DNA of 32,482 nucleotides from a virus. The position numbers were made by a program, and so were the translations under genes. Under the pieces are notes generated by a model. That model worked only from the letters and a program-made list of their open reading frames with translations. It was not told the DNA's origin and searched no databases. Where the stretch lies: IMG/VR virus record IMGVR_UViG_3300044819_000043, positions 1-32,482 of that record. One strand, written 5' to 3'. Positions 1 to 32,482 of this stretch are shown here, one piece after another; positions within the stretch are counted from its first letter, which is position 1; each line of letters begins with the position of its first letter.

Positions 1-302
1 CTGAGGTCCGCGAAGCGGAGGTTCGCGCCGCTGAGGTTCGCGCCGCTGAGGTCCGCGTCGCTGAGGTCCGCGCCGCTGAGGTCCGCGAAGCGGAGGTTCG
101 CGCCGCTGAGGTCCGCGCCGCTGAGGTTCGCGCCGCTGAGGTCCGCGTCGCTGAGGTCCGCGTCGCTGAGGTCCGCGCCGCTGAGGTCCGCGCCGCTGAG
201 GTTCGCGCCGCGGAGGTCCGCGAAGCTGAGGTCCGCGAAGCGGAGGGATTCGGCTTCGACCTCGCGCAAAATTGCGCCGGAAGAAGATTTGATTGCGATC
301 AT
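1..302 (-). CDS. Pentapeptide-repeat protein, C-terminal end beyond the window
   Basis: Reading the minus strand from an ATG at 302-300 gives a leader of about 20 residues ([20 protein letters not shown]) followed by continuous five-residue units of the A(D/N)LSG, ADLSF, ANLRF and ADLSD types. This is the pentapeptide-repeat pattern A(D/N)LXX, which folds as a right-handed quadrilateral beta-helix. The frame stays open to base 1, so the C-terminus is missing. A good ribosome site (AAGAAAGG) lies about 6 bases before the ATG. The DNA is a near-perfect 15-bp tandem array covering roughly 1-245, suggesting recent expansion or contraction. Some family members mimic DNA and protect gyrase; nothing here shows that function. 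The family call is firm and the role unknown. Confidence 0.85.
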
Positions 303-372
303 AATTGGCCTTTCTTGATCCGCTCTAATTATTCGGCGGATTCGTTAGGGGGTTATCTACAAAGCGTAATCG

Positions 373-585
373 CTACCGAGATATAACGCGAGTCTCGGAA
401 TTATTTTCGCGGGTCGCAATCGCCCGTTGGGAGCACGACGCCGCCGCCGGCCTGCCAGGTGCAACCCGCCCGTAATCGCCACGGTAATAGAGTTCGTCCT
501 GGGCAGAGTACCACGGATCAGTGACCCGCACGAAAACGGCCAGCAAAGCGCCGACAAACAGCAGACAGCCGAGAGAGAGTACCAC
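373..585 (-). CDS. Small N-terminally anchored membrane protein, GTG start
   Basis: A 70-residue protein. Residues 1-19 (MVLSLGCLLFVGALLAVFV) form one hydrophobic segment that could be a membrane anchor or uncleaved signal. A short charged, Tyr- and Arg-rich tail follows. I chose the GTG at 585 because AGAAAGG lies 6-7 bases upstream, the same ribosome site as the pentapeptide gene, and because a promoter-like pair sits at 642-669. A longer ORF in another frame (357-638) lacks these supports. The family is not recognised. A small phage membrane protein is plausible, but the short length leaves real doubt that it is expressed. Confidence 0.45.
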   Translation of the reverse strand: MVLSLGCLLFVGALLAVFVRVTDPWYSAQDELYYRGDYGRVAPGRPAAASCSQRAIATRENNSETRVISR

Positions 586-641
586 GGGAAGCCTTTCTTT
601 TGGGGGTTAGCTGCCGAGCGGGGTAATCTCGGCTCCAAGAG

Positions 642-669
642 ATATTAGCAGTCTCGGCCGAATTGTCCA
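642..669 (-). promoter_or_regulatory. Candidate sigma70-type promoter for the 373-585 gene
   Basis: On the minus strand TGGACA (669-664) and TAATAT (647-642) are separated by 16 bases. They match TTGACA/TATAAT at 5 and 4 of 6 positions. The pair lies 57 bases before the GTG at 585, a sensible leader length. Read by eye only. Confidence 0.35.
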
Positions 670-1297
670 CGCGACTTCACTTTTTTCTGGTTTTCGCACT
701 GTTTCCGCCCTCTATATAGCAGCCGAAAATATTTCCAGAATTCCAGCAATTTTCCCACTGGACACTTAAGCAAGCGACTGCCGATCGGTTTTTTCGACAT
801 GACTATCACTTGGAAGAACGGAAAAGTAGTAGTGTAGGCGGGTCACTGAATACCCCAGACGGGTGGAAAAAAGCCCTATGCTCCGTGCTCCGCTCTCCAT
901 TAGTGGTAGAAATCGCCCGCATACGCGCGTGCGCGGGTAAAAATGGCCGAAACTGCCCCTTCCATTAGCAGTATGTAGGCCCCCCCATAGCCCATCGCAC
1001 CCCCCGAACTAGGTACTCCAACACCTTTTACTATGTGCTTGCATACGGCTGGTGTTTCCAGCGAGATGGCATTAAACGCTCTATACGCGATTCTGGCGGG
1101 CTTTGGCTGTTAGGTGGCGTTTTGGTCGAGTAGGTAGCGGCGCGTGGCGTAGGAGCGACGTGTGAGCGTCAGATGGGACGGAGGCGATGAAGGCGATGAT
1201 CGCGGAGCCAGCGTAATGCTTATATGCCGATAGCCATTTTGGCACACTTGGGGGGTGCTTGTTTTGGTTGCTGAGCGACGACCGCAATGCGCACTAG
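670..1297. other. Gene-poor stretch
   Basis: No ORF here has convincing composition, start signal or homology. The part at 680-770 is relatively AT-rich for this window and has T-runs. C-runs occur near 979-986 and 1001-1007, and an alternating purine-pyrimidine patch lies near 920-940. A 12-codon ORF (799-837, beginning MTITWKNGK) has no clear ribosome site. Together with the iteron-like repeats just downstream this could be a control or origin region, but nothing in it proves that. Confidence 0.4.
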
Positions 1298-1298
1298 C

Positions 1299-1331
1299 CG
1301 GACAGTAATCGGACACTATTCGGACACAGCG
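1299..1331. repeat. Three 11-bp-phased CGGACA direct repeats (iteron-like)
   Basis: CGGACA begins at 1299, 1310 and 1321, exactly 11 bp apart, so all copies face the same side of the helix. The second and third copies share CGGACAC. This arrangement is typical of sites bound by a repressor or replication initiator. It lies about 110 bp beyond the stop of the winged-helix-type gene at 1440-1778 and next to the palindrome at 1398-1426. Binding by that protein is inference. Confidence 0.5.
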
Positions 1332-1397
1332 CGCAACGTCGCTGTTTTGAGGTCGTGCGAAAACAGCAAAACCCTACTTGTAGAGGGGCGCACGCAT

Positions 1398-1426
1398 TGT
1401 CACCCCTGTACAATATTGGGGTGACA
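1398..1426. promoter_or_regulatory. 9-bp perfect palindrome, operator or terminator
   Basis: TGTCACCCC (1398-1406) and GGGGTGACA (1418-1426) are perfect inverted repeats around an 11-base AT-rich spacer. The spacer contains TACAAT, resembling a -10 box. It lies 14 bp beyond the stop of the minus-strand winged-helix gene. It may be a dimer-binding operator or that gene's terminator. There is no T-run on the minus strand, which favours a protein-binding site slightly. Confidence 0.45.
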
Positions 1427-1439
1427 GCAGAGACGCCCC

Positions 1440-1778
1440 CTAACGGGTGATAGTGTAGCTTCGTTTGGACCACCAATAGCCGCCTGGAACGTAGCGATTT
1501 TGGCGTGTGATCCAGCCGTCTCGGTCGAGGGTGAAGAGGGCACGTTGGACGGAGCGGCGGCACTGTCGGCTGACGTGCATTAGGCGTTCGAGTCCAACGA
1601 TGACTTGCTGCTTTCCGTGGGCGCACCAGAGGAGAGCGGCGAATGTTTTCCAGCAGCGGAGTGGGTATCTGGATTTGAGGGCGAAGGTGTTGAAGCGAAC
1701 GACTAGGTAGGAGTGGTGGTTTTGGGTATATAGGTCGAGTTTATCGCGCGTTGGAATGCGATCGTCTTGCGACGTCAT
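1440..1778 (-). CDS. Winged-helix/HTH DNA-binding protein
   Basis: A 112-residue basic protein. I start it at the ATG at 1778, which has GGAG about 7 bases upstream. The longer frame runs back through a hairpin and has poor composition. Residues 58-92 (GKQQVIVGLERLMHVSRQ and onward) read as a helix-turn-helix followed by a wing: an ELA-type helix, a turn, a recognition helix rich in Arg (RQCRRSVQRAL), then LDRDGWITRQNRY. This resembles the helix-turn-helix of phage replication initiators and GntR/MarR-like folds. A repressor or an initiator acting on the neighbouring repeats (1299-1331, 1398-1426) are the two obvious roles, and the sequence does not decide between them. Confidence 0.6.
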   Translation of the reverse strand: MTSQDDRIPTRDKLDLYTQNHHSYLVVRFNTFALKSRYPLRCWKTFAALLWCAHGKQQVIVGLERLMHVSRQCRRSVQRALFTLDRDGWITRQNRYVPGGYWWSKRSYTITR

Positions 1779-1851
1779 GGAAATCTCCGCAAAGAATGGA
1801 ATTGGGTCAGCTTGGCAGCACGGCCTTTGCGGTGGAGAGACCGGAAAAGCT

Positions 1852-1889
1852 AAGGGGGCCGATAGGACATGAATCCCACCGGCCCCCTT
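1852..1889. terminator. Perfect 10-bp hairpin upstream of the HTH gene
   Basis: AAGGGGGCCG (1852-1861) pairs with CGGCCCCCTT (1880-1889) around an 18-base loop. It lies between the small minus-strand operon ending at 1954 and the HTH gene starting at 1778. It could terminate transcription from the upstream genes or shape the HTH leader. There is no long T-tract. Confidence 0.45.
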
Positions 1890-1953
1890 TATACCAATTC
1901 CGGCGCGGTGCCGATCGCAAACATTATTGCTCCCGGCGCCGGTCAAGTCAACC

Positions 1954-2121
1954 TCAGATTTCCTTCAGGCATTCCTTGTGGCAGTCGTCGCACAGGACGA
2001 CTAGCGTTTCATCGCCGTGGATTTCGTAGAGATAGGGGTCTGGGCGGGGGATGGACTCTTGGCCCTCTACGATCTTCTGGCAGTGGCGGCAGCGTGGCAC
2101 TTCGTCGGGGTCGTACTTCAT
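1954..2121 (-). CDS. 55-residue zinc-knuckle protein
   Basis: The minus strand from the ATG at 2121 encodes MKYDPDEVPRCRHCQKIVEG, then a middle containing IPRPDPYLYEI and VVLCDDCHKECLKEI. Two CxxC pairs (CRHC and CDDC) should bind one zinc ion. It has a clear second copy on the plus strand at 16150-16329, sharing the order CxxC, G(K/Q)E.IP.PDPY..EI, VV.C.DC, which proves this frame is real. The ribosome site is weak. It lies third in a likely operon with 2259-2690 and 2146-2235. The function is unknown; small zinc knuckles often contact nucleic acids or proteins. Confidence 0.75.
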   Translation of the reverse strand: MKYDPDEVPRCRHCQKIVEGQESIPRPDPYLYEIHGDETLVVLCDDCHKECLKEI

Positions 2122-2145
2122 GGGTTCGCCTATCGGGTAAGACGA

Positions 2146-2235
2146 TCAAGGGTGTCCGAACCAGAGCGAGAGGAGCATGAAGATGACGAGGCCGATCAAG
2201 CCGGGCAGCGTGGAATAGGATTCTTCGTCCATCAT
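2146..2235 (-). CDS. 29-34 residue single-pass membrane peptide
   Basis: From the tandem ATG at 2235 the product is MMDEESYSTLPGLIGLVIFM followed by LLSLWFGHP. An in-frame ATG at 2250 would add five residues (MLDNT). A short acidic head is followed by a hydrophobic helix of about 17 residues, long enough to cross a membrane once. It lies between two coding regions with short gaps, which suggests co-transcription. Such peptides in phages can be regulators or lysis helpers, but this is not established here. It is too short to be statistically certain. Confidence 0.5.
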   Translation of the reverse strand: MMDEESYSTLPGLIGLVIFMLLSLWFGHP

Positions 2236-2258
2236 AGTATTGTCCAACATATGGTTGG

Positions 2259-2690
2259 CTATTTGGCTGCCGTTTTCCTCTTGGCCTTTTGCTCGGCCAC
2301 GGTGTCTGTTCTGGCGGTTTCGGTGAGGGTAACCTCGCCGTTGGCTTCCTCGACGAAAACAAGCGTTTCCGGCAAGGATGTGCCACTTCCAACATAATTT
2401 CCGGCTGCATCGTAGATTACCATGCCTTCAGCCCGCCACGGGCGCGGGTGGCGGCGTGCCATCCAGGGGCCAGAGCGAGGATCATCCGTTGAACCATTCA
2501 TCGGCCGTCCCATCGTGACGTTCTTCTGCGCCCGGATTTCCGGATTCGGAAATGTCCAACACGAACCACCTCTGTTGAGGAAACAGACCCACAACAAGTG
2601 GTGCTCGACGCCGGGGTCGATGACCAAGTGGCAGAGCCCGGGACCGCGGGGCGTGTCGAGCGGCAGCGGCGGGTCGAGCTGGAGCATCAT
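2259..2690 (-). CDS. Conserved hypothetical phage protein
   Basis: A 143-residue protein starting at the ATG pair at 2690. The first 55 residues (MMLQLDPPLPLDTPRGPGLC, then HLVIDPGVEHHLLWVCFLN, then a WTFPNPEIRAQKNVTMG motif) resemble a small protein I recall from planctomycete phages and prophages, apparently a compact beta-rich domain. The remainder is variable and ends in a Lys/Ala-rich tail. The ORF can be read further upstream, but that part overlaps the divergent promoter and has poor composition. A promoter at 2697-2725 would start RNA at or next to the ATG. The function is unknown. Confidence 0.7.
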   Translation of the reverse strand: MMLQLDPPLPLDTPRGPGLCHLVIDPGVEHHLLWVCFLNRGGSCWTFPNPEIRAQKNVTMGRPMNGSTDDPRSGPWMARRHPRPWRAEGMVIYDAAGNYVGSGTSLPETLVFVEEANGEVTLTETARTDTVAEQKAKRKTAAK

Positions 2691-2696
2691 GCCATC

Positions 2697-2725
2697 ATCG
2701 TATCGCCGCGCCGCGAAGCCGTCAA
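2697..2725 (-). promoter_or_regulatory. Minus-strand promoter, possibly leaderless
   Basis: TTGACG (2725-2720) and TACGAT (2702-2697) are 17 bases apart. Transcription would begin about 7 bases downstream, at the ATG at 2690, giving a leaderless or nearly leaderless message. The hexamers are the same as those of the plus-strand promoter at 2802-2829. Confidence 0.6.
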
Positions 2726-2801
2726 GATATTTTTTGTTTTCGCAAGTCGTTGCGACGGTTGAGATTCGGACGCGACTTTGCGGAATGGAAGAAAATATCG
2801 C

Positions 2802-2829
2802 TTGACGTGGTTTCGCTTTGTGATACGAT
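2802..2829 (+). promoter_or_regulatory. Plus-strand promoter of the replication operon
   Basis: TTGACG (2802-2807) and TACGAT (2824-2829) have a 16-base spacer. Transcription should start near 2836. The first good start codon is then the ATG at 2861, about 25 bases in. The ATG at 2828 overlaps the -10 box and would not be in the RNA. Confidence 0.6.
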
Positions 2830-2860
2830 GTATGACGTGAGACGAAACAACGCCGATAAA

Positions 2861-3016
2861 ATGCCGCGATCCAAACCGAAGGACGCAATGGTTTCCTTTC
2901 GCATGACATCCGTCGAGAGGCGGATGTTCATTCGCATTGCGGTGAAGCGTGGATTGACACTGACGCAATTTCTCTTGTCGTGCGCCAGGAAAGAAGCTGA
3001 ACGGAGCGAACAATGA
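2861..3016 (+). CDS. Ribbon-helix-helix-like small DNA-binding protein
   Basis: A 51-residue protein beginning MPRSKPKDAMVSFRMTSVER. The pattern is a short beta-strand (MVSFRMT), a first helix (VERRMFIRIAVKRG) and a second helix (TLTQFLLSCARKEAE). This matches the ribbon-helix-helix fold of Arc/CopG/MobC-type proteins, which dimerise and bind DNA through the strand. I place the start at 2861 because the promoter's -10 box covers the earlier ATG. As first gene after a divergent promoter pair it is well placed to autoregulate both directions. It overlaps the next gene by ATGA. There is no strong ribosome site, so the start is less sure than the frame. Confidence 0.65.
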   Translation: MPRSKPKDAMVSFRMTSVERRMFIRIAVKRGLTLTQFLLSCARKEAERSEQ

Positions 3017-3333
3017 GCACGATACCGAAGCTACCCATCGACGCGCCCACCAACCGCGCCGCGGACGAACGCGCAGACCGGCTGGCGGAGCTATCGCAGG
3101 CCGTATGGTTCCTGCGCCGCGCGGTGCGAGAGAAAGGCCGCATCGACGTGGAGACGTTTTGCTCTTGCGTCCGCCTCCGCGCCTACTTCCTGGAGGACAT
3201 GCAACAGGACGCCATCGGCCAGGCGGTGAACGCCATCGAGCAGCTTTGGCAGCACGGCGCGTGTGAAGAGTTGCGGAAACTCACGCTTGGAGGCGTGGCG
3301 TGGATTGAAAATATTTTGGAGGCGGTGGAATGA
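3013..3333 (+). CDS. Hypothetical helical protein
   Basis: A 106-residue, mostly helical protein (MSTIPKLPIDAPTNRAADER at the N-terminus). It has no membrane segment and no recognisable catalytic motif. The frame is supported by ATGA overlaps at both ends, with the RHH-like gene before and the 3330 gene after. Two cysteines close together (FCSCVRL) and one later are not arranged as a standard zinc site. It is likely translated by coupling. It is not recognised as a family and sits at the start of the replication operon. Confidence 0.65.
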   Translation: MSTIPKLPIDAPTNRAADERADRLAELSQAVWFLRRAVREKGRIDVETFCSCVRLRAYFLEDMQQDAIGQAVNAIEQLWQHGACEELRKLTLGGVAWIENILEAVE

Positions 3334-3875
3334 ACGAACCCGAAACATTGTGGGAGTGCGAAACCCGGCTGAAGACCATGAGCAACCCGGAGGCCGGTAC
3401 ATGGGACTTGACGGACCGCGACCGCTACGCGATTGCCACCGTGCTAGCGGAGCTGCACAACGTTCGCACCGGCTTGGCTGAACTGCTGGCGGCGAAGGAC
3501 GCGAAAGCGTGCTTGTCGGTAGCCGTCCGCGCGAACGTGTCGAAGAAAGTGCTTCCCGACGTAGGCGATCAAGCGGCTGCGGGCCGCGATCAAGAAGTTG
3601 GAGGGGCTGACATGAAAATCACAACCACCGCACGCGGCTTCGAGCGAATCGACTTCAAGGACCGCTGCGGCGACGATTGCAGCCTGCAACAGTCGTCGGC
3701 CATTGGCGATGCGGAAAACGCCGGTGACCGCCCTGGCTCATCGTTTATATGGCTTGGCGCTGACGCAGATGGGATGCACCTCGACCGCCAGCAAGTCCGC
3801 GAACTCATCAAGCACCTCGAGGCGTGGCTGAAAACCGGCAGCTTCGAGATTCACCCGAAGGAGGCCACGCCGTGA
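3330..3875 (+). CDS. Hypothetical ORF, apparently two genes fused by a frameshift
   Basis: The open frame encodes 181 residues, but it looks composite. Residues 1-75 (beginning MNEPETLWECETRLKTMSNP) are helical with regular codon use. Residues 76-94 are odd in composition. From residue 95 a distinct protein begins. In the +1 frame, bases 3565-3614 read AIKRLRAAIKKLEGLT then stop, ending in a typical ATGA overlap with the start at 3612. Removing one G at 3564-3565 would join residue 78 (DV) to that tail. A single-base insertion, natural or an error, therefore probably fuses a helical protein of about 95 residues to the following gene. A strong ribosome site for the ATG at 3612 supports two genes. 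Confidence 0.5.
   Translation: MNEPETLWECETRLKTMSNPEAGTWDLTDRDRYAIATVLAELHNVRTGLAELLAAKDAKACLSVAVRANVSKKVLPDVGDQAAAGRDQEVGGADMKITTTARGFERIDFKDRCGDDCSLQQSSAIGDAENAGDRPGSSFIWLGADADGMHLDRQQVRELIKHLEAWLKTGSFEIHPKEATP
3612..3875 (+). CDS. Small conserved phage protein, internal start of the fused ORF
   Basis: The ATG at 3612 has GGAGGGG 6 bases upstream and gives an 87-residue protein starting MKITTTARGFERIDFKDRCG. The N-terminal pattern KI..TARGFE.I.FKDR...CSLQ.SS and the ending WLGAD..GMHLDR.QV.ELI..L..W match a family I recall as frequent in phage replication regions, with no assigned role. It is likely an independent gene rather than the tail of 3330-3875. Its stop overlaps the GTG of the nuclease gene. 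Confidence 0.6.
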   Translation: MKITTTARGFERIDFKDRCGDDCSLQQSSAIGDAENAGDRPGSSFIWLGADADGMHLDRQQVRELIKHLEAWLKTGSFEIHPKEATP

Positions 3876-4975
3876 CCGCCCTGGACGCCGCAGTCGCCAC
3901 CGTGAACGCGGAGGAAACCACGGACAACGCACTGGTGTGCGCCAAGGTCCGCGCCCTGCTGCACGGCTATGCGGCACGCTGGCTTGAAGGCGACAAGCAA
4001 GTTTCCGTGCTTGCCGTCGAGGTGACTAGCCGGGCTCCGGTGACGAATCCTGGCACGGGCCGAGGCAGCCGCAAGTTCTCCGCGGCTGGCGTTCTGGACG
4101 TGTTGATCGAGCGGCACGGACGCCGCTGTTTGCTCGACCACAAGACAACTTCCGAGGACGTGGAAGACCCGGCATCGACCTACTGGCGGCAGTTGATCGT
4201 CGAGGCCCAGCCGTCGCACTACATGCTCTTGGAGTGGCTCAACGGCCGCAAGATCGACGAGGCGGTATGGGACGTGGTGAAGAAGCCGAGCATTAGCCCC
4301 CGGCAGTTCAAGAGCAAAGCGGAGAAGGCGCTGGCAGTAAGTGCGCGGAAGTGGTTCGACCACAACCTCGGCGACGATACCCTGGCGTACCTCCAGACCG
4401 AGGACCGCGAGAACATGGAAATGTACGAGGCCCGGCTGACGCACGACTGCACGACCGAAAGGCCCGACCGCTACTTCCAGCGTCGGAGCGTGCCACGGCT
4501 CGACCAGGACATCATGGCCTACGCCAAGGAACTATGGGAAGCCGGCCAAATATTGCTGGACGCCCGCAACAAGGACCGCTGGCCCAAACACCCAAGGAGT
4601 TGCATGGCCCACGGACGACCGTGCGAGTACCTGGGCATTTGCAGCGGCTTCGACACGCTCGAAAGTAATCGCTGGCGGGTGGTCGAACAGGTCCACCGCG
4701 AGATTCCCGACTTGGAAGGCAGCGGCATCGACGTGCTGACGTTTTCCAGCATCACGACGTACCAACAGTGTCCCCGCAAGTATTTCTATCGCTACGAGCG
4801 GGGCATCGAACGAACGGACGAGGAAGAGGCCGAGGCCCTCTACTTCGGCACCATTTTTCATCTTGGCCTCGCAGCCTACTGGCAGGCGTTAATGCCAGAG
4901 GAGAAACCGAATGGCTACCGCAACGAGACAGGCACCGAGTTTGTCGCCGACGGGCCGGAAGGTATCGTTGGCTGA
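3872..4975 (+). CDS. PD-(D/E)XK (RecB/Cas4-like) Fe-S nuclease with permuted motif order
   Basis: A 367-residue protein from a GTG at 3872, with AAGGAGG about 8 bases upstream and a GTGA overlap with the previous gene. Nuclease core motifs are present: D76 in GVLDV, D89-H-K91 in LLDHKTTS, and Q113...Y117 in QPSHYMLL. A C-terminal Cys set follows (C244, C251, C257). After this set comes SSITTYQQCPRKYFYRYERG with C300, then FGTIFHLGL with H330. In normal RecB/Cas4-type phage exonucleases the CPRKY box and the His motif are at the N-terminus, and the four Cys bind one Fe-S cluster. Here that first block sits at the end, as if circularly permuted. The C-terminus overlaps the next gene by 65 bp. 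It probably processes DNA ends for recombination together with the following ATPase. Confidence 0.8.
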   Translation: MTALDAAVATVNAEETTDNALVCAKVRALLHGYAARWLEGDKQVSVLAVEVTSRAPVTNPGTGRGSRKFSAAGVLDVLIERHGRRCLLDHKTTSEDVEDPASTYWRQLIVEAQPSHYMLLEWLNGRKIDEAVWDVVKKPSISPRQFKSKAEKALAVSARKWFDHNLGDDTLAYLQTEDRENMEMYEARLTHDCTTERPDRYFQRRSVPRLDQDIMAYAKELWEAGQILLDARNKDRWPKHPRSCMAHGRPCEYLGICSGFDTLESNRWRVVEQVHREIPDLEGSGIDVLTFSSITTYQQCPRKYFYRYERGIERTDEEEAEALYFGTIFHLGLAAYWQALMPEEKPNGYRNETGTEFVADGPEGIVG

Positions 4976-5780
4976 CGTTCAGAAAACGTCCAGGCAGCTT
5001 CCTTCGCGCCTCGTCCTGAACGGCCAAGCCGGGATCGGCAAGACTTCCTTCGCCGCCCAGGCCACCGCGCCGTTGTTCCTGTTGTCGCCGGGCGAGACCG
5101 GCCTGCTAACCCTGATGGACGCTGGACTGGTGCCGCCGACGCCCAACCTGGAGATCGACACTTGGCCGGCACTGGTCGGAATCATCGACGAACTGACGGC
5201 CACCGAACATGCCTATAAGACGCTGGTGGTGGACACGCTGGACGGCATGGAGAAGCTAGCCAACGCCCACGTCTGCCAGACCGACTACACCGGCGACTGG
5301 TCGGAACGCGGCTTCATGGGCTACCAGCGGGGCTACAAGAGCGTTGCCGCCGGGCCGTGGCGGGAACTGCTCGCCCGGCTCGATAAGCTGCGGGAAACGA
5401 AACGCATGGGCGTAGTCCTCTTGGCCCATAGTGGCGTGGCGAACTTCAGCAACCCGGCCGGCGGCGACTACTCGCGTTACGTGCCCGACATGTTCAAGGA
5501 CGCCTGGACGTTGACTTTCTCTTGGGCCGACATTGTGCTGTTCGGCACCCGCGACGTGAAGGTCGCCAAGGAACGCGGCGATGCCAAGACCAAGGGCAAG
5601 GACTTGGGCACGCGGACGATCTACACGGAATGGAACGCCGCCTGGGACGCGAAGAACCGGCACAACCTGGCGGCCGAGATCGACATGGGCAACAGCGGCA
5701 AGGAGGCATGGGACAATGTCATCGCGGCAGTGAGGGCCGGACGCGCCGCCGCCGACAACGGAAAGGTAGGTGAGGCATGA
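4911..5780 (+). CDS. Sak4/RecA-like AAA ATPase (phage recombinase)
   Basis: A 289-residue P-loop ATPase. Walker A is GQAGIGKTS (38-46) and Walker B is LVVDTLDG (105-112). LLAHSGVANF supplies a sensor-like strand. Size and motif spacing match phage ATP-binding proteins of the Sak4 type (AAA_24-like), which are RecA-core recombinases thought to work with an SSB. The start at 4911 has AGAGGAGA about 6 bases upstream, inside the 3' end of the nuclease gene. The following gene, by ATGA overlap, encodes an SSB-like protein, which fits the known Sak4/SSB pairing. The C-terminus is charged and Ala-rich. Confidence 0.75.
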   Translation: MATATRQAPSLSPTGRKVSLADVQKTSRQLPSRLVLNGQAGIGKTSFAAQATAPLFLLSPGETGLLTLMDAGLVPPTPNLEIDTWPALVGIIDELTATEHAYKTLVVDTLDGMEKLANAHVCQTDYTGDWSERGFMGYQRGYKSVAAGPWRELLARLDKLRETKRMGVVLLAHSGVANFSNPAGGDYSRYVPDMFKDAWTLTFSWADIVLFGTRDVKVAKERGDAKTKGKDLGTRTIYTEWNAAWDAKNRHNLAAEIDMGNSGKEAWDNVIAAVRAGRAAADNGKVGEA

Positions 5781-6337
5781 ACGCGCAATACGAACCTGGC
5801 CGCTACTGGGGCCAGATCACGAATCAGGAACTCAGCAAGTCATCGACGGGCAACCCGCAGATCGTTATCTCGTTCCGCCTTGTCGGCCGGGTGAACCTGT
5901 CGGACCCCGAAGGCGAGTTGCTGCGCTGTCCCGACGGCGAACGGCGGATGTTCCGTAGCATCACCGACAAGACGATCGAGTACGTCTTGGACGACTTGCA
6001 GAAGCTCGGCTTCAACGGCACTTCGTTCAGCCAGATCGACCTGGAGAGGGAAGGTTGCATCGACCTGCGAAGCACGGAACATGCCTTTATGTGCGCCCAC
6101 GAGGAGTATAATGGCAAGGTCCGCGAGAAGTGGTCGCTGTCGGGCGATTTTAAGTCCGAACCGCTTCCCGAAAAGGAGGCGCGGCAACTGGACGCGCTGT
6201 TTGGTGCGGCATTGCGGAAGCGTGCCAAGCAGGCACCAGCGGCAGAGAAGCCGCAACCGAAGCACGAGCCGGTGACGCAAGGCGTCGGCACGGGCGCGAA
6301 TGTCGAACCGCGAGACGACTCGGATATTCCTTGGTAG
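5777..6337 (+). CDS. SSB-like single-stranded-DNA binding protein
   Basis: A 186-residue protein with an N-terminal beta-rich half (MNAQYEPGRYWGQITNQELS, then QIVISFRLVGRVNL) that suits an OB fold of the DUF669 or similar phage type. It has a low-complexity Pro/Gln/Lys linker at about 155-175 and an acidic tip ending DDSDIPW. The tip is the equivalent of the bacterial SSB tail DDDIPF that recruits replication and repair partners, with Trp for Phe. It follows the Sak4-like ATPase by an ATGA overlap, as expected for a recombination pair. The OB fold itself is inferred from strand pattern, not seen directly. Confidence 0.7.
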   Translation: MNAQYEPGRYWGQITNQELSKSSTGNPQIVISFRLVGRVNLSDPEGELLRCPDGERRMFRSITDKTIEYVLDDLQKLGFNGTSFSQIDLEREGCIDLRSTEHAFMCAHEEYNGKVREKWSLSGDFKSEPLPEKEARQLDALFGAALRKRAKQAPAAEKPQPKHEPVTQGVGTGANVEPRDDSDIPW

Positions 6338-6690
6338 CAAACCTTCCGGGGCTGCGTGGGCCGTCCGCTTGACCCCATGCTTCGGACCACGGCGGTGGGG
6401 CACGCGGGGACTGAGGGCGTAATCCCTGATAATAACTTTCCCCGCTGAGTCACTTCGACGGCCCCGCCGCCGCTTTGAAACACAAGACCTCAATTCGGCT
6501 GAGGTCGCAACGCTGGAGGTGAAACATGATAGGGCACGCCGAATATGCTGGACCCAGCGAGCGCGAAGCGTGCCGAGCTTCTACGATCGGCCCCTAGCCG
6601 TTTGGGTTAAAGACGCGGCGCCCCTGGCGTTACCGGGCTGACAGCCGGGAATAGACCGGCACCTTTGAAACACTAACCAAGGAGAAAACG
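6338..6690 (+). ncRNA. Gene-poor 350 bp, possible structured RNA
   Basis: This gap inside a packed operon is unusual. It contains a 7-bp hairpin (GACCTCA/TGAGGTC at 6486-6506), a GGCT/AGCC hairpin near 6638-6650, and several G- and C-rich blocks. TTTGAAACAC occurs near 6473 and again near 6664, about 190 bp apart. One mini-ORF, 6526-6597, encodes 23 residues starting MIGHAEYAGPSEREACRAS and has GGAGGTG 5 bases upstream, so a leader peptide is possible. I do not recognise a known RNA family. The ncRNA label is a guess from spacing and hairpins. Confidence 0.25.
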
Positions 6691-6954
6691 ATGGAATGGC
6701 AAACTATCACCGCCGATTCACCACCTGACGGCTCGCTGGTTGAAACCAAGATCGACGATGCCAACGGCTCACGGAACGAGGCAGCACTTCGCCGCCGCGG
6801 CCGATTATGGTTTTTTGCCGACGCCAGCATGTACGTCTACTACGAACCGACGCATTGGCGTCCGCCGTCCGAATCGAAGATAGCCGAGATCAAGACTCGG
6901 CTGTTGCGAGAGGCACGCCTTCAGATGGACCATGCAGAGGCGTGGCAACCGTGA
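6691..6954 (+). CDS. DUF551-like small phage protein
   Basis: An 87-residue protein starting MEWQTITADSPPDGSLVETK, with AAGGAGA about 7 bases before the ATG. It has an aromatic core WFFADASMYVYYEPTHWRPP. The pattern W..I....PPDG..V......D......A.LR..G.LW....M.VYY.PTHW is the arrangement of the DUF551 family found in phage replication regions. These are short soluble proteins of unknown role. The C-terminal 20 residues are helical. The stop overlaps the next gene's GTG. Confidence 0.65.
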   Translation: MEWQTITADSPPDGSLVETKIDDANGSRNEAALRRRGRLWFFADASMYVYYEPTHWRPPSESKIAEIKTRLLREARLQMDHAEAWQP

Positions 6955-7208
6955 CCGACTACTACATCCACCTGACCGAGCCCGACCGAGAGAGCAACGA
7001 CTATTTCAGCGGCTACTACCAGGGTGCCGATTCGCCGCAACAGGCGGTGGAACTGGCGCGAAAGTGGTATCCGCACCCGACGGCGGTAGCGGTGTACGAA
7101 GCGGGATACAAGTGGCACGAAGGCGAGAAGGCGAACGCCAAGCGGAGGCGTCTTGAACCCGGCGATTCTGTCGATCGGATAACCACCAAAGCACGGAGGC
7201 AACCATGA
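6951..7208 (+). CDS. Hypothetical protein
   Basis: An 85-residue protein taken from the GTG at 6951 (GTGA overlap). The longer reading that starts at 6807 lies wholly inside the previous gene. The sequence begins MTDYYIHLTEPDRESNDYFS and continues with an Ala/Glu helix, AVELARKWYPHPTAVAVYE, then a basic C-terminus. The first half looks like a small alpha/beta domain. I do not recognise the family. ATGA overlap with the next gene supports translational coupling. Confidence 0.55.
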   Translation: MTDYYIHLTEPDRESNDYFSGYYQGADSPQQAVELARKWYPHPTAVAVYEAGYKWHEGEKANAKRRRLEPGDSVDRITTKARRQP

Positions 7209-7399
7209 ACAACTCACGTCTAACGCATCTCTGGCCGAAGTCACCGCAAGACGCGGCGGCGACCGGCCGCGAGACATTAGATTTCGTGGCGATTATGGTT
7301 CGCTGCGGACTGAACCCAATTGACGACGAACCGCTCGGCCGATTGCAGGAAGAGGCCATTCGGCGGATCGTCAAGGCCAGAAGGAAAGGTGCGAAATGA
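7205..7399 (+). CDS. Small hypothetical protein
   Basis: A 64-residue protein, MNNSRLTHLWPKSPQDAAAT at the N-terminus, helical, with a basic end (IVKARRKGAK). It has ATGA overlaps on both sides. There are no cysteines beyond one, no membrane segment and no recognised motif. The overlap pattern is the main support. Confidence 0.55.
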   Translation: MNNSRLTHLWPKSPQDAAATGRETLDFVAIMVRCGLNPIDDEPLGRLQEEAIRRIVKARRKGAK

Positions 7400-7785
7400 A
7401 ACGCGAACCGAATCTTGAAGTTGAACGCTACCGGCAAGTCCATCCGATCCTCGGCGGCGGCGAGCCAGGCATGAACTTCGGCTACTTCGTCATTCCAATT
7501 CCGTTTTGCGCCGGAGGCGGCCTACGAGTCATTTCGTCCGGATGCTGCGCGGACCCGAAGAAGGACGGCAATTGGGAGCACGTTTCCGTGAGTCTTCCGA
7601 ACCGCTGCCCGACGTGGGAGGAAATGAAGTTCACAAAGGAACTGTTCCGGACCGACAATGAGACGGTTTTGCAGTTCCACCCGCGGAAGTCAGAGTACGT
7701 CAACAACCACGAATTTACGCTGCACTTATGGCGACAGAACGGCAAAAACCACCCGCTGCCCGAGCGGCGGCTGATTGGGATTTGA
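7396..7785 (+). CDS. DUF7694-like protein
   Basis: A 129-residue protein starting MKREPNLEVERYRQVHPILG. The core WEHVSVSLPNRCPTWEEMKF followed by KELF, then VLQFHP..SEYVNNHEFTLHLW, is the conserved signature of a phage family I know as DUF7694-like. It is common in phages and prophages, with no assigned biochemical role. The central Cys pair (GCCADPK) is not a standard zinc site. It has an ATGA overlap with the gene before. The following gene may start inside its last codons or shortly after. Confidence 0.65.
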   Translation: MKREPNLEVERYRQVHPILGGGEPGMNFGYFVIPIPFCAGGGLRVISSGCCADPKKDGNWEHVSVSLPNRCPTWEEMKFTKELFRTDNETVLQFHPRKSEYVNNHEFTLHLWRQNGKNHPLPERRLIGI

Positions 7786-7838
7786 AAACAGAAAAAGAAA
7801 TGACATACGCCGAATCGAATCGAAGGGATCCTGATGCC

Positions 7839-8096
7839 ATGACGCGAATCGAACTCGACGTGTCGAACGCGGATATTGCGGCCGGCACTCCGGGTACTCG
7901 GGCTTGGTGCGCTATCGCGCACGCGGCTCGCCGGAGATTTTTGGAGCACCGCGTCGAAGTTTCCCCGGACGAGGGATTTATATGGGTCGGACTCGATCGC
8001 TACGAACTGGACGCGGAGACATGCCGACTCGGCGAGCTATTCGACGAAGGGCAAGACATCGAGCCATTCACCGCGATATTGGAGCCAATGCCATGA
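7839..8096 (+). CDS. Conserved small phage protein
   Basis: From the ATG at 7839 the product is 85 residues, MTRIELDVSNADIAAGTPGT at the N-terminus. This matches the usual beginning of a small phage family (ELxVSxADIxAG, then a variable middle with CxxA and an aromatic VxLxRY motif). An in-frame ATG at 7800 would add 13 residues and lies just after the previous stop, with a purine-rich but weak ribosome site. Further upstream the frame overlaps 7396-7785. It ends by ATGA overlap into the next gene. The function is unknown. Confidence 0.55.
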   Translation: MTRIELDVSNADIAAGTPGTRAWCAIAHAARRRFLEHRVEVSPDEGFIWVGLDRYELDAETCRLGELFDEGQDIEPFTAILEPMP

Positions 8097-8287
8097 CCAA
8101 AACCAAGTGCGACTGCGGAGCGACGACTTCGCCCGTGCCCATAATTTTCGATGAGCCCTATCCATCTTGGTGCCCGAACTGTGGGGCAATTTTCCATTCG
8201 GATGACGACGAAGGATTGCGGCCGGCGATTTCCGACTTGGAGCTAGCCCGGCAGAAACGCTTGACTCGCCGGCCGCCTATTGACTAG
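8093..8287 (+). CDS. Small zinc-ribbon protein
   Basis: A 64-residue protein starting MTKTKCDCGATTSPVPIIFD. Two knuckles, CDCG (residues 6-9) and CPNCG (27-31), are about 20 residues apart, the spacing of a zinc ribbon. The tail is charged and ends RRPPID. It is linked to the previous gene by ATGA. Such ribbons are frequent single-domain proteins in phage operons; the partner is unknown. Confidence 0.6.
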   Translation: MTKTKCDCGATTSPVPIIFDEPYPSWCPNCGAIFHSDDDEGLRPAISDLELARQKRLTRRPPID

Positions 8288-8324
8288 GTTTTCGACCTAT
8301 GGCACATTACGGCAGATCACTACT

Positions 8325-8394
8325 CCCTGCCAAGGAAACCAAAGCATCGACCCGCCGCCGCCCCTCCGTATCGCGCTTCTTTCCCTTGGCAGGG
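8325..8394 (+). promoter_or_regulatory. Large imperfect inverted repeat in the 5' leader of the DnaD-like gene
   Basis: CCCTGCCAAGGAAA (8325-8338) pairs with TTTCCCTTGGCAGGG (8380-8394), leaving one bulged G. The loop is about 41 bases and itself C-rich. It lies in the only sizeable gap between the zinc-ribbon gene and the replication gene at 8455, so it could attenuate or separate the two. Confidence 0.4.
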
Positions 8395-8454
8395 TTTGCG
8401 CGACGGAGGTGGCGGAGGCATTTAGGCCCAGGTTCGGGCCACGGAAAGGCCACG

Positions 8455-9189
8455 ATGGCTGTGTTGTACAGAGTGGCAAATTGGAATGAGCATTTTGAGA
8501 ACAACCGGACCAGGGAACTCAAAACGCTCACTTTCGTCCCTATCCCCAATAAGCTGGATGGCGACGGCTATACCGAACTAATCGACCACCCTGCGGGAAT
8601 CTCGCACTACGGTGCGTGGGTGACTATCGTTCATGTCGCATCAAGGTGCGACCCTCGCGGCACCCTACTGCGGGCCGGGAAAAAACCTCACGATTCAACC
8701 TCTTTGGCTAGGATGACAAGAGTACCAAGTATGGTATACGAAGAGGTTATACCAAGGCTTATCAGCATCGGATGGCTCGAAGCCGTAAATGATGACTGCG
8801 AAAAGACTTGCGAAGAGTCGCATGATGCTGCGGGAATCCCGCATGGCGGTGCGACAATCCCGCATGATCCTGCCCTGAATGGAAGGGAAGGGAAAGAAGG
8901 GAATAGAAGAGAGAGGCCGCAAGCGGCCCGCTCTGTTTTTAGCCCACCATCGGTTGAAGAGGTTCGCCAGTATTGCCAGACACGAGACAACGGCGTGGAC
9001 CCGGAAACCTTCGTCAACTTCTATGCCTCAAAAGGATGGCTCATCGGCAAGACGAAAATGAAGGACTGGCAGGCGGCGGTTCACACTTGGGAGAAGCGGA
9101 GCCCGAAGGTCACTCCGGTCAGCCGCGTGGCAACGGCCGAGGACTGCGCGAACTGGAACCCCACGGATGGAGGCCCGGCGCTCGCATGA
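8455..9189 (+). CDS. DnaD-like/replisome-organiser protein
   Basis: I start this at the ATG at 8455 (AAAGG 6 bases upstream). The open frame extends back to 8299, but that part overlaps the hairpin and is Arg-rich noise. The 244-residue product has an N-terminal winged-helix-like region (MAVLYRVANWNEHFENNRTR, then WVTIVHVASRCDPRGTLL, then LARMTRVPSMVYEEVIPRL, ending IGWLEAV). This is the arrangement in phage replication initiators that load the helicase. A low-complexity linker follows, then a short C-terminal domain with FVNFYASKGWLIGKTKMKDW, typical of the DnaD/gp17-like ending that contacts DNA. It directly precedes the primase-helicase gene, as in many phage replication modules. Confidence 0.7.
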   Translation: MAVLYRVANWNEHFENNRTRELKTLTFVPIPNKLDGDGYTELIDHPAGISHYGAWVTIVHVASRCDPRGTLLRAGKKPHDSTSLARMTRVPSMVYEEVIPRLISIGWLEAVNDDCEKTCEESHDAAGIPHGGATIPHDPALNGREGKEGNRRERPQAARSVFSPPSVEEVRQYCQTRDNGVDPETFVNFYASKGWLIGKTKMKDWQAAVHTWEKRSPKVTPVSRVATAEDCANWNPTDGGPALA

Positions 9190-9201
9190 GCCGGAACCGC
9201 G

Positions 9202-11019
9202 ATGATCGACGCTGCGAAGATTCCCGCCGAGTTGCGCGAGACGCCGGCATGGTGTCTCTGGAAAACCGTCCCCAGGGGTGGCAAGCCGACGAAGATTCCA
9301 TTTCGGCCAACCGACTACGAGGCCGAGAGCGACAACCCGGCGACGTGGTGCGACTTCGTTGAAGCGTGGGAACGGTACAAAATTGGCGGGTACGAAGGGA
9401 TTGGATTCATGTTCGGCAAGGAACCGCTTGGATTTGTTGGCGTTGATCTCGATGCTTGCCGCGACCCAGAGAGCGGCAAGGTCGCGGACTGGGCGAGGGA
9501 AATCATTGTGAAGCTGGACAGCTACGCTGAAGTCTCGCCGTCGAATTCGGGCGTGAAGATTTTCATGCGCGGTCAATCGCCATTCACCTCCGGCAAGAAT
9601 TTGAAACTCCCGCAGTTTGGATCGGTCGGCGGCAAGGAGGCCGGAATTGAAATCTACGATCATCGCCGTTACTTCGCCGTGACGGGGATGCGGGTTCGCG
9701 GCCCGCTGATTTGCAACGAACGGCAGAACGAACTCGATTGGCTCAAGGGCTTGTACTGGCCCGACGCCGTGCCGACGATTGGTGGGGACTTCTACGGCGA
9801 GGATTCCGTGTTGGAACGGGCGCGAAAGTATCTCGCCAAATGCCCCCCGGCGATCAGCGGTCAGAACGGGAGCGGTGCCGCGTTCCATGTCGCGTGCATC
9901 TTGGTTCTTGGATTCGGATTGTCGCGCGATACTTCGCTCACGCTTTTCCGCGAATGGAACCAGATTTGCCAGCCGCCGTGGTCCGAACGTGAACTGGCAC
10001 ACAAGATCGACGATGCCGCCAAGCAGCCTGGCACGCGGAACTTTCTCCGCAACGTGACGCCCGCGAAGTGGGACGCCGTGACCGTGCCGACGTTTGCCGA
10101 TCCGAAGATGAATGGCCGCGCGAAGAAGTTGAACAAGACCACGATGGTCGGTGCGGCAGAGAGCTACATCGGATTCATCGAGGGTGGCGGCGGCCAGGCG
10201 ATTTCCACCGGCATTCACGAACTCGACAAGGCCCTGAACGGCGGCATTGAACCGGGGGAGTTGATTCTTGTCGCGGCCCGTCCTTCGCACGGCAAGTCGA
10301 TGCTCGCCATGCAATTCGTGCATTACTGGTCCACCATCGAAATTCCATGCATCTTCATCTCTGAGGAAATGCCGGCCGTGACGCTTGGCAAGCGAGCCAT
10401 GCAATTCATTTCCGAGCGACCGCAACATGAGTGGACCGCCGCGCCGGCCGCGCTTCGAGAGGAGCTTGATCGCTATGCGAAGATTCGCGCGGCTTGTCAC
10501 ATCGTCGAAAATTGCGGCACGGTCGAGACGGCACTGGCGCAGATTGAAGAAGCAATGGAGACGCACAAGGTCAAGGCCGCGGTCATCGACTACGCTCAAT
10601 GCTTGAAGTCAAAAGGCAAGGACCGCTACGAGCAGGTGACGAACACGTCGGAGGCGCTGCGCGACTTTGCGCACCAGAAGAAAATCCCGCTCATCGTTCT
10701 GTGCCATATCGGCCGCGACATCGAGAAGCGGAAGAAGTTTATCCCGGTGATGTCCGACTTGAAAGAATCCGGGCAGTTGGAGCAGGACGCCGACGTGATT
10801 ATGTTTCTGGTTTGGCCGTGGCGGTTGGACAGCAAGCAAACGCCCGACCAGTACCAGATTTACGTTGCGAAGAATCGGAATCGAGGGGTCGGCGCGCCGG
10901 TCGTGCTTTGTCGTTTCGATCCGATTCGACAAATGGTGAGTGAGATCAAATCAGCCAACTACGAATCGGCCTTTGCGAATTTCTCCGAACCGAAGGATGA
11001 AAATGACCGCTTTTTTTAA
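9202..11019 (+). CDS. Primase-polymerase fused to DnaB-like helicase
   Basis: A 605-residue replication enzyme. Residues 1-165 form a bifunctional primase/polymerase (AEP Prim-Pol) domain with DLD at 82-84, the SPSNSGVKIF motif (112-121) and the EIYDHRRYFAVTG strand. Residues 205-275 resemble a PriCT-like helical region. The C-terminal half is a RecA-fold DnaB-type helicase: Walker A ARPSHGKS (359-366), SEEMP, Walker B VIDYAQ (461-466), the LCHIGRD sensor, SDLKESGQLEQDAD, and an arginine-finger-like KNRNRG (557-562). It would prime and unwind the fork in one polypeptide. The ribosome site is weak; the start at 9202 fits the domain boundary. The end overlaps the following HNH gene by 17 bp. 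Confidence 0.9.
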   Translation: MIDAAKIPAELRETPAWCLWKTVPRGGKPTKIPFRPTDYEAESDNPATWCDFVEAWERYKIGGYEGIGFMFGKEPLGFVGVDLDACRDPESGKVADWAREIIVKLDSYAEVSPSNSGVKIFMRGQSPFTSGKNLKLPQFGSVGGKEAGIEIYDHRRYFAVTGMRVRGPLICNERQNELDWLKGLYWPDAVPTIGGDFYGEDSVLERARKYLAKCPPAISGQNGSGAAFHVACILVLGFGLSRDTSLTLFREWNQICQPPWSERELAHKIDDAAKQPGTRNFLRNVTPAKWDAVTVPTFADPKMNGRAKKLNKTTMVGAAESYIGFIEGGGGQAISTGIHELDKALNGGIEPGELILVAARPSHGKSMLAMQFVHYWSTIEIPCIFISEEMPAVTLGKRAMQFISERPQHEWTAAPAALREELDRYAKIRAACHIVENCGTVETALAQIEEAMETHKVKAAVIDYAQCLKSKGKDRYEQVTNTSEALRDFAHQKKIPLIVLCHIGRDIEKRKKFIPVMSDLKESGQLEQDADVIMFLVWPWRLDSKQTPDQYQIYVAKNRNRGVGAPVVLCRFDPIRQMVSEIKSANYESAFANFSEPKDENDRFF

Positions 11020-11386
11020 CGAGCCAGAATTGGACAACGCCTTCAAAATGCGAGTTCCTTGCAAACATTGCGGGAGCGAGGTGGGAGAAATTCGCACCAC
11101 CAACGGGCAGGATTGTGTTTACTGTTGTTGCGGAAAATACGCCGGCTACAACGCTCCCAAGACTGAAACGGGTCGTGCCGTGCGTTCCGTGAGCACCGTG
11201 CATGAAGCGATCAAGCCGAAGTTGCGGTCGCGAATTCTGGAGCGGGCAACGGGCCGCTGCGAACTCTGCGGCGCGAAGGGCGACTTGCACGTCGGCCATA
11301 TCGTGAGCGTGGAAGCCGGGATGCGACAAGGAATGACAGATCGGGAAATCAACAGCGAGGAAAACCTCTGCTGCATGTGTGCGTAG
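11003..11386 (+). pseudogene. HNH endonuclease interrupted by an in-frame TAG
   Basis: From the ATG at 11003 (AAGGA upstream) the frame has an N-terminal zinc ribbon (CKHCG ... CCCG) and an HNH core, CELCGAKGDLHVGHIVSVEA, with the usual EENLC ending. It stops at TAG (11384-11386) inside the second CxxC (CMCA-stop-C). If the TAG is read through, the same frame continues as CNLGVGKTPIPLRLAVAMVL and ARLRNEGKMP, ending at 11477-11479 in an ATGA overlap with the next gene. The full protein would be about 158 residues. The precise continuation and overlap argue that a GAG or similar codon became TAG. Without the last knuckle the nuclease is probably inactive. Confidence 0.75.
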
Positions 11387-11475
11387 TGCAATCTTGGCGT
11401 CGGAAAGACGCCGATCCCGCTGCGGTTGGCTGTGGCGATGGTGCTTGCCAGACTTCGGAACGAAGGGAAAATGCC

Positions 11476-11709
11476 ATGACCCGCGAGCGGATCGGATTCG
11501 ACCGCCAGCCCCAGGCCCGCACCGTCGAGTGCGTGCCGTGCGGCAATGTCTCGCCGATCGAGCGAGCGGGCGACTGGCCGCAGATCGTCGTGCTTCCGAC
11601 CTGGGACCGAACAGAGAACTACGACGCCATCGGGCGATGCCCGGAATGCGAAGCGCGAATCGAGCGACAGGCGATCAACGAACCAGAACCCGAGGCCCTA
11701 CTTTTTTGA
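11476..11709 (+). CDS. Small zinc-ribbon protein
   Basis: A 77-residue protein taken from the ATG at 11476, which overlaps the original stop of the broken HNH gene (ATGA). It begins MTRERIGFDRQPQARTVECV and has CVPCG (residues 19-23) and CPEC (about 55-58), a zinc-ribbon spacing, and ends in an acidic EPEPEALLF. The same frame open back to 11377 only repeats bases of the HNH tail. The function is not recognised. Confidence 0.6.
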   Translation: MTRERIGFDRQPQARTVECVPCGNVSPIERAGDWPQIVVLPTWDRTENYDAIGRCPECEARIERQAINEPEPEALLF

Positions 11710-11720
11710 AAGGACAAACG

Positions 11721-11867
11721 ATGGACGAGAAGCCGACCACCGCAGAAACCAAGCCGAACGACCCACTGGAGCAGCCGAACGACCCACTGGAGCAGCCGAA
11801 CGACCCACTGGAGCAGCCGAACGACCCACTGGAGCAGCCGAACGACCCACTGGAGCAGCCGAAATGA
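11721..11867 (+). CDS. 48-residue heptapeptide-repeat protein
   Basis: AAAGGA lies 7 bases before the ATG at 11721. The product is MDEKPTTAETK, then five identical PNDPLEQ units, then PK. The 21-bp units (11754-11858) are perfect DNA repeats, so copy number is probably variable. Composition is Pro, Asp, Glu and Asn rich, so it is likely disordered, acidic and without a fold of its own. It overlaps the next start by ATGA. It may be a linker or binding peptide; it could also be a translated filler with no function. Confidence 0.5.
   Translation: MDEKPTTAETKPNDPLEQPNDPLEQPNDPLEQPNDPLEQPNDPLEQPK
11754..11858. repeat. Five perfect 21-bp tandem repeats
   Basis: The unit CCGAACGACCCACTGGAGCA plus G is repeated five times without mismatch and encodes PNDPLEQ. 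Perfect identity implies recent slippage or recombination; assembly could easily have collapsed or expanded it. Confidence 0.9.
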
Positions 11868-12034
11868 GCACAACGAGCGACAGCAAACCGGACCCGTCCT
11901 GCCGGCACACACTCGACCACCGCGACAAGGCCGGAAGCTGGAAAGTCGTTGACCGCAAGGTCGTCTGCCGCGAGTGCGGAAAATTTTACGGACACGTCAA
12001 CCAAACCCAAGAGCAGAAGCCGGAAGCGTTCTAG
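11864..12034 (+). CDS. Small zinc-finger protein
   Basis: A 56-residue protein, MSTTSDSKPDPSCRHTLDHR at the start, with a C/H pair (CRHT...H) and VVCRECGKFYGHV near the C-terminus. The ending CR.CGKF.G resembles a small phage zinc-finger family I recall. It overlaps the repeat-protein gene by ATGA. The 157-bp gap after it holds a perfect palindrome, CGCCCGCGGGCG, at 12121-12132 and a second copy of the ATGGCACGCCAG start sequence (12073), but no convincing gene. Confidence 0.6.
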   Translation: MSTTSDSKPDPSCRHTLDHRDKAGSWKVVDRKVVCRECGKFYGHVNQTQEQKPEAF

Positions 12035-12191
12035 GGCGGAGCCAAACGCGGCCCAGGGCGGCGACAGCGGCTAATGGCACGCCAGGGCGACCACCAAGAC
12101 GATACGCGAGTGCCTTGAATCGCCCGCGGGCGACAGGCGCAAAGCCAGGGCCGTAAATGAGAGATACGCTTTTAGGGGGAGAAAATCAGAA

Positions 12192-12758
12192 ATGGCACGC
12201 CAGACCATGACCGTCGAGCAGTTGCGGAAGCACGCCGCCAAGCCGACGGCCAAGCGCAAGACCAAGCGCGAATGGCTCGATCAATTCGCGGCCACCCCGC
12301 CGGCCCCGAAGCTGACAGACAGCGAGCGACACGCCCAGCGAAGCCTGTTCGACGTCCACGACGCAGCGGTCTACCGATTTAGGATTCCGCTTGCCCCGAC
12401 GGCGAACAAGCACTGGGTGCCGTTCATTGTGCGGGGAGCGAAGCCGCACGCAGCCCTGCACCTGAGCGACGAGGCCCAGGCATTCCGCGAGCACGTCTGC
12501 CGAGTCTGGCAAACGCATTGGAACGGCTGGCCGCCCGAGCCCCTGACGGGCAGGCTGCGGCTGTGCCTCTTAGTCCACCCGCGAAACGCAGCCGAGACGG
12601 ACAGCGACAACAGAATCAAGCCAACCCAAGACGCGCTAGCGCACGCCGGAGTGTACGCCAACGACAGCCAGATCAAGAGCCTCCGAGTGGAGGAAGGCGC
12701 GATATGCCGACCGCACGGAGCGATTGACGTGATTTTGGAAACCATTCCCGAGGCATAG
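12192..12758 (+). CDS. RusA-like Holliday junction resolvase
   Basis: A 188-residue protein; GGGGGAG lies just upstream of the ATG. Residues 61-170 form a RusA-type domain: FRIPLAPTANKHWVP at the N-terminal strand, then the acidic catalytic cluster TDSDNRIKPTQDAL (D137, D139, K143, D147), then HAGVYANDSQIKSLRVEEG with D158. RusA enzymes cut four-way junctions as dimers with magnesium at the Asp cluster. The 60-residue N-terminal extension (MARQTMTVEQLRKHAAKPTA and basic helices) is longer than in E. coli RusA and may bind DNA or a partner. Its place after the replication genes is usual in phages. The name rusA is withheld since only the family is certain. Confidence 0.85.
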   Translation: MARQTMTVEQLRKHAAKPTAKRKTKREWLDQFAATPPAPKLTDSERHAQRSLFDVHDAAVYRFRIPLAPTANKHWVPFIVRGAKPHAALHLSDEAQAFREHVCRVWQTHWNGWPPEPLTGRLRLCLLVHPRNAAETDSDNRIKPTQDALAHAGVYANDSQIKSLRVEEGAICRPHGAIDVILETIPEA

Positions 12759-12785
12759 CCTCACACCCCCGACTGGAGAACGCGA

Positions 12786-13127
12786 ATGAGCACGCCCGAC
12801 GACACCCCGCCAGAGCCCGAGGCCAACGGAGCAGCAGCCGCAGCAGAGTGGCGGCGGACGCGGATCGACAAGGCCGAAGTCTTCACGGACTCCCAAGTTG
12901 AAGCCTTGGAGCTTGCCGGCATCCGCACGCTGGGCGGGTTGCAAGAGGCAATGGTGAATGAGCCGGAATGGTGGTGCCGGAACCTGAAGATCAACGGGCG
13001 ATTCAAAAATCCCGTCGAGCAGGCATTGACGGATTTCGTCTCCAGGCACGCTCAGCAGCAAACCCGGCAGGACGACGGGACTGACACGAACCGCAGGCGG
13101 TCAGGGATCGACCGACCTGCGGAGTAG
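12786..13127 (+). CDS. Hypothetical protein with a helix-hairpin-helix-like segment
   Basis: A 113-residue protein with GGAGA upstream of the ATG. The N-terminal 30 residues are Pro/Glu/Ala rich. A central segment, VEALELAGIRTLGGLQEAMV, has the spacing of an L..AGI.TLG.L pattern as in helix-hairpin-helix or SAM-like DNA-binding repeats. The C-terminus is basic and disordered. It may be a DNA-associated helper of the recombination genes, but this rests on one short motif. Confidence 0.5.
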   Translation: MSTPDDTPPEPEANGAAAAAEWRRTRIDKAEVFTDSQVEALELAGIRTLGGLQEAMVNEPEWWCRNLKINGRFKNPVEQALTDFVSRHAQQQTRQDDGTDTNRRRSGIDRPAE

Positions 13128-13136
13128 GGTCAAGCG

Positions 13137-13259
13137 ATGAAACAACCACTCTTGTTCCCGGAAGTCGCCAAGCCGCGCGCCAGGCCGCAAGTTCGGATGC
13201 GCGTGATTGACGCCGGTGCCGGCGAAGAACTTCCGAACAACGTTCACCTGCAATGCTGA
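13137..13259 (+). pseudogene. Zinc-ribbon protein interrupted by an in-frame TGA
   Basis: The ATG at 13137 opens MKQPLLFPEVAKPRARPQVR, then MRVIDAGAGEELPNNVHLQC, and stops at TGA (13257-13259). The same frame continues RCGYDAGWREVRTMAEANAP then CPKCN and reaches TAG at 13374. The intact pattern, (M)RV.DAG.G......F.C..CG...GW ... PCP.CN, is one I recall as a common phage zinc-ribbon family. So TGA sits where Arg (CGA) is expected, inside the first CxxC (C-stop-R-C). A CGA to TGA change is the simplest cause. The distal stop overlaps the -10 box of the promoter at 13351-13379. Confidence 0.65.
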
Positions 13260-13350
13260 CGATGCGGGTACGACGCTGGTTGGCGAGAGGTACGGACGAT
13301 GGCCGAGGCGAACGCGCCGTGTCCGAAGTGCAACGTGACGGACAAATCTC

Positions 13351-13379
13351 TTGACAAGAACTTTCCCGCGTGGTAGCTT
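13351..13379 (+). promoter_or_regulatory. Strong sigma70-type promoter
   Basis: TTGACA (13351-13356) and TAGCTT (13374-13379) are 17 bases apart. Transcription should begin near 13386, just before the hairpin-rich leader of the coiled-coil gene. The -35 box is a perfect consensus. Confidence 0.6.
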
Positions 13380-13389
13380 ACACCCATCG

Positions 13390-13449
13390 GCCCTATCAAG
13401 CTTCCCAAAACACCCGCCGGGTGGCTCAGCTTCTTGCTTTTGATAGGGC
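13390..13449 (+). promoter_or_regulatory. Structured 5' leader, 10-bp closing stem
   Basis: GCCCTATCAA (13390-13399) pairs perfectly with TTGATAGGGC (13440-13449). Inside are the CACCC/GGGTG hairpin near 13411-13423 and a further G/C-rich arm after. It occupies the 5' UTR between the promoter and the ATG at 13490, so it may control translation or protect the RNA. I recognise no riboswitch family. Confidence 0.45.
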
Positions 13450-13489
13450 TCGTTGGGTCGCCCGGCGGACTAAATAAGGAGCCCGATCA

Positions 13490-15322
13490 ATGACCATCGA
13501 CGACCTGGAAACGAAAATCTCGTTGGGCTGGCTGGCGTGGGCCAAAGTCGTGTGCGAGTACCTGCGGGAGCAGGAATCGCGGCCAACTGTTCCTGCTGAA
13601 ATCTACCGCATGGCACAGGCCCGCGTGCATGAGTTGGAGCGGCAGTTGGCGTCGTCAGTTGTCGCTCACGAACCGGCATCCGTGATCGACAACGGCGGTA
13701 GTGTGGCGCCGGCGAGCGACAACGAAGATGCCTGTTGCGTTTGCGGCAAGCCCGGTTGCTCGCTGGTCGGCAAGTGGTACTGCGAGCATCACGCGGACGA
13801 GGAATTCCACAAGGACGACTCACCTCACCCGCTGTCGGCGCGGGAACTGGCGAAGCACCTGGTCGGCGCTATGCGGACTTACGTGCGAGACGGTGCGACA
13901 CAGGCATGGATGGAGGCGGTTCTCACCCACCACGCCGCCGCCATCGCCGCGCTGGCCGAGCCGGAGGAGTGCGAGCGATGTGAAACTTGCGTTCAGTGGC
14001 TTCGGGACTACAAAGCCTGCCGGGAGGAATATTACCACGAGCAAAAGCGTGCTGATATAGCCGAAGCCGAAGTGGCGAGGCTGACCGCTATGCTGGCCGC
14101 GAGGAGGCATAGTGACGAAGCGGAATCGAAACCGCCGATTACTGTGGGAGCCTCTCACCCGCCGTCCGCGAGGGAACTGGCGATTGCGAAATTGCGAGCG
14201 TTCAATGAGACGGCGTTGGCTCAACATCTCCAGGCCGTGCAGGATGTTATCGTCGCTGCCATTGCCGCACTGGACGAGCCAGAGGGGCCTAGCGGTTTGC
14301 TGGAGAAGTGGAACAGCACCCACGCCGATCTGATCGCCTGCCGAGCCGAAGTGGCGAGGCTGAAATCCGAACGAGAGGACGCGGCAAAGGAATATCAGCG
14401 AGGTCGCGCCGATCAGGTGGCTGCTACGACCAACGCCGACTATTCCTGGAAACCCCGATGCGAAGAGCTTCAAGCCGAAGTCACGCGGCTGACCGACGAT
14501 TTGGCAACTGTGAACGAGTGCAACAAGAGCTACTGTGATTCGCTGAACAACCTAGGTGCATTTTGCCGTGACGCGACGAAGTGGGAACTGCCGATGAGTG
14601 GTCACGCTCTCACGGCCCGCGACCTCATCCGCGAGTTGCGGCAGTCACAAGAGAACTGCATCACTGAGGAACGGCGACTGCGGGCAGAGCACCAAGAGGA
14701 GTTTGCGAGGGCGCAGGAAATGACCGCCGAGCGCGACCAAGCCATCCTCGCCAAGGAGTCCGCCGTGACCGCCATTGCGGAGGCGGCGCAGGCTGATTTG
14801 GGTAAGGCCGCTGACCGCATCGCAACTCTCGATCGAATTGCCGGGCAACGACAGGAGGAGCTAGATCGGTTGGAGGAAGGATATAGGCGTTGCGACAAGG
14901 ACCGACGTGACCTTGGCAAGAGAAACAATGAACTCATCTCCGATCGGAACGGCTGGCATCAGGTCGTAAAGGACTGCGAGCGGATCGTCGAAGCTGTCGG
15001 GACAGCCGGGCAACCGTCGAACTCCAACCTGCCGAACCTTGTGCGATACCTGAAGGTCGAGCGGGACAAACTCCGCGAGCGGCTTGCAGCCGCACAGAAC
15101 CGTATCCGCGACCTCGGCGGGGACGAGGCGTATCAGGGCCTGGCAGAAAATGCGCGGGTCGCCGAAGAATCGCGTCTGGCGAGCGAGGCCGACAGCAAGG
15201 CGAAGATCGAGGTGATTGAAGACGTTGGCCGCATCCGCGAAATGCTGCACGGCGGCAGCGCGGAACTGACCGACAAGGGACGAGAGGAGTTGGAGGCCGA
15301 CCAGACCGACCGGCGGGTGTAG
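13490..15322 (+). CDS. Large coiled-coil protein with repeated modules
   Basis: A 610-residue protein; AAGGAG lies 9 bases before the ATG. Residues 82-103 carry CCVCGKPGCSLVGKWYCEHH, a likely zinc-binding site. A module of about 50 residues occurs twice: HPLSARELAKHL to AAIAALAEPE (about 112-157), and HPPSARELAIAK to AAIAALDEPE (about 215-265). Coiled-coil blocks beginning AEVARLTAML, AEVARLKSER and AEVTRLTDDL separate them. From about 390 to 600 it is almost continuous Glu/Arg/Ala-rich coiled coil. There is no membrane segment and no enzyme motif. It is transcribed on its own from the promoter at 13351. A structural or scaffold-like role is possible. Its repeat pattern points to growth by internal duplication. 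Confidence 0.7.
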   Translation: MTIDDLETKISLGWLAWAKVVCEYLREQESRPTVPAEIYRMAQARVHELERQLASSVVAHEPASVIDNGGSVAPASDNEDACCVCGKPGCSLVGKWYCEHHADEEFHKDDSPHPLSARELAKHLVGAMRTYVRDGATQAWMEAVLTHHAAAIAALAEPEECERCETCVQWLRDYKACREEYYHEQKRADIAEAEVARLTAMLAARRHSDEAESKPPITVGASHPPSARELAIAKLRAFNETALAQHLQAVQDVIVAAIAALDEPEGPSGLLEKWNSTHADLIACRAEVARLKSEREDAAKEYQRGRADQVAATTNADYSWKPRCEELQAEVTRLTDDLATVNECNKSYCDSLNNLGAFCRDATKWELPMSGHALTARDLIRELRQSQENCITEERRLRAEHQEEFARAQEMTAERDQAILAKESAVTAIAEAAQADLGKAADRIATLDRIAGQRQEELDRLEEGYRRCDKDRRDLGKRNNELISDRNGWHQVVKDCERIVEAVGTAGQPSNSNLPNLVRYLKVERDKLRERLAAAQNRIRDLGGDEAYQGLAENARVAEESRLASEADSKAKIEVIEDVGRIREMLHGGSAELTDKGREELEADQTDRRV

Positions 15323-15829
15323 AATGAGAGCGATCCATTTCGGGGAACGCGCGAGCTGGAATCCGCGTCAAGCCGCCGTAGCCTTAACCCTGCGGCGGTC
15401 AGTTCCCCGATTTGGCTTGACTTCGGATTTTCGGCAAGCCATAATGCGGGAAGTCGTCGGGAGTGCCCGGTGGCAGACAGATTCCAGAACAAGGTTAAGA
15501 TTCGTTGGCCTTTCTCCTAAAAGGCAGTCGTCAAGGATGGCGGTTCCGAAGTCCCGCCACGGTTCGATGCAACTGAAATGCACTCCTGAAATGGTTCGCC
15601 GGGCAACGGTCGCTAGTCGATGCGAATATCCCCCTACGTCCCGGTCCACAACCCGTGGTTTGCTGGCAAAAGTGCAGTATAAAGGCGGCGGTCGAAGGGC
15701 GACTGCCGCGCATCGGACCTAATCCATGCCGTTGTCAGCGGCCTTGCTGGCACGGACGTTCACGGAAGATCGAACAACAACGGCAGCCCCGCAATACACG
15801 GGAGGGAAGGGGGTACGCGCTAATTAGGC
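15323..15829. other. Intergenic region with nested hairpin
   Basis: CGGGGAAC (15341-15348) pairs with GTTCCCCG (15402-15409) and encloses a second hairpin (CCGCCG near 15373 with CGGCGG near 15393). It lies directly after the coiled-coil gene and may end its transcript. Another 8-bp hairpin with one G-U pair lies at about 15684-15704. The ORF of 132 codons across this region is Arg/Ser-rich, lacks a ribosome site and looks like noise. No RNA family is recognised. Confidence 0.5.
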
Positions 15830-15858
15830 TTGACATAGAGCGCAACTCCCATTACACT
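15830..15858 (+). promoter_or_regulatory. Strong sigma70-type promoter
   Basis: TTGACA (15830-15835) and TACACT (15853-15858) have a 17-base spacer. Transcription should start near 15865, giving a leader of about 56 bases to the ATG at 15921. Confidence 0.65.
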
Positions 15859-15920
15859 TCTCGATATTGGCGGCGGGGACCGCCCGGTTGTTCGCGTTTT
15901 CCGGCACGGGAGGTCAGAAA

Positions 15921-16148
15921 ATGGCGTATCGCGTTCTCAGGCTTGATGCCGACGACGGATTCTTCAAGGACGTTCCGGGCTTGGAGGACTTCAGCCAGAG
16001 CTACAGGGCGATCCACGCCGCCCAAGCCCATTTCGAGAAGTCCAACACCCGGACCATCGTTCACGACAGCAACAGCAACACCGTTTGGGACAGCAAGACC
16101 GACTACGGCGATTTGAAGGACGATCTGGCCCGCTGCGAAGGACATTGA
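15921..16148 (+). CDS. Small hypothetical protein
   Basis: A 75-residue protein chosen from the ATG at 15921, which has GGGAGG 7 bases upstream. The frame extends to 15867, but that would begin at the transcription start. It reads MAYRVLRLDADDGFFKDVPG, then LEDFSQSYRAIHAA, then FEKSNTRTIVHDSNSNTVWD. This is a compact alpha/beta pattern in which the last strand pair resembles a short V.D..T..VWDS hairpin. It is not recognised as a family. It is followed one base later by the zinc-knuckle gene. Confidence 0.65.
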   Translation: MAYRVLRLDADDGFFKDVPGLEDFSQSYRAIHAAQAHFEKSNTRTIVHDSNSNTVWDSKTDYGDLKDDLARCEGH

Positions 16149-16149
16149 G

Positions 16150-16329
16150 ATGAGCCAAATTCCTACAAGCACGTCCGCGAACGCCGAAGTCTGCTGTCGC
16201 TGCGGAAAACTCGTCTACGGCAAAGAGGCCATTCCGTCGCCGGACCCGTATCAGGCGGAAATCAACGATGACGATACGCCGGTCGTCGAGTGCAACGACT
16301 GTCGCGAAAACTCGTTGGATGATATTTAG
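16150..16329 (+). CDS. 59-residue zinc-knuckle protein, paralogue of 1954-2121
   Basis: It begins MSQIPTSTSANAEVCCRCGK and continues with LVYGKEAIPSPDPYQAEI, then DTPVVECNDCRENSLDDI. CRCG and CNDC form one probable zinc site. It lines up end to end with the protein at 1954-2121 on the other strand (shared G.E.IP.PDPY, EI, VV.C.DC), so both are real and related. The start is one base after the previous stop, implying translational coupling and no separate ribosome site. The function is unknown. The ORF is easily missed because of its size. Confidence 0.75.
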   Translation: MSQIPTSTSANAEVCCRCGKLVYGKEAIPSPDPYQAEINDDDTPVVECNDCRENSLDDI

Positions 16330-16359
16330 AAGCACGACTTGTAGCCGTGCCTACGTAGA

Positions 16360-16390
16360 GCCGGGCGGGTAGAGAAAAGGCTCGCCCGGC
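16360..16390 (+). terminator. Terminator-like hairpin
   Basis: GCCGGGCG (16360-16367) pairs perfectly with CGCCCGGC (16383-16390); the loop is purine-rich. No T-run follows. It separates the zinc-knuckle gene from the next gene. Confidence 0.5.
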
Positions 16391-16412
16391 CAAACAACCA
16401 AAGGATACCAAA

Positions 16413-16664
16413 ATGAGCGAACCGACCCTTTTGTCCGCCTGCAAATCGCATGGCGTGGAACTGAATCTCGAACACTACGACGCCGTCGCCGGCCTGTTCA
16501 ACGGCGCGCTGCTCAAGGCCCTGCTGGCTCTCATCGCCAAGGATGCGACTTTGCTGGTCCCGATCATGCCGGCCCTCATTGCCGACATTGCGGCCGGCAA
16601 CTGGGCGGCGGCGTTCCTGCTGATTACGACCACGCTGGCCGGCACGCCCGCGACCACCACCTGA
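16413..16664 (+). CDS. Small hydrophobic protein
   Basis: An 83-residue protein with AAAGGAT upstream of the ATG. After a soluble first 30 residues (MSEPTLLSACKSHGVELNLE) it becomes Ala/Leu/Ile-rich: GALLKALLALIAKDATLLVP, then IMPALIADIAAGNWAAAFLL. It could be two amphipathic or membrane-associated helices. A lytic or membrane role is possible, but the helices contain Lys and Asp, so it is not a clear transmembrane protein. It is not recognised as a family. Confidence 0.55.
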   Translation: MSEPTLLSACKSHGVELNLEHYDAVAGLFNGALLKALLALIAKDATLLVPIMPALIADIAAGNWAAAFLLITTTLAGTPATTT

Positions 16665-16763
16665 AGGATATTTCCTTGCGGTTGGCCGTTGTCAAAAACC
16701 GACCGCGGCTTGCCGATGCGAGCCACCTGAACCGCAAACCTTAGCGCGATCGTGGAAGTGACC

Positions 16764-16964
16764 ATGCGAACCATGACGCTTTTGCTCGACGAGGACGATT
16801 ACCGCGACGTGCAACGTGCGCTTGCCCAAAGGCAGACAATGACGATGCCCGACACGGACAGCAATTTGGTCGGCGGACTGATCGCTGAAATCTGTCGCAC
16901 CTTCACGGATTGGAAGGGCATGGGATTTCGAGGCGATGGAGAAGAATGGAAGAGCCACGCATGA
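16764..16964 (+). CDS. Small conserved hypothetical protein
   Basis: A 66-residue protein from the ATG at 16764, MRTMTLLLDEDDYRDVQRAL at the start; a GTG at 16752 would add four residues. The pattern T(L/I).LD..D...VQ.ALA.RQ....MPD...L.G..IAEICR is one I recall from small planctomycete phage proteins. It is mostly helical, with no metal site. The stop overlaps the next ATG (ATGA). Confidence 0.55.
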   Translation: MRTMTLLLDEDDYRDVQRALAQRQTMTMPDTDSNLVGGLIAEICRTFTDWKGMGFRGDGEEWKSHA

Positions 16965-17743
16965 AAACCCTAATCGCCCTACTGCTGCTCACCGCGACGG
17001 CTGCCGCCCAGGTGCCGCCGTCCGATCCGCACTCGGCGTCGAGCGTACTGCACGCGGCGTTCCACGACGACCCGTTCGGCGATCAAAGCGGTGATACCAC
17101 CAGAATGATCGCCCAGGGCGTCCTGCCTGATCCGCCTGCCGCCGCCGGCAAGCCGATATGCACCGGCACGGCCTGGACGACGCCGATGAAGGCGGCGGAC
17201 CCCACCGACCCCCTGGACTCGCTCTATCAGGCCAGCAAGACCGCCGACGCGGCATTGGACCAGACCGTGCAGCAAGAGGCGGCGGCGGCCTCAGCGCACG
17301 CGGCAGCGACCCAGGCGAGGCAGTCGGCCAAGGTCATCAGCGACAAGGCGGCGGCCGACTTCGCGGCGGAGTGGCAAAAGCGGCACGGCGGGGTCACTCC
17401 GCCCCCGACACCGCCGAGCCCTCCGCCAACGCCACCGGCACCGATCCCCGTTCCGCCACCCGCCGCCAAGGTATCGCTGCTCTTGATTTCCTCGCTGCCC
17501 GGCGACGGCTTCAAGTGTGCCGCGTGCGATGACGTGGCGACAAACACGATCCCCAAGCTGAGTCTCGGCGACCAATTACGGGTCATCGGCTGGTCGGGCG
17601 ACGAAGCCAAACGGCCAGAGAATCGTTTCGACGCCAGAATTCCGCGATGGAAGTTGACGCGGGGCGACGGCACTACGGAAACCTTCGTCGGCAAACTGTC
17701 GGCGGAACAAGTCACAAACTGGATTGCAGGGACCAAACCATGA
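16961..17743 (+). CDS. Secreted thioredoxin-like protein with Pro-rich linker
   Basis: A 260-residue protein chosen at the ATG at 16961 (ATGA overlap). Residues 1-17 (MKTLIALLLLTATAAAQ) are a clean signal peptide. The middle is Ala/Asp/Gln-rich and helical. A Pro-rich hinge of the TPPPTPPSPPPTPP type follows at about residues 145-170. The C-terminal 85 residues read as a thioredoxin fold: VSLLLISSLPGDGFKCAACD with a CxxC (CAAC), a middle strand (LRVIGWSG), a cis-Pro-like RIPRWKL, then TRGDGTTETFVGKLSAEQ. It would be exported and may act on disulfides. Its stop overlaps the start of the protease-intein gene, which makes a functional link with a cysteine protease attractive though unproven. Confidence 0.6.
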   Translation: MKTLIALLLLTATAAAQVPPSDPHSASSVLHAAFHDDPFGDQSGDTTRMIAQGVLPDPPAAAGKPICTGTAWTTPMKAADPTDPLDSLYQASKTADAALDQTVQQEAAAASAHAAATQARQSAKVISDKAAADFAAEWQKRHGGVTPPPTPPSPPPTPPAPIPVPPPAAKVSLLLISSLPGDGFKCAACDDVATNTIPKLSLGDQLRVIGWSGDEAKRPENRFDARIPRWKLTRGDGTTETFVGKLSAEQVTNWIAGTKP

Positions 17744-19752
17744 ATCGAGCCCGAGGCCGAGTCAATCCGCAGAACATGGCGGCCCAGCACTTGCGGCACG
17801 CCGAGCGGCACGCGGCAATCCATTCCGGGTTCCGAACGGCCGCCGCCGCTCCATTGCCCGACAGCTACGACTGCACGAATCTCTGCACGCCCGTAAAAAA
17901 CCAGGGGCAATGCGGTAGCTGCCATGATTCGGCTACCGAGGTTTTGACTGAGAAAGGTTGGGTCGCGTGGCCGGAATATAACTGGATCACGCCGCTTGGC
18001 ACGATGAATCCGGCGAGCGGATTTCTCGAATTCCAAGTCCCTATCGTCAAGCATATCTACGATCACGATGGCCCGATGTACTTTTACGACGGCCGCTCGC
18101 TGGATTTCGCCTTGACTCCGAATCACCGCATGGTTTGGGGTCGGAACAAGGGATCGTGGAAAAAGTCCGCCATCTCCAATATGCCGCAATACGCGGACAT
18201 TCCTCATGCGACGGTTGGTTGGAAAGGCACGGAACTCAAGCGGCTCGGAATCGCTGATCGCACCTACGACGGCGATGACCTTTTGGCCTTGGTTGCTCAC
18301 GTCATTTCGTGCGGACACGTCGGGCATCAGGATGACGGCAATGGAGGCCGGAACAAGATTACGTTTTCATGCTTCCGCGACGAACGGATTGAGCAAGTGC
18401 GGTCGCTGGCTTATCGGCTCGACATCCCTGAGCAAACTTCGCGGCCCGGTGTCTGGTACTTCCGCGATGCGGAATTGGCCGAATGGTTCCGGCAGAACGC
18501 CTACGACGGCCGCGGTTTCAAGGCGGGGCACAAGCGCGTGCCGATGCTCGTCAAGTGCGCGAGCCAGCGGCAGATTGAGCATTTTCTGTCTGCCTTCGGG
18601 GATCAGCATAGGCAAAGCTACGGCGGTCGGCGGTTCTACAGCGGCAGTCGGCTGATGATCGACGATCTCCAGGAACTCTTGCTGCGGATCGGCAAGCGCG
18701 GCACGATTGAGGAATATCCGCCGCGCGAACATGGCACGTTTCACGGCACGCTGCCGGAGTTGATGCTGACGGAGCGTAAGCGTGATAGCCTCTGCGTCGA
18801 AAAGGAGAACACTCGCACGGACCACTACAAGGGAAAGGTCTACTGCGCTACAGTTCCCAATGGAACGCTCGTGACCCGCCGCAACAAGCTCGTGCTCATT
18901 AGTTCGAATTGTTGGGACTTCTCAGGTACTTGCATGGTCGAGGCGGCGAACATCTTCACCACCACCCTGCCCGACAACTCGGCGGCCAGCCAGCTCTCCG
19001 AACAGTACACGCTGGACCAGTGCGACGGCAGCAACGGCGGATGCGGCGGCGACAACAACACGACCGTCCTCCAAGATGCCAAGACTGGTGGGCTGCCGCT
19101 GACGAGCGTCTACGGCCCCTACACGGCGAACGAGGGAAGTTGCAAACTGCCTCGCGCTCGCATCAAGACCACTCCCGGCGTTGGGCTGCTCTACACGATT
19201 TCCGACTGGGGCTATGTGGGTACGCAAGCCGGCGTTCCGGCGACCGAACTAATCAAGGCGGCCATGCTGCAATATGGGCCGATCGGCGTTGCCATTGCCG
19301 CTGATAATGCCTTTGAGCGATGGGGCGACAGCGGCCCGAACGACGCGACGTTTCCTGGTTCTGGCGCAAGGGACATCGACCACGATGTTGTGCTTGTCGG
19401 CTGGGACGAGGTTCGCAGGGCATGGAAGCTCCGAAACAGTTGGGGGCCGGATTGGTGCAACGGCGGTTATATCTGGATCGCCTACGGCGCGAACCTCGTC
19501 GGCTATGAGGCGGTGTGGTGTACGGCCGGAACGCCAGTCCCCCGCCCCCCCCCCCCCCCCCCCCCCCCCCCAACCGCCGAAGCCGGTTCCGACGCCCACC
19601 CGCCGCGCGATGGACTTGGCGCACTACCACGCCAGCCTTGGCATTTCTCCCGACCTGTCGATGAGGCTGACTCGTGCCGCCTCGCACCTGTGGGAGATTC
19701 CCGAGGCCCGCCCGATCCTGTTGGAACTGCTGGACGAACTGACGCCGCGTGA
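17740..19752 (+). CDS. Papain-family (C1) cysteine protease interrupted by an intein
   Basis: I start at the ATG at 17740 (ATGA overlap); the frame open to 17647 lies in the previous gene. The 670-residue precursor has a 60-residue N-extein ending TPVKNQGQCGS, a 330-residue intein (61-390), and a C-extein starting CWDFSG. Joined, they give the papain active-site block NQGQCGSCWDFSG, with the oxyanion Gln at 55 and the catalytic Cys at precursor residue 391. The rest of the triad is seen: H548 in DIDHDVVLVGWD and N566 in RNSWGPDW. LSEQYTLDQCDGSNGGCGGD is the usual second block. Only about 40 residues precede the mature-domain start, so there is no I29 prodomain, and no signal peptide is visible. 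The end is a Pro run from the poly-C tract and a frameshifted tail. Confidence 0.9.
   Translation: MNRARGRVNPQNMAAQHLRHAERHAAIHSGFRTAAAAPLPDSYDCTNLCTPVKNQGQCGSCHDSATEVLTEKGWVAWPEYNWITPLGTMNPASGFLEFQVPIVKHIYDHDGPMYFYDGRSLDFALTPNHRMVWGRNKGSWKKSAISNMPQYADIPHATVGWKGTELKRLGIADRTYDGDDLLALVAHVISCGHVGHQDDGNGGRNKITFSCFRDERIEQVRSLAYRLDIPEQTSRPGVWYFRDAELAEWFRQNAYDGRGFKAGHKRVPMLVKCASQRQIEHFLSAFGDQHRQSYGGRRFYSGSRLMIDDLQELLLRIGKRGTIEEYPPREHGTFHGTLPELMLTERKRDSLCVEKENTRTDHYKGKVYCATVPNGTLVTRRNKLVLISSNCWDFSGTCMVEAANIFTTTLPDNSAASQLSEQYTLDQCDGSNGGCGGDNNTTVLQDAKTGGLPLTSVYGPYTANEGSCKLPRARIKTTPGVGLLYTISDWGYVGTQAGVPATELIKAAMLQYGPIGVAIAADNAFERWGDSGPNDATFPGSGARDIDHDVVLVGWDEVRRAWKLRNSWGPDWCNGGYIWIAYGANLVGYEAVWCTAGTPVPRPPPPPPPPPTAEAGSDAHPPRDGLGALPRQPWHFSRPVDEADSCRLAPVGDSRGPPDPVGTAGRTDAA
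17920..18909 (+). mobile_element. Intein with LAGLIDADG-like endonuclease domain, at the protease active site
   Basis: The intein is 330 residues. Block A is CHDSATEVLTEKGW (Cys1). Block B contains TPNH (66-69) in RSLDFALTPNHRMVW. Two LAGLIDADG-like helices are DDLLALVAHVISCGHV (119-134) and QIEHFLSAFGDQHR (218-231). Block F is YKGKVYCATVPNGTL (303-317). Block G ends LVLISSN, followed by Cys+1. The terminal residue is Asn, but the usual penultimate His is Ser, as in some phage inteins of the VPNGTL type. In the first endonuclease helix the expected acidic residue appears to be Cys, so cutting activity is doubtful. The boundaries are exact because removing this piece restores an ordinary papain active site. 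Confidence 0.93.
19545..19571 (+). repeat. Run of 27 cytosines in coding sequence
   Basis: An uninterrupted C27 encodes nine prolines of the linker after the protease domain. Another C5 precedes it (19539-19543), separated by one G. Such a tract is prone to slippage in replication and to sequencing error. Losing one C (or gaining two) would place the downstream sequence in the frame that encodes the likely real C-terminal domain. Confidence 0.9.
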
Positions 19753-19834
19753 GAGGAAGACCGTTCACGCGACGTTCGAGGTCACGGACACCAGCGGCCC
19801 GGCCAGCGTGTCGCGGAGCTACGAATTGAAGTAA
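19572..19834 (+). other. Out-of-frame C-terminal domain of the protease
   Basis: In the present frame the sequence after the poly-C tract is Arg/Ser/Gly-rich and stops at 19752. In the frame shifted by one base it reads PPKPVPTPTRRAMDLAHYHA, then a helical segment (LSMRLTRAASHLWEIPEARP, ILLELLDELTPRERK) and a strand-rich end (VHATFEVTDTSGPAS) stopping at 19832-19834. The second version has normal composition and continues the Pro linker naturally, so I take it as the intended C-terminus. An independent start at 19610 (ATG) is possible but has no ribosome site. Confidence 0.65.
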
Positions 19835-19835
19835 C

Positions 19836-20219
19836 GTGCAAATCAACGTCAACCACACTCACCACCTGGCCCCGGACGCAACGGCTTATGTCAAGTCGAT
19901 GCTGACGGCCATTTACAACCAAGGAGCCAAGATCATGGCAACCCTCGCGGACATCAAGGCGGAAATCGCCACCCTCACCGCCGATGTGACGGCAGAGACC
20001 ACCGCCGAGCAATCGGCAATCACGCTGCTGGGCGGACTGTCGGCGCAAATCACCAACCTCTCGGCGCAACTGGCTACTGCCCTAGCGAACGACGACCCGG
20101 CGGGACTGCAAGCGGCTTCCGACGCCCTGACTGCCCTCGGTACGAACGTGACGACGAACACTGCGGCCCTCGCGCAAGCCGTGACGGCCAACACGCCCCC
20201 TGCCCCGCCCGCCCCGTGA
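19836..20219 (+). CDS. Small phage coiled-coil/helical protein, two possible starts
   Basis: The GTG at 19836 gives 127 residues beginning MQINVNHTHHLAPDATAYVK. A second, better supported start is the ATG at 19935, with AAGGAG 8 bases before it. That product reads MATLADIKAEIATLTADVTA, then helical repeats rich in Ala, Thr and Leu, and ends TANTPPAPPAP. Both beginnings look like small proteins I recall from planctomycete phages, so the gene may make two products or join two small genes. The regular heptads suggest a coiled coil such as a tail accessory or oligomerising protein. There is no catalytic motif. Confidence 0.6.
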   Translation: MQINVNHTHHLAPDATAYVKSMLTAIYNQGAKIMATLADIKAEIATLTADVTAETTAEQSAITLLGGLSAQITNLSAQLATALANDDPAGLQAASDALTALGTNVTTNTAALAQAVTANTPPAPPAP

Positions 20220-20273
20220 CAGCGACGTGGAACTGTTCCTTTTGATAAAGCAACGGCAAGGAGCCAAGTGAAC

Positions 20274-20369
20274 ATGGACCCCGAACTGAAACAAGCCTTG
20301 ATCGACCTCGCCAAGGCGGCGACGAAGCTGGTCGAGGTGGTCATCAAGAAAGTCGAGGAAGATGAGTAA
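20274..20369 (+). CDS. 31-residue amphipathic helical peptide
   Basis: AAGGAG lies 9 bases before the ATG at 20274. The product starts MDPELKQALIDLAKAATKLV and ends EVVIKKVEEDE. It is a single amphipathic helix with regular charge spacing. The TAATG overlap with the next gene supports real translation. The function is unknown. Confidence 0.6.
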   Translation: MDPELKQALIDLAKAATKLVEVVIKKVEEDE

Positions 20370-20626
20370 TGCACTACCGCAACGGCCGCGAGGCCAAAAA
20401 TGGTGACAGGATCGTGAAGCTGGAATGCAACGGCGACAGGATCGTTGCTTTCGGCAAGTTGCATGGCGCGACACCAGGAAACGATCATTGCAACCATTGC
20501 AACGGCAACATTGAGGTAATTCAGTCGGCCGACGATTACGCCTGTCTGTGCGATTGCCTGCACGTCGATGACGTGGCCGAGTTGTTCAAGGAGAAGGGCC
20601 TCGACAAGCGTCCCGCTGGTAAATAA
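20369..20626 (+). CDS. Small Cys-containing conserved protein
   Basis: An 85-residue protein, MHYRNGREAKNGDRIVKLEC at the start, overlapping the previous stop as TAATG. The opening MHYRNGREAK.GD..V resembles a family I recall from planctomycete phages. A Cys set (HCNHCNGN ... CLCDCLH) might bind a metal. The N-terminal half is a small beta-rich domain. The function is unknown. The stop at 20624-20626 is followed by a strong hairpin. Confidence 0.65.
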   Translation: MHYRNGREAKNGDRIVKLECNGDRIVAFGKLHGATPGNDHCNHCNGNIEVIQSADDYACLCDCLHVDDVAELFKEKGLDKRPAGK

Positions 20627-20642
20627 CACTGAACCCTGACCG

Positions 20643-20682
20643 CCGCCGCCCGGCCCCTTTCGAGCTTACGACCGGGCGGCGG
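20643..20682 (+). terminator. Terminator-like hairpin, 11-bp GC stem
   Basis: CCGCCGCCCGG (20643-20653) pairs with CCGGGCGGCGG (20672-20682); GAC and GTC outside can extend it with a bulge. A short TTGAAACCTT follows. It ends the operon that contains the protease and the small tail-type genes. Confidence 0.6.
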
Positions 20683-20738
20683 TCTTGAAACCTTGAACCC
20701 AGGAGATTTTCCGATGTTGTGAATGCAAGATTTCCAAG

Positions 20739-21047
20739 TTGAGTCGTGCGAAGTTCCGTGTTAAGATTCGTTCGTTGGCCGAAGAGGCAAGGATCATCCG
20801 CCATGAAGAAAGAAGAGCTGACCGCGGTCCCGACCAAGCGAGCCTCTGGTGGCATCGCGTCGGACCTCTCCGGGCGGAATCCAGGGCCACGCAAGTCGCC
20901 TACGGGTTTGCCCGCGGTCTATCCTACGCGACAATCGAGCGGACCACTCGACCAGTGGATACGAAACGGGTGGCTGCAATCGTCCGCTCGCTGACTGGCG
21001 TCGAAGCCATGCCGCATGACGTGGAGAAGTGGATCAAAGCAGAGTGA
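20739..21047 (+). CDS. Conserved phage protein, start region frameshifted
   Basis: The open frame starts with TTG at 20739 (102 residues: MSRAKFRVKIRSLAEEARII, then RHEERR, and a conserved middle RVGPLRAESRATQVAYGFAR). The family pattern, as I recall it, begins M.C.....SRA.FR.KI.SLA.EA.IIRHEERR. Just upstream, AGGAGATTTTCCGATGTTGTGA holds a good ribosome site and ATG (20714), but this frame ends at once (ML-stop). Reading the next frame from 20718 gives CECKISKLSRAKFR. So a one-base deletion after ATG TTG TG most likely broke the start. The same ribosome-site leader occurs before the gene at 21215, supporting ATG 20714 as the original start. Confidence 0.55.
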   Translation: MSRAKFRVKIRSLAEEARIIRHEERRADRGPDQASLWWHRVGPLRAESRATQVAYGFARGLSYATIERTTRPVDTKRVAAIVRSLTGVEAMPHDVEKWIKAE

Positions 21048-21052
21048 GTTTT

Positions 21053-21110
21053 TCGGGGCGCAGAAACGGCAACGTGGCTGCCTCGGGTGGTTCGATTCCA
21101 CCGCCCTGAG
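21053..21110 (+). tRNA. tRNA-like, 58 nt, lacks a D-arm
   Basis: Acceptor strands TCGGGGC (21053-21059) and GCCCTGA (21103-21109) pair over 7 bp with one G-U. The T-arm is GGTGG-TTCGATT-CCACC (21086-21102), a normal T-loop. A 4-bp stem GGCA/TGCC closes a 7-base loop ACGTGGC (anticodon position GTG). Only 8 bases lie where the D-arm should be, and the base before the anticodon is C rather than T. This is probably a degraded or shortened tRNA; activity is doubtful. Confidence 0.4.
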
Positions 21111-21116
21111 TTTGTC

Positions 21117-21191
21117 GGGTTCGTCGCATAATTGGCTAATGCAGCGGACTTTCAATTCCGTCAGATGCGGGTTCGAGTCCCGCCGAGCCTA
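21117..21191 (+). tRNA. tRNA with an 8-base anticodon loop (UUC or UCA)
   Basis: A full cloverleaf of 75 nt: acceptor GGGTTCG/CGAGCCT, D-stem GCAT/ATGC with GG in the loop, anticodon stem GCGGA/TCCGT, 5-base variable loop, and T-arm GCGGG-TTCGAGT-CCCGC. No CCA is encoded. The anticodon loop reads CTTTCAAT, one base longer than normal. Counting from the 5' side gives anticodon TTC (Glu); counting from the 3' side gives TCA, which would read UGA. Either the loop is a real oddity or one base is an error. tRNA identity is therefore left open. Confidence 0.7.
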
Positions 21192-21214
21192 CTAACCCAA
21201 AGGAGGATTTTCCG

Positions 21215-21562
21215 ATGAAGTATATTTTCGCTCTTGCGGCACTTGTGGTTGCCGCCACGATCTTTCCGAGCTCTGGCCTGCTGGCTGACGACGTTTGCCG
21301 TCCGGCGGATGCGCTCCCCGGCACGACCTGGAGCATCCCGCCCGCCCCGGCAATGGTCCCCTCCTGCGCCACGGAGGCCGTTGTCGGCGCTTGCGCGCCG
21401 GCGGCTCATCAGGCGTGCGCAGCCTGTTCCCCGGCAGTCTGCACTCCCGCCGGCGCTTGTGCTGCGGCAAGTTGCGGTGCGGAAGCAGGTCATCGGCCCG
21501 TCCGAAACGCCCTGCTGAGGATCGGCAAGAGGATTCGGCATCCTTTGCGGCGGCCGGAGTAA
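21215..21562 (+). CDS. Secreted Cys-rich protein
   Basis: A 115-residue protein with GGAGG and the repeated leader AGGAGGATTTTCCGATG. Residues 1-24 (MKYIFALAALVVAATIFPSS and GLLA) form a signal peptide with likely cleavage before DDVC. The mature part is Ala/Pro/Cys-rich, with Cys spaced irregularly (CRPAD, CATEAVVGAC, CAACSPAVC, GACAAASC). It ends in a basic segment, RNALLRIGKRIRHPLRRPE. The Cys content suggests a disulfide-stabilised exported protein. It is not a recognised family. It lies between two tRNA-like sequences and is followed by a strong hairpin, so it seems to be a self-contained accessory unit. Confidence 0.65.
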   Translation: MKYIFALAALVVAATIFPSSGLLADDVCRPADALPGTTWSIPPAPAMVPSCATEAVVGACAPAAHQACAACSPAVCTPAGACAAASCGAEAGHRPVRNALLRIGKRIRHPLRRPE

Positions 21563-21580
21563 CCGTAACCTGACGTGAGT

Positions 21581-21615
21581 CCCCCGCGCCGCCGGATGCA
21601 ATCCCGGCGCGGGGG
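21581..21615 (+). terminator. Terminator-like hairpin, 11-bp GC stem
   Basis: CCCCCGCGCCG (21581-21591) pairs perfectly with CGGCGCGGGGG (21605-21615); the loop is 13 bases. It lies 18 bp after the secreted Cys-rich gene. No T-run follows. Confidence 0.65.
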
Positions 21616-21621
21616 CGTAAC

Positions 21622-21692
21622 ATGGGAGGTAGGTAGGCATCTTCCGAGGTCTCATAAGCCACGGCAACCGGGATCGTTACCCGTGTCCCATG
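21622..21692 (+). tRNA. tRNA-Met-like sequence (CAT), degenerate
   Basis: A 71-nt candidate: acceptor ATGGGAG/GTCCCAT (6 of 7 pairs), anticodon loop CTCATAA with anticodon CAT on a stem with 4 of 5 pairs, and a T-arm whose loop is ATCGTTA instead of the usual TTCGA. The D-stem pairs poorly. It ends two bases from the stop of the minus-strand HNH gene. It may be a tRNA whose 3' part was replaced when that gene inserted. Confidence 0.4.
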
Positions 21693-21693
21693 A

Positions 21694-22338
21694 TTAAGGC
21701 AAAGCAGCGATGAAACCATGATCGAATTCCCAATGGTGATTCGGGCACAGAGGAAGTAGATTGTCGATTGCGTTGATCGAGGAAATCTTTGTTTCCGCTG
21801 GGAAAGCAGAGACTGGCTTTGCGTGAGAGATATTGACATGCAAATCGTATCCGCAAACGCGGCACCGCATCTGAAGGCCGCTGTGCGCGTACACTCTCGC
21901 GGCGTGCCCTCGGATGGCCGATCTGGCGGATTGGTAGCCGGAGCGCGATTTGAACAATTCGCCCTTCGTTCTTTCGCCGATTGGCTCAACACCATTTACG
22001 GCCGGACTTACGGCCGCGCGAATGTTTCGGAGGCACTCGTCGCAGTTTTTTCTGGCGTAGTATGTGCGTCCAACTGGGTACTTTTTGAGGCTTATCAAGA
22101 CTCCGCACGTCTGGCAGTTCGCAGTCGAGTTGCCAGTTTTTTTAGGAGCCTTTTTTGGAAAAAGTCGATTGTTATGCTTGGCTGCGCACGCGCAATCGCA
22201 GAAGGATTTTCTGCGAACATCGTGCAGAGATTGTCCATTGCCAGGCATAATCGTCGCGTTGCAGTGTCGGCAAACTCTCGGATTCGCGAGGTATTTTGCA
22301 AGGGCACGATCGTGTTGAAGTTGTGCTGATTTTTTCAT
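21694..22338 (-). CDS. HNH homing-type endonuclease, flanked by tRNA 3'-end duplicates
   Basis: A 214-residue protein from the ATG at 22338. The longer frame, open to 22626, covers the tRNA-like sequence and a plus-strand gene. The N-terminal half carries zinc knuckles (CRHC ... CDCAC, and CQTC ... CDEC). The C-terminal HNH core reads CRVCGYDLHVNISHA (CxxC and H), then SSINAIDNLLPLCPNHHWEF with the Asn and final His. This is a free-standing phage HNH endonuclease. It is the only minus-strand gene in the plus-strand half. Its ends touch imperfect 28-base copies of a tRNA 3' end (about 21668-21695 and 22381-22408), as expected for insertion next to a tRNA. There is no strong ribosome site. Confidence 0.75.
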   Translation of the reverse strand: MKKSAQLQHDRALAKYLANPRVCRHCNATIMPGNGQSLHDVRRKSFCDCACAAKHNNRLFPKKAPKKTGNSTANCQTCGVLISLKKYPVGRTYYARKNCDECLRNIRAAVSPAVNGVEPIGERTKGELFKSRSGYQSARSAIRGHAARVYAHSGLQMRCRVCGYDLHVNISHAKPVSAFPAETKISSINAIDNLLPLCPNHHWEFDHGFIAALP

Positions 22339-22351
22339 AGTGACATTGTAT

Positions 22352-22404
22352 ATGGGCGGTGAGTTGAAAACAAGGCATAGCCGGGTTCGACTCCCGTGGC
22401 CCAT
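22352..22404 (+). tRNA. tRNA-like remnant, 53 nt
   Basis: ATGGGC (22352-22357) pairs with GCCCAT (22399-22404). The T-arm CGGG-TTCGACT-CCCG has a normal T-loop. Only 22 bases lie between acceptor and T-arm, too few for D and anticodon arms. The 3' 28 bases match the end of the tRNA-Met-like sequence at 21622-21692 with five or so differences. It is best read as the displaced 3' end of a tRNA. Confidence 0.4.
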
Positions 22405-22435
22405 GATTGAAGTCCCGCTTGGAAAGGAGTAAATT

Positions 22436-22645
22436 ATGTTCATGTTGTCGCAAGTAGCAGGGGCCGGATGGGGCTTCGGACAAATCGCTGTCGCCGTCAT
22501 TATCGCCCTGGCGATTATCGGCATCGTCATCATCGCCGCGAGGGTCATGGCAATTCCCATTCCGCAATGGGCGTGGCAGATTTTAGGAATCATCGTGGTT
22601 GCGGTGGTGGCAATCTGGGCGATCAAGTTCCTTTTGGGAATGTAG
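22436..22645 (+). CDS. Small two-pass membrane protein
   Basis: A 69-residue protein; AAAGGAG lies before the ATG. Two hydrophobic segments are separated by a short polar/Pro turn: WGFGQIAVAVIIALAIIGIV, then RVMAIPIPQWAW, then QILGIIVVAVVAIWAIKFLL. The pattern WG.G.IA.A.I........V...IP.W..QI...VVV.V.AI..L is one I recall from planctomycete phage small membrane proteins. Size and topology fit a class II holin or similar lysis protein, but no lysin is recognisable beside it. The holin role is inference. Confidence 0.7.
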   Translation: MFMLSQVAGAGWGFGQIAVAVIIALAIIGIVIIAARVMAIPIPQWAWQILGIIVVAVVAIWAIKFLLGM

Positions 22646-22719
22646 TGCGCCGCTTTTCCGGGTAGAATGGCAAGTAGATCATGGACGAACCTATGCCACT
22701 AAACCAAGGATGATCCAAA

Positions 22720-23205
22720 ATGCCGCTTGGAGCCGATGAAGCACTGAAGGCAGCCGCCGCCACCAACAATTGGATGTTCACACTCGTCACGCTCTTCGCG
22801 CTGGCGTTCCTGGCTGTGTTTATTATCGTGGCCAGGTGGTACGTGGATGGCTGGCGAACTGAGCAAGCCTCCACGTCCAAGACGGCCGCCGACAGCATCG
22901 CTGCCAACGCGCGGCTCGTAGCTCAGTACGCCAAGGCCAGCGAGGATCGGGAGTCCAGGATGGGCGAACGACTGACGGCCGTAGAGACCGAGACTCGCAC
23001 GACGCTCATTAGCATGAACAATAAGCTAATTCTGGCGATGAACGATTCGACGCACGCCATCCAGACGATCAACGCCACGATGACTGAGTTGGTGCGCGAG
23101 ACGCGAAACCAGACAGGGGCAATTCAAAAAGCAGCGGGCGAGGTTCACGACGTGGCCGAAGGATCGAAGATCGGTAGGAAAGTGAGTGACAGCGTACACG
23201 AATAA
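22720..23205 (+). CDS. Membrane-anchored coiled-coil protein
   Basis: A 161-residue protein with AAGGAT upstream. After 18 polar residues comes one transmembrane helix, FTLVTLFALAFLAVFIIVAR (about 20-39). It is followed by about 110 residues of helix with Thr, Glu, Arg and Ala in coiled-coil spacing (RMGERLTAVETETRTTLISM and MTELVRETRNQTGAIQKAAG). This topology is like phage spanin- or Rz-like and holin-adjacent proteins. It directly follows the two-pass membrane protein and leads into the tail-spike genes. The stop overlaps the next start (TAATG). The family is not identified. Confidence 0.6.
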   Translation: MPLGADEALKAAAATNNWMFTLVTLFALAFLAVFIIVARWYVDGWRTEQASTSKTAADSIAANARLVAQYAKASEDRESRMGERLTAVETETRTTLISMNNKLILAMNDSTHAIQTINATMTELVRETRNQTGAIQKAAGEVHDVAEGSKIGRKVSDSVHE

Positions 23206-23939
23206 TGGATATCACGATTCAACCATCCGGCGGCGACGATGCACCGGCTCTGCAAGCCCTCTTCAACGGGGCAAGCGACGGCGATACGCTCGTCTTACAG
23301 CCGAAGGGCGGACAGCCATTCAAAATCGGCACGCCGCTCGATTGGACAGCACCAAAATCCAAGACAATCCACGTCAATGCCCGCGGTGCGACCTTGGAGG
23401 CCATCAACGGCTGTTCACCGATGGTCACGTTCGGCGCGACGGCCGGCCAGCGGGGGCAAGGATTTTGGGACGGCGGATTCTTGTGGGGACCGGTGACACT
23501 GCAAAACTGGGGCTCGGCGGACTTCTGCCCCGACGTGATTTACGGCCACGGCCTGACGATCGCCCTGGACACGGTTTCCTCGTACTGGCTGATTTCCGTT
23601 CGCGGCGGAATCAACTCAGGCAGTGATCCAGCCATCCGCGTCGTGCAGAAGGTTCCGACCGCGTGGGCTAACCAAAATACGATTTGGAAAACGCCGCTCA
23701 CGGCTCCTGTCCTGATTCAGTGCGACTACCATGGCCCGGCACCGTCGGGATGGGAGTTTGAGCGGTGCTCGATCGAGGGCAACGGCGTTTTGCAGAACAC
23801 CGGCCCGTTCGGCGTGATTTACAATCGCTGCTACTTCGAAGGCACTTGGCAACGCGGCGCGAGCCTGGCGGCGAACATCGAAATGCGGCAATGCACCGGC
23901 AACCGGCCGGTCGATCAGTACATGATCGTGGAGGACTAA
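23205..23939 (+). CDS. Pectate-lyase-fold (beta-helix) tail spike or surface protein
   Basis: A 244-residue protein, MDITIQPSGGDDAPALQALF at the start, overlapping the previous stop as TAATG. The opening matches the usual entry of right-handed beta-helix proteins: a D..ALQ.A...A..GD.L.L motif, then KTIHVNARGATLEAING as the first rungs. Later rungs include LIQCDYHGPAPSGWEFERCS and GVIYNRCYFEGTWQRGAS. No catalytic set for a lyase is evident. In phages such proteins are spikes or fibre-bound enzymes that act on surface polysaccharide. It is followed by further fibre-like genes. Confidence 0.65.
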   Translation: MDITIQPSGGDDAPALQALFNGASDGDTLVLQPKGGQPFKIGTPLDWTAPKSKTIHVNARGATLEAINGCSPMVTFGATAGQRGQGFWDGGFLWGPVTLQNWGSADFCPDVIYGHGLTIALDTVSSYWLISVRGGINSGSDPAIRVVQKVPTAWANQNTIWKTPLTAPVLIQCDYHGPAPSGWEFERCSIEGNGVLQNTGPFGVIYNRCYFEGTWQRGASLAANIEMRQCTGNRPVDQYMIVED

Positions 23940-23940
23940 C

Positions 23941-25578
23941 ATGAAATACTTAATCGCAATCCTGGTCCTGCTGGTCGCGGCAACGGCCGAGGCTCAACCG
24001 AATGGCCTGATTTTCGGACCCGGAAATATCTCCGGCGGCACGAACGGCAATATTACCAAGAGCACGACGGGCCAGAATATCACATTGACCTCGGGCACGG
24101 CCTCTTTTGGCACGGCTGCCTACTCTTCCAGCAGCACTTTTGCGGCATATGCGTTCGGCCTAAATAATTTCAGCGGCAGCGGAACGTTCCTTACTGTGGG
24201 CGCTGGAACATTCGGATCCGTTACGGCCGCCGGCGGCAAGTCAGTGATGGACACGCTGGGCAACATCGCAATCACCGGTGCCGGTACGAGCATAGGGTCG
24301 ATCAAGGGCTTCATTAATTTCGACGGATCGGCTTCGTTCGGCAACAGCGCTCTTACGATTGGCGCGAACGGAGCTCTGGCGACCAGCGCCTCCGGCAGCT
24401 TCGCAAATCTTTCGTCCAGCGGCAGCGGATACTTCGGCAATAGTGTCGTGGTCACCAGCGGGAACGTCGCCTTTGGCGCAGTCAGCCAAAGTCTCGCGAG
24501 CACGGCATCGGCGGTAACGATCAACTGGAATAACGGAGCGAAACAACTGCTGACGGCTTCATGCAGCACGGCGTTGACAATCACGATGACGGCCCCGACC
24601 GGCGGAGCGGCATCATTGCAACTTGAAATTATTGGCGGAGCCGGTGCGCTGCACCCAGCCAGCATTACATGGAGTCCGGCCGTGAAGTGGGCGGGCGGCA
24701 CAGCGTTACCCGCTACGCCCGCTGGCGAGATCGACGTGGTTTCGCTTTGGTGGGACGGTTCGCAATATCTCGGAACGTACTCGACGGCGTTTTCACAGAA
24801 CGAACTGCCGCAATCAAATCGCCTGCAATATGCCGGGTTCGCGATGGCGGCAATCTGCGGATGCTGGCTGCTCAGGCGACGGCATGGCTTATTTGCGCTG
24901 CTGATCGTGGCGCTGCTTGCCGGGCAGGCCCCCGCGGCAACGGCGACTTGGGGAAGCCAGCCGGGGGGTTCCCCGCCCACGGGATATAGCGCGCATGGAA
25001 TGATGGCGGTGACGGTAACTTACTACGGATTTGGTCCTTTCGCGCCGCCATCGTCGGGAACATTGACGAGCCTCTCGATGTATATCGGTTCATCCGGCGG
25101 TGGCGGCACGAGCAAGCCAATTATGATGGCCCTCTACGCTGCCAGCGGGACGGCATGTACCGGAAATGTATTGGCTGCGACCGCTAGCGCCAACACCGCT
25201 ACGAGCGCCTGGAATACGCTCTCCACGACGGGTGCCGGATACGTCGTGTCTTCGACGGCCAGCTATTTCATCGTGGCTCAGGCGAATGTCGCCATAGGGT
25301 CAGTGAACGGCGGTTTCTACACCATTTCAGGAGGAACGAATAACGAGAGCAATCACGTCAACGGCACATGGAACACTTGGCCTTCGTCGTATAGCGCATC
25401 CTCGCCAAGCCAATCCATCCTCCCGGCGATGTACGGCACCTACACGGTCGCCAGCGCGGGGCATGTCAACGATGCCGGTTTCTTCGGACAGGTGCGATTC
25501 GCTCCGAAACCGCCGCCGCTAGCAATAGCGAGAGACGCGTGGAGCGAACAACGCCGGAGGTACGCGCATGGCCGGTGA
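23941..25578 (+). CDS. Secreted/tail-fibre-like protein, apparently two units fused
   Basis: A 545-residue ORF. Residues 1-18 (MKYLIAILVLLVAATAEA) look like a signal peptide. Residues 20-290 are Ser/Gly/Thr-rich, low-charge, repeat-like beta sequence (TTGQNITLTSGTASFG and similar), ending WWDGSQYLGTYSTAF, a pattern common at the end of phage fibres. At about 293-330 a second hydrophobic stretch, FAMAAICGCWLLRRRHGLFA then LLIVALLAGQAPAATA, resembles another signal peptide with an internal ATG at 24844. The rest is again beta-rich with Ser/Thr/Gly. So this looks like two secreted or fibre proteins in one frame. Confidence 0.55.
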   Translation: MKYLIAILVLLVAATAEAQPNGLIFGPGNISGGTNGNITKSTTGQNITLTSGTASFGTAAYSSSSTFAAYAFGLNNFSGSGTFLTVGAGTFGSVTAAGGKSVMDTLGNIAITGAGTSIGSIKGFINFDGSASFGNSALTIGANGALATSASGSFANLSSSGSGYFGNSVVVTSGNVAFGAVSQSLASTASAVTINWNNGAKQLLTASCSTALTITMTAPTGGAASLQLEIIGGAGALHPASITWSPAVKWAGGTALPATPAGEIDVVSLWWDGSQYLGTYSTAFSQNELPQSNRLQYAGFAMAAICGCWLLRRRHGLFALLIVALLAGQAPAATATWGSQPGGSPPTGYSAHGMMAVTVTYYGFGPFAPPSSGTLTSLSMYIGSSGGGGTSKPIMMALYAASGTACTGNVLAATASANTATSAWNTLSTTGAGYVVSSTASYFIVAQANVAIGSVNGGFYTISGGTNNESNHVNGTWNTWPSSYSASSPSQSILPAMYGTYTVASAGHVNDAGFFGQVRFAPKPPPLAIARDAWSEQRRRYAHGR

Positions 25579-26059
25579 ATTTCGCCTGGACGGCGCTAGT
25601 GCCTACGCCACGAATATGTGCGCGCTGCTCGTTGCTCTCCCCAGTAACAACTGGTGGGATGGCGCGGCATGGGTTGCGCTCAGCGGGATCAGCGAGGCCA
25701 CGGTAAACGCTGGCGCAGTTGCCGGGAGCAAGGAGGTCACGAGCGATGCGAACTGGACGGGAACATGGTTGTTCTCGCTTCCCGGTACTGCGCCGCCGGC
25801 CAACACCATTTCCGTTCGCGCGTTTGCCAATCCAGGGACGACGCCGACGTGGACGGCAAACATTCTGCAATATGTCGGTACGGCGGATTATTGGGTCGCG
25901 TTGCCCGCCCAAATTCCGGGCGGCGGTTCGTTCCCCACGCTCGCCCAAATCGCCGCGGCCATCGCTGCATACGGCGCTCTGAAGCCCATGAAGCCCGGCC
26001 AGTCCATCGCCCTTGATTCTTCCGGCTCGGTGACATTCAACAATCAGTCGATTTCATAA
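25568..26059 (+). CDS. Phage tail-type structural protein
   Basis: A 163-residue protein with GGAGG upstream of the ATG, overlapping the previous gene by 11 bp. It starts MAGEFRLDGASAYATNMCAL and contains aromatic-rich strands (WWDGAAWVALSGISEATVNA), then WLFSLPGTAPPANTISVRAF. It ends with a short linker, MKPGQSIALDSSGSVTFNNQ. The mid-part alanine helix (PTLAQIAAAIAAYGALKP) is typical of small tail or baseplate adaptor proteins. The sequence shows no enzyme motif. Its position between fibre-like genes supports a structural role. Confidence 0.55.
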   Translation: MAGEFRLDGASAYATNMCALLVALPSNNWWDGAAWVALSGISEATVNAGAVAGSKEVTSDANWTGTWLFSLPGTAPPANTISVRAFANPGTTPTWTANILQYVGTADYWVALPAQIPGGGSFPTLAQIAAAIAAYGALKPMKPGQSIALDSSGSVTFNNQSIS

Positions 26060-27531
26060 TGGCGACACGCTACGCAATCACAAATGGCAACTGGTCGAGC
26101 ACGGCAACGTGGTCCACGTCGAGCGGCGGCAGCGGCGGCGCATCGGTTCCCACGACCGGCGACACAGCCGACCTGAACAACCACAATGTCACGATGGATG
26201 TTGCGTCCATCGACCCGGCGGCGATTCAAGACGCTTCATCCGGCGGGCAGGGCACGCTCGCCTTTGCATCGACCGGCACCTACACAATCGGCACGACGCC
26301 GAACCCCACGACGATCACGCTCGCCAAGCTGAATTCCAACGGGATGGTTCAAGTTGTGGACGGGCAGAATGTCGTGCTCAATGGCCGCTGCGTGAGCAAT
26401 GCCACAGATAGTGGAGGCGACGGCCTGTCGTATGTGATCCTTGGCATACTTTCGTTTAGTGCGGCGACCATCACAATCAATCCGCCAAGTGGACAACTCG
26501 CGCTCCTCAATAACGGTGGCCATGCCAGCGCGCCATCCTCGATAACTGACAACCCGATTACGTGCATGGGAGCTGCCGGAGCATCGAACTCCGCAATCCT
26601 GACCGTCACCATCAATGGAAGCGTGCAGAACCTCGGCGGATACGGACTCGGGTTCCTGAATGTCGGATACTGTCAATCGACGATCACCGGGAGCGTAATC
26701 AACGGCGACTCGAATAATCCCGGCGCATCCGGCGCGAGTGGTGCTGGGGCGTACCTGTTCCAGGGCAGCGGGCCGGGCACGGCGAGCTATCTCACGATCA
26801 ATGGCAATGCCACAAATTACGCGAATAGCGGAATTCCTGTCGGAGTCGATGCTGGCACTGGATTGCTGGATATTTACGGGGACTGGAAAAACTATGATCC
26901 GTCGCTCATTCCAAGCGGGGTGCCGAATGCTCCTACGCATGGCCCAGGTACACTGACGGGCGTCCAGGAATCACTTATTGTTGTGCGTGGCAATGTCGAT
27001 GGACCTGCAAACTGTGCCTCGTATGCGGACCACGACAGCGGCGGGTGCGTAGTGGTGCTCGGAAGCCTGTTCAAAGCAGTTTACATTACCGGCGGCACGC
27101 TCATCACCTATGCCAATGCCTTTGTCTACGCGGACTCATTTTTCAACGATAATGGTTACTGGATTTCACTGGGCGAGCCTGATCCGGCATATCTGGCAGC
27201 ACTTGAGGCGGGAGCGAACGGAGGCCATTGGCGATACACGGTCTGCATGCCTTCGATCCCATCGACGCTTGCCAACGCCAACACAGTGGACGTGCGCCGT
27301 GCTGATCCGTACTCCGACACGTCGCTGGTGACGCAGGCCGGAAGCGCTGCACTGTCGATTGCGATTGGCGGCGCGCAGGCAATGCAACTCGCCTACGTCT
27401 ACGACCGTTTCTACAACGTCGTGACGCGGAACTACGTGGCCTCGACCCTGACCGTCAAGCACGCCGACAACTCGACGACTACGCTCAAGGTGACCGGCAG
27501 CAACACCAACACCGTCATCGTGGGACCGTAA
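26059..27531 (+). CDS. Beta-helix tail fibre/spike-like protein
   Basis: A 490-residue protein beginning MATRYAITNGNWSSTATWST, with overlapping stop/start at both ends. The opening NGNWSSTATWS followed by VPTTGDTADLNNHNVTMDV is a known entry for phage and bacterial beta-helix surface proteins (G8/carbohydrate-binding-like). The middle has repeated Gly/Asn/Ser-rich rungs. The C-terminal 120 residues contain a helical ADPYSD ... AALSIAIGGAQAMQL segment and end with beta-strands. A role in receptor binding is likely. Catalytic residues cannot be assigned. Confidence 0.65.
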   Translation: MATRYAITNGNWSSTATWSTSSGGSGGASVPTTGDTADLNNHNVTMDVASIDPAAIQDASSGGQGTLAFASTGTYTIGTTPNPTTITLAKLNSNGMVQVVDGQNVVLNGRCVSNATDSGGDGLSYVILGILSFSAATITINPPSGQLALLNNGGHASAPSSITDNPITCMGAAGASNSAILTVTINGSVQNLGGYGLGFLNVGYCQSTITGSVINGDSNNPGASGASGAGAYLFQGSGPGTASYLTINGNATNYANSGIPVGVDAGTGLLDIYGDWKNYDPSLIPSGVPNAPTHGPGTLTGVQESLIVVRGNVDGPANCASYADHDSGGCVVVLGSLFKAVYITGGTLITYANAFVYADSFFNDNGYWISLGEPDPAYLAALEAGANGGHWRYTVCMPSIPSTLANANTVDVRRADPYSDTSLVTQAGSAALSIAIGGAQAMQLAYVYDRFYNVVTRNYVASTLTVKHADNSTTTLKVTGSNTNTVIVGP

Positions 27532-27731
27532 TGGCGTTCGTCGATTTCGTGAGTATCGATCAGGTGGATGTGCAGGAGCCACCGTTCCTGCCGTTCAAGC
27601 CCTTTGTGCCGGGCGTGTCGGGCGTCGGAATTTTTCGCACGGATGACCTTGCGACCCAAACTATCGAACGCTATATTGACTCCAGCGACGCCACGATCGA
27701 ACGTGTCTCCGACGATTCGCCAACCGATTGA
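27531..27731 (+). CDS. Small hypothetical protein
   Basis: A 66-residue protein that starts within the previous stop (TAATG), MAFVDFVSIDQVDVQEPPFL at the N-terminus. It is Pro- and Asp-rich, with VPGVSGVGIFRTDDLATQTI in the middle. It is probably translated by coupling. It has no recognised motif and may be a small adaptor to the fibre gene before it. Confidence 0.55.
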   Translation: MAFVDFVSIDQVDVQEPPFLPFKPFVPGVSGVGIFRTDDLATQTIERYIDSSDATIERVSDDSPTD

Positions 27732-27752
27732 AAGGACGCGAGCACACTCCAC

Positions 27753-28835
27753 ATGCTGGCGCACTATCTGATTATCCCGGTATTCGACCGCGACGTGGCG
27801 GACTGCCTCGAAGCGGTCCATCGCTCGGCCGCCACATGCGGTGTGAACGATTACACGGCCATCGTCGCCGACGGCGGATCGAAAAACGTCCACAAGCCGG
27901 GTGCCAACGAGCGCGTCGTGACGTGTCACGGGCTGGAGCCCATTCGCTGCCTGCCGAACGAACTGCCGCCCTTCAATAAGCCACGGACGCTGAATGCCGG
28001 CATCGACGCCGTGGCCGACAAGGAGGCCATCCTGACGTTTCTGGACGCTGACGCGCGGGTAGGCGAGCGATTCATGGAAGCGCCGTATTCGGCGGACACA
28101 CACGATCGGGTCTGCTATCGCGTGCGGACGCACCACAAGAAGAACGAAAAGCCGTGGGGAGAGGCCCCGATTTCCTACGAGGCCTACGGCGACGCCGATA
28201 GCGACTGGTCGTTCCGCCTGCGGGCCGATCCGCCGGAACTGCCGCCATCCGACCTGTCTCCGCAAGGCAACAGCCAGTTCTCCATACGCAAGAGCCTGCT
28301 GGGCGAGACGCGGTTCAACGAACGCTACTTCGGCCGCAGCTTCGAGGACCTGTGGATGATGAGGGAACTCTTCCGCCGCGGGCTCAACGACACGGTGATC
28401 TACACCGAAGAGTCGCACGCCATGTGGCATCGCCGCACGGCGACCGGCCGGAATTTCGAGCCCGGCCGCTGGTCTGACCGCAACTGGCGGATGTACCACG
28501 GAAAGACGACGACCTGGGTGGTGGGAACGAGCCAACGGCTGCTGGAGAAGTTCAACGCCGCCTTGACCGGCCTGCCGGGCGGGAGCAAGCCTGGCTGCCG
28601 CTTTTGCCACCGCGACGAGTTCGCAGCCAATGCTTTTCAGGAGGTGATTCCGGAGATCGACCGCTTCATCATGCTCGACCGCTCTCGGATCATGGCCTCC
28701 AGCGGCTGCCCCATGATGATCGTGGATGGCGAGACGGTGCTGCGGGAGTCGTGGGAGCAGATTCTGCATTGGATCGGGCTCAAGCCGTCTTCGCGGGAAA
28801 TGGCCGAGAGCCGGTCGAGACTGGAGGCGGCATAA
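27753..28835 (+). CDS. Glycosyltransferase family 2-like protein
   Basis: A 360-residue protein. Residues 5-110 have the GT-A order: LIIPVFDRDVADCLEAVHRS, an ADGGS strand-turn, LNAGIDAV and FLDADARVGERF, with D98-x-D100 as the metal and nucleotide-sugar DxD site. Later, FSIRKSLLGETRFNERYFG and EDLWMMRELFRRGL are the usual ED-containing acceptor-side motif of GT2 enzymes. A Cys pair (CRFCH, about 284-288) and a C-terminal helical part are extra. The ribosome site is weak (AAGGA is too far), so the start is less sure. It opens a cluster of sugar-transfer genes. Confidence 0.7.
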   Translation: MLAHYLIIPVFDRDVADCLEAVHRSAATCGVNDYTAIVADGGSKNVHKPGANERVVTCHGLEPIRCLPNELPPFNKPRTLNAGIDAVADKEAILTFLDADARVGERFMEAPYSADTHDRVCYRVRTHHKKNEKPWGEAPISYEAYGDADSDWSFRLRADPPELPPSDLSPQGNSQFSIRKSLLGETRFNERYFGRSFEDLWMMRELFRRGLNDTVIYTEESHAMWHRRTATGRNFEPGRWSDRNWRMYHGKTTTWVVGTSQRLLEKFNAALTGLPGGSKPGCRFCHRDEFAANAFQEVIPEIDRFIMLDRSRIMASSGCPMMIVDGETVLRESWEQILHWIGLKPSSREMAESRSRLEAA

Positions 28836-28847
28836 GTCGGAGTAGAA

Positions 28848-29165
28848 ATGAGCGTCACCAACTGCATCCTGACTGGCCCTTCGGCACCCGCCAACGCCGT
28901 CCTTGCCGCCGCCCTGCAAACGGCATCGCCGGGTTTGACGGTATCAGTGGTGGCCTATCCCGACATGGGCACGAGTTGTGTAGGACCGACGATTTTCCTT
29001 ATGCCGCAAGGCAAGCAGGCGGACCAGCCTTGGCCGCGGCGGAAGTATTCGCTCGTGAGTCTCGACATGCCGCTGGCCGAACAGGTGACGCAGGCGCTGG
29101 AGCTTCTTGGATTGGCGCCTGGCCAAAACGATCCCGCTGGAAAAATGGGAGGCAACCATGACTAA
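28848..29165 (+). CDS. Hypothetical protein
   Basis: A 105-residue protein with GGAG before the ATG. It begins MSVTNCILTGPSAPANAVLA and is alpha/beta in pattern: VSVVAYPDMGTSCVGPTIFL, then KYSLVSLDMPLAEQVTQALE. It might be a small Rossmann-like domain tied to the sugar cluster, but no binding motif is clear. Its end overlaps the next gene by eight bases. Confidence 0.5.
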   Translation: MSVTNCILTGPSAPANAVLAAALQTASPGLTVSVVAYPDMGTSCVGPTIFLMPQGKQADQPWPRRKYSLVSLDMPLAEQVTQALELLGLAPGQNDPAGKMGGNHD

Positions 29166-29760
29166 GTACACCGTCGCCGTTCCGACCTGTCGCCCGCGGG
29201 AGGACATTCAATCGCTGTTGGCGAATATCCGCGGCGCAGAGCCATACCTTGGCGACCGATTGATCGCAAGCTGCCTCATTGGCGAGTCGGCGTCCGTCAA
29301 CCGCAACTGGTGTCTCGACCGCTGCGAGACGGACGTGATTGTCATGGTGGACGACGACGTGAGCGGCTTTCCGCGGCTGTTCGCCCACGAGCTCGTGGAA
29401 ACGCTGCTGGCGAACCAGGACCACGCGATGGTCTCGGCGAAGCTGCTGGACAAGAATGGCGAGATGTTCATGGGCGGCAACATCCCGAATGACCCGACGG
29501 GCCTTTCAATCTCGCGCGACCACTGGTTGCCGACGGCCTGTGTGGCGATGTACGCCCACCGGCGGAAGTTCGACGAGGGATTGCCGATGGGCGAGGATGT
29601 CGATTACTGCTGGCAGCGGAAGAATGACTTTCCGAAGTCGCTGTTTGTGGTCGCCAACGAGATTCTGGTGCGGCACGCCAACGAGGAGAAGTGGCGGACG
29701 GGCGATAATTTTCAGCAGGCGATGGAGATGATCCAAGTCAAGTGGGGACGTCGGCCGTGA
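29158..29760 (+). CDS. Glycosyltransferase family 2-like protein
   Basis: A 200-residue protein from the ATG at 29158 with GGGAGG upstream; the frame open to 29107 overlaps the previous gene. It is a compact GT-A fold: VAVPTCRPREDIQSLLANIR, then VIVMVDDDVSG with the DDD metal site at 65-67, and LPMGEDVDYCWQRKNDF as the acceptor motif. It is shorter than many GT2 enzymes but keeps the core. GTGA overlap with the methyltransferase that follows suggests a common task on a glycan. Confidence 0.7.
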   Translation: MTKYTVAVPTCRPREDIQSLLANIRGAEPYLGDRLIASCLIGESASVNRNWCLDRCETDVIVMVDDDVSGFPRLFAHELVETLLANQDHAMVSAKLLDKNGEMFMGGNIPNDPTGLSISRDHWLPTACVAMYAHRRKFDEGLPMGEDVDYCWQRKNDFPKSLFVVANEILVRHANEEKWRTGDNFQQAMEMIQVKWGRRP

Positions 29761-30416
29761 ACGTGCAGGATATGATTGACGCCCGCCACGATATGACGGC
29801 CCAAGAGGTACGCGGGCGCGTAGGCGCGGACCCGATCATCTTGGAGATCGGTGCGCACGACGGCAGCACCACGGCGGAGTTCCTGCGGGCCATGCCCGAG
29901 TGTCGCGTGCTGTGCTTCGAGCCCGACCCGCGCCCACTCAAGAGGCTGCGGGAGCGGTTCGCCGGCGACGAACGGGTGGCTATCCGTCCCTGGGCCATCG
30001 GTGCCATCAATGGCACGGTCCCCTGGTACGCCAGCCACGGCACGACGGCATTGACTCGCTGCCACGATGGCGACTGGGATTGTTCATCGAGTTTCCGCCG
30101 GCCAACGCACCACTTGCAGCGCAGCCCGGAAATTACTTTCGAGTCGGCGGGAGAGGTCGCTTGCCGTCGCCTGGACGACGTCGTGACGGGAATTATCGAC
30201 TTCGCCTGGATCGACGTACAAGGCGCGCAGCGCGACGTGATCGAGGGAGGAAGAAAAACCCTGGACGAAATCCCCTACATTTACATCGAACTGCATTACG
30301 TGCCCGAGTACGACGGTGAGCCGAATTTTGCGGAACTGTGCGCTCTGTTGCCGGAACACGAGCCGCTCGTCCGCTACACGGAAAACATCCTCTTCGGGAA
30401 GCGATGCACCCCGTAA
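29757..30416 (+). CDS. FkbM-family methyltransferase
   Basis: A 219-residue protein from the GTG at 29757 (GTGA overlap). SAM-binding motif I is ILEIGAHDGSTTAEFL (residues 28-43), and motif II ends CFEPDPRPLKRL. The later IDFAWIDVQGAQRDVIEGG followed by YIYIELHYVPEYDGE is the FkbM signature. These enzymes O-methylate sugars. The stretch IDFAWIDVQGA appears again as a fragment at 31206-31246. It sits among glycosyltransferases, so the acceptor is probably a glycan made by this cluster. Confidence 0.8.
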   Translation: MNVQDMIDARHDMTAQEVRGRVGADPIILEIGAHDGSTTAEFLRAMPECRVLCFEPDPRPLKRLRERFAGDERVAIRPWAIGAINGTVPWYASHGTTALTRCHDGDWDCSSSFRRPTHHLQRSPEITFESAGEVACRRLDDVVTGIIDFAWIDVQGAQRDVIEGGRKTLDEIPYIYIELHYVPEYDGEPNFAELCALLPEHEPLVRYTENILFGKRCTP

Positions 30417-31210
30417 CCTTGACCTACGACAGCGATGCGCATCAAGACGGTCCCTGTGCCCAGTACCAGAGAATTCTGGGGCTGGCCGCGGTGGCTCAGA
30501 AAATGAACATGGGATACCGCTACACGCCGCCGAAACGACTGTCTGCCGAGCCGACGCACATGCACGTCGAGCAGGTTGATCGACTGCAAAAGTGGGAGAT
30601 TTTTTTCGGCTTCCGTGCGCTGGAAAGGAATGGGCAGGAGCCGGTCTGTGAAATGACGGTTCGCAACCTCACGCCCGACGTGCTGCTAATTGATGAGCCC
30701 ACGCTGGTCCACGCTGCCTATCCGTTCCCCTTCATCGACTGTGTTCCTGACTGGTACGACGCCGTGACGGGGGACTATTGCTCCATCGCGGATCGCAGTC
30801 CTCAGGTGTGGGTGGTGCTGCACGTTCGTCGCGGCGGCACGCGGCCCGATAGCTCGCTGTTTGTTGACATGGCCTACTACCGCAACTGCATCTTGGCTAT
30901 CCGCAAACTGCTCGTCGAAAAGGGCATGTATCCCTTCTTTCGCGTCGTCGGGCAGCGGTCGATCTTCGGCGCTGACGACCATTACGAGGAGCTGGCGGGC
31001 GAGGACGTGACGCTCGACATCGACGGCGACGAGCGGGCAGCGTTCTTCCGCATGGCGACCGCCGACGTACTGGTGATGGCCAAGAGTTCGTTTAGTTACA
31101 TGGCCGGCTTGTTAAACCGCAAGACGGTGATTTACAATCCCTGGATGCAGCCGTCGCTGGGCCGCTGGACCAATATTTGGGAGTACACGGGTGACAAGAA
31201 TTGCACTTGA
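30404..31210 (+). CDS. Glycosyltransferase-like protein (fucosyltransferase-type motif)
   Basis: A 268-residue protein taken from the ATG at 30404 (GGAAG upstream, 13 bp overlap with the FkbM gene). The region VWVVLHVRRGGTRPDSSLFV followed by YYRNCILAIRKLL resembles the HVRRGD-type loop of GT11/O-fucosyl-type enzymes. Later, ATADVLVMAKSSFSYMAGLL has the S-S-FS..A pattern that closes the donor site in the same enzymes. This is a motif-level call without full alignment. The cluster context (GT2, FkbM, GT25) supports a sugar-modifying role. Confidence 0.55.
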   Translation: MHPVTLTYDSDAHQDGPCAQYQRILGLAAVAQKMNMGYRYTPPKRLSAEPTHMHVEQVDRLQKWEIFFGFRALERNGQEPVCEMTVRNLTPDVLLIDEPTLVHAAYPFPFIDCVPDWYDAVTGDYCSIADRSPQVWVVLHVRRGGTRPDSSLFVDMAYYRNCILAIRKLLVEKGMYPFFRVVGQRSIFGADDHYEELAGEDVTLDIDGDERAAFFRMATADVLVMAKSSFSYMAGLLNRKTVIYNPWMQPSLGRWTNIWEYTGDKNCT

Positions 31211-31390
31211 GACCATCGACTTCGCCTGGATCGACGTGCAGGGCGCGGATTCACTTGCGCCCGCTGCAATCGCGCCATCGGCATCCTTGAAGATAGCCCT
31301 GAACTTCTGGAAAAGGCCGCCGCTTGGTTGCGGGCGCACGACGGGTTCTCGCGGCAACAAAGCCTATTTGACGGAGAAGATCACAAATGA
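31211..31390 (+). pseudogene. Mosaic remnant: FkbM fragment joined to endonuclease VII tail
   Basis: Two pieces meet here. In the frame that starts at the GTG at 31191, bases read ALETIDFAWIDVQGAD, a copy of the FkbM signature from the gene at 29757. From about 31245, in another frame (codons in phase with the stop at 31388-31390), the sequence reads RGFTCARCNRAIGILEDSPE, then LLEKAAAWLRAHDGF and a short tail. That is the C-terminal part of recombination endonuclease VII (CxxCN.A.G...D.PE.L..AA..L). The N-terminal nuclease part is missing. The stop overlaps the next gene as ATGA, so this was once the gene before it. Confidence 0.65.
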
Positions 31391-32124
31391 TGCCCATGGA
31401 CTGGGTTTATGTAAATCTCGATTGTCGGCCCGATCGACGAGAGCACGTCGAGGCGGAATTTGCCAAGCATGGGATCACGTCCCGCCGTCAACCGGGAGAG
31501 CTTGTGACGCGCGAAAACCACGCCCCCACGGACAGGACGCGAAGAATGTACAATCGAACGCCCGGAGCGATTGGATGTTTCAACGCACAAGTCAACGCAC
31601 TTCGCACATCGCCTCCTGACAATGACACCGTTGTTTGCGAGGATGATATTTGTCTGGCGGCCGACCTTCCCGCGAGGATCGAATACCTCTACTCGCATGC
31701 GCCTTCGGATTACGATATTTTGTGGCTTGGCGCTACTTTCCACTGCAATCCCGCGGTCTGGCACAAGGACACCATCGGTCGCGACGCGGAGCGCGTCGGG
31801 CACAGAATATTCCGCACCTATGGAATCTGGTCCACCTATGGTTATATTGTTCGGGCAAGCAGTCGCGAGCGGGTGCTGTCGCTGCTTGATGAAGCGTACC
31901 AGAACTCCGACGGCATCGACCACGCCATGATGTTGTACATCGAGCCCGTATTGAAGACCTACTGCATGGTTCCCGGCTGCGCCTGGCAGTACGACGCTCA
32001 GAGCAACATCGGCAACGGTGTGACGGAGTTTTCCCTGTTCAAGAAGAACCTAGGTCCTTACGTGTGGGCCAACCGCATGGAGGATTTCGACGCCGATACG
32101 TACCAGTGGGGAGAGGCGGGATGA
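31387..32124 (+). CDS. Glycosyltransferase family 25-like protein
   Basis: A 245-residue protein from the ATG at 31387. It begins MMPMDWVYVNLDCRPDRREH, the NLD.R.DR entry of GT25 (lipopolysaccharide-type) enzymes, followed by AIGCFNAQVNALR and VVCEDDICLAADL with E85-D86-D87 as the metal site. The C-terminal part has YGYIVRASSRERVLSLLDEA and DGIDHAMMLYIEPVLK, also usual in the family. Overlaps at both ends (ATGA) place it in the cluster. It probably adds a sugar to a surface or tail glycan. Confidence 0.75.
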   Translation: MMPMDWVYVNLDCRPDRREHVEAEFAKHGITSRRQPGELVTRENHAPTDRTRRMYNRTPGAIGCFNAQVNALRTSPPDNDTVVCEDDICLAADLPARIEYLYSHAPSDYDILWLGATFHCNPAVWHKDTIGRDAERVGHRIFRTYGIWSTYGYIVRASSRERVLSLLDEAYQNSDGIDHAMMLYIEPVLKTYCMVPGCAWQYDAQSNIGNGVTEFSLFKKNLGPYVWANRMEDFDADTYQWGEAG

Positions 32125-32482
32125 ATTTCCACAAGCGGAGCCAGATGGGCGAGTTCCTGCACCTCCATGACTGCCTCTCGGCGGGCGCTGAAGTCGGCGT
32201 GGCGGGGGGCGACTTTGCCTTGGAACTGATGGGCTGGGGCGTCCAGCGGCTAGTGCTGGTGGACCTCTGGCGGCACGAGCCGCTCTTACCTGGCGATGTT
32301 TCCAGCGAGCAGGCATGGCACAATCATAACCTGGAGGTCTGCCGCCAGCGGATGGAACCATTTGGCGACCGCGTGATCTTTCTTCGCGGCTGGTCCGACC
32401 GCATGGCGGCCGGAGTCAAGGACCTTTCACTGGATTTCGTTTATCTGGACGCCAATCACTACTATCCGTGGGTCAAGCAGGA
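32121..32482 (+). CDS. SAM-dependent methyltransferase, C-terminal end beyond the window
   Basis: About 120 residues are visible from the ATG at 32121 (ATGA overlap), MNFHKRSQMGEFLHLHDCLS at the start. SAM-binding motif I is AGAEVGVAGGDFALEL, followed by LVLVDLWRHEPLL and DLSLDFVYLDANHYYPWVKQ, the D-x-x-H-x-Y pattern of the Methyltransf_24-type family. Members often methylate sugars next to glycosyltransferases. The gene is cut by the window edge. Confidence 0.75.
   Translation, partial: MNFHKRSQMGEFLHLHDCLSAGAEVGVAGGDFALELMGWGVQRLVLVDLWRHEPLLPGDVSSEQAWHNHNLEVCRQRMEPFGDRVIFLRGWSDRMAAGVKDLSLDFVYLDANHYYPWVKQ

Follow-up and report, generated by a model that had tools for sequence, protein, structure and literature searches.

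Iron-staple nucleases are named for the layout of their cluster-binding cysteines, one of which lies before the core and three after it. A virus record of 32,482 bases, analysed here in its entirety and referred to as the window, carries on its plus strand an open reading frame (3872-4975) in which the motifs of such an enzyme are present but all four cysteines lie C-terminal of the catalytic core, and the question is thus whether the gene encodes a circularly permuted nuclease, as the initial annotation had proposed. The protein has 367 amino acids; its frame is open from a GTG codon at 3872 to the stop codon at 4973-4975, with an AAGGAGG ribosome-binding site approximately 8 nucleotides upstream of the GTG, and both frame and start signal are indeed clean. 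When located in the translation, the motifs follow one another as D76, D89-H-K91, Q113xxxY117, C244-x6-C251-x5-C257, C300-PRKY and FGTxxH330, which is the order first described; the CPRKY and FGTxxH boxes, which normally begin such proteins, are found at its C-terminal end.

We consider it highly probable that the gene encodes an iron-staple (AddB/Cas4/Dna2) type of RecB-family PD-(D/E)XK nuclease that has been circularly permuted in nature and would act with Sak4 and single-stranded DNA-binding (SSB) proteins. The ancestral N-terminal box, with its cluster cysteine and the motif-I histidine and helix, would have moved to the C-terminus; the old ends would have been joined through a linker of approximately 40 residues beside the cluster, and the new ends would lie in the short loop that follows the His helix. 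The same nuclease fold would be expected, with a metal site formed by D76, D89, K91 and H330, while C244, C251, C257 and C300 would bind an Fe-S cluster or another metal; this could be zinc, which occupies the four-cysteine site of a related fold (PMC3466216).

Residue conservation was analyzed across 50 sequences of the permuted and 23 of the conventional order; all coordinates refer to the plus strand. The aspartate of motif II (D76, 4097-4099; context G73-x-x-D76) is invariant in both sets, as are the glycine and histidine of motif I (F325-G-T-x-x-H330, here FGTIFH, 4844-4861). In motif III (D89-H-K91, 4136-4144) the lysine is invariant, while the first position is D in 49 of the 50 permuted proteins (DHK) versus E in 20 of the 23 conventional ones (EHK). 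Motif IV (Q113xxxY117, 4208-4222) does not vary. The RecB-family set of motifs I (His), II (Asp), III ((D/E)xK) and IV (QxxxY) is thus present, and invariant or nearly so, in 50/50 permuted sequences. C244, C251 and C257 (4601-4642), normally the three C-terminal cysteines, are conserved in 50/50, as is the fourth, C300 of CPRKY (4769-4771), which is normally N-terminal. Residues that never vary among the 50 are the four cysteines, E50, D76, K91, Q113, Y117, G326 and H330. The protein would be expected to function as other iron-staple nucleases do. Because it belongs to their superfamily by homology but lacks its defining arrangement of one N-terminal and three C-terminal cysteines, all four falling here within 57 residues, we file it as a permuted branch. 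A different departure is seen in Micrococcus phage Olihed (positions 2501-3511 of that locus), whose nuclease has the conventional order and keeps the N-terminal cysteine, while the three C-terminal ones are gone.

Profile searches reflect the rotated order. Pfam PF12705 (PDDEXK_1) matches the nuclease with 61.5 bits (cut-off 22) as two stretches, profile positions 2-59 falling on residues 289-345 and the later part of the profile on the front of the protein. Likewise, phrog_1218 matches in two stretches of swapped order, the larger of which places residues 11-257 on profile positions 85-329; conventional relatives match this profile as one collinear stretch, whereas permuted proteins match it as two. 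In a profile-profile comparison (hhalign), residues 2-282 of the permuted proteins aligned to conventional residues 62-328 with an E value of 7.7e-60 and 33% identity over 266 columns, stopping a few residues short of the conventional C-terminus. Together with hmmsearch, this defines a core segment (residues 1-283, 3872-4720) equivalent to conventional residues ~62-331, including the C-terminal end VHxEL. The remaining box (residues 284-345, 4721-4906) is equivalent to conventional residues 1-60, and aligned to conventional residues 5-57 with an E value of 2.1e-13 and 40% identity, in agreement with the PF12705 match. Two homologous blocks in swapped order are direct evidence of a permutation of an iron-staple RecB-family nuclease in which the N-terminal box is now C-terminal.

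The joint itself (residues 258-299, 4643-4768) could be delimited from alignments and spacing statistics, and consists of the former C-terminal tail (...VHREIPDL) joined to the former N-terminal lead (...DVLTFSSI). The start of conventional proteins reads xxLxLLTNSxL...C and their end ...VHPELx(n); in the permuted proteins these elements are continuous, as ...VHxELPxLEGDGRDVLTNSRI...C. The third cysteine and the box cysteine of permuted proteins are separated by 27-49 residues (median 41), while in conventional proteins the third cysteine is followed by a median of 31 residues, to which a short lead is added. The permuted spacing thus approximates the conventional tail and lead combined, indicating that the joint is close to an end-to-end fusion.

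This order is a property of a family rather than of one contig; merging of two incomplete copies by misassembly had been named as an observation that would undo the initial annotation. Searches of viral contigs with the single protein returned few relatives and alignments were required; alignment-based scans of IMG/VR yielded 23 and later 63 related loci, and almost all of them aligned to the permuted query in collinear fashion. Conventional relatives came from genomes of the phyla of two metagenome-assembled genomes (MAGs), a Planctomycetaceae MAG and a Deltaproteobacteria MAG, and from IMG/VR searched with a conventional alignment. Open frames were sorted into permuted and conventional with separate profiles for core and box, which showed that the permuted order is common to at least 50 distinct proteins; about as many are conventional, and none carries two boxes. 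By tblastn, the permuted order was found at 49% identity in the Tunturiibacter phages Tunturi 1 and Tunturi 2, which are isolated podovirus-like phages with lytic infection (PMC11924767). When the conventional profile was compared to their complete genomes it matched a single gene, as two swapped blocks, which is therefore the only copy. The permuted nuclease also occurs on two MAG contigs, one from the Planctomycetaceae and one from the Deltaproteobacteria (placed in the Myxococcota).

Homologues with the same order, suggested from the outset as a check, are therefore available in number, and their retention of the motif order goes far beyond chance and excludes misassembly. An assembly artefact, or a fusion of two incomplete copies, would be suggested by nothing beyond an unusual motif order in a metagenomic contig; its probability is negligible, because the frame is intact, the residues are invariant and the order recurs in at least 50 distinct sequences, which come from independent contigs, among them two from MAGs, and from two isolated phages with complete genomes. 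It is also very improbable that the protein is a decaying or inactive nuclease whose motif order no longer matters. The intact chain does give just partial matches in PDB searches, as decay might, but catalytic and cysteine residues are all invariant in 50 diverse sequences, and the one broken frame is the exception rather than the rule; with the frame in the window intact as well, a pseudogene was rejected. That broken copy, at positions 3310-4330 of locus L069, is split by a frame change, and its near relative L055 is unsplit. One genome from the phylum of the Planctomycetaceae MAG carries a divergent permuted copy and, approximately 1.4 Mb away, a conventional one, each of them followed by a Sak4-like gene.

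A structure prediction, also called for by the initial annotation, gave an AlphaFold model of the permuted protein with a mean pLDDT of 84.7 and a pTM of 0.80; the corresponding values for a conventional relative, L112, were 92.8 and 0.87. The conventional model begins with E7-9, H10-18, H20-28, E31-33 and H38-59 (E, strand; H, helix), continues after the point of the cut with H63-70, H77-94, E99-113, E120-136, E142-150, H159, H168 and E184, and ends with H227, H242, E246, H255, H298 and E313. The permuted model starts with H2-14, H17-41, E44-58, E65-81, E84-93, H103, H113 and E130, continues with H182, H198, E202, H211, H254 and E268, and then, after a short element at 288-289, closes with H291-299, H301-309, E312-314 and H320-340. 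In the predicted structures, the two proteins thus share one list of elements, rotated, with the cut between H38-59 and H63-70; this three-residue loop after the His helix is where the new ends had been placed. In structure searches, the conventional model matched Cas4-family ACE1 and AddB over 300-400 columns (E values down to 8e-8), while the permuted model matched MGME1, AdnA, Cas4 and AddAB, its best matches mostly covering 110-170 columns (E values down to 2e-4). Such short matches are expected when a sequential aligner, bound to chain order, meets a rotated chain. The viral model A0A6J5NSY1, in contrast, matched the permuted model over its full length with preserved order (TM 0.74/0.79), so that unlabelled permuted members are probably already present in public databases.

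From the confidence of the model and this match, we infer that the moved box would contact the core of its own chain. A different arrangement is quite unlikely, but deserves to be weighed: by domain swapping, the box of one protomer could complete its neighbour's active site and cluster, and the enzyme would then work only as an oligomer. Some relatives are oligomeric, Cas4 SSO0001 being a toroidal decamer (PMC4176176), and a 42-residue linker could reach across protomers. In addition, the model is uncertain around C244 (mean pLDDT 54 for residues 241-250 and 78 for 251-260), so that the cluster site itself is poorly predicted. The monomer model, on the other hand, is fairly confident in the box, with block means of 86-94 except for 69 at residues 311-320, and an independent viral model matches it in full; furthermore, the length of the joint is close to the prediction for end-to-end fusion within one chain.

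The permuted nuclease gene is followed by two putative partner genes on the same strand. The first (4911-5780) encodes a Sak4-like RecA-family single-strand annealing ATPase (phrog_124, E 1.6e-30; PF13479, E 6.6e-30), 43% identical to the Sak4-like protein of Tunturi 2, and the second (5777-6337) an SSB-like protein with the acidic tail DDSDIPW, 35% identical to the SSB-annotated protein of Tunturi 2. The window thus shows the arrangement of a phage Sak4 recombination module, with Sak4 adjacent and SSB next, and further on it carries genes for a DnaB-like helicase and for RusA. A Sak4 gene lies no more than ~0.6 kb downstream in every permuted locus that extends past the nuclease gene, and SSB follows Sak4 in nearly all permuted loci with enough flank; most conventional loci have Sak4 downstream as well. 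The Sak4 of phage HK620 has single-strand annealing activity, which its SSB stimulates (PMC5928155). The 5'-3' exonucleases Cas4 SSO0001 and AddB leave 3' tails, or have been proposed to do so (PMC3466216). Since Sak4 and usually SSB follow the nuclease in both orders, its role is most likely that of an end-resection exonuclease of the recombination module; we infer its activity, polarity and partnership with Sak4. Together with the Sak4 annealase and SSB, it would resect DNA ends or trim strands for single-strand annealing recombination.

An active permuted nuclease could also have its main job in counter-defence or in the capture of DNA, roles that some phage Cas4 proteins are suspected to have. 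The box weakly resembles Cas4 models (15.1 bits for TIGR00372, approximately 15 bits for the PADLOC Cas4 model), and what Cas4 does in mobile elements is still an open matter (PMC5704561). We nevertheless regard such a role as unlikely, since the TIGR00372 score is far under the family cut-off of 65 bits and, whichever the order, the gene is constantly coupled to Sak4 and SSB; genes for a DnaB-like helicase and for RusA lie in the same region.

How the permuted order arose was addressed with a tree built from both segments in a common order. In this tree, 49 permuted rows form one group (support 96/92), beside which lie one further permuted sequence, L077, and a conventional sequence with a long branch, L072, which group together. 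This placement would suggest two independent permutation events, a scenario that we did not retain: in the AU test, one clade of all permuted rows was not rejected (p-AU 0.55 and 0.36), and the simplest view is that the order arose once. The initial annotation had suggested that a tandem duplication, from which the outer halves were then lost, could have produced it. This fits the joint, as duplication and truncation would give exactly such a joint, and such an origin is plausible, but its expected traces did not appear: in six frames of 165 loci, neither a box-core-box intermediate nor leftover half-copies scored above chance level. Long conventional frames, such as that of L079 (753 aa), carry one box and one core each. 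It is conceivable, although we would place it somewhat short of probable, that the permutation was a single early event in a phage lineage whose hosts today are linked to the Planctomycetota, Acidobacteriota and Myxococcota, and that the cluster must serve beyond clamping the termini, for example as a DNA-end grip or a scaffold for the local fold. The once-clamped ends are now covalently joined, yet the four cysteines are invariant, which on this reading indicates that the cluster was kept for a job other than clamping.

Among known systems, the closest are the phrog_1218 exonucleases, whose conventional Planctomycete and viral members (L092 and L112 among others) share the motif set at the identity given above; L112 has the same C-x6-C-x5-C spacing, and these relatives have four cysteines and the same downstream Sak4 gene. 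Their Cys/FGTxxH box is N-terminal, however, whereas here it is C-terminal, and their motif III is mostly EHK rather than DHK. The nuclease domain of AddB, Dna2 and Bad likewise combine RecB motifs with four cysteines, and a conventional relative matches AddB with an E value of 3e-7, but these enzymes are fused to helicases and have the standard order, while the nuclease described here stands alone with its cysteines close together. Cas4 proteins such as SSO0001 and Pcal_0546 are stand-alone iron-staple nucleases with the motif-I histidine near the metal and a weakly similar box, a weak Cas4 match to the box being all that a sequence search of solved structures returned (4r5q, E 0.34); in contrast to them, the permuted protein scores below Cas4 family cut-offs, has the rotated order, and no CRISPR genes were seen with it. 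A0A6J5NSY1, from an uncultured Caudovirales phage, is annotated just as PD-(D/E)XK nuclease superfamily and is presumably also permuted, judging from its structure match. Natural circular permutation is known in phage DNA adenine methyltransferases (PMC7824862), which are likewise DNA enzymes but differ in fold and activity.

In the literature searched, with the main PD-(D/E)XK superfamily review lying outside it, we came across no RecB, iron-staple or Cas4-like nuclease described as circularly permuted. The family is a clean example of circular permutation in nature, and its joint can be identified; profile and fold searches that follow chain order recognise the lineage incompletely. Evolution has here connected the old ends and broken the chain at another place, and the cluster ligands remain fully conserved. 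In this natural experiment the cluster's role, be it a clamp, a DNA grip or a folding nucleus, can be tested directly, and close conventional relatives can serve as controls.

Other features of the window were observed in passing. A papain-like cysteine protease is encoded on the plus strand at 17647-19752 (PF00112, E 4e-27). An insert of ~300 residues that begins with a cysteine, ends with SSN|C and has a LAGLIDADG-like match splits its active-site motif, QGQCGS-CWDFSG; this insert is apparently an intein sitting exactly at the catalytic cysteine. At positions 1-240, ctgaggtccgcgccg and variants of it are repeated in tandem with a period of 15 bases, the pattern that a pentapeptide-repeat gene near a contig end would give, and an open frame on the plus strand (11546-12034) contains a perfect AAERPTG peptide repeat.

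Follow-up and report, generated by a model that had tools for sequence, protein, structure and literature searches.

An HNH endonuclease gene between a tRNA-Met-like gene and an anticodon-less tRNA-Met relic in a viral tRNA cluster: a candidate free-standing homing endonuclease

The window, a viral DNA of 32,482 nucleotides (IMG/VR record IMGVR_UViG_3300044819_000043), contains two tRNA-Met-like units, named here C and D, separated by an HNH endonuclease gene that is antisense to both and lies outside both (Table 1). The stop codon of the HNH gene directly adjoins the 3' end of C, and its start codon is located 12 bases from D. The first-pass annotation had described at this place a 28-base repeat with about five changes, a minus-strand HNH gene filling the gap, a left unit resembling tRNA-Met and a normal T-loop in the right copy only, and these observations hold. 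Positions 21668-21695 and 22381-22408 are identical at 23 of 28 bases (82%), the gap is occupied by an ORF with a Pfam HNH_2 domain, ARAGORN calls C a tRNA-Met(CAT), and the T-loop is TTCGACT in D and the unusual ATCGTTA in C. The acceptor strands of C, CATGGGA and TCCCATG, pair at 7/7 positions (a first register, ATGGGAG with 6/7, was dropped in favour of this one) and CCA is not encoded. Nevertheless C is a poor tRNA, with a score below the Rfam tRNA threshold and an odd T-loop. Between the repeats the HNH gene is the sole recognised gene, and no site-specific recombinase is found there.

Table 1. Positions of the features in the window and of the rearranged tRNAs found in other viruses
Feature	Position	Strand	Basis
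tRNA-Met(CAT)-like gene C, complete	21621..21693	+	ARAGORN 21622-21692; acceptor pairing
HNH endonuclease gene, 214 aa	21694..22338	-	ORF, Pfam HNH_2; conserved in relatives
Relic D of tRNA-Met	22351..22406	+	acceptor 7/7; 3' part 23/28 identical to C
Short tRNA-like unit without anticodon arm	21053..21109	+	acceptor 7/7, T arm 5/5, one middle hairpin
tRNA with 8-base anticodon loop (CTTTCAAT)	21117..21192	+	ARAGORN; Rfam tRNA 54.8 bits
Rearranged tRNAs, relatives' arrays	L004 20097, 20180; L016 9883 (-); L020 8304 (-); L030 984 (-); L078 3535, 5246		
Rearranged tRNAs, cultured phages	Karimac L204 about 947-1023; Jay2Jay L203 601-678; E. coli phage 121Q L202 about 596-677; JimJam L205 about 1195-1275		

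The right copy had been taken for a tRNA 3' end only, and this description had to be abandoned. A scan for an acceptor plus T arm detected a 5' acceptor strand belonging to D, TATGGGC (22351-22357), which pairs at 7/7 positions, one of them G-U, with GCCCATG (22399-22405). The 5' end of D is identical to that of C at 8 of 9 positions, and pairing and identity together occurred in 0.035% of trials of a random model (a chance of 0.00035). D retains the acceptor stem and the T arm and is devoid of the anticodon arm and of most of the D arm; its predicted fold is stable (z -2.9). C has A-U as its last acceptor pair where D has C-G, both bases having changed in a compensatory way, and the cross pairings of the 5' strand of C with the 3' strand of D and vice versa reach 6/7 each, each unit attaining 7/7 with itself only. 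Since D has its own pairing 5' strand, similar to that of C, it is a tRNA-Met-like unit without its middle and not a displaced 3' end. The claim that joining the 5' part of C to the 3' end of D gives a better tRNA survives in part. The artificial join recovers a normal T-loop and ARAGORN accepts it as tRNA-Met as well as it accepts C, which makes that impression understandable, but its acceptor drops from 7/7 to 6/7 by breaking the compensatory pair, and hence the sequence lends no support to an exchange of 3' ends.

Two further tRNA-like units of the window point to tRNA decay as a common process in it. The unit without anticodon arm gives a weak tRNA-Sec match (21.1 bits, below the Rfam threshold), and the tRNA with the swollen anticodon loop (ARAGORN 'ttca') would be a tRNA-Glu that has been damaged or else a tRNA of the frameshift type. 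No phage matched the window region in BLASTn, the search for relatives via the DnaB-like helicase returned two 5-kb contigs only, the flanking ORF 22720-23205 had no relative, and these searches identified no close relative of the virus, whether one having the HNH unit or one lacking it. Elsewhere in the window (17647-19752), an intein-like insert that weakly matches LAGLIDADG_3 breaks a Peptidase_C1 (papain-family) protease frame ahead of its catalytic Cys (QCGS / CWDFSG).

The HNH protein is composed of an N-terminal Cys-rich (zinc-ribbon-like) region and a C-terminal HNH_2 domain (Pfam, 4.9e-8), whose Cys, His and Asn positions are invariant in nine aligned relatives. Searches in Pfam, PHROGs and NCBIfam detected HNH_2 only and no GIY-YIG domain, the matches in PHROGs and NCBIfam being weak and generic for HNH. 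In Foldseek the AlphaFold2 model (mean pLDDT 81.6, pTM 0.50) matched best HNH / beta-beta-alpha-metal nucleases, with E values no lower than 0.04, and gave no functional clue. Rfam recognised no intron family in the window region, and the gene is located within neither an intron nor an intein. As in free-standing homing endonucleases, an intact domain of a homing-nuclease class is encoded outside such elements.

About 80 HNH relatives were drawn from IMG/VR and from bacterial genomes, and a tRNA was considered abutting when it lay at the stop of the HNH gene and no more than 45 bases from the conserved HHWE motif. Abutting tRNAs have an NNT anticodon in 24 of 26 viral loci, against 178 of 470 background tRNAs (38%), distributed as Met (14), Arg(YCT) (8), Lys (1) and Thr (1); the corresponding p of 1e-8 is optimistic because a few of the loci are near relatives. 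Among the clade-1 HNHs, a CAT tRNA flanks 13 of 26 arrays when 3.5 would be expected, and is found nearby in 23 of 42 loci, compared with 5% of tRNA-centred places. The choice between tRNA-Met and tRNA-Arg follows the HNH clade, the Met and Arg labels changing three times each on a tree of 79 HNH domains versus 17 times when shuffled. Several HNH reading frames continue through the tRNA 3' end in antisense (with tails such as VGVEGLEPS). The family tRNA may be on either side of the HNH gene and point in either direction, as would be predicted of a free-standing nuclease linked to its target, so that the layout of the window does not single out one insertion event. A literature search retrieved no HNH family with an NNT-tRNA rule, which is not proof of absence. 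Genes of HNH proteins abutting tRNAs are not limited to the family of the window, since in phage JimJam (L205 879-1235) an HNH gene with a different type of sequence terminates within the 5' portion of a rearranged tRNA-Arg(CCT).

In some relatives the HNH gene is placed within a tRNA instead of beside it. L071, L077, L085 and probably L114 have it inside tRNA-Met, at the anticodon loop; in L074 the HNH gene together with a whole tRNA-Met is lodged within the anticodon loop (CTCAAA) of another tRNA, and L015 has a tRNA that is divided at that loop by an antisense HNH. No group I intron was detected at the Rfam threshold at these anticodon-loop loci. The anticodon region, where these HNHs of the family sit, is the region missing from D, and it is also missing from the mini-tRNA of L005. 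By comparison of these sequences, the HNH target site probably lies at the tRNA anticodon loop. Locus L005, from another virus, comprises in order a tRNA-Met, an antisense HNH-like frame, a degenerate mini-tRNA, an antisense family HNH and a mini-tRNA with a 7/7 acceptor and no anticodon region; the folds of the L005 mini-tRNAs have z near 0. The order tRNA-Met, antisense HNH and mini-tRNA is therefore not unique to the window, the cases being few. Tandem amplification of a single tRNA and HNH unit was set aside for L005 because its second gene is, by eye, a different kind of HNH.

Two further sequence features were noticed near HNH genes of the family. In L071 (2570-2640), and at the same place in L077 and L085, a conserved stretch (acggtttaaaagccga...cgaactaa...ggttcg) separates the 5' half of tRNA-Met from the HNH gene; it had no Rfam match and may be an unknown small intron or a regulatory RNA. 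In L117, L119 and L123 the HNH start is preceded by ggtatagtcca...gtgggg/gttggg and then by a tRNA-like T arm. These sequences, also devoid of Rfam matches, resemble by eye the 3' ends of group I introns (cyanobacterial, Anaerolineales genomes).

Relatives include sites both with and without the HNH gene. Among 25 readable loci of Hymenobacter, six have the HNH gene about 130 bases downstream of a tRNA-Arg(CCT) and 19 have the tRNA without it. The Streptomyces phages TomSawyer and Karimac share a left flank (98.2% identity over 937 bp) and a right flank (96.9% over 1143 bp), between which TomSawyer harbours a family HNH (gp109) and a canonical tRNA-Ile(GAT) (L201 1328-1845), and Karimac a different, rearranged tRNA-Ile(GAT) and no HNH (L204 937-1025). 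The TomSawyer HNH and tRNA-Ile would have replaced the resident isoacceptor, or been replaced by it, and the exchange suggests that the rearranged tRNA-Ile(GAT) is able to substitute for its canonical counterpart. Judged from these alignments, the HNH gene appears to move jointly with the tRNA, and the TomSawyer/Karimac exchange comes nearest to demonstrating directly that the mobile unit includes the tRNA.

Taken together, the window gene is rather probably a free-standing homing endonuclease that has its own tRNA-Met, C, and stands beside a relic of tRNA-Met, D, lacking the presumed target. The enzyme would cut the DNA of tRNA-Met genes, most likely at the anticodon loop, and would spread by recombination, the adjoining tRNA supplying both homology and a replacement. 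It would travel as a cassette with that tRNA, and C would have arrived in the window with the HNH gene. D would be a resident or duplicated tRNA-Met from which the anticodon region, the presumed cut site, was deleted, either as the scar of a faulty repair or because the loss protects D, which would then be a cut-resistant allele. Most HNH relatives have no D-like relic, so D could have decayed independently of the HNH gene. Of the earlier proposal, insertion of an HNH unit at a tRNA agrees with a family that is tied to tRNAs, is absent from some sites and moves with tRNA sequence, but not with the detail of the window, where D keeps both acceptor strands and each copy pairs perfectly with itself only. 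The accompanying idea, that the unit supplied a 3' end in the manner of integrative elements, does not fit ends that are only 82% alike and have no recombinase between them. A whole tRNA, not a 3' end alone, appears to travel with the HNH gene.

Other histories of the locus were weighed against this one. Clusters of tRNAs with HNH genes are common in phages, and the window also contains the anticodon-less unit and the swollen-loop tRNA; accordingly, C and D could be two tandem tRNA-Met genes, one of them decaying, between which the HNH gene landed by chance. We regard this as unlikely, given that the placement of the HNH genes is far from random (the 24 of 26 abutting NNT tRNAs), that the Met/Arg choice tracks HNH phylogeny and that L005 has the same layout. 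The model of the first-pass annotation, in which the HNH gene entered a single tRNA-Met and brought another 3' half with it, so that C would consist of the old 5' half and the new 3' half and the 3' half of D would be the displaced original, accounts for the exact contact of the HNH stop with C, for the start of the 3' half of D, which roughly coincides with the position expected after a cut in the anticodon loop, and for the acceptance of the joined tRNA, with its normal T-loop; the HNH gene does separate tRNA halves in L015 and L071. We nonetheless judge it improbable, because the self and cross pairings require one later compensating change in C and the 5' strand of D, hardly attributable to chance, stays unexplained. 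That D is a functional minihelix of acceptor and T arm under selection, for instance as a signal for processing by RNase P/Z or as a homology arm for the cassette, seems very improbable: the compensatory change in its acceptor, its stable predicted fold and the similar mini-tRNA beside an HNH in L005 would fit, but the examples number only two or three and have no sequence in common in their middles, z is near 0 for the L005 mini-tRNAs, and the pairing could be inherited from the full tRNA before the deletion.

The window gene was also compared with known mobile elements. Integrative elements use tRNA 3' ends as attachment sites, and in the window, too, a mobile gene lies between two copies of such an end; nevertheless, a tRNA-integrating element was rejected, as the repeats are not near-identical att sites (23/28), the right copy possesses a separate 5' strand, and the HNH gene is alone between them without a recombinase. 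Group I introns located in tRNA anticodon loops can carry their own endonucleases, a situation resembled by the nuclease genes within the anticodon loops of L071, L077 and L085. Such an intron was discarded for the window, where there is no Rfam intron and the HNH gene is outside the tRNA and on the opposite strand. The nearest functional analogue, by organization, would be SegB of T4 and T6, a free-standing homing endonuclease of the tRNA region that cuts within tRNA genes (PMC13096335, PMC2988022); SegB of T6 amplifies a 718-bp unit of tRNA-Tyr and segB, and SegB amplifies tRNA loci against bacterial defence (PMC13096335). Both are free-standing nuclease genes in phage tRNA clusters, but SegB is a GIY-YIG protein and the window protein, with only HNH_2 and an N-terminal Cys-rich region, is not a member of its family. 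Unlike SegB, the window family selects tRNAs by clade (Met, Arg, Ile) and occurs inside anticodon loops in some viruses and beside anticodon-less relics in a few. The T4 Mob proteins are also free-standing HNH endonucleases, whose known targets in the table of PMC2988022 are protein genes, as with mobE on nrdB; they share with the window gene the HNH class, the location outside introns and inteins, and a target expected in or near the neighbouring gene, whereas that table gives no tRNA specificity for them.

The HNH family bears on the question of why phages carry tRNA clusters and why HNH genes stud them. It offers a sharp rule amenable to testing, namely NNT tRNAs with a putative cut probably at the anticodon loop, and TomSawyer and Karimac provide a cultured pair differing at one site by an HNH and tRNA block. 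Were the rule true, homing nucleases would shape which tRNAs phages carry. In its widest form, which we consider speculative and doubtful, the family would home to tRNA anticodon loops carrying a replacement tRNA and so drive the evolution of phage tRNA genes, the anticodon-less relics (D, L005) and perhaps the rearranged tRNAs being cut-resistant alleles that it left or met.

The rearranged tRNAs have the order acceptor, D-stem 5' strand, anticodon arm, D-stem 3' strand, D-loop motif TAANTGG and T arm. In IMG/VR viral contigs 29 distinct ones, 26 of them with good acceptor and T stems, were retrieved with one pattern, which itself demands NNT and CTC:GAG; their anticodons are Arg TCT and CCT and Ile GAT and TAT. 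The D-stem triplets covary (CTC:GAG, CGG:CCG, CAG:CTG, CCC:GGG and ACC:GGT) in 15 of 17 cases, a score never reached in 5000 trials in which D-stem strands were swapped between these tRNAs. A tie to the HNH family of the window was not supported, one of 39 loci having a rearranged tRNA within 1.2 kb. No paper on a rearranged phage tRNA class with a 3' D-loop was found in a literature search, and none appears among the section headings of a review of non-canonical tRNAs (PMC7609411). The predicted rearranged tRNAs are a widespread and mostly unannotated class that may outweigh the HNH finding in importance; in cultured phages they are mostly unannotated or called tRNA-Leu.
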